From Acidobacteriota bacterium (GTDB lineage: Bacteria > Acidobacteriota > Vicinamibacteria > Vicinamibacterales > CAVVIG01): DNA of 50,228 bases. The notes beneath the pieces were generated by a model. That model did no database searches. It was given only the letters and a program-made list of their open reading frames with translations, and was not told the origin of the DNA. The position numbers were made by a program, and so were the translations under genes. Below are positions 1 through 50,228 of this stretch, one piece after another. Numbering within the stretch: position 1 is the stretch's first letter; every line of letters starts with the position of its first letter. The DNA lies in assembly GCA_003222395.1 (NCBI GenBank), contig QHWB01000063.1:1-50228 (forward strand), given 5' to 3'.

Positions 1-471
<471 letters not shown>

Positions 472-551
472 TAAATATTTTCCTCAATGCACAAGGGAAA
501 CCTGCGTGCACGTGAGGTCGCGTAAAACTACCGTTTGCAGAATATTCCGTT

Positions 552-585
552 GCAGCCCGCCGCACGGCGGGTGCTCTTTGAAATT
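552..585 (+). promoter_or_regulatory. boxB-like hairpin followed by boxA-like antitermination motif in the 23S-5S spacer
   Basis: A GC hairpin (CCCGCC at 556-561 with GGCGGG at 566-571) is followed directly by TGCTCTTTGAAATT at 572-585. The latter is close to the E. coli rrn boxA core TGCTCTTTAACAAT, which binds NusB/NusE. The hairpin-then-boxA order matches boxB-boxA of rrn leaders. Leaders and 16S-23S spacers are the usual sites, so a copy between 23S and 5S is less usual. The function is inferred from resemblance only. Confidence 0.5.
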
Positions 586-596
586 GTCTGGGACGA

Positions 597-680
597 CCCA
601 CCTTCGCGCCTAACGGCGCTACGTTGGGCAAGCCGCATAGCGCTTGTCCGCCGAAGCTCGCGTAGCGAGCGAAGGCGGGA
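597..680 (+). repeat. Two adjacent hairpins in the 23S-5S spacer
   Basis: The first hairpin pairs GCGCC (606-610) with GGCGC (615-619) on a broken outer stem. The second is strong: CCGCC (648-652) pairs with GGCGG (674-678) and GCTCGC (656-661) with GCGAGC (665-670), closed by a GTA loop. Between its two stems lies a symmetric internal loop GAA/GAA (653-655 and 671-673), which would favour sheared G-A pairs in RNA. It could be an rRNA-processing stem or a copy of a dispersed palindrome; the window does not decide. Confidence 0.6.
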
Positions 681-698
681 CCCCAGGCAGACAAGTTT

Positions 699-814
<116 letters not shown>

Positions 815-830
815 ATTAATACGAACAACA

Positions 831-868
831 AGCCCGATGCGGAGAGTTCACGCATCGGGCTTTTTGCT
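831..868 (+). terminator. Intrinsic terminator of the rRNA operon
   Basis: An 11-base stem AGCCCGATGCG (831-841) pairs with CGCATCGGGCT (851-861), with a short loop and a TTTTT run directly after the stem. It ends the 23S-5S transcript. Its 3' half plus flank (about 845-872) is repeated at 882-909 with small changes, so the downstream copy keeps the arm and T-run but has no 5' arm. Confidence 0.92.
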
Positions 869-918
869 TGTACCGGTGACCAGTTCACGCATCGGGCCTT
901 TTGTTTGTACGATCGCTC

Positions 919-1233
919 ATGGTCTCGCCGATCGTCCACGAGCGGCTCGTTCGCGCCATCCGTGAGAAGCGGCTGATTGCTTTCGACTACAAGAGCACGA
1001 CCGGGCGCGTCGCCGAGCCGCACGATTACGGCATGAAGGGCGACGCCGAGTGCGCGCTCGTGTACCAGATCACCGGTCAGAGCCGTACGGGCGCGAGCCA
1101 CGGATGGAAGATGTTCACCGTGAGCGCGATGGCGAACCTGCAAGTCCTCCACAAAACGTTCGCGGGCAGTCGCGCGATGCCGTCGCAGCATCACGTCCAC
1201 TGGGATCGGCTGTTCGCGCGCGTCGAGCAGTGA
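919..1233 (+). CDS. Small WYL-like conserved protein
   Basis: A 104-residue cytosolic protein. The pattern LVRAIREKRLIAFDYK, then an EPHDYG motif and later GWKMF, resembles the beta-strand core of WYL-type ligand-sensing domains, which usually follow a helix-turn-helix; here the domain is alone. The ATG at 919 is preferred over an in-frame TTG at 901, which lies in the T-rich tail of the duplicated rRNA terminator. No strong ribosome binding site is visible. It converges on the ACT gene. Stand-alone forms are generally annotated as hypothetical; a regulatory or nucleotide-binding role is inference. Confidence 0.7.
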   Translation: MVSPIVHERLVRAIREKRLIAFDYKSTTGRVAEPHDYGMKGDAECALVYQITGQSRTGASHGWKMFTVSAMANLQVLHKTFAGSRAMPSQHHVHWDRLFARVEQ

Positions 1234-1280
1234 AGCCGTCGCGCGCCTGGAGCTGACGCCGACGGCTCGCCGAGCGACCC

Positions 1281-1306
1281 CGTTTCCTGAAGCCGTTTCC
1301 TGAAGC
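1281..1306. repeat. 13-bp perfect tandem duplication
   Basis: CGTTTCCTGAAGC occurs twice head to tail (1281-1293 and 1294-1306), in the gap between the convergent WYL-like and ACT genes and four bases before the ACT stop codon region. It looks like simple replication slippage. Confidence 0.85.
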
Positions 1307-1309
1307 CGA

Positions 1310-1690
1310 TCACGCCCCCAGCAGCCGCTTCGCCTTCTTCGCGTCGTCGGGAACGATCGCGAGTTCCACGAGATCGCCGGCGATGCCGGTCAGATAGATC
1401 GCGCGCAGATTCACGCCGCCCTCCGCCAGCTTGTTGCTGACCACCGCCAGCTCGCCGGCCCGGTTTTCGAGCATGACCTGCACGACCTCGCCTTCTTCGT
1501 AGCGGATGTTCGACGACTCGAGCGCTGTCCGCGCGGCCTCGACATCGTCGGCGATGATGCGAATCGTGACGTACGTATCGATCGCGAGGCCCGCGACCGA
1601 TCTGATGTTCACACGCTGGCGCGCGAGCGCTGAAGCGACGCGCGCGAGCTCTCCAGGACGGTGCGTGAGCTTGATGGCGAAGTCTCGCAT
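1310..1690 (-). CDS. Tandem ACT-domain protein (copy 1)
   Basis: 126 residues forming two ACT-type beta-alpha-beta-beta-alpha-beta units: residues about 1-68 begin with a DFAIKLTHRPGELARVASAL motif and residues about 69-126 with VMLENRAGELAVVSNKLAEG. The PGELA/AGELA loop is the usual amino-acid binding turn of ACT domains. There is no catalytic domain, so a stand-alone small-molecule sensor is likely. GAGGAGG lies about 8 bases upstream of the ATG. A paralogue of the same length and fold lies 2 kb away at 3791-4177. The ligand is unknown. Confidence 0.85.
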   Translation of the reverse strand: MRDFAIKLTHRPGELARVASALARQRVNIRSVAGLAIDTYVTIRIIADDVEAARTALESSNIRYEEGEVVQVMLENRAGELAVVSNKLAEGGVNLRAIYLTGIAGDLVELAIVPDDAKKAKRLLGA

Positions 1691-1750
1691 TCCGGCCTCC
1701 TCGTGGCCGGGTAGTGTACTTCGTCGGGCGGAGGACGGATAGACGAACCG

Positions 1751-2143
1751 TCAGCGGCGTGGCGCGCCCCGCTCAGCAGCCGCGACCGCTTTTCGCGCCC
1801 ACGTCGTCAGATCCATGGCGCTCTCGAGCACGGCGAGCGGCACGGCGTAATACTGCATCGTGCCGGGGCGATCCCGATATGGTTTGAACGGCTTCATGCC
1901 GGCGCGCGTGTAGTCGGATCGGTTCCCTTCGTCTACCTTGAGGTACAGGACGTCGCGCGCGATGATGCCGAAGAACACGCCGCGATGGTACAGCCCGACG
2001 CCGCCGAACATCGACCGTGATGTCACGTCGCCGATCTCCTCGAGCTGATCGAGGACGAACGAGCGAAACGCCTCGGTCGCCTTCAACGATCGAAGCGTCC
2101 GGCCGCGCGGTCGCTTCCCGCCCTTATCATCTGACTTGCGCAT
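1751..2143 (-). CDS. TfoX N-terminal domain protein
   Basis: 130 residues matching the TfoX/Sxy N-terminal domain: KATEAFRSFVLDQLEE, then the hallmark SRSMFGGVGLYHRGVFFGII, then LYLKVD and a PGTMQYYAVP segment. The C-terminal TfoX domain of enterobacterial competence regulators is absent, as in most bacteria outside that group, so a role in competence should not be assumed. The ATG at 2143 overlaps the ATG of the divergent epimerase gene (shared CATG at 2141-2144); in-frame upstream starts would push the protein into the epimerase gene. Confidence 0.87.
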   Translation of the reverse strand: MRKSDDKGGKRPRGRTLRSLKATEAFRSFVLDQLEEIGDVTSRSMFGGVGLYHRGVFFGIIARDVLYLKVDEGNRSDYTRAGMKPFKPYRDRPGTMQYYAVPLAVLESAMDLTTWARKAVAAAERGAPRR

Positions 2144-3053
2144 GACGGTCCTGATCACCGGCGCATCGGGATTCATCGGCGGCGCGATTGCGGAACGCCT
2201 CGTCGATCGTGACGCCATTCGAAGTCTATCCTCTCACCCGGCGAAGAATCGTTTCGGCGACCGCGTGCGCACGTTTCCCTACGATTTCGAGAAGGCGGAG
2301 GGCATGGCCGCCGCGTTCGAGGCCGTCGACGTGTTCGTCAATTCGTTCTACGTGCGCTTCAACTACGGACCGTGGACGTTCGCGCGCGCCGTCGAGCAGT
2401 CGCGGACGCTGATCGCTCTCGCCCGTGACGCCCGCGTACGCAAGATCGTTCATGTGAGCGTCAGCAACGCGCGCGAGGATGCAGAGCTGCCGTACTACGC
2501 GAACAAGGGTCGCATCGAGCGTCTGATTCGTGAATCGGGCGTGGATTATACGATTCTCCGTCCGGCGCTCGTCGTCGGTCCCGGGGACATCCTCGTCAAC
2601 AACATCGCGTACTTCCTGCGGCGCCTTCCACTGTTCACGATATTCGGCCGCGGCGATTATCGCGTGCAGCCGATCACGCTCGACGGCTTCGCCGATGTCG
2701 CAGTCGAGGCGATCGAAGGCGCGCGCTGCGGCGAGACCGTCCCGGTCGCCGGTCCACGCGATTGGACGTTTCTGGAGATGGTGCGCGCGATACGCGCGGC
2801 GATTCGCAGTCGCGCACCGATCGTCCACGCTCCGGCGTGGCTCGCGCTCGTCGGACTGCGCGCAGCCGGGACGCTGCTCGGCGACGTCGTGCTGACGAGC
2901 GACGAGATCAAAGGGTTGACGCGCGGGTATCTGTATTCGGACGCGCCGCTTCGCCGCGGCGAAGATTTTCGAGACTGGCTCGACCGCGCCGGCGCGGCAG
3001 ACGCGCTCGGACGGCGCTATGCGAGCGAGCTGGAGCGTCACTTCCGATCGTGA
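2142..3053 (+). CDS. NAD(P)-binding epimerase/atypical SDR (NDUFA9-like)
   Basis: 303 residues with an N-terminal Rossmann motif TGASGFIGG (G7-x-x-G10-x-x-G13). The YYANKGRIERLIRESGVDYT segment followed by LRPALVVGPGD is typical of NmrA/complex-I 39-kDa-like atypical SDRs, many of which bind NAD(P)H without being classical dehydrogenases. The ATG at 2142 puts the first beta strand at residue 2, the normal family start. The stop codon overlaps the GTG of the DUF72 gene (GTGA at 3050-3053), so the two are probably translated together. The substrate is unknown. Confidence 0.87.
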   Translation: MTVLITGASGFIGGAIAERLVDRDAIRSLSSHPAKNRFGDRVRTFPYDFEKAEGMAAAFEAVDVFVNSFYVRFNYGPWTFARAVEQSRTLIALARDARVRKIVHVSVSNAREDAELPYYANKGRIERLIRESGVDYTILRPALVVGPGDILVNNIAYFLRRLPLFTIFGRGDYRVQPITLDGFADVAVEAIEGARCGETVPVAGPRDWTFLEMVRAIRAAIRSRAPIVHAPAWLALVGLRAAGTLLGDVVLTSDEIKGLTRGYLYSDAPLRRGEDFRDWLDRAGAADALGRRYASELERHFRS

Positions 3054-3778
3054 CCCCTCTTCGGTACGTTGGCACTGCCGGCTGGAACATCCCGAGTATC
3101 CATCGTTCCCGATTTCCATCCGGCGGGTCCCAGCTTCAGCGGTACGCGGCGCGGCTGAACGCCGCCGAGATCAACACGTCGTTCTATCGTCCGCACGCCA
3201 TCACGACCTACGAACGCTGGGCCGCCGTGGTGCCGCGCTCGTTTCGATTCGCGATCAAAGTTCCAAGGATCATTACGCACGATCGCGCGTTCGTTCGCGT
3301 CCGCGATCCGCTGACGCGGTTTCTCGAGGAGATTTCCGGCCTCGGCGAAAAGACCGGTCCGCTGCTCGTGCAGCTGCCGCCGTCATTCGCATTCGACGCT
3401 CGACACGTCGGCCGCTTCTTCGAGTTGCTGCGGAAGCGCCACGACGGCGCGGTCGTGTGCGAGCCTCGACACGAGACGTGGACGGCTGTGGCGGCGACGA
3501 AGCTGCTGGCGTCGTTCCGCATCGCTCGCGTCGCTGCTGATCCGCCTCGCGTCGCGGGTCTCCACGAACCCGGCGGCTGGACCGGCATCGCGTACTACAG
3601 ATGGCACGGCTCGCCGCGGACCTATTTCTCGCCGTATCCGCCCGACGCCTTACGCGCGCTTGCAATGCGACTGACCTCACACGACGTCGACGCCTGGTGC
3701 ATTTTCGACAACACCGGTTCAGGCGCGGCGGCCGGCAATGCCGTAGAGTTGCGGAAGCTTTTCGGAAACCGACCGTGA
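3050..3778 (+). CDS. DUF72 (YecE) family protein
   Basis: 242 residues, normal for the family. It starts with the diagnostic YVGTAGWNIP, then AAEINTSFYRPH, FRFAIKVPRIITHD, LVQLPPSFAFD, VVCEPRHETW, a YYRWHG motif and a C-terminal WCIFDNTGSGAAAGNAVEL. The TIM-barrel-like family is widespread and has no firm biochemical role. The GTG start at 3050 overlaps the stop of the epimerase gene, which fixes it; open frame further upstream belongs to an overlapping reading of that gene. It converges on the second ACT gene with 12 bases between stops. Confidence 0.9.
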   Translation: MTPLRYVGTAGWNIPSIHRSRFPSGGSQLQRYAARLNAAEINTSFYRPHAITTYERWAAVVPRSFRFAIKVPRIITHDRAFVRVRDPLTRFLEEISGLGEKTGPLLVQLPPSFAFDARHVGRFFELLRKRHDGAVVCEPRHETWTAVAATKLLASFRIARVAADPPRVAGLHEPGGWTGIAYYRWHGSPRTYFSPYPPDALRALAMRLTSHDVDAWCIFDNTGSGAAAGNAVELRKLFGNRP

Positions 3779-3790
3779 ACGCTTTCGTGC

Positions 3791-4177
3791 TCAACCGTCG
3801 CCGTCGAGCGCTCTTCTCGCGCGCGCGACGTTGTCCGGCACGACGGCGACCTCCAGCAGATGGCCACTCGTGCCGGTGACGTAAATCGCGCGGACGCCGA
3901 CGCCGCCGTTGGCGAGCCTCGTGCTCAGCATCGCGAGCTCGCCGGCGCGCCTCTCGAGAAGTACCGGCACGACCTCGCCCTCTTCGAACCGGACGCTGGC
4001 GGCATCGAGCGCGCGCCGTGCGGCGTCTACGTCCGAGGGGATGAACCGCGCGACCAGGCGCGGTCCGATGGCGAGCAGAGTGCCGCCGCGAAGCGCGACG
4101 TGCTGTCGCGCGAGCGCAGACGCGATTCGGGCGAGCTCACCGGGTTGAAGCTTCACGTCGATCGCGATGTCTCTCAT
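3791..4177 (-). CDS. Tandem ACT-domain protein (copy 2)
   Basis: 128 residues, a paralogue of the ACT protein at 1310-1690: MRDIAIDVKLQPGELARIAS aligns with MRDFAIKLTHRPGELARVAS, and VLLERRAGELAMLSTRLANG with VMLENRAGELAVVSNKLAEG. The second ACT unit is better conserved than the first, which has lost the central strand motif (TLLAIGPRLVARF against GLAIDTYVTIRI). The start at 4177 is chosen because it matches the paralogue start; an in-frame GTG seven codons upstream is possible. The two copies may sense different ligands. Confidence 0.83.
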   Translation of the reverse strand: MRDIAIDVKLQPGELARIASALARQHVALRGGTLLAIGPRLVARFIPSDVDAARRALDAASVRFEEGEVVPVLLERRAGELAMLSTRLANGGVGVRAIYVTGTSGHLLEVAVVPDNVARARRALDGDG

Positions 4178-4222
4178 GGCGCGGAAGCACAAGTGCAAGA
4201 TTCGGGCGCATTCAGATCGGGC

Positions 4223-4250
4223 CGGTTTCGTCCGATCGCGATCGAAACCG
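4223..4250. promoter_or_regulatory. Inverted repeat in a divergent promoter region
   Basis: CGGTTTCG (4223-4230) and CGAAACCG (4243-4250) form an 8-base inverted repeat around a self-complementary centre containing ATCGCGAT. It lies between the divergent ACT gene (start 4177) and the GT-C membrane protein (start 4312), where an operator would be expected. No regulator can be assigned. Confidence 0.35.
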
Positions 4251-4311
4251 TGGCAGAAACTGCCGCGCCATCAGCCGGAAGGTACGCAGATTAGAATCAT
4301 CGCGCGCTTCG

Positions 4312-5889
4312 ATGCACAACACCAATTCTGCCGACGACATCGTCGCGACCGTCAGTCTGATGGCGATTGCGCTCGCGCTCTCGATCGCGACGATCGTTCA
4401 TCGACCGCAGTCGACGCTCAACACGGCGTTCGTCTTTCAAGACGAGGGACTGAATCTGCTGGTAGCCGATGAGCTGCGAACGGGCGGCGTGTTGTACCGC
4501 GACGTCGCGTATCCTTATGGACCAATCCCCGCGTACGCGCACACCGCGTTTACCGCCCTGTTCGGCAACACGCCGATTGCGTATCTCTGGTTCGTCTCGC
4601 TCGTCAGCAGCGCGACCGTCGGCCTCGCCTACTGGGTGATCCGTCGCGCCGCGGCTGCGCCAACGGCGATGTTCGTCACTGCCGCGGGCATGCTGACGGT
4701 CCTCATCGTTCCTGGATCGCTCGTCGGCGGCCAGACGACGGCCGCGTATGTCTCGATTGAGCGCGCAATGCTGCTCGTCGTCGCGCTCTTGTGGCAACCG
4801 CCTGCGTCGAGAAGCCTGAAGCAGTCGCTGGCGATTGGAATCGCGCTTGGCGTGTGGCAGGGCGTTCGGTTTGGCGGCGCGTTCGTCGCCGGCGCGTCGG
4901 TGCTCGTCCTCGATGCGGCCGACATCGTCGCGTGGCGAGCCGACCGGGTCACCGTCACGCGCTGGGGGCATTCGCTGGCGGCAATCGCGCTGGGGTTCGG
5001 TACGCTCGAGGCTGCGTGGATCGCGATTGCGTACGCGATTCTGCCGGCGGCGATCGCGCGCGACGCTATCTGGCCTTCTTACATGCTCGACACGTACGCG
5101 GGATGGGTGACGCCCGACGTCCGCTGGCTGCAGTGGGGCGGATGGCGGCTGTTCGTCGCGCAGTACCTCGTGCCGTGTTCGGCAGGCGCATTTGGCGCAA
5201 TCGGCTTCTGTCGATGGATCAGGTCGCGAAACGATCCCGATGCAGCAGCGATCTTCGTACCGCTGATCTTCTTCATCGTCGGTTGCGCGTCCTACTTCCG
5301 CCAGGTGCATCATTTCCGGCAGTTCATGTGGACGCTCGTGCCGGCATCGGCGTGGGAACTGCAGCGGCGTGGTTTCACATGGCACGCGGTCACGGCAGTA
5401 CTGTGGGCGCCGGCGTTTTTCACGCTGCTCCGCAGTTCACTGTTGGTGGGCACGGCGCCGGCGCTGGTGAGCATCGCGCTGCCGGCCGGCGGAACGATCG
5501 CCGCCACGCCGCCGCTTGCGGCGCGTCTGCAGTTTCTACAGCGGTTCGTCGCGTCGGACGCGCAGGGCGCCGCCGTGATTTACCTGGATAGCGGCGCCGG
5601 CTGGTACAGCACGTATCGTGTGCCGCGCGCCACGCGCCACGCGTGGTTCGCCGGCTTCGACGTCATCAGACCGTATGAAGAACGATCGTTTTTCGACTCG
5701 CTGGATCGTACGGCCGCGGTGATCGAATGCGAAAAGGACGATCGGCCGCTGACGCCGGCCGGCCCGCGATTGCCATTTCCGCCGGAGGTGAACCGCGCCC
5801 TGCGCCCGCGCCTCCAGCTCTGGACGGAGGGCGCCGGCTGCCGCATCTACCGTATCGCGCGGGCGGAAAGCCGCCGCTCACCGACTTGA
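4312..5889 (+). CDS. GT-C-type polytopic membrane protein (glycosyltransferase-like)
   Basis: 525 residues with about ten hydrophobic segments in the first 400 residues. After the first membrane helix, the acidic loop motif FQDEGLN (D44-E45) and the following RDVAYPYGPIPAYAH match the external catalytic loop of GT-C enzymes (GT39/ArnT/PMT-like) that use polyprenyl-phosphate sugars. The C-terminal 120 residues are soluble and outside. Substrate and acceptor cannot be told from sequence. The last codons overlap the 3' end of the convergent gene by 12 bases, and a palindrome of the GTAG/REP type covers this joint end. Confidence 0.72.
   Translation: MHNTNSADDIVATVSLMAIALALSIATIVHRPQSTLNTAFVFQDEGLNLLVADELRTGGVLYRDVAYPYGPIPAYAHTAFTALFGNTPIAYLWFVSLVSSATVGLAYWVIRRAAAAPTAMFVTAAGMLTVLIVPGSLVGGQTTAAYVSIERAMLLVVALLWQPPASRSLKQSLAIGIALGVWQGVRFGGAFVAGASVLVLDAADIVAWRADRVTVTRWGHSLAAIALGFGTLEAAWIAIAYAILPAAIARDAIWPSYMLDTYAGWVTPDVRWLQWGGWRLFVAQYLVPCSAGAFGAIGFCRWIRSRNDPDAAAIFVPLIFFIVGCASYFRQVHHFRQFMWTLVPASAWELQRRGFTWHAVTAVLWAPAFFTLLRSSLLVGTAPALVSIALPAGGTIAATPPLAARLQFLQRFVASDAQGAAVIYLDSGAGWYSTYRVPRATRHAWFAGFDVIRPYEERSFFDSLDRTAAVIECEKDDRPLTPAGPRLPFPPEVNRALRPRLQLWTEGAGCRIYRIARAESRRSPT
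5855..5880 (-). repeat. REP-like palindrome, partial copy
   Basis: Read on the minus strand, GGCGGCTTTCCGCCCGCG resembles the core GCGGGGCTTTCAGCCGCG seen in the HrpB gene of this window. It spans the last codons of the GT-C gene and abuts the end of the convergent hypothetical gene. The GTAG box is not preserved. Confidence 0.4.
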
Positions 5890-6453
5890 TCGCTTGGCGT
5901 CTGAAGGAGTGGCCAGCCGCGCGCGAACACCCCGCACGATGAGCTCGCTCAGCGCCGGCGCCGGCAGTCGATTCAGCTCTTCAGCCGACTGATCGGTGAG
6001 GCGGTACTCGAGCGCGATGTTCACGAGGTGCCACGCTGCCAGCGCCGACAGCTGCTTGCGCAGCAGCGGCTCCCCTTTCTCGTAGACCGAGAACGGGTCG
6101 AGCACGCTCGACACCGGTCCTTCGACGGCGGCGGTGGTGTACGGTGCCGGTCCCTTGAAGATCGACGGCTGCGGCGGCAGCCTGGGGACGACCAGCGGCG
6201 TATCGAGCGCACGTTGCAGCGCGCCTTCCAGATACACCGTGGTAAGCCCGGTCGCCCAGTATTCCGTATCCATCCGATTCGGCTGCGTCGTCTCTCGCGG
6301 TGAACGAACCGGCCGCCCTCCGTCTATCGGGACGAATTCAATCCATCCTTGCCACCGTCCATCGTCCATCGGACCGCCGCAGGCGCGTGCTTCGTACGTC
6401 GTTCCGTCGCGTCCTCTGACGGGCGTGTCGAACGTCAACAACGTTTCAGCCAC
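5878..6453 (-). CDS. Conserved hypothetical protein
   Basis: 191 residues, cytosolic, no signal peptide. The N-terminal part is beta-rich and looks like a small sandwich (residues 1-95: LLTFDTPVRGRDGTTYEA, DGRWQGWIEFVP, WATGLTTVYLEGALQRAL); the C-terminal part is helical (GEPLLRKQLSALAAWHLVNI, then DQSAEELNRLPAPALSELIV). I do not recognise a named family. It overlaps the 3' end of the GT-C gene by 12 bases and is divergent from the bactofilin gene. Confidence 0.72.
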   Translation of the reverse strand: MAETLLTFDTPVRGRDGTTYEARACGGPMDDGRWQGWIEFVPIDGGRPVRSPRETTQPNRMDTEYWATGLTTVYLEGALQRALDTPLVVPRLPPQPSIFKGPAPYTTAAVEGPVSSVLDPFSVYEKGEPLLRKQLSALAAWHLVNIALEYRLTDQSAEELNRLPAPALSELIVRGVRARLATPSDAKRSSR

Positions 6454-6500
6454 GACGTGCTCCTTTGAACTCGAGCCACTAGTGCAATTACGACGCCGTA

Positions 6501-6510
6501 ATCACGTGAT
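6501..6510. promoter_or_regulatory. 10-bp palindrome in a divergent intergenic region
   Basis: ATCACGTGAT is a perfect palindrome between the hypothetical gene (start 6453) and the bactofilin gene (start 6615). Its place suits a dimeric repressor site, but no regulator is known. Confidence 0.3.
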
Positions 6511-6522
6511 CCGTTTGGCAAC

Positions 6523-6548
6523 CGCCGGACGATCTCGTCCGGCGTTTT
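6523..6548 (+). terminator. Terminator-like hairpin in the bactofilin leader
   Basis: CGCCGGACG (6523-6531) pairs perfectly with CGTCCGGCG (6536-6544) around a four-base loop and is followed by TTTT. It points towards the bactofilin gene although no + strand gene lies just upstream, so it may act as an attenuator in that gene's leader or block antisense read-through. Confidence 0.6.
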
Positions 6549-6614
6549 CGGCCAAAAACCCACCTCGGCTGCGGGAACACCGTTTGCGAATGCAGAGCTG
6601 ACACGGAGGATTCT

Positions 6615-6941
6615 ATGGACGCTGCAGCCCACATCGGACCGTCGATTCACATCAGGGGCGACATCAGCGCCCAGGAACCGCTTACGATTGCCGGGCATGT
6701 GACCGGTACGATCGACGTCAGCGGGCATCCGCTCATCGTCACCGATTCGGCACAGGTCGCGGCCGACATCATCGCCCACACGATCGTCATCGGGGGCAGC
6801 GTCAACGGTCATCTGACCGCGGACGGGCGGATCGTGCTGCACAAGACGGCGACGTTCGAAGGCAACCTGTCGGCGCCGTCGGTCAGCGTCGACGACGGCG
6901 CGCTGCTGCAGGGACGGCTCGAGATCGCCGGCCGGCGGTAG
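6615..6941 (+). CDS. Bactofilin (polymer-forming cytoskeletal protein)
   Basis: 108 residues that are nearly all the right-handed beta-helix core of bactofilins, with the regular short strands and G/V spacing of IHIRGDISAQEPLTIAGHVT, GTIDVSGHPLIV, AADIIAHTIVIGGSVNGHLT and TATFEGNLSAPSVSVDDGAL. Bactofilins polymerise without nucleotides and act as membrane-linked scaffolds for morphogenesis. The ATG at 6615 follows ACGGAGGA. The last 59 bases overlap the 3' end of the antisense MmcQ/YjbR gene. Confidence 0.93.
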   Translation: MDAAAHIGPSIHIRGDISAQEPLTIAGHVTGTIDVSGHPLIVTDSAQVAADIIAHTIVIGGSVNGHLTADGRIVLHKTATFEGNLSAPSVSVDDGALLQGRLEIAGRR

Positions 6942-7302
6942 CCTTCTTCGATTTCGCCGGGCTCTTCTTCGACAGCTTGCTCTTCGGCACTTTCGCGCGC
7001 ACGAGCTCGTACGACGTGCGCAGCAGGCGTTCGAGCTCCGCCCGCTCGAGCGCCTCGCCGAGCGATTCTTCCTGTACCCACATCGCCCGCGCCAGATAGG
7101 GCGCCGGCCTCAATCCAGGCCGCTCGACCAGCTCGCCGAACGCGTCGGCTGTGCACTTGAACGAAATCTGATGCGGCCTCTCCGTGTTCGCGACGCAGAA
7201 CATCTTGCCGCCGACGCTGAACACGAGATCCGCGCCCCACTTGATGTCTTCGGTCACATCGGGCAGCGCGAGGCAGATCGATCGAAGCGTCTCGAGCGTC
7301 AT
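6883..7302 (-). CDS. MmcQ/YjbR family protein with basic tail
   Basis: 139 residues. The core has the YjbR fold signature: LETLRSICLALPDVTEDIKW, GADLVFSVGGKMFCV, ISFKCTADAF and ELLRTSYELVRAKVP. The family is often labelled DNA-binding because of its fold. The last 30 residues are an alanine, lysine and arginine-rich tail (SPAKSKKATAGRR...RRRR), of the kind seen on high-GC nucleoid proteins, which would add DNA affinity. This tail is the part that overlaps the bactofilin gene on the other strand. The ATG at 7302 is chosen because it gives the normal family start. Confidence 0.87.
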   Translation of the reverse strand: MTLETLRSICLALPDVTEDIKWGADLVFSVGGKMFCVANTERPHQISFKCTADAFGELVERPGLRPAPYLARAMWVQEESLGEALERAELERLLRTSYELVRAKVPKSKLSKKSPAKSKKATAGRRSRAVPAAARRRRR

Positions 7303-7353
7303 CTGATCAACTCTCTGACGGCCACGTGGTGAGTATATTAAGGTTCGCTGGTT

Positions 7354-7446
7354 GGTTTCGGGGTTCGGGGTTCGGGTTCCGGGGGTTCGAGTTCTTCGCG
7401 CACCCTGCACGCTGCACCCTGCACGCCGGCACCGTGCCCCCTGCAC
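7354..7446. repeat. Heptamer-word island D
   Basis: A run of 7-base words GGTTTCG, GGGTTCG, GGGTTCG, GGTTCCG (7354-7381) is followed at 7401-7428 by a 14-base unit CACCCTGCACGCTG occurring twice (second copy ends GCCG), which itself is CACCCTG plus CACGCTG, then a looser copy to 7446. It fills the divergent gap between the YjbR and cupin genes and lies just upstream of the cupin ribosome binding site. Confidence 0.8.
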
Positions 7447-7468
7447 CAAAGGTAATGAAGGAGCCGTC

Positions 7469-8041
7469 ATGCGAAAGATGATTTGCTCAGCGATCGCCGT
7501 GTTGGTGACTCTCGTACAGGCCATCGCGATCTCGCAATCACGCGGACCGCAGCGTTCCGCGGTCGATGTCACCAACGCCGATGTGCGCGCGACGCTCAAG
7601 GGCGCGCCTGCCGACGGCGTCATGGATCAACAGATTCGCGTCGTCGACATCGGCAAATACAACGTCGCGATCGGCGTCCTGCATCGCGCGGCTAAGGCGA
7701 AGCAGACGGCCATCGAGCATTCGCAGGTCACCGAGGTCTATCACATCATCGAGGGATCGGGAACGTTCGTCACCGGCGGCGATATGGTCGATCCGACGCC
7801 GTCGCCAGCCGACGGGAACACCGTGAAGGTGCTGGTGGGGCCGAGCACGAACGGCAGCGCGATTCGCGGCGGTCAGAGCCGGAAGATTGGACCCGGCGAC
7901 GTGATCGTCATCCCGCCGGGCGTTGCCCACTGGTTCAGCACCGTCGAATCGGACATGAACTATCTGGTGGTGCGCGTCGACGCCGACCACGTGCTGCCAG
8001 CTGGGTACGTCAATCCCGTCGTCACCAATGTGAAGGAGTAA
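7469..8041 (+). CDS. Exported cupin-domain protein
   Basis: 190 residues. Residues 1-24 (MRKMICSAIAVLVTLVQAIA...) form a Sec signal peptide. The remainder is a single cupin barrel: EVYHIIEGSGTFVTGG fits cupin motif 1 and GPGDVIVIPPGVAHWF motif 2, with H in the latter as metal ligand. The motif spacing is long because of a loop around DPTPSPADGN. The ATG at 7469 is preceded by AAGGAG. Many exported cupins in this phylum have no known substrate; dioxygenase, isomerase or binding roles are possible. Confidence 0.87.
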   Translation: MRKMICSAIAVLVTLVQAIAISQSRGPQRSAVDVTNADVRATLKGAPADGVMDQQIRVVDIGKYNVAIGVLHRAAKAKQTAIEHSQVTEVYHIIEGSGTFVTGGDMVDPTPSPADGNTVKVLVGPSTNGSAIRGGQSRKIGPGDVIVIPPGVAHWFSTVESDMNYLVVRVDADHVLPAGYVNPVVTNVKE

Positions 8042-8236
8042 ACGGCGACGGCGACTGCGAGGACGAGCATCGACGATTGGCCCATGTACCATGAGCTCGG
8101 ATCCAGCGTGGAAGATGTGTCCGGGCGGAAAACGCACACCTTCGAGCGAGTCCGGCCGATCGAGCCGGACGTCGGTGGATGCCGTGCGGGTGCGGGCCTC
8201 TGAGCTCGTTTGCGAATCATACCGACGGAACAGCCG

Positions 8237-10669
8237 TCACTCGTACCTGAGCGCCCGGACCGGATCGAGCCGAGTCGCGCGGCGCGCCGGCCAGAAACAC
8301 GCGGCGATCGACACGAGGGTGAACAGCACCGCGATCGATACGAGCGTGAGCGGATCGTTCGGGCTCGTTTGCACGAGAAGACTCCGCAGCAGTCTGCCCA
8401 CGCCGAACGCGCCGGCCATCCCCAGCAGGAGCCCGAGCACGAGCTGCGCGAACGAGCGGCGGATGACGAGCCACCACACCTGCGGCTGCTGCGCGCCGAG
8501 CGCCATGCGGACGCCGATCTCCTGGGTGCGCTGCGTCACCGAATAGGCGGTAATGGCATAGAGCCCGACGGCGGAGAGCAGCAGCGCGATCGTCGCGAAG
8601 ATCGCGAACATCGAGCCGAAGACGCGGAAGGGCCATCGCGCCTGCGCGAGCATTTCGTCCATCGTCCGGATGCCGAACAGCGGCAGATCCGGATCGAGCG
8701 CGCGGACCTCTTCACGCAGCGCCGGCGTCATCGTGCTCGGATCGCCGGGCGCGCGCACGATGAGCGTCATGAACGGCGTCGGCATCGCTCGGTACGGGAC
8801 GTAGACGACCGGGTCCGGATCCGGATCCTGGAAGTTGCGCTGTCGCACCGTTGGCGAGACGCCCACGATCGACATCCACGTCGGTTCCGTTCCGGTCGCC
8901 ACGTCGGAGACGAGCTTGATGCGGTGGCCGACGGGATCCTCGTTCGGAAAGTACATCGACACGAAGCGCTGGTTGACGATGCCGACGTCATGACCCGCCG
9001 TGCCGTCCGTGTCGGCGAACGCGCGTCCGCGGACGAGCCGCACGCCGAGCGTGTCGAAGTACCGCGGCCCGACAGCGAGGCGCGTCACCTGCGGCGGCAG
9101 CTCGCCCGTTGGCGGCGGCCGCCCTTCGATCGTCAGGCGCAACGCGGCGCCGCCCATCATCGGCGGGTTGCTCGCCACGGTCCCGCCGCGAATTGTCGGC
9201 AGCGCGCCGAGCCGCTCGTCGAGCCTCTGGTAGAACGCCGCGCGCTGCTCGGGCGTCGGGTACTTTCGATCGGGCAGCTGCAGCGCCATCGTCAGCAGAT
9301 GCGACGTCTCGAAGCCGAAATCGAGGCGGTACAGCGTGAGGAAGCTGCGCATCATGAAGCCGGCGCCGGCGAGGAGCACGATCGTCAGCGTCAGCTCGGC
9401 GACGATGAGGGCGCCCGTCCAGCGGCGCGCCCGGATGCCGCCGCCGCCAGCCCGCCCGCCCTCCTTCAACACTTCGTTGATGTCCGTCTTGGAGATGTGC
9501 AGCGCCGGCGCGAGGCCGAAGATGATTCCGGTCAGCAGGCACACTGCGGCGAAGAACGCGAACACGCGTCCATCCATCGTGAACCGGATCCAGTACGGCT
9601 TGCCGACGTCCTGCGTGACGGCGTCGAACCACCTGACGCCGAACACGGCCAGCCCGAAGCCGAGCGCGCCGCTCAGGCTCGCGAGGAGGACGCTCTCGAC
9701 CAGAAGCTGCCGCACGATTCGCCAGCGCGTCGCGCCGAGCGACACGCGGACCCCGACCTCGCGCGCGCGAGCGGCCGAGCGCGCGAGCAGCAGGTTCGCG
9801 ACGTTCGCGCAGGCGATGAGCAGCACGAACGCGACGGCGCCCATGAGCGACAGGAACACGAGCCGGATCGGTCCGCCGTTCACGCGCTCGTTGAACGTCA
9901 TCACCGTCAGGCTGATGTCCTTGTTCGTGTCGGGAAAGTCGTGCTCGAGGCGCGCGGCGATCGCCTTCAGCTCGCTTTGCGCGCGCTCGCGCGTTACCCC
10001 CTCGGTGAGCCGGCCGAACAGCTGCACCGAGCGCTGATTCCGCTTCTGCGCGGCCAGGTTCGGCATGTTCGACAGCGGCAGCCACAGATCGGCGTTGAAT
10101 GGGAACTTCATCCCTTCCGGCATCACGCCGACCACCGTCGTCGGTACGTCGTTGATGCGAACCGTGCGGCCGATGATTGATCGGTCGCTTCCGTACCGCG
10201 TTTTCCAGATGCCGCCGCCGAGGATGACGACCGGGGTGGCACCGGGTTGGTCGTCCTCGGGCAGGAAATCGCGGCCGAGGACGGTGCGCTGTCCGATCAA
10301 CTTGAACGCGTTGCCGGAGATATATGGTCCGGCGTAGCGCTCCGGCGCGCGTCCCTCGTCGCTCACGTTCATCGTCGTGCCGTTGAACGCCGCGACGCCG
10401 GCGAAGCTTTTCTGTGCGTCGCGCAGGTCCCGGAAATCGAGCCACGAGATGCCGAAGTCCTGGCCGCGCGCCATGTTGCGCTCGCCGATCGACATGATGC
10501 GGTCGGGGTCGTCGAACGGCAGGCCGCGGATGAGGACGGCGTTGACGAACGTGAACACCGTGGCGTTGACGCCGATGCCGAGCGCCAGCGCGACCGCCGC
10601 TACTGCCGTGAACCAGCGGTCCTTGATTAACAGGCGCACCGCGAACCGCACGTCCTGCAGCAGGCCCAT
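8237..10669 (-). CDS. MacB/FtsX-type ABC transporter permease (ADOP family)
   Basis: 810 residues with the duplicated architecture typical of Acidobacteria ADOP permeases: MLLQD-like start followed by TM1 (WFTAVAAVALALGIGVNATV), a MacB periplasmic domain (about 45-250), an FtsX block of three helices (about 270-410), then a second helix (GALIVAELTLTIVLLAGAG), second periplasmic domain, and a final FtsX block with AYSVTQRTQEIGVRMALGAQ. The C-terminal RATRLDPVRALRYE is the family ending. No ATPase gene is adjacent. GGAGGAG lies just upstream of the ATG. These proteins are usually paired with MacB-type efflux or lipoprotein systems; the substrate is unknown. Confidence 0.93.
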   Translation of the reverse strand: MGLLQDVRFAVRLLIKDRWFTAVAAVALALGIGVNATVFTFVNAVLIRGLPFDDPDRIMSIGERNMARGQDFGISWLDFRDLRDAQKSFAGVAAFNGTTMNVSDEGRAPERYAGPYISGNAFKLIGQRTVLGRDFLPEDDQPGATPVVILGGGIWKTRYGSDRSIIGRTVRINDVPTTVVGVMPEGMKFPFNADLWLPLSNMPNLAAQKRNQRSVQLFGRLTEGVTRERAQSELKAIAARLEHDFPDTNKDISLTVMTFNERVNGGPIRLVFLSLMGAVAFVLLIACANVANLLLARSAARAREVGVRVSLGATRWRIVRQLLVESVLLASLSGALGFGLAVFGVRWFDAVTQDVGKPYWIRFTMDGRVFAFFAAVCLLTGIIFGLAPALHISKTDINEVLKEGGRAGGGGIRARRWTGALIVAELTLTIVLLAGAGFMMRSFLTLYRLDFGFETSHLLTMALQLPDRKYPTPEQRAAFYQRLDERLGALPTIRGGTVASNPPMMGGAALRLTIEGRPPPTGELPPQVTRLAVGPRYFDTLGVRLVRGRAFADTDGTAGHDVGIVNQRFVSMYFPNEDPVGHRIKLVSDVATGTEPTWMSIVGVSPTVRQRNFQDPDPDPVVYVPYRAMPTPFMTLIVRAPGDPSTMTPALREEVRALDPDLPLFGIRTMDEMLAQARWPFRVFGSMFAIFATIALLLSAVGLYAITAYSVTQRTQEIGVRMALGAQQPQVWWLVIRRSFAQLVLGLLLGMAGAFGVGRLLRSLLVQTSPNDPLTLVSIAVLFTLVSIAACFWPARRATRLDPVRALRYE

Positions 10670-10836
10670 AGCTCCTCCGCGGATCGGACCGCAGTCTGAT
10701 CCCGGTGTTCGGCGCCGCCCGCGACGTAGGAGGGAATTGCTCCGTCAAAAGGCTCCCGCACGACAACTCGGAGGAGGGAAGCGCAGCGGCAGAGCCCGCG
10801 GGTTCAGGCGTCAGGCGTACTAGACGTGATACGTGA

Positions 10837-12348
10837 TCAGGCGGCGGCGCGTTCCCGTTCACGCCGACGGTGGCGGCGATAGCGGTTGAACACCTCGCGC
10901 TCGCTCTCCAGGCCGAGCAGCGACTTCAGGCTCGTTCCCGCGAACGTGTGGGCCAGCATCTCGCGCGCGTGGGCGAGGACGAATCGCGGGTTGTGGAAGA
11001 GCGCGGTTGGGAAGTGACGCAGCTTCATCCAGCGCTCGGCGCGCCAGCGCAGGAACTCGATGTCATCGGCCGAGACGTGCTCGCTGCGGACGACGGCCGT
11101 CGTGCCGTCGTAGTGCGAGGTGTTTTCGTCGACGATCAATCCGCGGGCGCGGAAGTCGCCGGTCATTGGCGTCGCGGGGTACGGCGTCGGGTGCTGGATA
11201 TAGGGCCAGTCGACGTACTTGCGCGCGAACTCGAGGTTCGCTTCGATCGACTCGCGCGTATCGCCTGGATTGCCGACGATCAATCCGCCGACGACGTACA
11301 TCCCGTGCCGGTGCAGGTGCTCGATCGCTTCGATGCTCGCGTTGCCGACTGTGCGTCCGCGCTCGCGGCGCGCGTTCTTCGCCTTCGCGCGCAGGAACTG
11401 CAGGTCCTCGTCGAGGATGTTCTCGATGCCGAGGAAGACGTAGCGGAATCCGGCGCGCTTCATCAACGGCGCCAGGCGCGCGCCGTGCTGTGCCAGCGGC
11501 GCGGTCATCGCCTGCACCATGTACTCGCAGTCGTCGAAGCGGGCGTCGAGGATGGCGTGGCACAGCGCCTCGAACCGGTTGATGTCGAGCGTGATGTTGT
11601 CGTCGACGAGGAAGATCGCTTCGGCGCCATGCGCGCGGGCGTCCGCGATGTCGGCGATGACGCGATCGATCGGGAACGGATGGAAATTGCGCCCGCGCAT
11701 CTCGATGATGGAGCAGAAGCTGCAGTCGTAGGTGCAGCCGCGCGAGGTCTCCACGACGTCCACGTTGCGGCCGAGCAGCGTATATCCGCGCAGCACGCGC
11801 GCGTCGCGCTGCGGCAGCCGCAGCGGATTCGAATCGAGCTGCATCACGGGGCGATCGGGCCCGTGCACGAAGCCGGCGGCCGTCCGGTACGACAGCCCTC
11901 CGATAGCGGATGGACTGACCGAGCCGTCCGATCCCGCATTCTCGAGCGTCCGCAGCAGCTGGCAGAACGTCTGCTCGCCTTCGCCGCGAACGATGAAATC
12001 GATCTCGGCGAACGAGTCGTACGCGCCGGGCGCGAGGCTCGGATCGTAGCCGCCGCAGACGATTCGCGCCGAGGGCCGGACCGCGCGCACGAGGCGCGCG
12101 ATCGACATCGCCGTCGCGCGCTGAAAGGTCATCACCGACAGACCGACAACGTCCGGCTCGAACTCGCGCACGAGATGCGCAACGGTCGCGCGCACCGACG
12201 ACTGGACCAGGATGAGATCCGCGACGGCCACGCGGTGATGCGGGTCGACGTTGGCGGCGAGCGACGTCAGCGCGCCGTTCGGCATCCGGATGGCGACCGG
12301 CGGCATGTGCTCGAACGAATCGGGCATCGAGAGCAACAGGACGTTCAA
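10837..12348 (-). CDS. B12-binding-domain radical SAM protein
   Basis: 503 residues. Residues 1-150 are a Rossmann-like cobalamin-binding domain (LLLSMPDSFEHMPPVAIRMP, EPDVVGLSVMTFQ, RIVCGGYDPSLAP, EIDFIVRGEGEQTF). Residues 195-420 are the radical SAM barrel with the cluster motif C205-x3-C209-x2-C212 (SRGCTYDCSFC). EAIFLVDDNITLD and GGLIVGNPGDTRESI are typical of class B enzymes that methylate or rearrange lipids and natural products. The tail is arginine-rich. No other biosynthetic genes are adjacent; the divergent lipase maturation factor gene starts 40 bases away. The substrate is unknown. Confidence 0.9.
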   Translation of the reverse strand: MNVLLLSMPDSFEHMPPVAIRMPNGALTSLAANVDPHHRVAVADLILVQSSVRATVAHLVREFEPDVVGLSVMTFQRATAMSIARLVRAVRPSARIVCGGYDPSLAPGAYDSFAEIDFIVRGEGEQTFCQLLRTLENAGSDGSVSPSAIGGLSYRTAAGFVHGPDRPVMQLDSNPLRLPQRDARVLRGYTLLGRNVDVVETSRGCTYDCSFCSIIEMRGRNFHPFPIDRVIADIADARAHGAEAIFLVDDNITLDINRFEALCHAILDARFDDCEYMVQAMTAPLAQHGARLAPLMKRAGFRYVFLGIENILDEDLQFLRAKAKNARRERGRTVGNASIEAIEHLHRHGMYVVGGLIVGNPGDTRESIEANLEFARKYVDWPYIQHPTPYPATPMTGDFRARGLIVDENTSHYDGTTAVVRSEHVSADDIEFLRWRAERWMKLRHFPTALFHNPRFVLAHAREMLAHTFAGTSLKSLLGLESEREVFNRYRRHRRRERERAAA

Positions 12349-12388
12349 TTTGCCCTCCGCGAAGACCCGAGCATAGCATCACGCCATC

Positions 12389-13882
12389 GTGAGTTCGCAA
12401 AGTTCTCGAAGTTCGGCCGGTTCCCGAGACTCGGCGACGTATGCGACCGCGGCCTGGCTTTTTCTGCGGCTCCTCGGGGTCATCTATTTCACCGCGTTCG
12501 GGTCGCTCGCGGTGCAGGTGGTCGGGCTGGTGGGACACGATGGGATTCTGCCGGCGCGTTTGTACATGGACGGCGCGCGTGCGTTCGTCGCGTCGGAAGG
12601 CATCGGCATCGATCGGTACCGCCTGCTGCCGACGCTCGGCTGGATTTCGACGGGCGACGCGTTCCTGCGCGCCTGCTGCTACGCTGGAGCGGCGTTGTCG
12701 ATCCTCCTTGTGGTGGGTGTCGCACCGGCCGTCGTGCTGGCGGTCGTCTGGTTCGATTACCTCTCGCTGTCGATCGTGTGCCGCGAGTTCCTGTCGTATC
12801 AGTGGGATGCGCTGCTGCTCGAGGCCGGGCTCATCGCCGTATTCCTCGCGCCGCCGGTCTGGCGAGAGAGACTGGTCGACCGTGCGGACCCGCCGCGCGT
12901 CGTTCGATGGCTGATGACGTGGCTGATGTTCCGCCTGATGGTCGGCTCGGGCGCGGTGAAGCTGGCGAGCGGCGATCCGACGTGGCGCAGCCTGACGGCG
13001 ATGACGTTTCACTACGAGACGCAGCCGATCCCGACGCCGCTCGCGTGGTACGCGCATCAGCTGCCGCTCTGGTTTCAGAAGGTCTCCACCGCCGCGGTCT
13101 TCGCGATCGAGCTGATCGCGCCGTGGTTCGTGCTCGGGCCGCGGCGGCTCCGCGTCATCGCCTTCGCGCTGGTCGCCGGCCTGCAATCCCTGGTCGCGCT
13201 CACCGGCAACTACGCGTTCTTCAATTTCCTCGCAGTGGCGTTGTGCCTGTTCCTGCTGGACGATCGTGTTTTCGACCGCGTGTTGCGCCGTAGCGCGGGG
13301 CTTTCAGCCGGGCGGCCCCGGACACGCTCGCCTCAAATGCTCGCGCTACGAACGGTGGCGGTGTGGCTCTTTGCGGTCATCACCGTTCCGGTGTCGCTGA
13401 TGATGTTTACCGGCAGCATCGGGCTCGCGCTTCCGCTGCCGCTCGTGGCCGAGGTCGCCGACTTCATCTCGCCGTTTCGCAGCGTGAACTCGTACGGCCT
13501 CTTCGCCGTCATGACGACGACGCGCGACGAGATCGTCGTCGAGGGATCGAACGACGGCGAGCGCTGGCAGCCGTACGAGTTTCCGTTCAAGCCGGGCGAC
13601 GTGAATCGCCCGCCGCCGTGGGTCGCGCCGCATCAGCCGCGACTCGATTGGCAGATGTGGTTCGCCGCGCTCGCGTCGTACGCCGATGCGCCCTGGTTCC
13701 GCAACTTCTGCCTGCGGCTGCTGGAAGGATCGCCCGACGTGCTCGCGTTGATGCCTCGCAACCCGTTCCCGGACGGTCCGCCGAAGTACGTTCGCGGCGT
13801 GCTGTATCGCTATCATTTCGGGAAGACGGCGTGGTGGACGCGCGAGCAGATCGGCGACTATTCGCCGGTGATGTCGAAGTAG
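12389..13882 (+). CDS. Lipase maturation factor family membrane protein
   Basis: 497 residues with several membrane helices in the first 300 and a soluble C-terminal domain. Diagnostic motifs are VCREFLSYQWDALLLEAG, FRLMVGSGAVKLASGDPTWR, TFHYETQPIPTPLAWYAHQL, and at the C-terminus WQMWFAALASY and LYRYHFG, all features of LMF1-like proteins, which in animals aid folding of lipases in the ER; the bacterial role is unknown. Start is GTG at 12389. A GTAG palindrome at 13290-13321 is read through in frame (SAGLSAGRPR) in the loop before the second membrane block. Confidence 0.9.
   Translation: MSSQSSRSSAGSRDSATYATAAWLFLRLLGVIYFTAFGSLAVQVVGLVGHDGILPARLYMDGARAFVASEGIGIDRYRLLPTLGWISTGDAFLRACCYAGAALSILLVVGVAPAVVLAVVWFDYLSLSIVCREFLSYQWDALLLEAGLIAVFLAPPVWRERLVDRADPPRVVRWLMTWLMFRLMVGSGAVKLASGDPTWRSLTAMTFHYETQPIPTPLAWYAHQLPLWFQKVSTAAVFAIELIAPWFVLGPRRLRVIAFALVAGLQSLVALTGNYAFFNFLAVALCLFLLDDRVFDRVLRRSAGLSAGRPRTRSPQMLALRTVAVWLFAVITVPVSLMMFTGSIGLALPLPLVAEVADFISPFRSVNSYGLFAVMTTTRDEIVVEGSNDGERWQPYEFPFKPGDVNRPPPWVAPHQPRLDWQMWFAALASYADAPWFRNFCLRLLEGSPDVLALMPRNPFPDGPPKYVRGVLYRYHFGKTAWWTREQIGDYSPVMSK
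13290..13321 (+). repeat. GTAG/REP-type palindrome inside the lipase maturation factor gene
   Basis: Begins GTAGCGCGGGGCTTTCAG and continues into a complementary arm of GC-rich sequence (CCGGGCGGCCCCG). GTAG followed by an imperfect hairpin is the REP signature. The frame is kept and the encoded SAGLSAGRPR lies in a poorly conserved loop. Confidence 0.7.
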
Positions 13883-13930
13883 ATGAGACGAAGCGCAAAA
13901 GATGTAGCGAGTAGACAAGGATCGAGGCCG

Positions 13931-14314
13931 ATGAAAACCGAAAAAGAATGGCAGGAGACGCTGACGCCGGAACAGTTCCACGTGCTGCGCGAGCACGGCA
14001 CCGAGCGGGCGGGGTCGAGTCCGCTCAACTACGAGAAGCGGACCGGCACCTTCCACTGCGCCGCCTGCGGGCAGGCGCTCTTCACTTCCGACACGAAGTT
14101 CGAGAGCGGCACCGGCTGGCCCAGCTTCTGGGCCCCGATCCGAGACGCGGTTGCCACGAACGTCGATCGGAGTCACGGCATGACGCGCGTCGAGGTCCAC
14201 TGCGCGAAATGCGGCGGCCATCTGGGCCACGTGTTCCCCGACGGTCCGCAGCCGACCGGCCAGCGGTACTGCATGAACGGCGTCGCACTACAATTCGAAG
14301 CGGGCGGCAACTAA
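13931..14314 (+). CDS. msrB: Peptide-methionine (R)-S-oxide reductase MsrB
   Basis: 127 residues, complete MsrB. The zinc site is formed by C43-x2-C46 and C91-x2-C94, the active-site block is [20 protein letters not shown] follows, and the catalytic cysteine is C114 in QRYCMNG. It reduces the R form of methionine sulfoxide. There is no signal peptide, so it is cytosolic. The start at 13931 follows a GAGG-containing site and gives the normal N-terminus. Two MsrA genes 7.7 kb downstream cover the S form. Confidence 0.96.
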
Positions 14315-14359
14315 TCCCGCAAGCCGCCGCAAGCCGGTTGCGTTGACGCGGCGCCGCCG

Positions 14360-14392
14360 GTAGCGCAGGCCTTTAGAAAGGGCCTGCGCTGA
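14360..14392 (+). repeat. GTAG/REP-type hairpin after msrB
   Basis: GTAGCGCAGGCCTTTAGAAA starts a hairpin whose 10-base arm AGCGCAGGCC (14362-14371) pairs perfectly with GGCCTGCGCT (14381-14390), with two further T-A pairs inside. It may help stop msrB transcripts, but no T-run follows. It belongs to the dispersed GTAG family. Confidence 0.75.
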
Positions 14393-14496
14393 CCTATTTC
14401 GTCCTTTCGCGATTTTCGTGGCAGCGCACAGTGGTTTGCACCCATGAGGCGTTAGAATCTGCCTTCGCGCAAACCTCGCAGGATAGTGGAGGCCGT

Positions 14497-15951
14497 ATGT
14501 TGAAGAAGTGTCTCTCCACACTCGCACTCGCTCTCATCGTCACCTGGGTGGCATCGGCGCAGGATGCCCGGACCGTCGTCGCCAACGCCTCGAAGGCGAT
14601 GGGCGTCGACACGTTGAAGACGGTGCAGTTCTCGGCCACCGGATTCGATTTCGCGCTCGGGCAGGCGCCGAATCCGAGCGCGCCGTGGCCGAAGTTCATC
14701 GAGAAGAGCTACACGCGCGCGATCAATTTCGAGACGCCCGCCTCGAAAGTCGACCGCGTGCGCATGCAGGGCGAGAATCCGCCGCACGGCGGCGGCCAGC
14801 AGCCGCTCGTGGGCGAGCAGCCGGTCAGCCAGACGATCATCGTCGGCTCCGACACGCCGTGGGTGCAGCAGCTCGAGATCGTGCTGATGCCGCACGGATT
14901 TCTGCGCGCGGCGGCGGCGAAGAACGCCACGGTCGAAACGAAGACCGTCGGCGGCAAGAAGTACAGCGTCGTCAGCTTCCTCGGCGACAACAAGGCCAAG
15001 GTCAACGGCTACATCAACGCTCAGAATCTGGTCGAGCGCGTGGAAACCTGGATCGACAACCCGTTCTTCGGCGACATGCCATTCGAGGCGATCTACACCG
15101 ACTACAAGGATGCCGGCGGGGCAAAGTTCCCGATGCACATCGTGCAGAAGCAGGGCGGCTACCCGATCTTCGATCTGACGGTCACCGACGTGAAGGCAAA
15201 CGCGGCCGTCAATATTCAGCCTCCGCAGGGGCGCGGCGCCGCGGGCGGCGGCGGTGGCGCGCCGGCGGCCGCGCAGGCGACGTCCGAGAAGCTGGGCGAC
15301 GGTGTGTACTTGATTCTCGGCGGCTATGCCGCTATCGCGGTCGACTTCAAGGATCACATCACGATCATCGAGAGCGGACAAAGCGAGGCGCGCGGCCAGG
15401 CGGTCATCGCCGAAGCGAAGCGGCTGATTCCCAACAAGCCGATTACCTACGTCGTCAACACGCACTCGCATGTCGATCATTCGAGCGGTCTGCGCGCCGC
15501 GGTCTCGGAAGGCCCGACGATCCTCACGCACCAGTTGAACAAGGCGTATCTCGAGAAGACTCTCAGCCTTCCGCACACGCTCAATCCTGACAAGGCGCAG
15601 CAGAACGGCAAGAAGCCGGTCATCGAGGGCATGGGCGAGAAGAAGGTCCTGACCGACGGCACCCACGTCGTCGAGCTGTATCACCTGCAGAACTTCGGAC
15701 ATCACGACGGGATGCTGATCGCGTACTTCCCGAAGGAAAAAGTTCTGCTCGAAGCCGACGGCTACAATCCGCAGGCGCCCAACGCGACGCCGCCCAGCCC
15801 GCCCAGTCCGTTCACGCTCAGCCTCCTCGACAACATCCGTCGACTGAAGCTGGACGTGGATCGCATCGTGCCGGTGCACTATCCGGCGGACAACAGGGTC
15901 GTGACGATGGCCGAGCTGACGAAATGGGTGGGCCGCACCACGACGAACTAG
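14497..15951 (+). CDS. Exported metallo-beta-lactamase-fold hydrolase with N-terminal extension
   Basis: 484 residues. Residues 1-21 are a signal peptide (MLKKCLSTLALALIVTWVAS). Residues 22-250 form a beta-rich domain of unknown type resembling outer-membrane-lipoprotein-like carriers. After a Gly/Ala-rich linker (about 248-262), the MBL domain has the T322-H-S-H-V-D-H328 metal motif, a later FGHHDGML and a C-terminal VPVHYPAD. The ATG at 14497 is preceded by GTGGAGG. The catalytic motif fits a zinc hydrolase; substrates of this two-domain class are not known. Confidence 0.86.
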   Translation: MLKKCLSTLALALIVTWVASAQDARTVVANASKAMGVDTLKTVQFSATGFDFALGQAPNPSAPWPKFIEKSYTRAINFETPASKVDRVRMQGENPPHGGGQQPLVGEQPVSQTIIVGSDTPWVQQLEIVLMPHGFLRAAAAKNATVETKTVGGKKYSVVSFLGDNKAKVNGYINAQNLVERVETWIDNPFFGDMPFEAIYTDYKDAGGAKFPMHIVQKQGGYPIFDLTVTDVKANAAVNIQPPQGRGAAGGGGGAPAAAQATSEKLGDGVYLILGGYAAIAVDFKDHITIIESGQSEARGQAVIAEAKRLIPNKPITYVVNTHSHVDHSSGLRAAVSEGPTILTHQLNKAYLEKTLSLPHTLNPDKAQQNGKKPVIEGMGEKKVLTDGTHVVELYHLQNFGHHDGMLIAYFPKEKVLLEADGYNPQAPNATPPSPPSPFTLSLLDNIRRLKLDVDRIVPVHYPADNRVVTMAELTKWVGRTTTN

Positions 15952-15955
15952 ATCC

Positions 15956-16048
15956 GGGGGGCTTCGCCCCCGCGGACCCCCGCGCCGTCGCTCGCGGGGC
16001 CCCGTTGCCCCGCTCCGCTCCGGCGGGCGCGCCTGTGGCGCGCCTACC
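15956..16048. repeat. Cluster of GC palindromes between the MBL and acetamidase genes
   Basis: The gap starts with a GGGGG-CTTC-GCCCC hairpin (about 15956-15971), which could act as a terminator although T-poor. It ends with a minus-strand GTAG element at 16026-16048: GGCGCGCC, a three-base loop, a second GGCGCGCC and then TAC, that is GTAG plus hairpin on the complement. The stretch between is GC-rich without other clear structure. Confidence 0.6.
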
Positions 16049-16072
16049 GTCGGCCGTCAGGTCGATCGAGTG

Positions 16073-17101
16073 ATGATGAAAGCCGCAACGTGTGTCGCGG
16101 CCGGCGCGCTCTTCGTCGCGCTGGCCGCGCAGACGCATTCGCCGCAGACGCACCGTCTCGAGGCGACGCCGTCGACCGTCGCGTACGGCTACTACTGGTC
16201 CGACGCGAAGCCGGCGCTGCGGATCGCATCGGGCGACATCATCGACGTCGACACGCTGCTGACGAACTCGCCGGTGGGACTCGCGCGGGCCGGCGTGCCC
16301 GACGACAAGATTCAGAGCTCGCTGAAGGCGATCGTCGGCGAGGTGACTGGCGATCGCCGCGGGCCGGGCGGGCATATCCTCACCGGTCCGGTGTACGTCG
16401 AGGGCGCCGAACCGGGCGACGTGCTCGAGGTGAAGATCGTCTCGATCGATCTCGCGATCGATTACGGCTACAACGGCTGCAACGGGTTCATCCCCGAGAA
16501 CTGCGATCGCACGGTCGGCATCAGGATCATCCCGCTCGACAGGAAGACGATGACCGCGCAGTACATGCCGGGCATCGTCGTGCCGATGAAGCCGTTCTTC
16601 GGCAGCATGGGGGTTGCGCCGGCGGCGCCGCTCGGCCGCGTCAGCAGCAATCCTCCGGGGCGGCACGCCGGCAACATGGACAACCGCGAGCTCGTCGCCG
16701 GGTCGACGCTCTACATTCCCGTGTTCGCTCCCGGAGCCCTCTTCGAGGTGGGCGATGGCCACGTCGCGCAGGGCGACGGCGAAGTCGATCAGACCGCCAT
16801 CGAGACGTCGCTGCGCGGGCGGCTGCAGCTCATCGTGCGCAAGGACATGAAGCTGACGTGGCCGCGCGCCGAGACGGCGACCGACTACATCACCATGGGA
16901 TTCGACGAGGATCTCAAAACGGCGACGACGATCGCGATCCAGGAGATGGTCGACTTTCTTGCCGTGGCCAAGCAGCTGACGAAGCATCAGGCGTATCAGG
17001 TCGTCAGCATTGCCGGGAACGTCGCGATCACGCAGCTGGTCGATCGGCCGAACGTCGGCGTCCACGTGCGGATGCCGAAGAGCGTCTTCAAGGGACGCTG
17101 A
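16073..17101 (+). CDS. Acetamidase/formamidase family protein, exported
   Basis: 342 residues. The first 22 residues form a signal peptide. The FmdA/AmdA core shows HTLTGPVYVEGAEPGDVLEV-type sequence (HILTGPVYVEG at about 103), DYGYNGCNGFIPENC, the PPGRHAGNMDNRELVAGSTL stretch near 203 and GDGHVAQGDGEVDQTAIE, which carries the catalytic and metal-linked acidic and histidine residues of the family. It releases ammonia from short amides. Several start codons lie in series (GTG 16070, ATG 16073, ATG 16076). Its 3' end overlaps the convergent peptidase gene by 14 bases. Confidence 0.9.
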   Translation: MMKAATCVAAGALFVALAAQTHSPQTHRLEATPSTVAYGYYWSDAKPALRIASGDIIDVDTLLTNSPVGLARAGVPDDKIQSSLKAIVGEVTGDRRGPGGHILTGPVYVEGAEPGDVLEVKIVSIDLAIDYGYNGCNGFIPENCDRTVGIRIIPLDRKTMTAQYMPGIVVPMKPFFGSMGVAPAAPLGRVSSNPPGRHAGNMDNRELVAGSTLYIPVFAPGALFEVGDGHVAQGDGEVDQTAIETSLRGRLQLIVRKDMKLTWPRAETATDYITMGFDEDLKTATTIAIQEMVDFLAVAKQLTKHQAYQVVSIAGNVAITQLVDRPNVGVHVRMPKSVFKGR

Positions 17102-19169
17102 TCCAGCGCTCGAACCATTCGAGATTCCGCTTCATCTGCTCGCGCTGCTGCATCGGCTCGCGCAGTACGTGGCCGCCGCGCGGGTAAATGTCGAATTCGA
17201 CGATCTTTCCCATCGACTTCAGCGTGCGGTAGAACTTCCACGCTCCGGCGATCGGCACGCGAGGATCCACTTCGCCGTGCTGGATCAGGAGCGGCGTCGT
17301 CACGCGGTCGGCGAACGTGATCGGCGAGTGCGCGGCGTACGACGCGCGGTTCTCCCACGGTCGCCCGAAATACTCGGCCATGAACTCGCCACCTTCGGAC
17401 AGGAAATAGTTGTCCGACAGATCGCTGAGGCTGGCGCCGGCTGAGGCCGCTTTGAATCGGCCCGTCTGAGTGACGATCCAGTTCGTCATGTATCCGCCAT
17501 AGGAAGCGCCCATCACGCCGAGCCGGTCCGGATCCGCGACGCCGTCGGCGACGAGCTTGTCGACGCCCGCCATGATGTCCCTGTAGTCGCCCTCGCCCCA
17601 TGCATTGACGATCATCCGCTGCCCCGCCTCGCCGTATCCCGCGCCGCCGCGCGGCATCGGGAACAGGACGCCGAATCCATCGGCCGCGAGCGTCGGCGTC
17701 GGATACGGATCGACCTGAGGAACGATGTGCATGAACTGCGGGAACAGGCCGAGCGTGAATCCGCCGCCGGGTCCGCCGTGGACGTACACGAGGAGCGGCA
17801 GCCGGCGACCGGCCGGAGCGTCGGGCGGCGTCAGCAGAAGACCCCAGATCTGCATGCCGTCGAAGGATCGCCATGCGATCGGCTTCAGATTGCCGACCAC
17901 GGCGTCTCGCAGCTCGGGATTGACATCGCTGATCGTCGTCGCGCGTCCGCTGGCGACGTCGAGCAGCTGGAGGTCGCCCATCGTACGCGCGTCGACGCTC
18001 TTGTACGCGAGCCGCCGACCATCGTTGCTGATGCCGATGTCGAACGCGACGAGTGGACCGTTGATGCGCTCGGCTCTGCCGTCCGCGACGGACACGCGGA
18101 CGATCGGCTGCTCGAACATGTGATCGGCGCGGGCGAAGGTGCCGTCGTTCGCTTCCAGATAAATCGATCGGCTGTCGCGCGCCCACACGAACTCGTTCAC
18201 CCAGGCGTCGTCGAGGCCGAAGACGCGCGGCGACCCTCCCGATGACGGCGCAATCGTCAGACTGCGCGGCGCCATGATCTCCGCACGGCCGTTCGTGGAG
18301 ATGAACGCGATCGCGCGGCCGTCGGGCGAATAGCGCGGTCCCGTGTTCATCCCGGGGCGATCGACGATCACGCGCGGCGCATCGTGGGGCGGCCCTTTCA
18401 GGGCCGCCGCATCGCCGCTCGCGTCGACGCCATAGATCTTCGTCGAGTACGCCGCCATGAAACCCGACTTGTCGGCCGCCGAGTACGCGATCTCGCGTCC
18501 GTTGGGCGACCACGACAGGCTGTCGACGTACTGCGTCGCGGGCGTCACGACGTCCGCCTGCCCTGAGCCGATTGCCTGAATCGCGATGCGCGTCGGACGG
18601 TCGGCCGCGTCGGCGCGGACGACGAACGACCGGTCCTGGCGCCGGCGCGCTTCGTCCGGCGCCATCGGATCGCGCGTGAGATACGCGAGGCGCTTGCCGT
18701 CGTGCGACCACTCGTATCCGAACACCCCCTCGGGTGCGTCGGTCAGCTGACGCGGTTCGCCGCCGGACACTGGAATCGCAACGACCTGCGGACGGCTGCC
18801 CACGAGTGCGATGACCGACACCATCGAGCCCTCGGGCGACCACTGGAGCCGCGGCGCCGGCGACGGGGTATTGAAGATGTGTACGGCCTCGGCGAGCCTT
18901 CGCGGCGGACCACCCGCGGCCGCCACCACGTAGAGCGCGGGGACGTGCTCGTTCTTCTCGAGCGACGGCGTCGAGACGACATACGCCACGCGCTCGCCGT
19001 CGGGCGCGATCCTGACATCCACGATCGAGCGCAGCGCCATCAAATCGTCGACGCCGAGACGTGCCTTGCCGGGCCGAAGCCTCTCGAGATTCTGAGGAGC
19101 GAGGATTGGACCGGAGTGCAGCGTCACCGCGGCGACCACGGTCACGGCTGCCGCGAGGTGCAGCTTCAT
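17088..19169 (-). CDS. Exported S9 family peptidase (prolyl-oligopeptidase type), copy 1
   Basis: 693 residues. A signal peptide (about 1-21) is followed by a WD40-like beta-propeller (about 40-420, repeated WSPDG/YSPDGRAIAFIS motifs) and an alpha/beta-hydrolase domain (about 430-693). Catalytic residues are S556 (GASYGGY), D635 (GEVDPRVP) and H667 (RGGHVLREP). It should cleave oligopeptides in the periplasm. A GTAG-type palindrome is read through in frame at 18384-18410 (AAALKGPPHD) within the propeller. It diverges from the Rho-N-like gene. Confidence 0.93.
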   Translation of the reverse strand: MKLHLAAAVTVVAAVTLHSGPILAPQNLERLRPGKARLGVDDLMALRSIVDVRIAPDGERVAYVVSTPSLEKNEHVPALYVVAAAGGPPRRLAEAVHIFNTPSPAPRLQWSPEGSMVSVIALVGSRPQVVAIPVSGGEPRQLTDAPEGVFGYEWSHDGKRLAYLTRDPMAPDEARRRQDRSFVVRADAADRPTRIAIQAIGSGQADVVTPATQYVDSLSWSPNGREIAYSAADKSGFMAAYSTKIYGVDASGDAAALKGPPHDAPRVIVDRPGMNTGPRYSPDGRAIAFISTNGRAEIMAPRSLTIAPSSGGSPRVFGLDDAWVNEFVWARDSRSIYLEANDGTFARADHMFEQPIVRVSVADGRAERINGPLVAFDIGISNDGRRLAYKSVDARTMGDLQLLDVASGRATTISDVNPELRDAVVGNLKPIAWRSFDGMQIWGLLLTPPDAPAGRRLPLLVYVHGGPGGGFTLGLFPQFMHIVPQVDPYPTPTLAADGFGVLFPMPRGGAGYGEAGQRMIVNAWGEGDYRDIMAGVDKLVADGVADPDRLGVMGASYGGYMTNWIVTQTGRFKAASAGASLSDLSDNYFLSEGGEFMAEYFGRPWENRASYAAHSPITFADRVTTPLLIQHGEVDPRVPIAGAWKFYRTLKSMGKIVEFDIYPRGGHVLREPMQQREQMKRNLEWFERWISVP
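18384..18410 (+). repeat. REP-type palindrome inside the S9 peptidase gene
   Basis: GTGGGGCGGCCCTTTCAG starts a hairpin with GGCGGCCCT pairing AGGGCCGCC around a short TTTC loop; the GTAG box has become GTGG. On the coding (minus) strand it encodes AAALKGPPH in a propeller loop without breaking the frame. Confidence 0.6.
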
Positions 19170-19258
19170 GCGTTTGCGGAAGTATACTGGCCGTTGCGAT
19201 AGGCAGGGACGGACCGGCGTGTCCGCCCCTCGGTTGTGTTCCTCGCCGGAGGTCAGCG

Positions 19259-19588
19259 ATGGCGTACACGTATCACGAGCTGAAAGAGAAGACGATTGAA
19301 GATCTGCGCGAAATCGCCAAGGGCGTCGAGAATCATGACGCCGTGCAGGGCTACTCGCAGATGAACAAGCAGCACCTGCTGCCGGCGCTGTGCAAGGCCC
19401 TCGGCATCGACACGCGCGAGCACCACGACGTCGTCGGGATCGACAAGGCCGCCATCAAGGCGAAGATGCGCGAGCTGAAGAAAAAACGGGCGGCCGCCAT
19501 CGAGGCCCACGATCACGACGAGCTGAAGAGCATCCGGCGCCACATGCACAGCCTGAACCGCCAGATTCGCGCGCACGTCGCGCCGTAG
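19259..19588 (+). CDS. Rho-N/SAP-like small nucleic-acid-binding protein
   Basis: 109 residues. Residues 1-50 (YTYHELKEKTIEDLREIAKG...QMNKQHLLPALCKALGI) resemble the helix-extended-helix of the Rho termination factor N-terminal/SAP fold. The rest is a charged helical hairpin (AAIKAKMRELKKKRAAAIEA, then KSIRRHMHSLNRQIRAHV). The ATG at 19259 follows CGGAGGTCAGCG, which decides the start. It is found across several phyla as a hypothetical protein. RNA or DNA binding is inferred from the fold; it is not Rho itself. Confidence 0.82.
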   Translation: MAYTYHELKEKTIEDLREIAKGVENHDAVQGYSQMNKQHLLPALCKALGIDTREHHDVVGIDKAAIKAKMRELKKKRAAAIEAHDHDELKSIRRHMHSLNRQIRAHVAP

Positions 19589-19602
19589 ACACATTACATT
19601 GC

Positions 19603-19745
19603 AGATTTCTGATTGTAGATTTCAGATTGATTGCAGATTTCAGATTGATCGCAGATTTCGGATTGATCGCATTCGGCAATCGACCGTCAGGAATCGCCAA
19701 TCAGAAATCAGCAATCAGAAATCAGCAATCTGAAATCAGAAATCT
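19603..19745. repeat. Heptamer-word island A: 143-bp inverted repeat
   Basis: The left arm is built from AGATTTC and AGATTGA words in 18-base units (19617-19634, 19635-19652, 19653-19670). The right arm is AATCAGA and AATCAGC words in perfect 7-base phase (19699-19745). The outer 12 bases AGATTTCTGATT (19603-19614) pair perfectly with AATCAGAAATCT (19734-19745), and GATTTCAGATTG (19618-19629) with CAATCTGAAATC (19726-19737). It fills the gap between the Rho-N-like and VOC genes and ends 14 bases before the VOC start, so it may affect VOC translation. It is much richer in A+T than its surroundings. Confidence 0.9.
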
Positions 19746-19758
19746 CAGGGAGTGTGAA

Positions 19759-20547
19759 ATGGCCGAACTCGATTCGCTGCCGCCGGGATCGTTCTGCTGG
19801 CCGGAGCTCGGGACGACCGATCCGAAAGCCGCCGCCGGCTTTTACCGAACGGTCTTCGGCTGGGACGTTGACGTACAGCCGATTGGCCCTACGGAGACCT
19901 ACTCGATGTTCAAGATGCGCGGCAGGGAAGTCGCCGCCGCCTACACGCTGCGGGATCAGGAACGTCAATACGGCGTGCCGCCGCACTGGAACACCTACGT
20001 CAGCGTCGAGAACGCCGACGCGGCGGCCAAGCGCGCGCAGGAGCTCGGCGGGAAGGTTCTCGCGCCGCCGTTCGACGTGATGGATGCAGGACGCATGGCC
20101 GTGCTGCAGGATCCCACGGGCGCCACGTTCCAGGTCTGGCAGGCCAAGCGCCACATCGGCACGAGGCTTCAGCGCGAGCCAGGCGCGCTGTGCTGGACCG
20201 AGCTCGCGACGCGCGACACACGCAAGGCCGAGACGTTCTATACGCAGCTGTTCGGATGGAACGCGAAGCTCGGCACCGACGGAGGAGTCGAGTACACCGA
20301 ATTCAGCGCAGGCGGATCGCCGAGCGGCGGGATGATGGCGATGCCGTCGCAGGTGCCGAGTCAGGTGCCGGCGCACTGGACGCCCTACTTTCAGGTGACC
20401 GATTGCGACGCGTCAGCGGCGAAGGCGACGTCGGCCGGCGGCAAGACGATCGTGCCGCCGACCGACATCCCGAAGGTCGGACGCTTTGCGATGATTCAGG
20501 ACCCGCAAGGCGCCATGTTCGCGATCTTCAAACCATCGAATACCTGA
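19759..20547 (+). CDS. Two-domain VOC (glyoxalase-fold) protein
   Basis: 262 residues made of two glyoxalase/VOC units. The first (about 8-130) starts PGSFCWPELGTTDPKAAAGF and ends with the signature VLQDPTGATFQVWQ. The second (about 140-260) starts PGALCWTELATRDTRKAETF and ends MIQDPQGAMFAIFKP. This pattern matches the two-domain family that includes actinobacterial proteins labelled as hydroxylase-like. The substrate is unknown. The start codon lies just after the island A inverted repeat. Its stop directly abuts the stop of the convergent EXORDIUM-like gene, with no base between. Confidence 0.9.
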   Translation: MAELDSLPPGSFCWPELGTTDPKAAAGFYRTVFGWDVDVQPIGPTETYSMFKMRGREVAAAYTLRDQERQYGVPPHWNTYVSVENADAAAKRAQELGGKVLAPPFDVMDAGRMAVLQDPTGATFQVWQAKRHIGTRLQREPGALCWTELATRDTRKAETFYTQLFGWNAKLGTDGGVEYTEFSAGGSPSGGMMAMPSQVPSQVPAHWTPYFQVTDCDASAAKATSAGGKTIVPPTDIPKVGRFAMIQDPQGAMFAIFKPSNT

Positions 20548-21528
20548 CTACTGCGGAACGACGCACCCGGGACCCGGATAGGTGGAGGTTCCACCGTTCG
20601 AGTATTCCGGCTGTACCCAGTAGTTGCCGCGCGTCATCTGATAGAGGTTGTGCCACGCGCACTTGTCGTCCGCCTCGTCGCCGGCGGCGTCGTACCACGC
20701 GTTCAGGTCCGGATCGGTGACTGCTTCGCGAATCTCGTGGCTGCTCACGATCGTCAGCATATCGGCGACGGCCTTGCCCGGCAGCGAGCACGCCGCGCAG
20801 TTCGTGTACGGGAACACGGCGTACTTGATGTCCTGTCCGTTGTACGCGAAATGACCGTGATAACCACAGAAGCTGGAGCACGACGCGCCGCCCTGCAGCG
20901 TGATGCGCATTCCCGCGGGGAAGTACATGCCGAAGATCGTGTTCGGGTCGGGCGTCACGACGCCGCTGTTGAACAGCGACGCGATGTAGTTCTTGACCTT
21001 CGTGTCGGAGAAGCTCGACTGCGCCGCGCGCGAATCGACGTAATCGCCGGCGAATGCCAGGACGGGCGAAATCGTGTCGGCCGCGCTGTACTGAGTGACG
21101 ATCGTATAGTCTGCGGCGGTATCGCTCTGGCTGTACGCGACGCCGTCCGAGAAGTGGGTGGCGAAGTCGGCGACCTGAGACCGCAGCGACGTCTGTCCCT
21201 GCGATCCGGCGCTGTTGGCCACGGTCGAATTCCAGTAGATCGCGAAGAATCCCGCGAACGGAATCTGGTGTCCACCGTGGTTGATCAGATTGCCGGAACC
21301 GTAGCTGGCCGGGTAGACATTCAGCGCGTTGCGAGGCGGCGCGTCGGTCGGCTGCGTGTCGTGGGGCGAGTGAATCGCCGCCGGCGCCGGCAGCACGTGA
21401 ATGGTCTCGCCCGTGTCAGAATGATCGATGAACGGATTGCCGTTACCCCTCGATTGGCCGAGCGTCACGCGGCTGCCGGCGAATGCGACGAAGGTTGCGA
21501 ATGATAGCGCGAACACGACACGTCTCAT
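20548..21528 (-). CDS. EXORDIUM-like exported protein (phosphate-induced protein 1 family)
   Basis: 326 residues with a signal peptide (about 1-24). The core carries GMYFPAGMRITL, CSSFCGYHGHF, IKYAVFPYTNCAACS and VSSHEIREAVTDP, the hallmarks of the plant EXORDIUM/phosphate-induced family also common in Acidobacteria. H264-E265 in SSHEIREAVTD recalls the HExxx...D arrangement of a metal site, and a DDKCAW motif follows. Plant members act in the cell wall; the bacterial role is unknown and catalysis is not shown. Confidence 0.82.
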   Translation of the reverse strand: MRRVVFALSFATFVAFAGSRVTLGQSRGNGNPFIDHSDTGETIHVLPAPAAIHSPHDTQPTDAPPRNALNVYPASYGSGNLINHGGHQIPFAGFFAIYWNSTVANSAGSQGQTSLRSQVADFATHFSDGVAYSQSDTAADYTIVTQYSAADTISPVLAFAGDYVDSRAAQSSFSDTKVKNYIASLFNSGVVTPDPNTIFGMYFPAGMRITLQGGASCSSFCGYHGHFAYNGQDIKYAVFPYTNCAACSLPGKAVADMLTIVSSHEIREAVTDPDLNAWYDAAGDEADDKCAWHNLYQMTRGNYWVQPEYSNGGTSTYPGPGCVVPQ

Positions 21529-21588
21529 GAAATCTCCTTCGGTTCACGGGGCGATGAACCCTCGCGATTATAAAAGTGGAGTCGCACG

Positions 21589-22239
21589 ATGCTCACGAGA
21601 AAACCGCTCACAATTCCGTCATCGGCTGACTCGTTGCCCGGACGCAGCGATCGCATGGCGATTACAGAAACGCATTTCGTGAACGGGAATCGGATCGCGC
21701 CGCCGTTTCCCGACGGACTGCGGCAGGTCGTGTTTGCGATGGGATGTTTCTGGGGCGCGGAGAGAAAATTCTGGAAGTTGAACGGCGTATACAGCACAGC
21801 CGTCGGCTATGCCGCGGGACACACGCCCAACCCGACCTACCGCGAAGTGTGCAGCGGCATGACAGGACATGCAGAAGTCGTCCTCGTCGTCTTCGATCCG
21901 AAGACGATCGGCTACGACGATCTGCTGAAGGTGTTCTGGGAGAATCACGATCCGACGCAGGGGATGCGCCAGGGCAACGACGTCGGGACGCAGTACCGCT
22001 CCGGCATTTATTACCACGACGACGAGCAGCGGCGCGCCGCCGAACGATCGCGCGATATGTTTCAGACGCAGCTCACCGCCGCCGGCTACGGCGTGATCAC
22101 GACAGAGATCCTGCCGGCGCCGGAGTTCTACTACGCCGAGGACTATCACCAGCAGTACCTCGCGAAGAACCCCGAAGGCTACTGCGGCCTCGGCGGCACG
22201 GGTGTGACCTGCCCGGTCGGCGTTGGAGCGAACGTGTGA
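21589..22239 (+). CDS. msrA: Peptide-methionine (S)-S-oxide reductase MsrA, cytosolic
   Basis: 216 residues, the long E. coli-like form with an N-terminal [11 protein letters not shown] arm. The catalytic cysteine is C53 in [20 protein letters not shown] and [20 protein letters not shown] complete the family signature, and the C-terminal CG...CP gives recycling cysteines. It reduces S-sulfoxides of methionine. The start at 21589 is preferred over M23 because the arm is a family feature. Its stop overlaps the GTG of the second MsrA (GTGA). Confidence 0.94.
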
Positions 22240-22862
22240 GCGCCAAATATTTCTCCGCGTTCCTTGCGATATCTGCGTTCTGTACGATCGCGATCGCGGC
22301 GGCCGCGACGAAGCCCGCCGGCAGTCCTCCCGCGGGCATGCAGCAGGCAATCTTTGCCGGCGGCTGCTTCTGGAGCATGGAGCACGTCTTCGACGAGATT
22401 CCCGGCGTCCAGTCGGTGACGGTCGGATACACGGGTGGTTCGGCGAAGGGTCCGAGCTACGAGCAGGTCGAGACGGGCACGACCGGCCACGTCGAATCGG
22501 TCCTGGTCGTGTTCGATCCGGCCAGGGTCGGCTACGATGCGCTCCTCGACGCGTACTGGCACAACACCGACCCGAGCGATGGGGCCGGTCAGTTCTGCGA
22601 TACGGGACCCCAGTACCGTCCGATCATCTTCTATGGCGACGATGCGCAGCGGCTGCGCGCCGAAGCGTCGAAGCGCGCGCTCGAAGAGTCGCATCAGTTC
22701 AAGCGCGTCCTCACGCGCATCGAGCCGGCGTCGACGTTCTGGATCGCCGAGGACTACCACCAGCACTACTACAAGACCCATGCGGCCGCGTACACGATGT
22801 ATCGCATCGGCTGCCGCCGCGACGCCACGCTGCACGCGCTCTGGGGCACTTCGCATCCGTAG
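22236..22862 (+). CDS. Exported MsrA paralogue
   Basis: 208 residues: signal peptide 1-24 ([20 protein letters not shown]), then an MsrA domain with C44 in [28 protein letters not shown], and [14 protein letters not shown] near the end. It would repair methionine sulfoxide outside the cytoplasm. The GTG start overlaps the previous stop, so the two are translationally coupled. Only the catalytic Cys and the late RIGC resemble the recycling set of the other copy. The TAG stop lies inside a GTAG palindrome. Confidence 0.92.
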
Positions 22863-22930
22863 CGCGAGGCTTTCAGCCGAGCGCTCAGGCAGTTGAGCGT
22901 TCCAGGCTCGCCTGAAGGGCTCGCCCTACC
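22859..22930. repeat. Pair of inverted GTAG/REP elements (BIME-like) between msrA and hrpB
   Basis: The left end GTAGCGCGAGGCTTTCAG (22859-22876) and the complement of the right end (GTAGGGCGAGCCCTTCAG, read from 22929) match at 15 of 18 positions. Each end has its own hairpin partner, CCGAGCGC on the left and CAGGCTCGCC on the right. The element begins in the msrA stop codon and ends one base before the hrpB GTG, filling the whole gap. Confidence 0.8.
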
Positions 22931-25246
22931 GTGTCATTGATCGCTCTCCCGATCGATCCGTTCATCGAACCGATTCGAGAGGCGGTGCGGCGATCGCGCG
23001 CGGCGGTGATCACGGCGGCACCGGGCGCGGGTAAGACGACGCGCGTGCCTCCGGCGCTCATCGAGGCGGGAAAGGTGATCCTGCTGCAGCCGCGCCGCGT
23101 CGCCGCGCGCGCCATTGCGGCCCGGATTGCCGCCGAGCGCGGATGGACCCTCGGCCGCGAAGTCGGCTGGCAGATTCGCCTCGATCGAAAGTTCACCGCC
23201 GACACGCGCCTGCTCGTCGTCACCGAAGGAATCCTCACGGCGCGTCTGCAGAGCGATCCGCTCCTGTCGGAGTTCGCCACGATCGTGATCGACGAGTTCC
23301 ACGAGCGGAGCATCCACGCCGACGTCGCCATCGCGCTCGCGAAGCAGGCGTGGCGCGCGCGCGCCGATCTGCGCATTGCGGTCATGTCGGCGACGCTCGA
23401 CTCGCGCGCCGCGTCGGCATTTTTCGACGATTGCCCGGTGATCGAGGTGCCGGGCCGCCTCTATCCGCTCGAGGTCGGCTATGCGCCGGGCGAGCCGATC
23501 GGCGACGCCGCGGCAGATGTGCTGCGCGCCACCGACGGCCAGCTTCTCTGTTTTCTGCAGGGCGCCGCGGAGATCGGCCGCGCAATCGCCGAAATCGAGC
23601 GGCGGATACCGGCCGGCGTCGAGATCGTCGCCCTCCACGGATCGCTCGACGCCGCCGATCAGGATCGCGCGCTCGCGCCCGCCTCTGGTCGCCGCATCGT
23701 CGTCGCGACCAACATCGCGGAAACGTCGCTGACGGTGCCGGGCGTAACCGCGGTCATCGATACCGGTCTGCACAAGGTTGCGCGATACGACCGCCATCGC
23801 GGCATAGACAGTCTCGAGACCGAGCGCATCACGGCGGACGCCGCCGAACAGCGGGCGGGTCGCGCCGGCCGCCTCGCGCCCGGCCGCGTCCGGCGGTTGT
23901 GGGACGCCCGCGATCGCCTGCGGCCGCATCGTGAGCCGGAGATTCACCGCATCGATTTGTCGGGAGCCGCGCTCGACGTCATCGCCTGGGGCGGCGATCC
24001 GCGAACGCTCGAATGGTTCGAGCGGCCGCAGGAGGACGCGCTCGACGCGGCGCTGTCGCTGCTGGCGCGGCTCGGCCTGATCACGATCGCGCCGATGCGC
24101 CTCACCGCTATCGGAGAGAAAGCGCGTCATCTCGCCATGCATCCGCGTCTGGCGCGCATCGTCGTCGCCGGCGGCGGCGCGCGCGCTCTCGTGCAGGCGT
24201 GTCAGTTCCTGACCGATCGGCATCGGCTGACGCCCCGCACGGCTGCGACGACATCCGATTTGCTGTCGATCGTCGACGATTCGGGCATCACCGATGCCGA
24301 TTTTCGTCGCGCGATCCTGAGCGGCTATCCCGATCGCGTCGCCAGGCGCCGCGAGCCCGGTTCACCCAGTGTGCTCCTTTCATCCGGAACCGGCGCGATC
24401 GTCGGTCGCGAGAGCGGTGTTCACGACGGTGAGTTCCTCGTCGCCATTGACGTATCCGATGTCGATGTTGCGTCGGACTCTCGGCCCCGCGATCTGGCGC
24501 GGGGCGTTCGGCCGCGCGATGGGGCGCGGGGCTTTCAGCCGCGCGATCCTGTCATCCGCATCGCGAGCCGCGTCGAGCGCGAGTGGCTCGAGGCGACCTC
24601 TTCGGAAGTCGTGCATCGGTTCGACGAGGAGTCGGGCTCCGTGAAGGCCGCGCTGGTGCAGCGATACGACTCCCTGGTGCTTTCAGAGCGTCCGGCCGAG
24701 ATCGATCCTGAGATCGCCGCACAGCTCCTCACCGATGCGTGGCTGCAGCGCGGACCGCGGCCCGAGGACGAGCGCCTCCTCCGACGCCTGCGGTTCGCTG
24801 GGCACGCGGCCGACGTCGACGATCTGGTACGCCTGGCCGCTCTCGGCGCACGAAGGTTGGACGATCTACAGCTCGCGCGAGCGATACCGTCGAACGTGAT
24901 GCGCGAGATCGAACGCGACGCTCCGGAGACCATCGCCGTGCCGAGCGGCCGCCACGCGAGACTCGACTACCACGACGATGGAACCGTTTCCGCGTCGGTG
25001 AAGCTGCAGGAGCTGTTCGGCCTCGCCGACACGCCGCGCATCGGCAGGCGGCGCGAACCGGTCGTGCTCTCGCTGCTCGCGCCGAACGGACGGCCGGTCC
25101 AGATCACCCGCGATCTGCGCAGCTTCTGGGACCGGACCTATCCGGAGGTCAGAAAGGAATTGCAGGGTCGCTACCCGAAGCATCCATGGCCTGAGGATCC
25201 GTGGACCGCGCAGGCGACGCACCGCACGAAGCGTCGGCAATCTTAG
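22931..25246 (+). CDS. hrpB: HrpB-type DEAH-box ATP-dependent helicase
   Basis: 771 residues. Walker A is APGAGKT (30-36), the DEAH-type box is D121-EFHERS, followed by SATLDSRA, NIAETSLTVPGV and the QRAGRAGR motif VI; a C-terminal HrpB domain (GLADTPRIGRRREPVVLSLL...WDRTYPEVRKELQGRYPKHP) closes the protein. RNA-dependent ATPase of unclear role. The GTG at 22931 has no visible ribosome binding site because the preceding bases are a REP palindrome. A 9-residue repeat (LARGVRPRD, GARGFQPRD) at about 522-540 comes from a palindrome inserted in frame. Confidence 0.93.
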   Translation: MSLIALPIDPFIEPIREAVRRSRAAVITAAPGAGKTTRVPPALIEAGKVILLQPRRVAARAIAARIAAERGWTLGREVGWQIRLDRKFTADTRLLVVTEGILTARLQSDPLLSEFATIVIDEFHERSIHADVAIALAKQAWRARADLRIAVMSATLDSRAASAFFDDCPVIEVPGRLYPLEVGYAPGEPIGDAAADVLRATDGQLLCFLQGAAEIGRAIAEIERRIPAGVEIVALHGSLDAADQDRALAPASGRRIVVATNIAETSLTVPGVTAVIDTGLHKVARYDRHRGIDSLETERITADAAEQRAGRAGRLAPGRVRRLWDARDRLRPHREPEIHRIDLSGAALDVIAWGGDPRTLEWFERPQEDALDAALSLLARLGLITIAPMRLTAIGEKARHLAMHPRLARIVVAGGGARALVQACQFLTDRHRLTPRTAATTSDLLSIVDDSGITDADFRRAILSGYPDRVARRREPGSPSVLLSSGTGAIVGRESGVHDGEFLVAIDVSDVDVASDSRPRDLARGVRPRDGARGFQPRDPVIRIASRVEREWLEATSSEVVHRFDEESGSVKAALVQRYDSLVLSERPAEIDPEIAAQLLTDAWLQRGPRPEDERLLRRLRFAGHAADVDDLVRLAALGARRLDDLQLARAIPSNVMREIERDAPETIAVPSGRHARLDYHDDGTVSASVKLQELFGLADTPRIGRRREPVVLSLLAPNGRPVQITRDLRSFWDRTYPEVRKELQGRYPKHPWPEDPWTAQATHRTKRRQS
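24482..24548 (+). repeat. 27-bp-period palindromic repeat within hrpB
   Basis: GGCGCGGGGC starts at 24496 and again at 24523, giving a 27-base period equal to nine codons; each unit has the arms GCGCGGGGC and GCCGCGCG around a KTTCR loop, the core of the GTAG family. A partial third unit precedes them. The encoded peptides RPRDLARGV and RPRDGARGF sit in the linker between helicase and C-terminal domains. Confidence 0.85.
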
Positions 25247-25270
25247 TCTTGGAGCCGCGGCTCTTTCCGG

Positions 25271-25618
25271 CTAACCCTTGTTACTCTCTGTTTCGGCCAG
25301 GCCCAGAAAAACAAAGATGGCACGGTTGAGCGCCCTCATTTCCCCGGACGTCAGCGATCCAATGGACCGTCCCAGGCGTCTCCTTGGCACCGCCGTGAGC
25401 TTGTCCACCATGACGCGACATGCTCTATGTAATCCACTCCGGGCGCTGGGTTGGACGGAAAGTCTGAAGATTGGCGCTGGCGTCGGATCTGTTGTCAAGG
25501 GACACACCACGATCGAATCGTTGGCGTCGAACCGGTCGTCTTGGACGATGACCGCAGGACGCGGGTTGCCGGCATAGGCAGCGCCACCCGCGACCGTCCA
25601 GATTTCGCCACGCTTCAT
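25271..25618 (-). CDS. MazF/PemK family toxin
   Basis: 115 residues matching the PemK/MazF fold: MKRGEIWTVAGGA, RPAVIVQDDRFDANDSIVVCPLT, FRLSVQP, RVMVDKLTAVPRRRLGRSIG and a C-terminal ALNRAIFVFLGL. These toxins cut RNA at short sequences. The ATG overlaps the antitoxin stop (ATGA, 25615-25618), so expression is coupled. R and T residues expected in the active groove are present; target specificity cannot be predicted. Confidence 0.94.
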   Translation of the reverse strand: MKRGEIWTVAGGAAYAGNPRPAVIVQDDRFDANDSIVVCPLTTDPTPAPIFRLSVQPSARSGLHRACRVMVDKLTAVPRRRLGRSIGSLTSGEMRALNRAIFVFLGLAETESNKG

Positions 25619-25836
25619 TCGGCATTCCAGGCCGAGACTGCGTCGACGAATTCCTGATCCTCTTTTGCGTGGGGACTCTTGGCAACCGCAAGCGACTGAC
25701 GGTGAGCCGCGCGGGCGAAGGCCCTCGATCGTACATCTGGAACCCAGATCTGAACGGGACGAAGTCCCTCTTCGCGCAGACGAGCACGGTGCGCGCGCAC
25801 CTTGTCGCGGGATGCCGATCGAGCAGCAGTCGCCAT
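25615..25836 (-). CDS. MazE-type antitoxin (DUF3018)
   Basis: 73 residues. The RDKVRAHRARLREEGLRPVQ segment followed by IWVPDVRSRAFARAAHRQS is the DUF3018 signature, the usual partner of this MazF group. The C-terminus (DQEFVDAVSAWNAE) should bind the toxin. The ATG at 25836 is chosen because GGAGGA precedes it; an in-frame start at 25875 would lie upstream of the operator palindrome. It is the first gene of the module. Confidence 0.9.
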   Translation of the reverse strand: MATAARSASRDKVRAHRARLREEGLRPVQIWVPDVRSRAFARAAHRQSLAVAKSPHAKEDQEFVDAVSAWNAE

Positions 25837-25852
25837 AGACGGTCCTCCAAGG

Positions 25853-25864
25853 GTTACATGTAAC
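25853..25864. promoter_or_regulatory. Palindromic operator of the MazEF-type module
   Basis: GTTACATGTAAC is a perfect 12-base palindrome between the predicted -10 element and the antitoxin start, where antitoxin autorepression would be expected. Confidence 0.65.
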
Positions 25865-25865
25865 T

Positions 25866-25894
25866 TACTTACCATGTCGCGGCGCTTCGCGCAA
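25866..25894 (-). promoter_or_regulatory. Possible sigma-70 promoter for the antitoxin-toxin operon
   Basis: On the minus strand TTGCGC (25894-25889) and TAAGTA (25871-25866) are 17 bases apart. The -35 is a fair match and the -10 weak. The operator palindrome follows at once. Confidence 0.4.
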
Positions 25895-26313
25895 ATGCGT
25901 ACCCGCCCGAAAATGGTTTGTTCGAACTTCCCCCAGTTGAAAGCTCTGAAAACGACTTGGCGTTCCCGCCGCGATTGAAAAAGTGGGGCCGTTCCCTACT
26001 CGCTGTCAAAGTCTCCGAACAGTGGCTGACCCGCGCGGGCCGCGTAGAAGCCGAAACAGGCGAGCGCTGCGACGGGCGCCATCGACAGGTTGCCTGGCCA
26101 TGATGCCCACGCCGGTCCATTCAGCACAATGCAGCGCAGGACGATCCGTTCGATCGCGGGATCGAGATCGCGCGCGAGCGAGGAGGGCGTCGTGCCGCTC
26201 TCGTGCAGCTGTCGCAGCTCGTGGAGCGTCTTCGCGTCGTAGGCGCGGCGGCCCGTGAATATTTCGAACAGCACGAGACCCAGCGCGTAGATGTCGGACT
26301 TGATCGTCGCCGG

Positions 26314-26340
26314 CGGCACGGCCGGACGGCCGTGCCCTGC
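26314..26340 (-). repeat. GTAG-family palindrome in the kinase pseudogene
   Basis: On the minus strand GCAGGGCACGGCCGTCCGGC... forms a 9-base stem GGCACGGCC/GGCCGTGCC. The GTAG box reads GCAG. It encodes AGHGRPAVPP between MAPEQL and the TIKSD motif, the same site as in the intact kinase. Confidence 0.75.
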
Positions 26341-26423
26341 AACCGACGGTGCGGCGAGCTGCTCGGGCGCCATGTAGTGCGGCGTTCCCGCGACCACCGC
26401 GTTCGCATCGCCGGCAGCGGCCT

Positions 26424-26445
26424 GCCCTGCGCTGTGTCGAAGCGC
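26424..26445. repeat. CTTCGA/TCAGGGC-type palindrome in the kinase pseudogene
   Basis: Minus strand: GCGCTTCGACACAGCGCAGG followed by GC. It resembles the widespread GCCCTTCGA...TCAGGGC palindrome. It encodes RHSAGQAAAG just after DFGLAL; the intact kinase has a different member of this family at the same place. Confidence 0.55.
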
Positions 26446-26977
26446 CAGTCCGAAGTCGGTGATGCGCACGTTGCCGTCGCTGTCGAGCATCACGTTCGCC
26501 GGTTTGAGATCGCGGTGCAGCACGCTGCGCTCGTGCGCCGCCGCGAGCCCGGCGCAAATCTGGCGCGCGATGTCGATCGCCTTGTCCTGCTGAATGCGTC
26601 CGATCCGGCGGACGAGCGAGGCGAGATCTTCGCCGTCGACGTACTCCATCGTCAGGAAGCGGCGGCCGTCGGCCTCGCCGAGATCGTAGAGGCGGCAGAC
26701 ATTCTTGTGCGACACCTGGCGGGCGATGCGCAGCTCGTTGTGGAACTGCGCCGGCGATGCCGGGTCCTCGCCGCGCCCTCGGGGAGGAAATTCAGAGCGA
26801 CCGGATGATCGAGCGTGAGATCCTCGGCGCGGTACACCTCGCCCATGCCGCCTTTGCCGAGCAGCGCGACGAGGCGGTATCGCCGGCGATGATCGAGCCG
26901 GTTGCGAAACGCTTGCTGTCGGTGATCCGTCCCGGTGTCGAGTCCGCAATCGTGAGGTCGTCGTCTGCTCGCGGCAT

Positions 26978-29653
26978 TTAATCGGCCGGTGATCCGAGGA
27001 TCGGCTGTCCCGCGCGCGCGGCGTAATACCCGAAACAGGCGATGAGAATGAACAGCGCGAGCGTGAGGTTCGACGGCGTGGCCCACCACGCCGCCGTGTG
27101 CAGTGTCAGTGGGACGCTCGTCAGCACGTTGTCCGCGAACGACGCGACGACGAGCACCAGCAGTCCGTGCCGGAAGATCGCGTAGGTCGCGAGCGCGATG
27201 ATCGTGGCGATCATCACCGTGTCAACGCGCGATCCCGTAATCGCTTCGCCGTTGTCGGAGAGCACCGTGATGATGGCGGCACCGACGACAGCGGCGATCC
27301 ATGCGCGCCGGATGACGAGGCGCAGCACGACGAAGAACAGCATGATGAACAGCGCGCTCTGCAGCGAGCTGTTCAGGACATTCACCCACTTCGTGAACAC
27401 CATCGACGTCGACGCGAGCGCGGGAACCCAGCTGCCGAACCGCGGCTGCGGCGCAGTGTAGCCAAACCGCTGCGGCAGCATCGCCTGCGCCGTCTCGCAC
27501 GCCATGAACGCGACGCCAATCAGCAGACCGATCAGCACGTCGCGGCCGACGCGCGGATCGCGCACGCGGCCGGCAAGTAGTCGCGTCCAGCCGAGCAGCG
27601 CGTCGGGCCAAAACCGCCGCGCGTACGGCTCGATCGCCAGGTAGTACAGCCACACAATCGTACCCAGGAACACCGCGCTGGCCATCGTGAGCGACGTCTG
27701 CTGCAGCTCGACGTCTGCCGTCGTCACGTGATGCGCGCTTACGATCCACGCGGCGATGGCGAGGATCGTCAAGCCGATCGCCAGGCGCGCGGCGGCGCGG
27801 CGATCGGCGCGGTTCATGCGCACGTTGTAGCGGGCGAGAATCGCCCCGCCGATCAGCGCCGCGAGCCAGACGCCGACGTTGATCGTGCCCAGGACCGTCT
27901 GCATCGCTGTACGCGACGCCGGCGGCATCTGCGAGGGGCGCGACCATGGACCGACGATGTAAAACGACACCGGATGGCTGCGATAGGATGCGGCCTCGAC
28001 GCGCACGCGGATGTCGGTTCGATCGGGCAGCGAACCTTCCCACGCCGCGCGCGTGTCGGCGAAGTTCTTCGGCGCCCACTGCGGCGCCGCGGGCGTGAAT
28101 GCCGCGAACGGCAATCCGGCGGCGTCGAAAACCCTGGGCCACTCGGGTGCGGCCGCCGGCGTCGCGTCCGAATCGACCTGGGGCGGCACGTGATGGAACT
28201 CGACGAGGCGGCCGACGGTGTCGAGGACGACGAGGCTCATGCCCGAGAGGAGCTGCGGCGGATCGTTGGCCATCACGCTGCCGCGCGGCGCATCGGGTAC
28301 CAGGTCGCGCGGGCTCGTCCGATACCAGAACAACATCCCCGCAGGTCTACCCGAGCGCAGCGTGCTCCACCAGCCCGCGCCGCCATGCGCCTGGGCCCAC
28401 TGCGGGAAATCGGGCGGAATCGAGAACCCTCGTGCGCGATCGGCCCCGGCTTCTTCATAGCCGAAGCTGCTGAGCAGCTGCTGCGCGCGATCCGTCAGCA
28501 CGTCGATCGGTTTGTCGAGCGGCACCAGGCTCGGCATCGATGCGCGCGGCGCGAACGCCGCGAACACGATCGTCGAGACGATGATGAGCGCCGCGGCGGC
28601 GAGCCCGGGCAGGACGGCGACCGCGTCGGTCTCGCCGGCCGCGACGACCAGGTCGGGCGACGGCGTCTCGCCCGCCGCGAGCGCTTCGGCCAGTGGATTG
28701 CCGCCGGGCAGCGCGGCAGCGACGGCGAGCGCCGAGCCTGGCCGCCGCTCCGGATCGCGCTCGAGGCAGCGCATGATGATCCGTTCGACCGTTGGATCGA
28801 GATCGCGGACGACCGACGAGGGTGTGAGGGGCGCGGTTCCGCTCTCGTGCAGCTCCAGCAGATCGCGCAGCGTCTTCGCCTCGAACGCGCGCCGGCCTGT
28901 GAAGATCTCGAACAGCACGAGGCCCAGCGCGTAGATGTCGGACTTGATGGTCGCCGGCGGCACGGCCTGAAGGCCGTGCCCTACGACCGATCGTGGGGCA
29001 AGCTGCTCGGGCGCCATGTACTGCGGCGTGCCCGCGCACACGACGTCGGCATCGCCGGCGGCGATAGCGTCTCCTGAACCTTGTCGAAGGGCAAGGCCGA
29101 AATCGGTTATGCGGACGTTGCCCTCGCCGTCGAGCATCACGTTGGCCGGCTTGAGATCGCGGTGCAGCACGCCGCGCTCGTGCGCCGCGGCAAGCCCGGC
29201 GCAAATCTGGCGCGCGATGTCGATCGCCTTGTCCTGCTGGATGCGCCCGATTCGTCGGATCAGCGAGGCGAGATCCTCGCCGTCGACGTACTCCATCGTC
29301 AGGAAGCGGCGGCCGTCGGCCTCGCCGAGGTCGTAGAGCCGGCAGACATTCTTGTGCGACACTTGTCGGGCGATGCGCAGCTCGTTGTGAAACTGGGACA
29401 GCGACGCTGGACTGTTCGCGGCGCCCTCGGGGAGGAATTTCAGCGCGACGGGATGATCGAGCGTGAGATCTTCGGCGCGGTACACCTCACCCATCCCACC
29501 GCGACCGAGCAGCGCGACGAGCCGATAGCGGCCGGCGATGATCGAGCCAGGAGCGAACAGGCTGGCGCGCGGCGCCGACGACCCTGACGGACCAAGCGGC
29601 CTGCCCTGAGCGGAATCGAAGGGCGCGATGGTAACGTCGTCCGGCGGGGTCAT
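26978..29653 (-). CDS. Membrane Ser/Thr protein kinase with polytopic C-terminal half
   Basis: 891 residues. The kinase domain (about 42-300) has the glycine loop GRGGMGEV (50-57), K72 in VALKFLP, H164-RD-LKPAN, D184-FG and A214-PE. A membrane helix near 360 precedes an outside segment (about 380-600), followed by about eight further helices. It should couple an external or membrane cue to phosphorylation of cytosolic proteins. In-frame palindromes give the peptides FDSAQGRPL near the N-terminus, RQGSGDAIA after DFG-LAL and VVGHGLQAVPP after the APE motif. ATG 29653 was chosen; GTG 29659 is also possible. A broken tandem copy lies downstream. Confidence 0.92.
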   Translation of the reverse strand: MTPPDDVTIAPFDSAQGRPLGPSGSSAPRASLFAPGSIIAGRYRLVALLGRGGMGEVYRAEDLTLDHPVALKFLPEGAANSPASLSQFHNELRIARQVSHKNVCRLYDLGEADGRRFLTMEYVDGEDLASLIRRIGRIQQDKAIDIARQICAGLAAAHERGVLHRDLKPANVMLDGEGNVRITDFGLALRQGSGDAIAAGDADVVCAGTPQYMAPEQLAPRSVVGHGLQAVPPATIKSDIYALGLVLFEIFTGRRAFEAKTLRDLLELHESGTAPLTPSSVVRDLDPTVERIIMRCLERDPERRPGSALAVAAALPGGNPLAEALAAGETPSPDLVVAAGETDAVAVLPGLAAAALIIVSTIVFAAFAPRASMPSLVPLDKPIDVLTDRAQQLLSSFGYEEAGADRARGFSIPPDFPQWAQAHGGAGWWSTLRSGRPAGMLFWYRTSPRDLVPDAPRGSVMANDPPQLLSGMSLVVLDTVGRLVEFHHVPPQVDSDATPAAAPEWPRVFDAAGLPFAAFTPAAPQWAPKNFADTRAAWEGSLPDRTDIRVRVEAASYRSHPVSFYIVGPWSRPSQMPPASRTAMQTVLGTINVGVWLAALIGGAILARYNVRMNRADRRAAARLAIGLTILAIAAWIVSAHHVTTADVELQQTSLTMASAVFLGTIVWLYYLAIEPYARRFWPDALLGWTRLLAGRVRDPRVGRDVLIGLLIGVAFMACETAQAMLPQRFGYTAPQPRFGSWVPALASTSMVFTKWVNVLNSSLQSALFIMLFFVVLRLVIRRAWIAAVVGAAIITVLSDNGEAITGSRVDTVMIATIIALATYAIFRHGLLVLVVASFADNVLTSVPLTLHTAAWWATPSNLTLALFILIACFGYYAARAGQPILGSPAD
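28959..28984 (-). repeat. GTAG/REP palindrome inside the kinase gene
   Basis: Minus strand: GTAG followed by a perfect 9-base stem GGCACGGCC/GGCCGTGCC around a TTCA loop. It encodes VVGHGLQAVPP in the activation segment, between MAPEQL and TIKSD, where related kinases have only a few residues. Confidence 0.85.
29071..29092. repeat. CTTCGA-type palindrome inside the kinase gene
   Basis: Minus strand GCCCTTCGACAAGGTTCAGG with two more bases, a slightly worn member of the widespread GCCCTTCGACAAGCTCAGGGC type. It encodes RQGSGDA in the loop after DFG-LAL. Confidence 0.6.
29603..29624. repeat. CTTCGA-type palindrome at the kinase N-terminus
   Basis: Minus strand GCCCTTCGATTCCGCTCAGG plus GC, arms GCCCT/AGGGC with a partly paired centre. 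It encodes PFDSAQGR, a peptide caused by this repeat in many unrelated proteins of this kind of bacteria. Confidence 0.7.
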
Positions 29654-29690
29654 CGGCACGACCGGAATTCTACTTGGAGGACCGATTCAT

Positions 29691-30323
29691 ATGGCAGTAA
29701 GACCAGTCATCGCCACGGTGGTCGCCGCGATCGCCTTTGGCAGCATGGCGCTTGCACAGGGTGGACGACCGCTGAGCCCGGCAGGCAGCTCCGCCACGCA
29801 GGTCGGCGGCAAGTACGATACGAGCGGCGCCGAGCCGGTGTACCGAAACGGCAAGTGGATCGAGATCACGTACGGGCGGCCGATCAGACGCGGCCGCAAC
29901 CTGTTCGGCGGCAGCGGTGCGGACTACGGCAAGACGGTGAATCCCGACGCGCCGGTGTGGCGCGCGGGCGCGAACGAATCGACGCAGCTCAAGACCGAAG
30001 CGCCGCTCGTCATCAACGGCAAGACGATCGCGCCCGGCACCTACACGATGTTCATCGATCTGAAGCCGAACAACTGGACGCTGATCGTGTCGACGTGGCC
30101 GGCGCAGAAGGATTTCAACCCGGACGATAAAACCGCGGTGTTCGGCGCATACGGCTACACGCCGGCGAAGGACGTCGTACGCGCGCCGATGAAGCTCGAT
30201 GTGCTGCCGCACTCCCACGATCAGCTGTCGTGGGAATTCCTGGACGTGACCGACGCGGGCGGGACGATCGCGCTCATCTGGGAGAAGACGATGGCGTCGG
30301 TGGCCTTCAAAGTGGCACCGTGA
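29691..30323 (+). CDS. Exported DUF2911 protein
   Basis: 210 residues: signal peptide 1-22, then the DUF2911 core (IEITYGRPIRRGRNLFGG, WRAGANESTQLKTEAPLVIN, KTIAPGTYTMFIDLKPNNWT, LIVSTW) and a C-terminal IALIWEKTMASVAFKV. The family is common and functionally unknown in Bacteroidota and Acidobacteriota. The ATG at 29691 follows TTGGAGG with 10-base spacing. It diverges from the kinase gene. Confidence 0.92.
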   Translation: MAVRPVIATVVAAIAFGSMALAQGGRPLSPAGSSATQVGGKYDTSGAEPVYRNGKWIEITYGRPIRRGRNLFGGSGADYGKTVNPDAPVWRAGANESTQLKTEAPLVINGKTIAPGTYTMFIDLKPNNWTLIVSTWPAQKDFNPDDKTAVFGAYGYTPAKDVVRAPMKLDVLPHSHDQLSWEFLDVTDAGGTIALIWEKTMASVAFKVAP

Positions 30324-30330
30324 GACGTGC

Positions 30331-30406
30331 AAGTTCGAAGTCAGAAGTACGAAGTCAGGCCGAAACCTGACGTGCCTTTCGACTTCGTACTTCATACTTC
30401 AGACTT
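30331..30406. repeat. Heptamer-word island B: inverted repeat
   Basis: The left arm is four 7-base words of form AAGTnnG (AAGTTCG, AAGTCAG, AAGTACG, AAGTCAG; 30331-30358). The right arm (30381-30406) is CTTCnnA words in the same period. The 26-base arms match at 22 positions, with the inner 13 (GAAGTACGAAGTC) perfect. An alternative hairpin TCAGG/CCTGA closes the centre. It starts 8 bases after the DUF2911 stop and ends 7 bases before the convergent amidohydrolase stop, a place for a two-way terminator. Confidence 0.9.
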
Positions 30407-30412
30407 TGCGCG

Positions 30413-30810
30413 TCACTGGCCGGCCGTAGTCGTTCGGCGGCCGGCACGCTCCTTCTTCTGCTTCTCGACCATCTGCTGCAGGTCGGCCGCGAGCTTCTTC
30501 GCGTCATAGGCGATCCCGTCCTTGATCGTCCACGTGATACCGCCGACGCGCTCCACCTTTCCGGTCTTGTCGTTGAGCCGAATCGTGCCGTTCGCGTACA
30601 GGACCTTGAAGTTCTGGAGCGGGTTGTGATCGACGATGACCATATCCGCCAGCATGCCTTCGCGGACGATGCCGAACTCGATCGGTTTGTGCATCGGCTC
30701 GTGCAGCGTCAGCGCGCCGCTCATCGTCGCCGACTGGACGACTTCGAGCGGATGGAAGCCGGCTTCCTGCAGCAGCTCGAACTCGTTGATGTAGCCGATT
30801 AGACTGGTGC
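30413..30810 (-). pseudogene. Amidohydrolase, C-terminal remnant
   Basis: The frame reads GTSLIGYINEFELLQEAGFH, PLEVVQSATMSGALTLHEPM, EGMLADMVIVDHNPLQNFKV and GGITWTIKDGIAYDAKKLAA, the last quarter of a metal-dependent amidohydrolase (imidazolonepropionase-like). The reading stops resembling the family at about 30810; the metal-binding barrel (HxH, K, H and D residues) is missing. About 135 residues remain where about 450 or more are normal. The break borders the DUF1294/serine-hydrolase pair, so a rearrangement removed the rest. An internal ATG at 30724 is not a real start. Confidence 0.8.
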
Positions 30811-30828
30811 CACTGCAGGAGGGCGGAG

Positions 30829-31176
30829 TTGTTCGCGCTCGGCATTGCCATTCTGTTCTTAGCGGTCGTTTGTGGTCTTGCCGCTCGAGGCACGCTGCCG
30901 TTGGGAGTGGCTGCTCTCTACCTCACGGCCAGTTTTGCGGCGGCTGTCGCGTACAGCATCGACAAGTCGTCAGCGCGAAGCGGCGCATGGCGGACGCCGG
31001 AGAGGTCGTTGCACGTGCTGGCCTTGATCGGCGGCTGGCCCGGTGCGCTCGCTGCCCAAAGAATTTTTCGCCACAAGTCACGGAAGCCGTCATTCCGATT
31101 CGCGTTCTGGGTGACGGTCGCTCTGAATTGCGCCGCGCTCGTCTGGTTCTGGTGGAACCTGCTGGGGCTACCATAG
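30829..31176 (+). CDS. DUF1294 small membrane protein
   Basis: 115 residues with about three membrane helices. KSSARSGAWRTPERSLHVLA, LIGGWPGALAAQRIFRHKSR and KPSFRFAFW are the DUF1294 signature; in longer relatives the domain is fused to a cold-shock domain, absent here. TTG start at 30829 with GGAGGGCGG upstream. Seven bases before the serine hydrolase gene, so probably one transcript. Base composition looks lower in G+C than the flanks, and the amidohydrolase break lies just upstream, consistent with gain by recombination. Confidence 0.85.
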   Translation: MFALGIAILFLAVVCGLAARGTLPLGVAALYLTASFAAAVAYSIDKSSARSGAWRTPERSLHVLALIGGWPGALAAQRIFRHKSRKPSFRFAFWVTVALNCAALVWFWWNLLGLP

Positions 31177-31183
31177 CGGCCAA

Positions 31184-32437
31184 ATGACATTGGTCCGCCT
31201 CGCCGCCATTGCCAGTCGCGCTGCTCGCGAAATAGCGTGCCGCAGGAGGAAGTGCATCGTTGCATTCCTCCTGCTTCTGATCGTTGCCAGTGCGACTTCG
31301 TGTCGAGCGGTGCGAACGCCGCAGACCGATCAACGCTACGTGCAACAGCTGCAACCCCTTCTGGAGCAGTTTGTTCAATGGCAGGAAATCCCTGGCCTTG
31401 CGATCGGCATCGTCGAAGGCGATCGGCTCGTGTCTGCGCACGCGTTCGGTCTGAAGCATCTCGAACGCCCGGCAGATCCGCTGACCGTTCGATCGCTCTT
31501 TCACATGGCGTCCATTACCAAGCCATTCGTGGGGACGTCGATTATGCAGCTGGTGGAGCGCGGCCACGTAGAGTTGGACGCGCCTGTACTGAAGTATCTG
31601 CCGTATTTTCGCCTCGCTGATGACCGCTACCAGCAAATCACCGTGCGCCACATGGTGACGCACACGTCCGGGATGCCCGATGTCGAAGATTACGAATGGG
31701 ACAAGCCTCAGTACGATGATGGGGCCTTGGAGCGATACGTCCGCAGTCTGAGCAATGAGAAGCTGTTGTTCGCGCCTGGCGAACGCGTGCAGTACAGCAA
31801 CATGGCCTTCGAGGGTCTCGGCGATGTGGTGGCCAAAGCGTCGGGTGAGTCATTCGACGATTACGTGCAGCACCAAATCCTGACACCACTGGGGATGACG
31901 GACAGTACGCTGTTGGTGAACCAGGCCAATGCGACGCTGCTGACGTGGGGTCACGAATTGGACGCGCAGGGGGCGCCTTTTCCCAGCCGAGTGTTTCCCT
32001 ATAACCGGATGCATTCACCGAGTTCGAATCTGCACTCGAATCTCGTAGACATGGCGCGGTGGGCTATCGCCAACATGAACCGCGGCGAACTGGAGGGACA
32101 CCGAATTCTTCAGACGTCAACACATGACATCATGTGGAAACCGGCCCATCAACTCGGTGGCGCCGCTGACGGACAGGCAGCGGTCGGGATTAGTTGGTGG
32201 CTCGATGTGTATCGGGGCACGCGAATGATCGCGCACGAGGGTGGCGATACCGGCTACCGGACGAATCTGGTCTTGCTCCCGGACAAACGGATCGCCGTCG
32301 TGTGGATGCAGAACGCTGAGTGGGCCGCCGCCGACGACAGCCACACGGATCAATGGCCTCAAGGTCCGGTGAGGCGCCTGAATGCGAATCGCGGACAGCC
32401 GGTCGCTGACAGCCGACAGCCGACAGCTGACAGCTGA
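31184..32437 (+). CDS. Serine hydrolase (class C beta-lactamase/PBP fold), probable lipoprotein
   Basis: 417 residues. A positively charged N-terminus and hydrophobic stretch lead to a lipobox-like VASATSC. The catalytic S110-x-x-K113 is in ASITKPF, Y204 in YSN, and the third motif is HEGGDTG. This is the PF00144 family (esterases, peptidases, beta-lactamases), so the name beta-lactamase should not be read as resistance. The last 14 residues (RGQPVADSRQPTAD) and the stop codon are made by heptamer island C. Lower G+C than its neighbours. Confidence 0.9.
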   Translation: MTLVRLAAIASRAAREIACRRRKCIVAFLLLLIVASATSCRAVRTPQTDQRYVQQLQPLLEQFVQWQEIPGLAIGIVEGDRLVSAHAFGLKHLERPADPLTVRSLFHMASITKPFVGTSIMQLVERGHVELDAPVLKYLPYFRLADDRYQQITVRHMVTHTSGMPDVEDYEWDKPQYDDGALERYVRSLSNEKLLFAPGERVQYSNMAFEGLGDVVAKASGESFDDYVQHQILTPLGMTDSTLLVNQANATLLTWGHELDAQGAPFPSRVFPYNRMHSPSSNLHSNLVDMARWAIANMNRGELEGHRILQTSTHDIMWKPAHQLGGAADGQAAVGISWWLDVYRGTRMIAHEGGDTGYRTNLVLLPDKRIAVVWMQNAEWAAADDSHTDQWPQGPVRRLNANRGQPVADSRQPTADS

Positions 32438-32461
32438 TAGCTGACAGCTGATAGCTGATAG
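32393..32461. repeat. Heptamer-word island C
   Basis: Seven consecutive 7-base words (ACAGCCG twice, ACAGCTG twice, ATAGCTG, ACAGCTG, ATAGCTG) run from 32409 to 32457, followed by a partial ATAG; looser copies precede from 32393. CAGCTG makes the words self-complementary. The island covers the last codons of the serine hydrolase gene, whose TGA (32435-32437) is inside it, and stops one or two bases before the stop of the convergent PilZ gene. Confidence 0.92.
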
Positions 32462-32462
32462 A

Positions 32463-33215
32463 TCAGCGTGCTCGGAACGGAATCGGCTGATCGGCGCAGT
32501 GCCGCTGGCGGTACGCTTCGAGTGCCTGCTTTGCCGCGCTCGTGAACTCGAGGCCGACGCGATAGTGCGGTTCCGCCTGCGGCTGCGGCTTCTCGAACGT
32601 CGACCAGGCGACCTGCGCGATGAGGTTCATCGTCTCGTCATTGTCCGGCAGCGCAACGTTGATCTTCTGGTGGGGGCGCAACACCGGCAGCGATACGATC
32701 TGAGCGCCGAGGACCGAGATGTCCACCAGGCTCGCGCAGCCGCTTTCGACAGTGACATCGAACGGATCGCGCACGAGGAATCGCGGGGCGCGCCTCGTGT
32801 TGAGGGTTTCGGTGTGCGCGGCGACGATCTTCGACAACGCCGCCACGACCTGCTGCGATGGCGTAACCAGACCCGGGTGCGATGCAGCGACCGCCGCGGG
32901 ACGCGATTGAGTTGGCGTCCGGCCGTTGCCGAGCGGCATCGTTGTCCATCGTCCATCGTGCTCGACAACGAGCAGGATGGTGCTTCCGGGAATGGCCAAC
33001 GCGCCGACGCGATCGATGAACGTCAGGCCCGCAGGCGTCTGGGCGAAGGTCGCGTCGATCGCGACGACCTTGGGCCGGTACGCTTTGATGCTCTCGATCG
33101 CCGACGCGAGGCTGGCCGAAGCGAAAGTCATCACGCGGCCCGGCAGCGACGTGCCGTCGCGAATCGCCGCCACTCTGCTTGCGTCGGCAACGATGATTGA
33201 GACCTCGGGCGGCAT
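32463..33215 (-). CDS. PilZ-domain protein with receiver-like N-terminus
   Basis: 250 residues. Residues 1-110 look like an alpha/beta receiver-type domain (SIIVADASRVAAIRDG, YRPKVVAIDATFAQTPAG, STILLVVEHDG) without a clear phosphorylation triad. Residues about 145-240 form a PilZ domain: RRAPRFLV gives the RxxxR-like arginines and VDISVLGAQI the D/NxSxxG motif, so cyclic di-GMP binding is plausible. The start at 33215 is chosen because it precedes the first beta strand; the frame stays open to a TTG at 33362. Confidence 0.8.
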   Translation of the reverse strand: MPPEVSIIVADASRVAAIRDGTSLPGRVMTFASASLASAIESIKAYRPKVVAIDATFAQTPAGLTFIDRVGALAIPGSTILLVVEHDGRWTTMPLGNGRTPTQSRPAAVAASHPGLVTPSQQVVAALSKIVAAHTETLNTRRAPRFLVRDPFDVTVESGCASLVDISVLGAQIVSLPVLRPHQKINVALPDNDETMNLIAQVAWSTFEKPQPQAEPHYRVGLEFTSAAKQALEAYRQRHCADQPIPFRAR

Positions 33216-33529
33216 GCTGGCGTCGCGAGCGATAGCAACGGGAGTACCAGTTCTTGCCGGATCGATTTCCTTCGTCGATCCCGGGTCGGCCGTCGCCGGA
33301 ACCAGCGCGACACAGTGCTGATGAAGCGGTCGTGGATATGGCTTTTGTGATCCTTGGAACAAAATTGCACTTCGGGTCCGCGGCCTCTTTCTGGAGTCGT
33401 CGTCGCCGCGGCCTTAACCCGTCGCCGGAATGCGCAGCGGAACGTCGACGGTCGTGTCACCCCATCGAGCTCTGAGCACGACGATAGCAGATGAAAATGT
33501 GGGGCACGGAAATCATCGCCCCTCGATGG

Positions 33530-33973
33530 CTATCGCGAAGGGCAGCTGCCCGCAATCGGCCTCCAGCCCTCGACGTCGATGAAGGCCTGGCCGCCGCCCG
33601 GACTCAGGCTGCCGCCTGACGGCCCGGGTCCGACGCGTACGCCGCCGCCGATCGCGACTCCGTCCGTTCTGTTCTGCCCTTTCTTCATCAGGCCGGTGAT
33701 CTGGATCATCGAGCCTTCGTGGGCCTTGATCTCCGCCATCATCTTCTTCGGCCCGTTCATGCGCAAATGCATGCCTTCGGGAATGTCGAAGTTGCTGCCG
33801 GCCTCGTTTGCCGCCCGCGAGCCGACCGTGAAGATGTAGCCTTTGGTGCATCCGGGAACCGACACGCGGGCCGAATCCTTCGGCACGGGCTTGTTCTCCT
33901 GCGCGAGCAGCGGGCCGGCCAGCATGGCGATCGCGACGGTCGTGACGATGCGCGTCCTTATGAAGAGCTCCAT
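33530..33973 (-). CDS. Exported conserved hypothetical protein
   Basis: 147 residues with a signal peptide (about 1-24, ending LLAQE). The mature part is small and rich in Gly: SVPGCTKGYIFTV, MHLRMNGPKKMMAEIKAHEG and MIQITGLMKKGQNRTDGV. A Cys near the start of the mature part and a terminal IAGSCPSR could form a disulfide. The OB-like run of short strands recalls Acidobacteria exported hypothetical proteins. The ATG at 33973 gives the signal peptide; longer open frame upstream is antisense to the cytochrome gene. Confidence 0.75.
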   Translation of the reverse strand: MELFIRTRIVTTVAIAMLAGPLLAQENKPVPKDSARVSVPGCTKGYIFTVGSRAANEAGSNFDIPEGMHLRMNGPKKMMAEIKAHEGSMIQITGLMKKGQNRTDGVAIGGGVRVGPGPSGGSLSPGGGQAFIDVEGWRPIAGSCPSR

Positions 33974-34021
33974 GCGATCAACGTAGCACCCTTTTGTTTT
34001 TCGGCGAGCCGCTCGTGACGC

Positions 34022-34050
34022 TTGACAACTGACGCGCCCCGGCATAGAAG
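34022..34050 (+). promoter_or_regulatory. Sigma-70-type promoter for the cytochrome c/PQQ-dehydrogenase operon
   Basis: A perfect -35 TTGACA (34022-34027) lies 17 bases before TAGAAG (34045-34050), a moderate -10. Transcription would start near 34057, about 40 bases before the cytochrome ATG. Confidence 0.6.
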
Positions 34051-34096
34051 CCTCTGGCATGGCGAAGACCCGATACCTCGTCGTGGGCATTCCCAA

Positions 34097-34879
34097 ATGA
34101 CCGCCGCACAACTGCTGCTCTCTTGTGCTGTTCTCGGGCTGGCGCTCGCGAGCGCGCCATCGGTCTCGGCACAGACTTCTCCGGCGGGCGACTATACAGC
34201 CGCCGACATCGCGTACGGTGGTCGCCTCTACGATGCTCAGTGCACGACGTGCCACGGCGCGAACGGCGACGCCGTCGGCGGCGTCAATCTCCGCAGCGGC
34301 ACGTTCCGCAACGCGATCACCGACCAGGATCTCGCGCGCGTGATCACGAACGGCATCCAGGGCACCGGGATGCAGGCGTTCAAGTTCGATGCGGCCGAGC
34401 TCGCGGGAATCATCGCGTATCTGCGCAACATGAATTCGTTCGACCGAGGGTCGGCGCGGCTCGGCGACGCGGACCGCGGGCGGACGTTGTTCAACGGAAA
34501 AGGCGGCTGCACGCGCTGCCACCGGGTCCTCGGCCAGGGCTCGCGCGTGGCGCCCGACCTGAGCGACATCGGCGCGACGCGCAGCGCCGGCTCGCTCCTG
34601 CGCTCGCTGACCGATCCGAACAGTCAGATGATGCCGATCAATCGGCCGGTGCGCGCCGTGCGGCGCGACGGCACGGTCGTCAACGGACGGCGGCTCAACG
34701 AGGACACGTACACCGTGCAGCTGATCGACGATCAGGAAAACCTGGTCTCCCTGACGAAAAGCGACCTGCGCGAGTACACGATCCTCACCGTCTCGCCGAT
34801 GCCGTCGTTCAAGGACAAGTTCGATCCCGATGAACTCGCGGACGTCGTGGCCTATCTGCTTTCACTCAAAGGACGATGA
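34097..34879 (+). CDS. Exported dihaem cytochrome c
   Basis: 260 residues. A signal peptide (about 1-25) is followed by two class I cytochrome domains: C49-TT-C52-H53 (QCTTCHG) and C138-TR-C141-H142 (GCTRCHR), each followed by a Met ligand candidate (GTGMQAF, and SQMMPIN or SPMPSF). It is the expected electron acceptor for the PQQ-dehydrogenase, whose ATG overlaps this stop (ATGA at 34876-34879). The ATG at 34097 was chosen because it gives the signal peptide. Confidence 0.92.
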   Translation: MTAAQLLLSCAVLGLALASAPSVSAQTSPAGDYTAADIAYGGRLYDAQCTTCHGANGDAVGGVNLRSGTFRNAITDQDLARVITNGIQGTGMQAFKFDAAELAGIIAYLRNMNSFDRGSARLGDADRGRTLFNGKGGCTRCHRVLGQGSRVAPDLSDIGATRSAGSLLRSLTDPNSQMMPINRPVRAVRRDGTVVNGRRLNEDTYTVQLIDDQENLVSLTKSDLREYTILTVSPMPSFKDKFDPDELADVVAYLLSLKGR

Positions 34880-36570
34880 TCATGACGCGACGAGCGACCG
34901 CCGCAGCACTGGTACTTCTTCTCGCGGCCGCGATGTCCTACCGCGTGCAGGCGCAGATCGGCTACGACCGTCTGCTGAACGCGGCCAAGGAACCGCGGAA
35001 CTGGCTGATCTACTCCGGCGGTTATTTCAGCAATCGGTACAGCGCGCTCACGCAGATCACGCCGGCCAACGCGAAGAACCTCGAGCTGAAATGGATGTAT
35101 CAGGCCGCCGTCGCGGGCGCGTGGCAGACGACGCCGCTCGTCGTCGACGGGATCATGTATCTCACGCAGCGGCCGAACGACGTGGTGGCGCTCGACGCGA
35201 AAACGGGCCGCGTCTTCTGGATCTACAGGCATCAGCTCGATCCGACTCAAATCGTCTGCTGCGGCTCAAACAATCGCGGCCTCGCGATTCTGGGCGACAC
35301 GCTGTACATGGGCACGCTCGACGCGCATCTCATCGCGATCGACACGAAGAGCGGCCGACCGGTGTGGAACACGCGCGTGGCCGACAACAAGGCCGGCTAT
35401 TCCGTGACGCTCGCGCCGCTCGTCGTGAAAGACAAGGTCATGATCGGCGTGGGCGGCGGCGAGTACGGCATCCGCGGATTCGTCGCCGCATACGACGCGC
35501 GCAGCGGCAGCGAGATCTGGCGGTTCTACACGATTCCGGGACCAACCGAGGCCGGGTTCGAGAGTTGGAACGCTTGCCCGCCCGATGCGAAACCGTACTG
35601 CGATTCCGAGGCGTGGAAGCACGGCGGCGGCTCCGTGTGGGTGACCGGCTCGTACGATGCCGCGCTCAACCAGACGTACTGGGGCGTCGGCAACGCCGGT
35701 CCCGACTGGAACGCCGATCAGCGGCCTGGGGACAACCTGTACACCGATTCGGTCGTCGCGCTCGACGCCGACACGGGCAGACTCAAGTGGCACTACCAGT
35801 TCACGCCGCACGATCGGTACGACTACGACTCGGTGCAGGTGCCGGTGCTCGCCGACATCACGTGGCGCGGCACGCCGATCAAGGCGATGGTGTGGGCGAA
35901 CCGCAACGGCAACTTCTACGTGCTGGATCGCGAGACCGGGCGATTCCTCGTCGGCAAACCGTTCGTGAAGGTGAACTGGATGGACACCTTCGACGAGCGC
36001 GGCCGCCCGCACCAGACCGTCCAGCCGCCCGGCCAACCGACGTGGCCCGGCAATCAGGGAGGGACGAACTGGTACTCGCCGTCCTACAGTCCGCATACCG
36101 GGCTGTTCTACATCTCCGCGTGGGAAAACTACGCGACGATTTTCGGCGGCACGCCGGTCGAGTATCAGGAGGGGCGCAACTTCGGCGGCGGTCAGAACCG
36201 GCCGCTCGTGCCGATCCCGGGCGCGCCGTCGATTCCGGGCTTGCGGCGCGGTCCGATCAACAACTGGACCGAAGCGGCGGCGACCGGCGCCGTGCTCGCC
36301 CTCGATGCGGCCAGCGGCGAGATGAAATGGCGATATCCGATGACGGACGTCACCGACAGCGGCATTCTGACGACGGCCTCGGACGTGCTTTTCACCGGCG
36401 GGCGCGAAGGGTACTTCCACGCGCTCGACGCCCGCACGGGATCGCTGCTGTGGAAAGCGAGCCTTGGCGCGCAGATCGTCAGCGGCCCGATCACGTACGA
36501 AGTCGACGGCCGGCAGTACGTCACGGCCATCTCCGGCCTCTCATTGTGCGTGTTCGGCCTGCGCGAATAG
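34876..36570 (+). CDS. PQQ-dependent alcohol-type dehydrogenase (methanol/ethanol family)
   Basis: 564 residues with a signal peptide (about 1-26) and an eight-bladed quinoprotein propeller marked by repeated LDAxTGxxxW motifs. The vicinal disulfide is C128-C129 (IVCCGSNNRG). Metal/PQQ residues are E196 (GGGEYGIRG), N273 (GVGNAGPDW) and the catalytic-position D297, with a second Asp at +2 (D299 in LDADTG), the arrangement reported for lanthanide-using enzymes. TPHDRYDYDS follows. It would oxidise alcohols in the periplasm and pass electrons to the upstream cytochrome c. The substrate is unknown. Confidence 0.93.
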   Translation: MIMTRRATAAALVLLLAAAMSYRVQAQIGYDRLLNAAKEPRNWLIYSGGYFSNRYSALTQITPANAKNLELKWMYQAAVAGAWQTTPLVVDGIMYLTQRPNDVVALDAKTGRVFWIYRHQLDPTQIVCCGSNNRGLAILGDTLYMGTLDAHLIAIDTKSGRPVWNTRVADNKAGYSVTLAPLVVKDKVMIGVGGGEYGIRGFVAAYDARSGSEIWRFYTIPGPTEAGFESWNACPPDAKPYCDSEAWKHGGGSVWVTGSYDAALNQTYWGVGNAGPDWNADQRPGDNLYTDSVVALDADTGRLKWHYQFTPHDRYDYDSVQVPVLADITWRGTPIKAMVWANRNGNFYVLDRETGRFLVGKPFVKVNWMDTFDERGRPHQTVQPPGQPTWPGNQGGTNWYSPSYSPHTGLFYISAWENYATIFGGTPVEYQEGRNFGGGQNRPLVPIPGAPSIPGLRRGPINNWTEAAATGAVLALDAASGEMKWRYPMTDVTDSGILTTASDVLFTGGREGYFHALDARTGSLLWKASLGAQIVSGPITYEVDGRQYVTAISGLSLCVFGLRE

Positions 36571-36580
36571 GTGTATGAAA

Positions 36581-37108
36581 TTACTGTTCGCGTTCGAATG
36601 ATCCGACCAGCTGCTCGAACTTGTTCTGGTTTGCGGCAATCGTTTTCGCGGGGCCGGTGAATTTCACGAAGACGTTTCCCTTCGGCCCTTCCACGATCGC
36701 GCCGAGGAGGCGATAACCAGAGGCCGCCGGATGTTCACCGGCCGTCGGGCCGCCCATTCCCGAGTACTCGCCAGAGGTGTCGATCGTCGTGAGGGTCAGT
36801 CCGTGCGACGTGCGTTTCGCGACCTGCGCGGCGGCGGGCTTGCCATCGCGGGTGCGGAACTGCCCTTTCCAGCGCTCGATGTTCGCGTCGACGCTGCCGC
36901 CCTGGCCTTCACCGAAAAAGTACACGACGCATTCGCCGTTCGCCTGATCGCCTGCTGCGGGCGCGACGATGTACGAGGCCGCGCGCATCGGCCTCGCGCC
37001 TTCGCTTTTCCAACCTGCGGGCGCAGTCCAACGCAACCCCGCGCCAGAATCGGCGAGAACGCCGGTCGTGAGCAACAGCGGCAACATCAGCAATATTCGC
37101 GTTCGCAT
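36581..37108 (-). CDS. Exported conserved hypothetical protein
   Basis: 175 residues with a signal peptide (1-20, LLMLPLLLTTGVLA). The mature domain starts GLRWTAPAGWKSEG, then MRAASYIVAP, ECVVYFFGEGQGGSVDANIE and RWKGQF, and ends KGNVFVKFTGPAKTIAANQN. This order is shared by many exported Acidobacteria and Planctomycetes proteins of unknown role, sometimes compared to PsbP-like or stress-response lipoproteins. The ATG at 37108 gives the signal peptide. It converges on the PQQ-dehydrogenase gene. Confidence 0.75.
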   Translation of the reverse strand: MRTRILLMLPLLLTTGVLADSGAGLRWTAPAGWKSEGARPMRAASYIVAPAAGDQANGECVVYFFGEGQGGSVDANIERWKGQFRTRDGKPAAAQVAKRTSHGLTLTTIDTSGEYSGMGGPTAGEHPAASGYRLLGAIVEGPKGNVFVKFTGPAKTIAANQNKFEQLVGSFEREQ

Positions 37109-37216
37109 CGGACAAGTATACGGTCTATGCGTACACGTACCGACCGACACGCGCTGCGTCAGAACGACGTGACGATTCACGCAGCTCGGCAGGCTCAAAC
37201 GGATTAGGTTATCGCC

Positions 37217-37909
37217 TCATCCCGCCTTGGTGTAGCGGCGTGGCTTGAACTGACTGAGATTCGCGGCGCCGTGAAGAGTTCGAGCCGCCGGTTGAGGCCG
37301 CAGTCGCGTTTGGCGCCGGCCAATCGCGGGATTCTTGTGCGGTCGGCCGACCAGCCAGCTACCGGGAGAATTGCCCAGCGCGAGAACTCCGCCGAAGTAG
37401 TAACACACAGTCACGATCGTCAACGGCGTCCAGAATCGGCCCGCAACGACGAACACCAATGCGGCGATCGCGCTCACGATCGCCAGGTCGTACACCGCGG
37501 CTGCAGCGCGCTGCGAGCGTTTGAGCAGCACCTTGACGCGCGTCTTTGCAGGTGACCAGCCTTCGTCTGCGAGCGTCAGACGCAAAGAGACCGCGTCCTC
37601 GGGCGAGCGATCGTCCGCCGCGAGGCCGACGGGTTCGCTCCCTGCAACGGGCACGTACGGCTCGCCGGCCGGATCCGGGAAGCGCTCCAGAAATTCTCTG
37701 AGGACCGGTACGGAGTCGAGTCCGACCGCTTCGGCGTACGCACGGATGAACGCCCGGCGGAAGATACCCGACGGCCAGCGGGACACATCGTCGCGTTCGA
37801 GCGCCTCGAACAGCGCGACGTTGATTTTGGTGCTGTGCGCGATTGCCGCCAGCCCGATTCGCTGCCGTTCGCGCTGGGCCCGAAGCCGCGCCCCGAAGCT
37901 ATCGTTCAT
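37217..37909 (-). CDS. HTH_25-RDD-like membrane protein
   Basis: 230 residues. Residues 1-75 are a RodZ-type helix-turn-helix (FGARLRAQRERQRIGLAAIA, then IFRRAFIRAYAEAVGLD). Residues about 140-215 look like an RDD domain: RAAAAVYDLAIVSAIAALVF with the R and D, a second helix, and GNSPGSWLVGRP matching the RDD TPGxxL motif. The order gives a cytosolic DNA- or partner-binding domain tied to the membrane. The ATG at 37909 lies two bases after the stop of the 53-residue gene, suggesting coupling. It is not RodZ, as the periplasmic domain is missing. Confidence 0.78.
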   Translation of the reverse strand: MNDSFGARLRAQRERQRIGLAAIAHSTKINVALFEALERDDVSRWPSGIFRRAFIRAYAEAVGLDSVPVLREFLERFPDPAGEPYVPVAGSEPVGLAADDRSPEDAVSLRLTLADEGWSPAKTRVKVLLKRSQRAAAAVYDLAIVSAIAALVFVVAGRFWTPLTIVTVCYYFGGVLALGNSPGSWLVGRPHKNPAIGRRQTRLRPQPAARTLHGAANLSQFKPRRYTKAG

Positions 37910-37911
37910 GA

Positions 37912-38073
37912 TCAATCGTGTGACTGATGCTCCATCAACCATTGCCGGCTGACGGTCACGTTGCGCAAATCGACGGAGTGTGCTGAACGCGGCGCCGAAC
38001 GACGCACGAGACCGACGAGAACGCCGACGACGAGCGCGAAGGCGATCGCGGCTCCGAGAAGGATGTTGATCAT
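37912..38073 (-). CDS. 53-residue single-pass membrane protein
   Basis: The reading frame from ATG at 38073 gives MINILLGAAIAFALVVGVLV as a hydrophobic helix, then GLVRRSAPRSAHS and an amphipathic tail ending WLMEHQSHD. Arg residues after the helix predict an outside N-terminus. The stop (TGA, 37914-37912) lies two bases before the HTH-RDD start, so they form an operon with this gene first. No ribosome binding site is strong. The frame is short, and its reality rests on the hydrophobic pattern, the spacing and the lack of an overlapping gene. Confidence 0.6.
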   Translation of the reverse strand: MINILLGAAIAFALVVGVLVGLVRRSAPRSAHSVDLRNVTVSRQWLMEHQSHD

Positions 38074-38299
38074 GAATCCAAAGTCACCATCGCATGAGAC
38101 ATTTTGTGGGGCCGTGTAGCGTAAACGAGAACCGGACGACGTTTCAAGCCCGACAGCGGACGCCGGACCGGCATGTCGTCGCGGGTGACCGACCTAATCG
38201 ACGGTTGCCGCGCTCCTCGATGCCCCGGATCAGGGCAAAGTATCAAGGAATGTCGTCCCTCGATTTGATTGTCCGGCCGAGAGGCGGTACCGTGGAGGC

Positions 38300-39304
38300 G
38301 TGGCGGCGATTCCATTCACCCGTCTGTTCGGCACGGCCGGACGCCGCGCCATCGAGTCGATCGCCCCGCGCCGGACCTTCGACGACGTCATTCTGCCGCC
38401 GGCGACGCGACGCGCGCTCGACACGGCGCTGGCGCAGGTGACGCAGCACGATCTCATCTTCAACCGCTGGGGGCTCGGCGAGCGCCATCCGACCGGGCTC
38501 GCACTCGCCTTCAACTTCGCCGGTCCTCCAGGCACCGGGAAGACAATCTGCGCCGAAGCCATTGCCCATTCGCTCGGTCGCCGACTGCTGCTCGTGCGCT
38601 ACGCCGAGCTCGAATCGCTCTGGATGGGCGAGACGCCGAAGAACGTGGCCGGCATTTTTCGCACCGCCCGCGACGAGCGTGCCGTGCTGCTGTTCGACGA
38701 AGCCGATGCGATTGCGGCGCGCCGCTCGACGTCGGTCGACTATGGATTTCAGCGGGAGTCGAACACCGTCGTCAGCGTACTTCTGCAGGAGCTCGAGTGG
38801 TACAACGGCGTGGTGATCTTCGCCACGAACCTGGCGGCGAACTTCGACCCTGCCTTCGAGCGGCGAATACGGACACACGTTCTCTTCGAGATGCCAGGGG
38901 CTGCCGAGCGCGAGCAGATTTGGCGCGTGCAGATACATCCTACGCGCACGCCCCTTGCGGCGGACGTCGATTTCGGGGCATTGGCGCGGCGCCACGAGGT
39001 GAGCGGCGGCGACATTCGCAACGCGGTGCTCAAGGCGGCGCTCGCGGCCGCGGCGGAGCCGGCGACCGACACGGCGAGACGCATTCACCAGCGGCATTTC
39101 GAGGCCGGGATCGAGGATGTGATTGCCGGCAAGCGCGTGATGCGGCAGTCGCTGTTTGACGAGGAACCCGCGGCGCGGGATGCGAACGTCGTGGCGCGCG
39201 CGGCTGACCTGCGCGCGTCGCGCCTGCTGGCTTACGCGGTGTCGGCCGCCGGCGCCGCACTGATCGTCGCCGTGATCGCGCTCGCCGTGGCGTTGCTCAA
39301 GTAG
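38300..39304 (+). CDS. AAA ATPase with a C-terminal membrane anchor
   Basis: 334 residues. An AAA module of the spastin/ATAD1 class has Walker A GPPGTGKT (75-82), Walker B LLFDEAD (130-136), sensor 1 VVIFATNLAANFDPAF, an arginine-finger FERRIRTH and a helical lid with SGGDIRNAV. The last 26 residues form a membrane helix (LLAYAVSAAGAALIVAVIAL), giving a tail-anchored topology with the ATPase in the cytosol. GTG start at 38300. It diverges from the 53-residue membrane protein and the HTH-RDD gene. A role in removing or remodelling membrane proteins is inference. Confidence 0.88.
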   Translation: MAAIPFTRLFGTAGRRAIESIAPRRTFDDVILPPATRRALDTALAQVTQHDLIFNRWGLGERHPTGLALAFNFAGPPGTGKTICAEAIAHSLGRRLLLVRYAELESLWMGETPKNVAGIFRTARDERAVLLFDEADAIAARRSTSVDYGFQRESNTVVSVLLQELEWYNGVVIFATNLAANFDPAFERRIRTHVLFEMPGAAEREQIWRVQIHPTRTPLAADVDFGALARRHEVSGGDIRNAVLKAALAAAAEPATDTARRIHQRHFEAGIEDVIAGKRVMRQSLFDEEPAARDANVVARAADLRASRLLAYAVSAAGAALIVAVIALAVALLK

Positions 39305-39421
39305 CAGCCGGCGCGCGGACCGTAACGTCGCGATCGGCGTAGAGTCCAAGAACCGCTTCTTCGGACTCCTGCAGCTGCGCCCTTCGCAAGCTTCCCCTCA
39401 CCACCGCGTGCAGCCCGGCGC

Positions 39422-39443
39422 AAAAGGAGGCACACGTATGTAA
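39422..39443 (+). promoter_or_regulatory. Start-stop element: strong ribosome site followed by ATG-TAA
   Basis: AAAAGGAGG (39422-39430) is followed after 7 bases by ATG (39438-39440) and at once by TAA (39441-39443). A ribosome would start and stop without elongating. It lies about 135 bases before the SBBP protein start, which has its own AAAGGAGG (39562-39569). It could hold ribosomes in the leader or be a relic of a start codon. Confidence 0.45.
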
Positions 39444-39578
39444 TCGCGTGACCGATTTCGACAGTGGCAGACGTCGGATTCGATGTCGAAGGCGGCGGTT
39501 TGACGGAGCGTTCTCGACACATTTTTCCTGGCTTCGATCTTGTTCGTGGGCCGGTGCATCCAAAGGAGGCATCGGCCC

Positions 39579-42500
39579 GTGTCCGACAATCGAACCCGCA
39601 TCACGTGCGTCTTGAGCGCACTCATCGCCGCAGGCATCGTCGCCGTGCCTGCGGCCCGGACGTCAACACATATGCCGCGCCGTACCGCTGATCCGCACGC
39701 CCGTGAACGGGCTCGAGCCGCGTCCTTGCAGCTGCCGATGCGCTTCGATCCGAGCGTCGGCGCCGGCGGCGTCGGCTTCATCGCGCGTGGCCCGAACTAC
39801 GCCGTTTACCTCTCGGCGAACCAAACGACGCTGCAACTCGCGTCCTCGTCAGCAATGCCCTCAGCGGCGACTGCGCTCTCAATGCGATTGGTCGGCGGTC
39901 ATCGACACCCCTCCGCGCCAGCCGGTCTCGAGCCGCTTCCCGGGACGACGAACTATCTGATTGGCAACGATCCGCGGCTGTGGAAGACCGGCATTCACGG
40001 CTATCACAAAGTGGAGTATCGCGACGTCTACCCTGGCGTGAACGTCATCTATTACGGCAATCAGCGACAGCTCGAATACGACTTCGTCCTCGCGCCTGGC
40101 GCGCGCGTCAGCGACATCGCCATCGCGTTCGACGGCGCCACGCATGTCGCGATCGATGCCGACGGCGGTCTCAGGATCGCGACCACGCGCGGCACTCTGC
40201 AGCAGCCGCTCCCGGTCGTGTATCAAGACGTCAACGACGTGCGGCGGCCGGTAGAAGGCGGTTTCGTCGTCGACAAAGCTGGCCATATTGGATTCCGCGT
40301 CGGGCGGTACGACCATCGTCTGCCACTCGTCATCGATCCGGTGCTGACCTACTCAACGTACCTGGGCGGTGGCGCCGGCGACGCATCGATGGGAGTAGCC
40401 GTCGGTGCCGACGGAAGCATTTACCTGGCCGGAGAAACGACGTCGCTCGACTTCCCGCAGGCGAACGGAGCGCTCGTCTCAGGCGGCGGTTCGCTCGATG
40501 CGTTCGTGGTGAAGCTGAATCCGACGGGTGACCAGCTCGTGTACGCAACGTATCTTGGCGGCAGCAGCTACGAGTACGCCAAAGACGTCGCCGTGGATGC
40601 CGCTGGCAATGCGTATGTGACCGGATCCACGACGTCGCGCAACTTTCCGACGCTCCACGCGCTGCAATCGACGCTCAGCGGCTTCTCGGACGGCTTCGTG
40701 ACGAAGCTTGATGCCACGGGTGTGATCGTGTACTCGACGTACCTGGGCGGCCGTGGAGAGGACTGTGCGTACGGCATCGCCGTCGATAGTACAGGTCGGG
40801 CTCACGTGACCGGCCAGACCATTTCACCCGATTTCCCGACGCGCGGCGCCTTCCAGCCACAGCTTGGCGGCGGCGCGGCATGGAAGAGCACGAATGGTTT
40901 CCAATCGTGGAGCGCCCTGTCATCGCTGATTGCTTCGTCTCTGATCTCGTTTGCCATTGACTCGGTGAGTCCTCTCGTCGTGTACGCGGGCACCGAGACT
41001 GGTGTGGCGAAGAGCGTCGACGGCGGCCAGACGTGGACGGACAGTGCGAACTTCGGAGTTCCGGTACGCGCCCTCGCGATTGATCCGATTACGACATCCA
41101 CCGTATATGCAGGAGTCGACGGTGCCGTCTTGCGCAGCACCGACAGCGCTGCGATGTGGACGGGTGTCGGCGTCTATGGAGCTTCGGTGACGTCACTCGC
41201 CATCGATCCGACGGCGCCCCTGACGATCTACGCGGCGGCCGTGCAGAGCTCTTATTCCCGAGGCGTTTCGAAGAGCATCGACGGCGGCGATCACTGGACC
41301 GATGTCGGCATGGGCGCGACGATCTGGTCGTTGGGGCTCAGCAGGTCCTCGCCGTCCACGATCTACGCGGGCAGCGATTTCGGCGTGTTCAAGACGACGA
41401 CCGGCGGCGCGGCGTGGACGTCGGCCAGCAGCGGATTGAAAAGCCGCGTCTCGGCGCTTGCGGTCGACCCGACCGATCCCTCGACTGTATATGCCGGCAC
41501 CGACGCCGGTCTTTTCATCACCACCTCGGGCGGCAATCAATGGGTTCAGTTATTCGGCGACTCGATCTCGTCCGTTGTGATCCCGCCCCACGCACACAAC
41601 ATCGTCTATGCGGCATCGGCTCACGGGGGCGTCGCCGTCAGCGGCGACAGCGGTGCGACATGGACGTTCGGCGGACCAGGCTCGCCGATTTACGCGCTGG
41701 CTGTCGATCCAGTTGTGCCAACGACGGTCTACGGCGGCGGATCCGCACTGTGGGATGCGTTCGTCACGACATTCAGTCCCGATGGCTCTGCCCTTGAGTA
41801 CTCGACCTACTTCGGCGGCACCGGCTCCGACTACGCCACTGCTGTCGCCGTCGATTCAACGGGCAGCGTCTACATCGTCGGTGCGACGATGTCGATTGAT
41901 CTCCCGGTTGTGAATCCGCTCCAGGCGACGTTCGCGGGCATGCGCGATCTCTTCGTCGCCAAGATCTCGCCGGCAGGCGCGTTGACGTATGCCACCTATC
42001 TCGGAGGCGCGGCTTCGGAAGACGGCGGTACGATCGCCGTTGACGCAAGCGGTCAGGCGCATGTCGCCGGCTACACGTTGTCGGGGAACTTCCCGACCGC
42101 GAATGCCTACCAATCCACGTTCGGCGGAGGCGATGGCGACGCGTTCGTCACGAAGCTCACTGCAACGGGAAACGGTCTCGTCTATTCGACGTTCCTTGGC
42201 GGAAGCGGATCGGAAATGGGCCCTCACGTCTACACGGTCGGACGCGACCCGGTAGTCTCGATCGCCCTGACGCCCTCTGGAGAGGCGTACGTCACCGGAG
42301 CGACTTCGTCGACAAACTTTCCGATAGTGCGGGCGCTGCAGCCGACTCACGGCGGCGGCGAGTATGATGCCTTCGTCGCGAGGTTGTCCGCCGGCGGCCT
42401 GCTGCAGTGGTCGACGTTCCTCGGCGGATCGGCTGGCGATTTCGGGAAGCGGATTGCCGTTGACCCGATCGGCGGCGTCGTCGTCACCGGATTCACCGAT

Positions 42501-43370
42501 TCCACCAATTTCCCGCTGCGCAACCCGCTGCAGGGAAGCAACGGCGGATTCGACGACGCGTTCGTCGCGCGGATCGAAGATCCGGGCGATTTCACGCCGC
42601 CTGTAACCACGATCGACCTGTCGGGCACCGGCGGACCGGCCGGATGGTACCGGTCGAGTGTCGTAGTCACGCTCGCGGCGACCGATTTGATCGGAGAGAG
42701 CGGCGTCGCGTTCGTGGACTACCAGATCAACGACGCTCCGTTCCAGCGCTATGCCGGCGCGTTCACCGTCGCGGCGGAAGGCGCCACGAGGGTGACGGCT
42801 CGCGCGACCGACAACGCCGGCAACGTCGAGCCCGTGCCGCCGTCCGCACTCATCACGATCGACACAGGCGCGCCGGCGTTACAGCTCGACGCGCCCGTCG
42901 AGCGCGACTATCTGCACAGCGACATGTTGGCGCTGAGCTTCTCTGCGCGAGATGACGTGTCGGGCCTCGTCAATGGCAGCCCGTGGGGGACGCTTGACGG
43001 AGCGCTCGCAACGAACGCTCAGCAGATCCAGCTTCTGACGCTGTCGCTCGGCGCGCACACGGTAGTTGCGTCCGCGTCCGACGTGGCCGGCAATATGTCG
43101 CAACGCTCGGTGACGTTCCATGTCGTGGCCACGATCCGCAGTCTGATCGCGTCCGTCAACTTGTACGCTGCGCAGGGGAAGATCGATCCGGCGACCGAGA
43201 ACAGGCTGCGTGCGAAGCTGAACGACGCGCAGGCCGCACTCGACCGCGGCAACGTGACAGTCGTCCGCAACAAGCTGTCCGACTTCATCGATGTCTGCAC
43301 CAAGCGGCTTCCGGCCGATGTGGCGAACGTGCTCGTCGCTGACGCGCGCTACGTGCTCTCAACGCTGTGA
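39579..43370 (+). CDS. Giant SBBP/BNR-repeat exported protein with OmpL47 and FIMAH domains
   Basis: 1263 residues. A signal-like stretch (LSALIAAGIVAVPAAR) is followed by a beta-rich head (about 45-260, GTTNYLIGNDPRLW...VNVIYYGNQRQLEYDF) typical of SBBP proteins. SBBP repeats (TYLGGxGxD..GIAVDxxGxxYVTG) occupy about 265-410 and again 740-1010. Between them sit sialidase-type BNR repeats (KSxDGGxxW, STVYAGTD; about 420-730). An OmpL47-like Ig domain (about 1030-1110) and a C-terminal helical FIMAH-like domain (SLIASVNLYAAQGKIDPATE...) follow. GTG at 39579 is chosen because AAAGGAGG precedes it by 9 bases. Probably a surface or secreted adhesin-like protein. Confidence 0.9.
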   Translation: MSDNRTRITCVLSALIAAGIVAVPAARTSTHMPRRTADPHARERARAASLQLPMRFDPSVGAGGVGFIARGPNYAVYLSANQTTLQLASSSAMPSAATALSMRLVGGHRHPSAPAGLEPLPGTTNYLIGNDPRLWKTGIHGYHKVEYRDVYPGVNVIYYGNQRQLEYDFVLAPGARVSDIAIAFDGATHVAIDADGGLRIATTRGTLQQPLPVVYQDVNDVRRPVEGGFVVDKAGHIGFRVGRYDHRLPLVIDPVLTYSTYLGGGAGDASMGVAVGADGSIYLAGETTSLDFPQANGALVSGGGSLDAFVVKLNPTGDQLVYATYLGGSSYEYAKDVAVDAAGNAYVTGSTTSRNFPTLHALQSTLSGFSDGFVTKLDATGVIVYSTYLGGRGEDCAYGIAVDSTGRAHVTGQTISPDFPTRGAFQPQLGGGAAWKSTNGFQSWSALSSLIASSLISFAIDSVSPLVVYAGTETGVAKSVDGGQTWTDSANFGVPVRALAIDPITTSTVYAGVDGAVLRSTDSAAMWTGVGVYGASVTSLAIDPTAPLTIYAAAVQSSYSRGVSKSIDGGDHWTDVGMGATIWSLGLSRSSPSTIYAGSDFGVFKTTTGGAAWTSASSGLKSRVSALAVDPTDPSTVYAGTDAGLFITTSGGNQWVQLFGDSISSVVIPPHAHNIVYAASAHGGVAVSGDSGATWTFGGPGSPIYALAVDPVVPTTVYGGGSALWDAFVTTFSPDGSALEYSTYFGGTGSDYATAVAVDSTGSVYIVGATMSIDLPVVNPLQATFAGMRDLFVAKISPAGALTYATYLGGAASEDGGTIAVDASGQAHVAGYTLSGNFPTANAYQSTFGGGDGDAFVTKLTATGNGLVYSTFLGGSGSEMGPHVYTVGRDPVVSIALTPSGEAYVTGATSSTNFPIVRALQPTHGGGEYDAFVARLSAGGLLQWSTFLGGSAGDFGKRIAVDPIGGVVVTGFTDSTNFPLRNPLQGSNGGFDDAFVARIEDPGDFTPPVTTIDLSGTGGPAGWYRSSVVVTLAATDLIGESGVAFVDYQINDAPFQRYAGAFTVAAEGATRVTARATDNAGNVEPVPPSALITIDTGAPALQLDAPVERDYLHSDMLALSFSARDDVSGLVNGSPWGTLDGALATNAQQIQLLTLSLGAHTVVASASDVAGNMSQRSVTFHVVATIRSLIASVNLYAAQGKIDPATENRLRAKLNDAQAALDRGNVTVVRNKLSDFIDVCTKRLPADVANVLVADARYVLSTL

Positions 43371-43396
43371 GCAGGGCCGCATGGGTAAACACGAGG

Positions 43397-43490
43397 CGAC
43401 TCGCCACCACCGGCCAGACGTGCGCGCGAAGTTTCTCGAACAGGCGCGGCCATTCCTCGTCGTACTCGACTACGACGACAGTTCTGGTCG
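43397..43490 (-). pseudogene. GrpB (UPF0157) N-terminal remnant
   Basis: The minus strand reads TRTVVVVEYDEEWPRLFEKL RAHVWPVV, matching the first 30 residues of GrpB-type nucleotidyltransferase-fold proteins (V-Y-D-x-EWPxLFE). It then loses resemblance where HVGSTxVPGL would be expected. No start codon fits well and it begins right at the S9 peptidase stop, so it is a leftover of deletion or recombination. Confidence 0.5.
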
Positions 43491-45452
43491 TCAGCGCGAA
43501 CTCCCGTCGATGTTCACCGATGTGCTCCCCTCGTTTGGCGTCGTGGCCGGCTGGCGGGCGACGAGTTGCGCAACGAAGAACTCCACCATCTTCACGGTCG
43601 ACGTGATGCGGTTTTTCTCCTTCCGAAATCCATGGCCCTCGTCCGGAAACAGGATGTACTCGACTGGCACCCCGCGGCGCTTCAGGTTCTCCACGATCTG
43701 CTCCGCCTCGACGACGGGGACGTTGGTATCGTTCGCCCCGTGCTGAACCATCAACGGCGTTTTGATTCGATCCAGCTTTCCGAGCGGCGACAGATCGCGG
43801 AGGAGATCCGCCTGCGTCTTCGGATCGCCGTACTCGGTCGTCGAGATTGCCGCCATCCACGGCTCGGTATGCTCGAAGAACGTGAAGAAGTTGACCATCC
43901 CGAACAGGTCGACGCCGGCCGCGAACAGGTCCGGGTAGAACGTGACACCGACCATCGTCATATAGCCGCCATAGGAGCCGCCGGTGATGCCAACACGTTT
44001 CGGATCGGCGATGCGATTGCCGACGAGATAATCGACGCAGTCTTTCAGATCCTTGATTCCCTCGAACCGCAGCGGGCCGTTATCGAGGTTCACGAAGCGC
44101 TTGCCGAATCCTGACGACCCGCGCACGTTCGGGGCGAACACGCCGATGCCTTGCGCGACGAGCGCCTGATAGTCGCTTCGAAAGCCGGGACGCTCCTGGC
44201 CTTCCGGTCCGCCATGGAAGCTGACGACGAATGGCGTCGGACCCGATCGGCTCGCGGGACGATAGAGCCATCCACTCAATCCGAGGCCGTCGTGCGCCTT
44301 GAACGTCACCAGCTCGGGCCGAACCAGTTTCGAGAGATCGACGCTGTCATGCGGTGTCCGCGTCATCTGTCGCAGGCGGGCGCTGGGAATCTCGAGCACC
44401 CAGACGTCCGGCGGGGCGGTGGCGCCGGAGATCGTCATCGCGAGCCGTTTACCGTCTTTGGAGAACGTGAGCCCGCCGACGATCTCACCAGGCAGCTTCG
44501 GTCCCGCCGTTTGCCGTCCCGACGCGAGATCGACGAACGCGAGCTCGTTGCGGCCGGCGACATTCCATAGAAGCGCGGCCATTGTCCCCTGGTCGTCGAT
44601 CTCGAAGCCGTCGAGCTCCGCATCGTCTCGTGCCGCGATAATCTGCGGCGGCGAGATGCGGTCGACGCCCTCGATGCGGATGCGCGCGAACGCGGCCGTA
44701 TCGCGATCCTTGTCGGACGAGAGATAGATCGACCGGCCATCGGGCGCGAACGCGCCCGCGAACGAACCGGGCGGATCGTGAGGAGTGACGACGGCCTCAG
44801 CGTGCGATGCGAGATCGACGACATACAGATCGTTGTCACCGCGACCGCGCAGACGATCGATCAGCGCGAGTGTGCCGTCGCGGCTGACGTCCTCCAACCT
44901 TTGCAGTCCGTTGTTGCCCGAAACCAGCTCTCGCTCGCCGCTCGTGGGATCGATGAGGTACGCATCAATCGCAGACGGATTGGCGCGGTTCGATCCCATC
45001 GTGATGCGCCCGCCCTTACGCGTCCAGCCGCCGAGGTTGTTGGTTTCCTTTCCGCCGTCCGTCAACCGACGCAGTCCGGTGCCGTCGGGATGCACGATAT
45101 AGATCTGCGTGTTCATTCCGCCGCCCGGCGCGAGCGACAAGGCCAGCCACTTGCCGTCGGGCGACCAAATCACGCGTCCGACCGGGTCGTCGCCGTTCGT
45201 CACCTGCAGCGCCGCGCCGCGATCGACGGCAGTCACCCAGACCTGCGGCACGCCGGTCCGGTCCGACACGAACGCGAGTCGTGTGCCGTCCGGAGAAAAG
45301 GTCGGCGACGAGGCGCGGCCGATTCTTGCCATGCGCGTCACCATCTCGACGAGCTGCGCGTTGTTCGTCGTCTGCGCGAACGCTAGCGGACGCGCGAACG
45401 CCGGTGAAAAAATGACGAGCAGGACGGTGACGTGAACGGCAATCTTGTGCAT
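43491..45452 (-). CDS. Exported S9 family peptidase (prolyl-oligopeptidase type), copy 2
   Basis: 653 residues. A signal peptide (about 1-26) is followed by a propeller (about 45-370, FSPDGTRLAFVSD, WSPDGKWLAL, FAPDGRSIYLSSD) and a hydrolase domain with S493 (GGSYGGY), D575 (GANDTNVP) and H607 (DEGHGFRKE). It differs from copy 1 by a shorter propeller and a C-terminal Ser/Thr/Asn-rich tail (TTPNEGSTSVNID). It should act on small peptides in the periplasm. GAGGC precedes the ATG. Confidence 0.93.
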   Translation of the reverse strand: MHKIAVHVTVLLVIFSPAFARPLAFAQTTNNAQLVEMVTRMARIGRASSPTFSPDGTRLAFVSDRTGVPQVWVTAVDRGAALQVTNGDDPVGRVIWSPDGKWLALSLAPGGGMNTQIYIVHPDGTGLRRLTDGGKETNNLGGWTRKGGRITMGSNRANPSAIDAYLIDPTSGERELVSGNNGLQRLEDVSRDGTLALIDRLRGRGDNDLYVVDLASHAEAVVTPHDPPGSFAGAFAPDGRSIYLSSDKDRDTAAFARIRIEGVDRISPPQIIAARDDAELDGFEIDDQGTMAALLWNVAGRNELAFVDLASGRQTAGPKLPGEIVGGLTFSKDGKRLAMTISGATAPPDVWVLEIPSARLRQMTRTPHDSVDLSKLVRPELVTFKAHDGLGLSGWLYRPASRSGPTPFVVSFHGGPEGQERPGFRSDYQALVAQGIGVFAPNVRGSSGFGKRFVNLDNGPLRFEGIKDLKDCVDYLVGNRIADPKRVGITGGSYGGYMTMVGVTFYPDLFAAGVDLFGMVNFFTFFEHTEPWMAAISTTEYGDPKTQADLLRDLSPLGKLDRIKTPLMVQHGANDTNVPVVEAEQIVENLKRRGVPVEYILFPDEGHGFRKEKNRITSTVKMVEFFVAQLVARQPATTPNEGSTSVNIDGSSR

Positions 45453-45672
45453 GACAAGCCTCGGCTCTGAATTTCGATGAGTGTATGCGATTTGATCTCG
45501 AGGTCGGATTCCTTTCGACAGAACGCTCGTTGTATCCTTTTACTTAGCCCTCGGTTTCGCCTCGGACCATCCGGACATTACAGCTCGCCGTCATCGTGAT
45601 CGTGGCTGTAACGCTTGCGAGTGCTGTCCTCTGGAACCGCCGCCCCCCGGCAAGTGAGGCACGGATAGCAGC
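45453..45672. other. Intergenic region between divergent peptidase and TPR-PDZ genes
   Basis: 220 bases without a convincing gene. A short frame near 45580-45660 encodes a hydrophobic stretch (LAVIVIVAVTLASAVLW) like the start of an exported protein, but it has no good start codon and runs into the next gene. No clear promoter or repeat stands out. Confidence 0.4.
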
Positions 45673-48162
45673 ATGTCACGTCAGACGAAATACTTCGCGG
45701 TCCTCTGGGCCATTCTGATTGCAGCTGTCATCGTCACAGCACGGCGATCACTCGGACAAACCGCGCCACCTCCAGCGCCGTATACCGTTGAACAAGAGTG
45801 GATCGTCCAGCAAGTGGTGCGCGGCATCATCGACGTCAGCTCTGTTTCGACGCACAGGCGGCTGTCCACAGCGTCGGACGTCCGGGTTCGTGGTCTGGCG
45901 CCTCCGAACGAGCTGCTCCAGACCAATGCAACGTACCAGGTGACGACGTCGATATCTGGACTCCCGCGTCAGCTGCGCATCGTCGATCACGTGTGGGATG
46001 CGAAGACATACGCGCCGATCGCACGCGCGCTGCTCTCACCCACGGCCGAAACGGCAACCGACGATGACGAGTCGCTCGCGACGGCGCTGACCGATCCGTC
46101 GATCGACCACCTGCTCGCCGCGAGCGAGCGGGTTTCGGCTCGTCTCGCGCAGAATCCCCGCTCGGCGAGCGCACACGACCTGGCGGCGCTCGTCGTCGGC
46201 GCGCTGGCGCTGAAGGAGGTCGCACGCGACTTCAGCGACGTGCGGCCGGCGCTGAATCGCATGACCGTGCACCTCGCGGTGGCTCAGGCGCTGCAGCCGT
46301 CGACCGTCCGCGTGTCGCGTTCGCTCGCGACTGCGATCGTGTCCGCCCTCGTCGGCCGCCAGCGCGACGCGCTGCGGATCGCCGACGGGCTCGACGCATC
46401 GCCGTCGGCCGGCGTGCGCGCATGGGGGCGCGCGGTTCGCTTGCGCGTCACCGGCGACTGGCGCGCGATCCACGCACCATCGACGCTGACCCGACTCGAG
46501 CAGGCCGAATACCTCCGCGCGGTGTTTCAGCGCCGAGGCTACGGCAAGTTTCTCGAAGCCTATGACCGAATCGTTACCGTCGACGGCAGCTGGGATCAGC
46601 AGCGGCTGACATTGCTCGGGTCGGCCGACGTCGAAACTGGAAACCGGTTTGCCGAGTCGAACGTTCGGCAGCAGCTCGAAGAGGCGCGGCATCTGTGGCA
46701 GGAGGTTCACAAAGAGGATCCGACCGACGAAGCGCTGATCGCGGCGCTCAACGAACCGACGTCACCGATCGGCACCGCGTCGAGCGGCCAATCGATTCAG
46801 GTAATCGACTGGGGGTTGTGGGCGGCATTCGCTCAACGACACCTTTGCGAGTCGGTCGCGAGATGGGCGCATCACAACGACTACATGCTCGGGCTGCCGC
46901 AACGCGGTCAAGAAATTGCAACCGCTGCGAATGCGCGGTTGGCCTCGTTGCGCCTCTATCCCATCGCCGCGGTTTCGATGGCGCGCAACCAGACCGAATA
47001 CGCGCGCGCGATCACGACCGCCCGCGCGCTCCTGGCCGACCATCCCGAGCTGATTTCCGCACCGGCCTGGATGCTGCTCCGGCATAAACCCGACTTCGCG
47101 AACAAGGCCGACACGTTCCCCAGAGACGATGCGTTCTTCCGGCCGCATGTACCTACAGGGACGGCCTTCGAGCTCCGCTGGCGGGCCCTTCAAACGCCAT
47201 GTGAACGTCCGGTGCCGATTGAAGCCGTGCAGCTCTGGTCGCAAACTGCACCGTATGACACATGGGCAGCGTGGTACACGCTCTGGCCCGACAACCAGCC
47301 GAAGCCGACGATGGCGCAGGCGCGCGGCGTACTAAGTACCTTGCTCGACTACGACCTCAACGCGGCACGATACGTCTACGACGAGGTCCCTGCCACGCCG
47401 GCGGAGCTGCTGCTCCTCGCGCGCGTGATGTGCACAATCGAGGAGAACTACTGCAACCGCGTCGGGGATCAGTTGCTGCGCGACGGCCAGGAAGGCGAGG
47501 CAGCGATCGCGTACGAGCACTACATCAGCAAGGCGCGCAGCCGCGTTGCCGTGTCGCAGCGCCTCGAATGGCTGATCACCTACTATGAAGAACGCGGGCT
47601 CGCCGAACGGGCGACGGCGCTCGCGCGCGATGCGGCTGACACTTATTCGGCTGCGGGTCTTGCGGCGTACGCGACGCTGCTCGACCGCCGCGGCGAACAT
47701 GCGCGCGCCGAAGAGCTGTATCAGGCAATCAGGGAACGCTACGAAAATTCGACGGACCTGGCGTCGCACTATCTGCTCGAGTCGCGCCGCACCCATGACG
47801 CCGCACTGGAGGCGAAGGCGATGGCCATCGCGGGAAAGACGTTTCCGCAGGGCGTTGAACGGGTCACGCTCACCGCCTTCTCGAATCCACCGACGGACGG
47901 CATCGTCTTCCACGACTACGGTCGCCGCGCCGAACGCATTGGCCTGCGCATGAGTGATGTCATCGTCGCAGTTGACGGAATTCGGGTCCGCAACCACCAG
48001 CAGTATTGGTACGTCATCCGATCGGGCTTCGATACGCGGGTCCCTTTGATCGTGTGGCGCGAAGGCGGTTATCGCGAGCTAAACGCGACGATTCCACAGC
48101 GCTCGTTTGGCGCGACATTCCAGTCGTACGAGCCGACTCGCGCGGCGGCGCCATCGAAATAA
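45673..48162 (+). CDS. Exported TPR-like protein with C-terminal PDZ domain
   Basis: 829 residues. The N-terminus (KYFAVLWAILIAAVIVTARR) is a signal or anchor. Residues about 40-130 are beta-rich (VRGLAPPNELLQTNATYQVT). The long middle (about 150-710) is helical with TPR-like hairpins, clearest at AYATLLDRRGEHARAEELYQ. Residues about 725-805 form a PDZ fold (GLRMSDVIVAVDGIRVRNHQ), the carboxylate-binding loop being modified. No protease motif is present. It could be a periplasmic scaffold or peptide-binding factor. I do not recognise a named family. Confidence 0.8.
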   Translation: MSRQTKYFAVLWAILIAAVIVTARRSLGQTAPPPAPYTVEQEWIVQQVVRGIIDVSSVSTHRRLSTASDVRVRGLAPPNELLQTNATYQVTTSISGLPRQLRIVDHVWDAKTYAPIARALLSPTAETATDDDESLATALTDPSIDHLLAASERVSARLAQNPRSASAHDLAALVVGALALKEVARDFSDVRPALNRMTVHLAVAQALQPSTVRVSRSLATAIVSALVGRQRDALRIADGLDASPSAGVRAWGRAVRLRVTGDWRAIHAPSTLTRLEQAEYLRAVFQRRGYGKFLEAYDRIVTVDGSWDQQRLTLLGSADVETGNRFAESNVRQQLEEARHLWQEVHKEDPTDEALIAALNEPTSPIGTASSGQSIQVIDWGLWAAFAQRHLCESVARWAHHNDYMLGLPQRGQEIATAANARLASLRLYPIAAVSMARNQTEYARAITTARALLADHPELISAPAWMLLRHKPDFANKADTFPRDDAFFRPHVPTGTAFELRWRALQTPCERPVPIEAVQLWSQTAPYDTWAAWYTLWPDNQPKPTMAQARGVLSTLLDYDLNAARYVYDEVPATPAELLLLARVMCTIEENYCNRVGDQLLRDGQEGEAAIAYEHYISKARSRVAVSQRLEWLITYYEERGLAERATALARDAADTYSAAGLAAYATLLDRRGEHARAEELYQAIRERYENSTDLASHYLLESRRTHDAALEAKAMAIAGKTFPQGVERVTLTAFSNPPTDGIVFHDYGRRAERIGLRMSDVIVAVDGIRVRNHQQYWYVIRSGFDTRVPLIVWREGGYRELNATIPQRSFGATFQSYEPTRAAAPSK

Positions 48163-48220
48163 AAACCGAATCCGATCCCTGGCATAATCTGGCCGCATCG
48201 GGCGCGAAGGAGGGATGGAA

Positions 48221-49855
48221 ATGGCGAGTGTCTCCAGCCGTCGAGCGTTTGTCAAACAGGCGGCCATGCTGGTTGCGGCAACGCAGGCAAGTCGATGGCC
48301 GACGCTCGCGGCCGCGGAGCCCGACGGCGTGATCGCGACAACGTCGGCGGGCAGGATCCGCGGGATCGCGAGCGAAGGCGTCAACGTCTTCAAAGGGATT
48401 CCCTACGGCGGCACGGCTGCGGGGAACAATCGCTTCATGCCTCCGACCAAACCGGCGCCGTGGACAGGCGTGCGCGATGCGCTTGCCTATGGACCCACTG
48501 CGCCGCAGACGGTCAACCGCGGTAGTGGACCCGCGCGAGGCTCGGCAGCAGCCTGCCCTTCATGTGAGGAAAGCGAAGACTGTCTGGTGCTCAACGTCTT
48601 CTCGCCGGGCCTGAGCGACGGAAGGAAACGGCCGGTGATGGTGTGGCTGCATGGAGGCGGCTTCGCCACGGGGTCGGGGTCGGGGCCGATCCTCGATGGC
48701 ACCAGCCTGGCGCGCCACGGCGACGTGGTCGTGGTGACGATCAACCATCGCCTCAACGTGTTCGGCTTCACGTACCTCGGCGAGTCCGAAGGTTCGGACT
48801 TCGCGTCGTCAGGCGCCGTCGGTCTGCTCGACATCGTCGCGGCGCTTCAGTGGGTGCGCGACAACATCGACCGGTTCGGCGGCGATCCGAACCTCGTCAC
48901 GATCTTCGGGCAGTCGGGCGGCGGGCGGAAGGTTGCGACGTTGATGGCGATGCCGTCCGCGAAGGGACTGTTCCACCGGGCCATCATCGAGAGCGGCGCG
49001 GTGCTGCGGTTGACGACGCGGGAAGATGCCGTTCGCACGACGGATTTGCTGATCGCCGAATTGGGCCTCGCCAAAGGGCACGCGCGGGAGCTGCAGAACG
49101 TGCCGATGGCCAGACTGCTCGCCGCCAACGCGGCGGTGACGAGCAAGCTGACGTTCGGCGAACCGGGTATGGTGGCCAACTCGCCGACGGTTGACGGCGC
49201 GGTCATACCGAACCATCCGTGGGATCCGAGTGGTCCGGCCCTCTCCGCCAACATTCCATTGCTCATCGGATATGCGCGGACCGAGGAGACACTCTACGAT
49301 CGGCCCACGCCAGAGACGCTCGCGCTCGACGAGGCCGGACTGCGGGCGCGCGCCGAGAAACGCCTCGGCATGAACCCGGAGCGGGTGATCGAGGTGTTCC
49401 GCAAGGCACACCCAGACGCCACGCCGTGGGATCTGTGGATCCTGATTGCGACGGATCATCCGAGAGGAACCTATTCGCGCGAGCTCGCCAGGCGCAAGGC
49501 GCTGCAGGCCGCGGCACCGGCGTTCGCCTATCGTTTCGACTGGGAAACGCCGGAGGGCGGGGGACATATGCGGTCGCCGCACACGATCGAAGTTCCTTTC
49601 GTGTTCAACAACATCAAGGTCGCGGGGCCGCTGATCTCGAAGATGCCGCAAGCCTACGCGCTCGCCGACAAGGTGAGCGCGGCGTGGGTGGCGTTCGCGC
49701 GAACGGGGAATCCGAATACGCCGGGGTTGCCGAAGTGGCCTGCGTATTCGACGACGGCGCGCGACACCATGTTGTTCAACAACGCGAGCCGCGTGGAACA
49801 GGATCCCGACCGCGAGCCGCGGCTGGTGATGGAGCAGCTGTTGAAGCTGACGTAA
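48221..49855 (+). CDS. Type-B carboxylesterase, Tat-exported
   Basis: 544 residues. The N-terminus has SSRRAFVKQAAMLVAATQAS, a Tat-type twin-arginine signal. The alpha/beta-hydrolase core follows the PF00135 pattern: GIPYGGTAAG, SEDCLVLNVFSP, VMVWLHGGGF oxyanion hole, WVRDNIDRFGGDP and nucleophile S232 in FGQSGGG; a late SPHTIEVPFVF is typical of the His region. It hydrolyses esters, exact substrate unknown. ATG 48221 is preferred over 48215 because GGAGGG then has normal spacing. Confidence 0.9.
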   Translation: MASVSSRRAFVKQAAMLVAATQASRWPTLAAAEPDGVIATTSAGRIRGIASEGVNVFKGIPYGGTAAGNNRFMPPTKPAPWTGVRDALAYGPTAPQTVNRGSGPARGSAAACPSCEESEDCLVLNVFSPGLSDGRKRPVMVWLHGGGFATGSGSGPILDGTSLARHGDVVVVTINHRLNVFGFTYLGESEGSDFASSGAVGLLDIVAALQWVRDNIDRFGGDPNLVTIFGQSGGGRKVATLMAMPSAKGLFHRAIIESGAVLRLTTREDAVRTTDLLIAELGLAKGHARELQNVPMARLLAANAAVTSKLTFGEPGMVANSPTVDGAVIPNHPWDPSGPALSANIPLLIGYARTEETLYDRPTPETLALDEAGLRARAEKRLGMNPERVIEVFRKAHPDATPWDLWILIATDHPRGTYSRELARRKALQAAAPAFAYRFDWETPEGGGHMRSPHTIEVPFVFNNIKVAGPLISKMPQAYALADKVSAAWVAFARTGNPNTPGLPKWPAYSTTARDTMLFNNASRVEQDPDREPRLVMEQLLKLT

Positions 49856-49985
49856 CCACTCATCGCGCGCGATACGCGACGCGACCCATTGTCGACAGCA
49901 GCACGTGCATGAGAGCTCCCGCGCAACGTACTTCTTTTTCGGCGTCACCGGGACGTGCGGCATCTGGAACGGATTCGGGTCCCGT

Positions 49986-50228
49986 TCATGGTTGTGGCGG
50001 CGGAACCGAGTAATGGAGCGCGACGAGGGACCACCCGCGGGGAGTGCGCCGGTAGACGTGGCTCTCCCATCCCTTTGATGCCATCGGCTGACCGGCCGAC
50101 AACTTCGCCGTGAAGGTCCAGTCGAACACGAGCCAGGCGGTGTCTCCGTTGACGTGGATCGCGACGTTCGTCGATTCCAGATTTCGTTCCGAGAAGGCCT
50201 TCTGGAGGAAATTGATGTAGATGTTCGT
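49986..50228 (-). CDS. SnoaL/NTF2-like protein, C-terminal part (5' end outside the window)
   Basis: The minus-strand frame gives 80 residues with no start before the window edge: NIYINFLQKAFSERNLEST, TAWLVFDWTFTAKLSAGQ, GWESHVYRRTPRGWSLVALH and YSVPPPQP then stop. The ending WxxVxxHYS is the SnoaL-3/DUF4440 hallmark. The fold is a small alpha-beta barrel used by isomerases and many unknown enzymes. The active site cannot be judged from the fragment. Confidence 0.8.
   Translation of the reverse strand, partial: TNIYINFLQKAFSERNLESTNVAIHVNGDTAWLVFDWTFTAKLSAGQPMASKGWESHVYRRTPRGWSLVALHYSVPPPQP

Follow-up and report, generated by a model that had tools for sequence, protein, structure and literature searches.

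Results and Discussion

A hairpin just upstream of the VOC gene

The window, i.e., the whole stretch of 50,228 nucleotides of Acidobacteriota contig QHWB01000063.1 that was analyzed, contains a hairpin of seven-base repeats between a small gene with a Rho_N domain and a gene of the VOC (glyoxalase) superfamily, outside any rRNA gene (Table 1). Genes were predicted with a hexamer-score gene caller made for this analysis, and the nearest named orthologs of the VOC protein are those of gp6 Acidobacteria. Nine bases separate the stop codon of the Rho_N gene from the element, whose GC content is 39% as opposed to 61-69% across the window. The element consists of two intergenic arrays of tandem 7-base units in convergent orientation, with a spacer of 27 bases between the arms, and a profile search returned no PF05635 hit on the window contig. 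Read directly, the arm words are GATTGCA, GATTTCA, and variants of these, and they contain no GGG run and hence lack the tract that a G-quadruplex would need.

Table 1. Coordinates of the hairpin, its neighboring genes, and other repeat arrays of the window
Feature	Position	Strand	Basis
Gene upstream of the element, encoding 109 aa with a Rho_N domain (PF07498)	19259..19588	+	Gene prediction, domain search
Entire gene-less hairpin of convergent heptamers, GATT dialect	19598..19747	.	Repeat search, TRF, fold, family counts
Left arm: GATTNNN, with a higher-order unit of 18 bases	19598..19671	+	Repeat search, TRF
Loop/spacer between arms, approximate	19672..19690	.	Sequence reading, fold
Right arm: AATCNNN (left-arm words on other strand), 7/14-base units	19691..19747	-	Repeat search, TRF, period scan
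VOC (glyoxalase superfamily) gene, downstream	19759..20547	+	Gene prediction, domain search
Second hairpin, GAAGTNN dialect	30325..30411	.	TRF and reading; z -7.69
CAGCTRT-dialect array	32394..32470	.	450-kb period scan; z -3.70

An earlier note on this DNA had described a 143-bp inverted repeat at 19603-19745. The inverted repeat is there, but its bounds were drawn too tightly, since the arms stretch slightly further (about 19598-19747). The perfect 12-base ends claimed for it are exact reverse complements (AGATTTCTGATT at 19603-19614 and AATCAGAAATCT at 19734-19745), as are the two members of the inner 12-base pair (GATTTCAGATTG at 19636-19647 and CAATCTGAAATC at 19726-19737), and GATTTCAGATTG occurs a second time in the left arm, at 19618-19629. 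Proximity to the VOC start was likewise borne out, with 13 bases between 19745 and the ATG at 19759. The repeat search and TRF recovered both of the registers given in the note, namely an 18-base register in the left arm (TRF, 19610-19671, 93% matches) and a 7/14-base register in the right arm (7-base units at 19699-19744, 14-base units at 19687-19744). By sequence reading, the deeper unit of the arms is GATT plus three bases; since 4-base GATT units are occasionally interspersed, the 18-base unit of the left arm resolves into 7+7+4. The long RNA hairpin that the note had anticipated is strongly predicted (MFE -53.7 kcal/mol, z -5.97), with none of 200 shuffles equally low.

Known identities were sought for the hairpin. 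Within 19500-19900 there was no terminator-like match (a GC-rich stem with a run of T after it) and no sigma-70-like match, and identity as a terminator or promoter was rejected. Rfam at the gathering threshold reported only LSU (1-472) and 5S (699-815) in the whole window and nothing at the hairpin; since all of the hits are rRNA, identity as a known RNA family was rejected as well.

A strong fold immediately upstream of the VOC start could mean that the hairpin regulates VOC in cis (as an attenuator, thermosensor, or RNase III site) and is under selection at this locus. Three relatives share both neighbors, with the upstream gene 78-80% identical and VOC 67-68% identical. One orthologous spacer (L045) holds a mixed GATT/GAATTCGG hairpin (z -5.40), a second (L046) has no significant hairpin (z -0.44), and the third (L047, 2780-2982) has a GC-rich hairpin with arms of ~25 bp (z -10.54) in which heptamers are not visible. 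A significant hairpin in three of the four orthologous junctions is what cis-regulation would favor; however, the hairpins differ in sequence, one junction has none, and the window hairpin has no terminator-like tail. Since the spacer sequence is not conserved while significant folding recurs, the comparison fits repeated insertion and turnover. The earlier note had named free variation with loss of complementarity among relatives as the outcome that would count against it; across the four genomes with these neighbors the sequence does differ, and folding is retained in three of them.

A polar family of dispersed hairpins

The window element belongs to a family that is dispersed through its genome (G000; 7.74 Mb, 118 contigs). 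The pattern AATCNGAAATC was matched 62/53 times (115) as compared with 0/0 for the reversed pattern, and GATTNNNGATTNNNGATT 199/203 times (402) vs. 2/2 (4), with sites of the GGGATT dialect counted in. Forty fetched places, a grid sample of 400 kb, and the window itself together yielded 32 distinct clusters, 28 of which are two-armed (two of these being of the GGGATT dialect), and every one of the 28 reads GATT in its left arm and AATC in its right. The remaining four clusters are one-armed, and two of them are the widely spaced arms of a gene-bearing copy (L024; see below). The median fold z across 26 GATT elements was -7.45. Beside an element, a median of only 21 bases of spacer is left over (n = 28), compared to 89.5 for 264 spacers (Mann-Whitney p 6e-6), and the elements therefore end close to the neighboring predicted genes. 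The genes that flank the 32 clusters are oriented ++ in 13 cases, -- in 8, +- in 7, and -+ in 3 (one without assignment), with reference spacers at 57 ++, 113 --, 43 +-, and 51 -+; no bias is claimed for the clusters. Recurrence of this hairpin type between so many gene pairs, in all orientations, argues further against selection for a regulatory hairpin peculiar to the VOC locus, an explanation that we regard as highly improbable.

According to the earlier note, the right arm does not simply copy the left one, which agrees with what the family shows: for the 26 elements of the GATT dialect, arms swapped between elements paired as well as an element's own arms in 1887 of 20000 permutations. 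Since own arms are thus no better than same-dialect swaps, complementarity stems from the words common to a dialect and from a polarity that does not vary, rather than from arm copying. Copying from arm to arm within each hairpin had been a candidate when 28 elements were used (32/20000), and it was rejected when removal of the two GGGATT elements raised that figure to 1887.

An origin of the arrays by slippage, with inversion arising by chance or template switching and the genes described below merely sharing permissive spacers, has several points in its favor. When 450 kb were scanned blind for tandem periods of 3-30, period 7 was the commonest (15 segments, 12 of them mostly intergenic), followed in spacers by periods 8 (6 segments) and 14 (5), and several further word dialects were present. 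In addition, the number of units per arm varies freely, and arms within a dialect lack individual matching. Slippage would not, however, be expected to give a single polarity in all 28 two-armed clusters.

PF05635 genes within inverted word arrays

In one GATT pair (L024/L157; C25, ~182.6-183.2 kb), the arms are separated by ~480 bases that include a gene, and this gene encodes a PF05635/TIGR02436 product, i.e., the "four helix bundle" protein of 23S rRNA intervening sequences (44.2 bits, cut-off 33.8), hereafter IVP. Gene-less ("solo") and gene-bearing copies thus have their architecture in common. G000 contains six PF05635 hits, and all six are accompanied by inverted arrays, both by eye and by score (48-76), each in a dialect of its own (CAGCTRT, GGCGGGA-like, GGGCAGA, GATTGCT, GGGATTT, and AATTGGGT).

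The same arrangement was scored in a bacterial family set of 27 genomes, 25 of them with PF05635 hits (93 over the cut-off, 89 analyzed, 81 with enough flank). A threshold of 34 for the inverted-flank alignment score was set on G000 controls and then applied to other phyla. At least this score was reached in the inverted orientation by 66 of the 81 loci, with 15 below it, and in the direct orientation by 11/81. Among controls, it was reached at 35/600 random G000 positions, 1/31 family radC/VOC loci, and 6/76 G000 genes, the last of which includes one IVP gene (L143:11565-11990, the L155 IVP) and becomes 5/75 without it. If IVP genes merely shared permissive spacers with slippage repeats, such a difference between IVP flanks (66/81) and gene flanks (6/76) would be surprising. 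The units of the 66 armed loci were 7/7 in 42, 8/8 in 14, 9/9 in 7, and mixed in 3.

A wider set comprised 41 genomes found via VOC loci, 22 of them with over-cut-off hits, and gave 28 usable loci in other phyla and classes (3 sub-cut-off). Nineteen of these were at or above the threshold, with period 7 in both arms in 16 of the 19, and armed loci were found in Chloroflexi, Myxococcota, and other Acidobacteria. The nine loci below the threshold include those of KSB1, Oscillatoria, and Pseudoalteromonas as well as the three sub-cut-off hits. Of 17 IVP loci fetched from named plasmids, 8 are flanked by strong heptamer arms in convergent orientation (L301, L302, L306, L307, L308, L310, and L313, which are cyanobacterial, and L311 from Azospirillum), three (L309, L315, and L316) scored weakly above 50 shuffles, and the other six had no arms above shuffles. 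At L252 in the wider set and at plasmid locus L301, the direct score exceeded the inverted score though arms are present. On cyanobacterial plasmids, IVP genes lie between cas6 and cas4 in L301 and L313, with strong word arms, and between cas10 and cmr3 in L316, with weak arms; an IVP insert also occurs between two ribonucleotide reductase genes.

By sequence, structural relatives of IVP are XCC0516 (2GSC, E 6e-18), which was matched by the IVP of L154, and 2RLD (E 5e-14). The retroelement protein Avd gave a sub-cut-off match (21-22 bits), in agreement with the relation described in PMC10053308. The L154 IVP found no match in the phage collection, and carriage of IVP by phage was thus not supported.

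The earlier note's interpretation can be retained in part; beyond what it describes, the hairpin belongs to a polar family of scattered copies that is linked to PF05635. The hairpins may have come first, as an independent repeat family into which PF05635 genes home as parasites, their proteins adapting to the local words. This is favored by the great excess of solo over IVP copies, G000 having 402 matches to the GATT pattern (GGGATT included) as against one IVP, that of L157, with the exact window dialect. It is less easily reconciled with arms being kept at both ends of IVP genes in several phyla. Since we know of no catalytic activity for PF05635 proteins, the gene could also be a passenger, lodging in hairpins of any dialect that happens to be present.

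Covariation of protein, dialect, and unit length

IVP proteins, the dialects of their arms, and the length of the repeat unit vary together. For the 66 armed loci, similarity between IVPs correlated with similarity between their arms, and although the Mantel r was small (0.141), none of 2000 permutations equaled it. Arm similarity with the nearest IVP in another genome was 0.40 vs. 0.18 on average (p 9e-11). On the IVP tree, unit length changes 10 times as compared with a shuffled mean of 19.4, and none of 200 shuffles was as low; the tree is built on few columns and contains long branches and many open forks. For example, the GATT-dialect IVPs of G000 and G016, which belong to different genera, are 63.5% identical and paired with SH-aLRT 98, while the match of the GATT-dialect IVP of G000 to that of L154 in the same genome spans 71 residues with only 22.5% identity (E 1.7). 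Arms mostly of nine-base rather than seven-base units occur in two groups of the tree, one comprising L155 (scored 9/8), L171, L172, L174, and L186, and the other L175, L197, and L204; other loci have units of 8.

Genome-wide counts of each dialect, taken outside IVP flanks, were compared between genomes with the dialect at an analyzed IVP (cognate genomes) and genomes without it, using patterns that were picked by eye from IVP arms, except for AATCNGAAATC, which was taken from the window. GGTTCNCNR was matched 178 and 190 times in cognate genomes vs. no more than 43 times in 25 others (one-sided p 0.0098), AAAAGTY 17 and 20 vs. no more than 1 in 25 others (p 0.00012), and CAGCTRT 144 and 169 vs. 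no more than 29 in 25 others (p 0.0016), these and the following p-values all being one-sided. The separation was less clean for AATCNGAAATC (113 and 187 vs. a median of 16 and maximum of 166 in 23; p 0.016) and for GTTRGTC (27, 31, and 223 vs. a median of 0.5 and maximum of 162 in 24; p 0.020), because some genomes are rich in copies without an exact cognate among the analyzed IVPs. For GTTRGTC these are G017 (162), G011 (87), G021 (87), and G024 (58), and G017 also holds 166 matches to AATCNGAAATC, its IVPs carrying only a related dialect, one of them at a contig end. Since GTTRGTC reversed is a word of the GATT dialect, the reversed-pattern control provides no null for it. Among the matches listed, 16 of 17 close two-strand clusters share the polarity of the IVP elements of the same dialect, G000:C47 being opposite.

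Dialect and unit length that follow IVP phylogeny, and genome-specific dialects that track their cognate IVPs, argue against slippage, and we consider that origin unlikely. Cognate dialects are explained equally well if hairpins came first and proteins adapted to them; nonetheless, IVP clades hold their unit length across genera, which is easier if the arms travel with the gene.

Filled and empty sites at radC

An IVP element adjoins radC in 4 of 24 genomes. Three of the IVPs concerned are 75-78% identical to one another, and that of G011 shares 38-45% identity with these three, so that its element is perhaps an independent insertion. In the congeners G016 and G024, the radC junction reads AAGTATAC-GTGCGGC-TGTAGTACG with no IVP element, and in G041, of the same genus, it reads AAGTATAC-(arm-IVP-arm)-TGTAGTACG, the element replacing GTGCGGC. 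No clear target-site duplication was seen in this one filled/empty comparison within a genus. The sequences of the junction indicate gain or loss of an IVP element within the genus. If it was G041 that gained the element, then both arms would have arrived with the IVP gene, contrary to what would be expected had hairpins existed first and genes homed in on them; we judge that order of events improbable too. At the same place beside radC, G040 has by eye an apparent short gene-less hairpin.

A model for solo and gene-bearing copies

Considering these results, we think it probable that the window feature is the solo, IVP-dependent form of a small hairpin element that, when complete, carries the IVP gene. 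A full element would consist of an array of 7-9-base words, the PF05635/TIGR02436 gene, and the same words inverted. The IVP protein may recognize its own dialect, either as DNA or as a hairpin in the transcript, and such recognition would help that dialect to spread or persist. If IVP acts on its own dialect, then solo hairpins would be non-autonomous copies. Mobility of the elements is likewise part of the proposal. In transcripts, the paired arms would form a duplex that RNase III could cut, by analogy with the work on 23S intervening sequences described in PMC4990558, and such cutting would allow elements to sit between co-transcribed genes with little harm. The window element most likely represents an insertion that is tolerated between these two genes, Rho_N and VOC, and that leaves intact the ribosome-binding region of VOC (GGGAG), just outside the arm. 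Little effect on VOC expression would be expected, and any effect would probably come from mRNA processing or stability and not from termination.

Relation to known repeats and elements

Convergent pairs of the heptamer GGGAATC have been described in Xanthomonas, with 70 in Xcc and 75 in Xac (Rehm et al., 2015; PMC4692102), and that paper describes the arrays as intergenic, mostly transcribed, and variable in length between relatives. The copies in the window and in G000 are likewise convergent, intergenic heptamer arrays, and G000 has a GGGATTC dialect. In contrast, the window words lack a GGG tract, so that the quadruplex idea is inapplicable to them, and IVP loci here also use units of 8 and 9 bases in many dialects. 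Neither "XCC0516" nor "four-helix" occurs in the main text of PMC4692102. In the 23S rRNA intervening sequence (IVS) of Coxiella, an S23p gene lies within complementary arms and is preceded by a variable number of heptameric GACAGAT repeats, as described by Warrier et al. (2016; PMC4990558), who cite an earlier proposal that IVSs originated as mobile elements (Ralph and McClelland, 1993). A PF05635-type gene within complementary arms is also what the sister copy L157 of G000 has, and complementary arms are present in the window element too; the IVS, however, sits in a helix of 23S rRNA, whereas the elements described here lie between protein genes and are mostly gene-less. Since Xanthomonas pairs and Coxiella heptamers are in print, the window hairpin belongs to a known kind of repeat.

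A given RAYT usually goes with a REP sequence of its own. REPIN/RAYT systems resemble the present elements in joining dispersed palindromic copies to a linked gene, which is believed to mobilize them (PMC2817692, PMC8049555). The linked gene here is PF05635 rather than a tyrosine transposase, and the arms are built of 7-9-mers in tandem instead of a single short palindrome of fixed sequence. The TAACTGA heptamers of Beggiatoaceae are also seven-base repeats near start codons, patchily distributed across phyla; they are direct repeats, with one indirect among 169 sets, and the abstract of PMC4679880 names neither a hairpin nor a linked repeat-bearing gene of the PF05635-element kind. The passages of PMC5524665 and PMC8700078 that name four helix bundle proteins draw no link to dispersed heptamer hairpins. 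In the open-licence PMC literature, we found no report of PF05635 genes linked to dispersed heptamer hairpins, nor of a tie of these two with unit length.

The 23S rRNA IVS would be the case of an IVP element inserted in rRNA. More broadly, the sequences leave evenly poised, in our estimate, whether there is a widespread and so far unrecognized family of mobile elements in which a PF05635 protein, a relative of Avd, recognizes and propagates its own hairpins of 7-, 8-, or 9-base words, with gene-bearing copies moving themselves and gene-less copies moved in trans, and with 23S IVSs and at least part of the Xanthomonas and cyanobacterial heptamers as members. A bolder and speculative version would have the arms made or extended by templated addition of words with a partner polymerase or reverse transcriptase. 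The role of S23/IVP "four helix bundle" proteins and the abundance of heptamer repeats in some bacterial genomes may then be one question, and each IVP would be predicted to bind, mobilize, or stabilize the words of its particular dialect and unit length. The answer would have a bearing, too, on how inserts come to lie between functionally linked genes of cyanobacterial plasmids, i.e., cas6/cas4, cas10/cmr3, and the ribonucleotide reductase pair.

Other repeat arrays in the window

The second hairpin of the window (Table 1) fills the spacer between the converging predicted genes 29691-30323 and 30413-30724, and its GAAGTNN dialect, though present in G000, is absent from all six of that genome's IVP loci. 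The CAGCTRT-dialect array overlaps the predicted 3' end of gene 31310-32437 and shares its dialect with the G000 IVP element L154. At 7345-7455, arrays of the heptamers TTCGGGG and then GCACCCT adjoin each other, with folding no better than that of shuffles (z 0.39). Finally, TRF identified 27-base tandem repeats at 24481-24548, within the predicted helicase-like gene 22937-25246.
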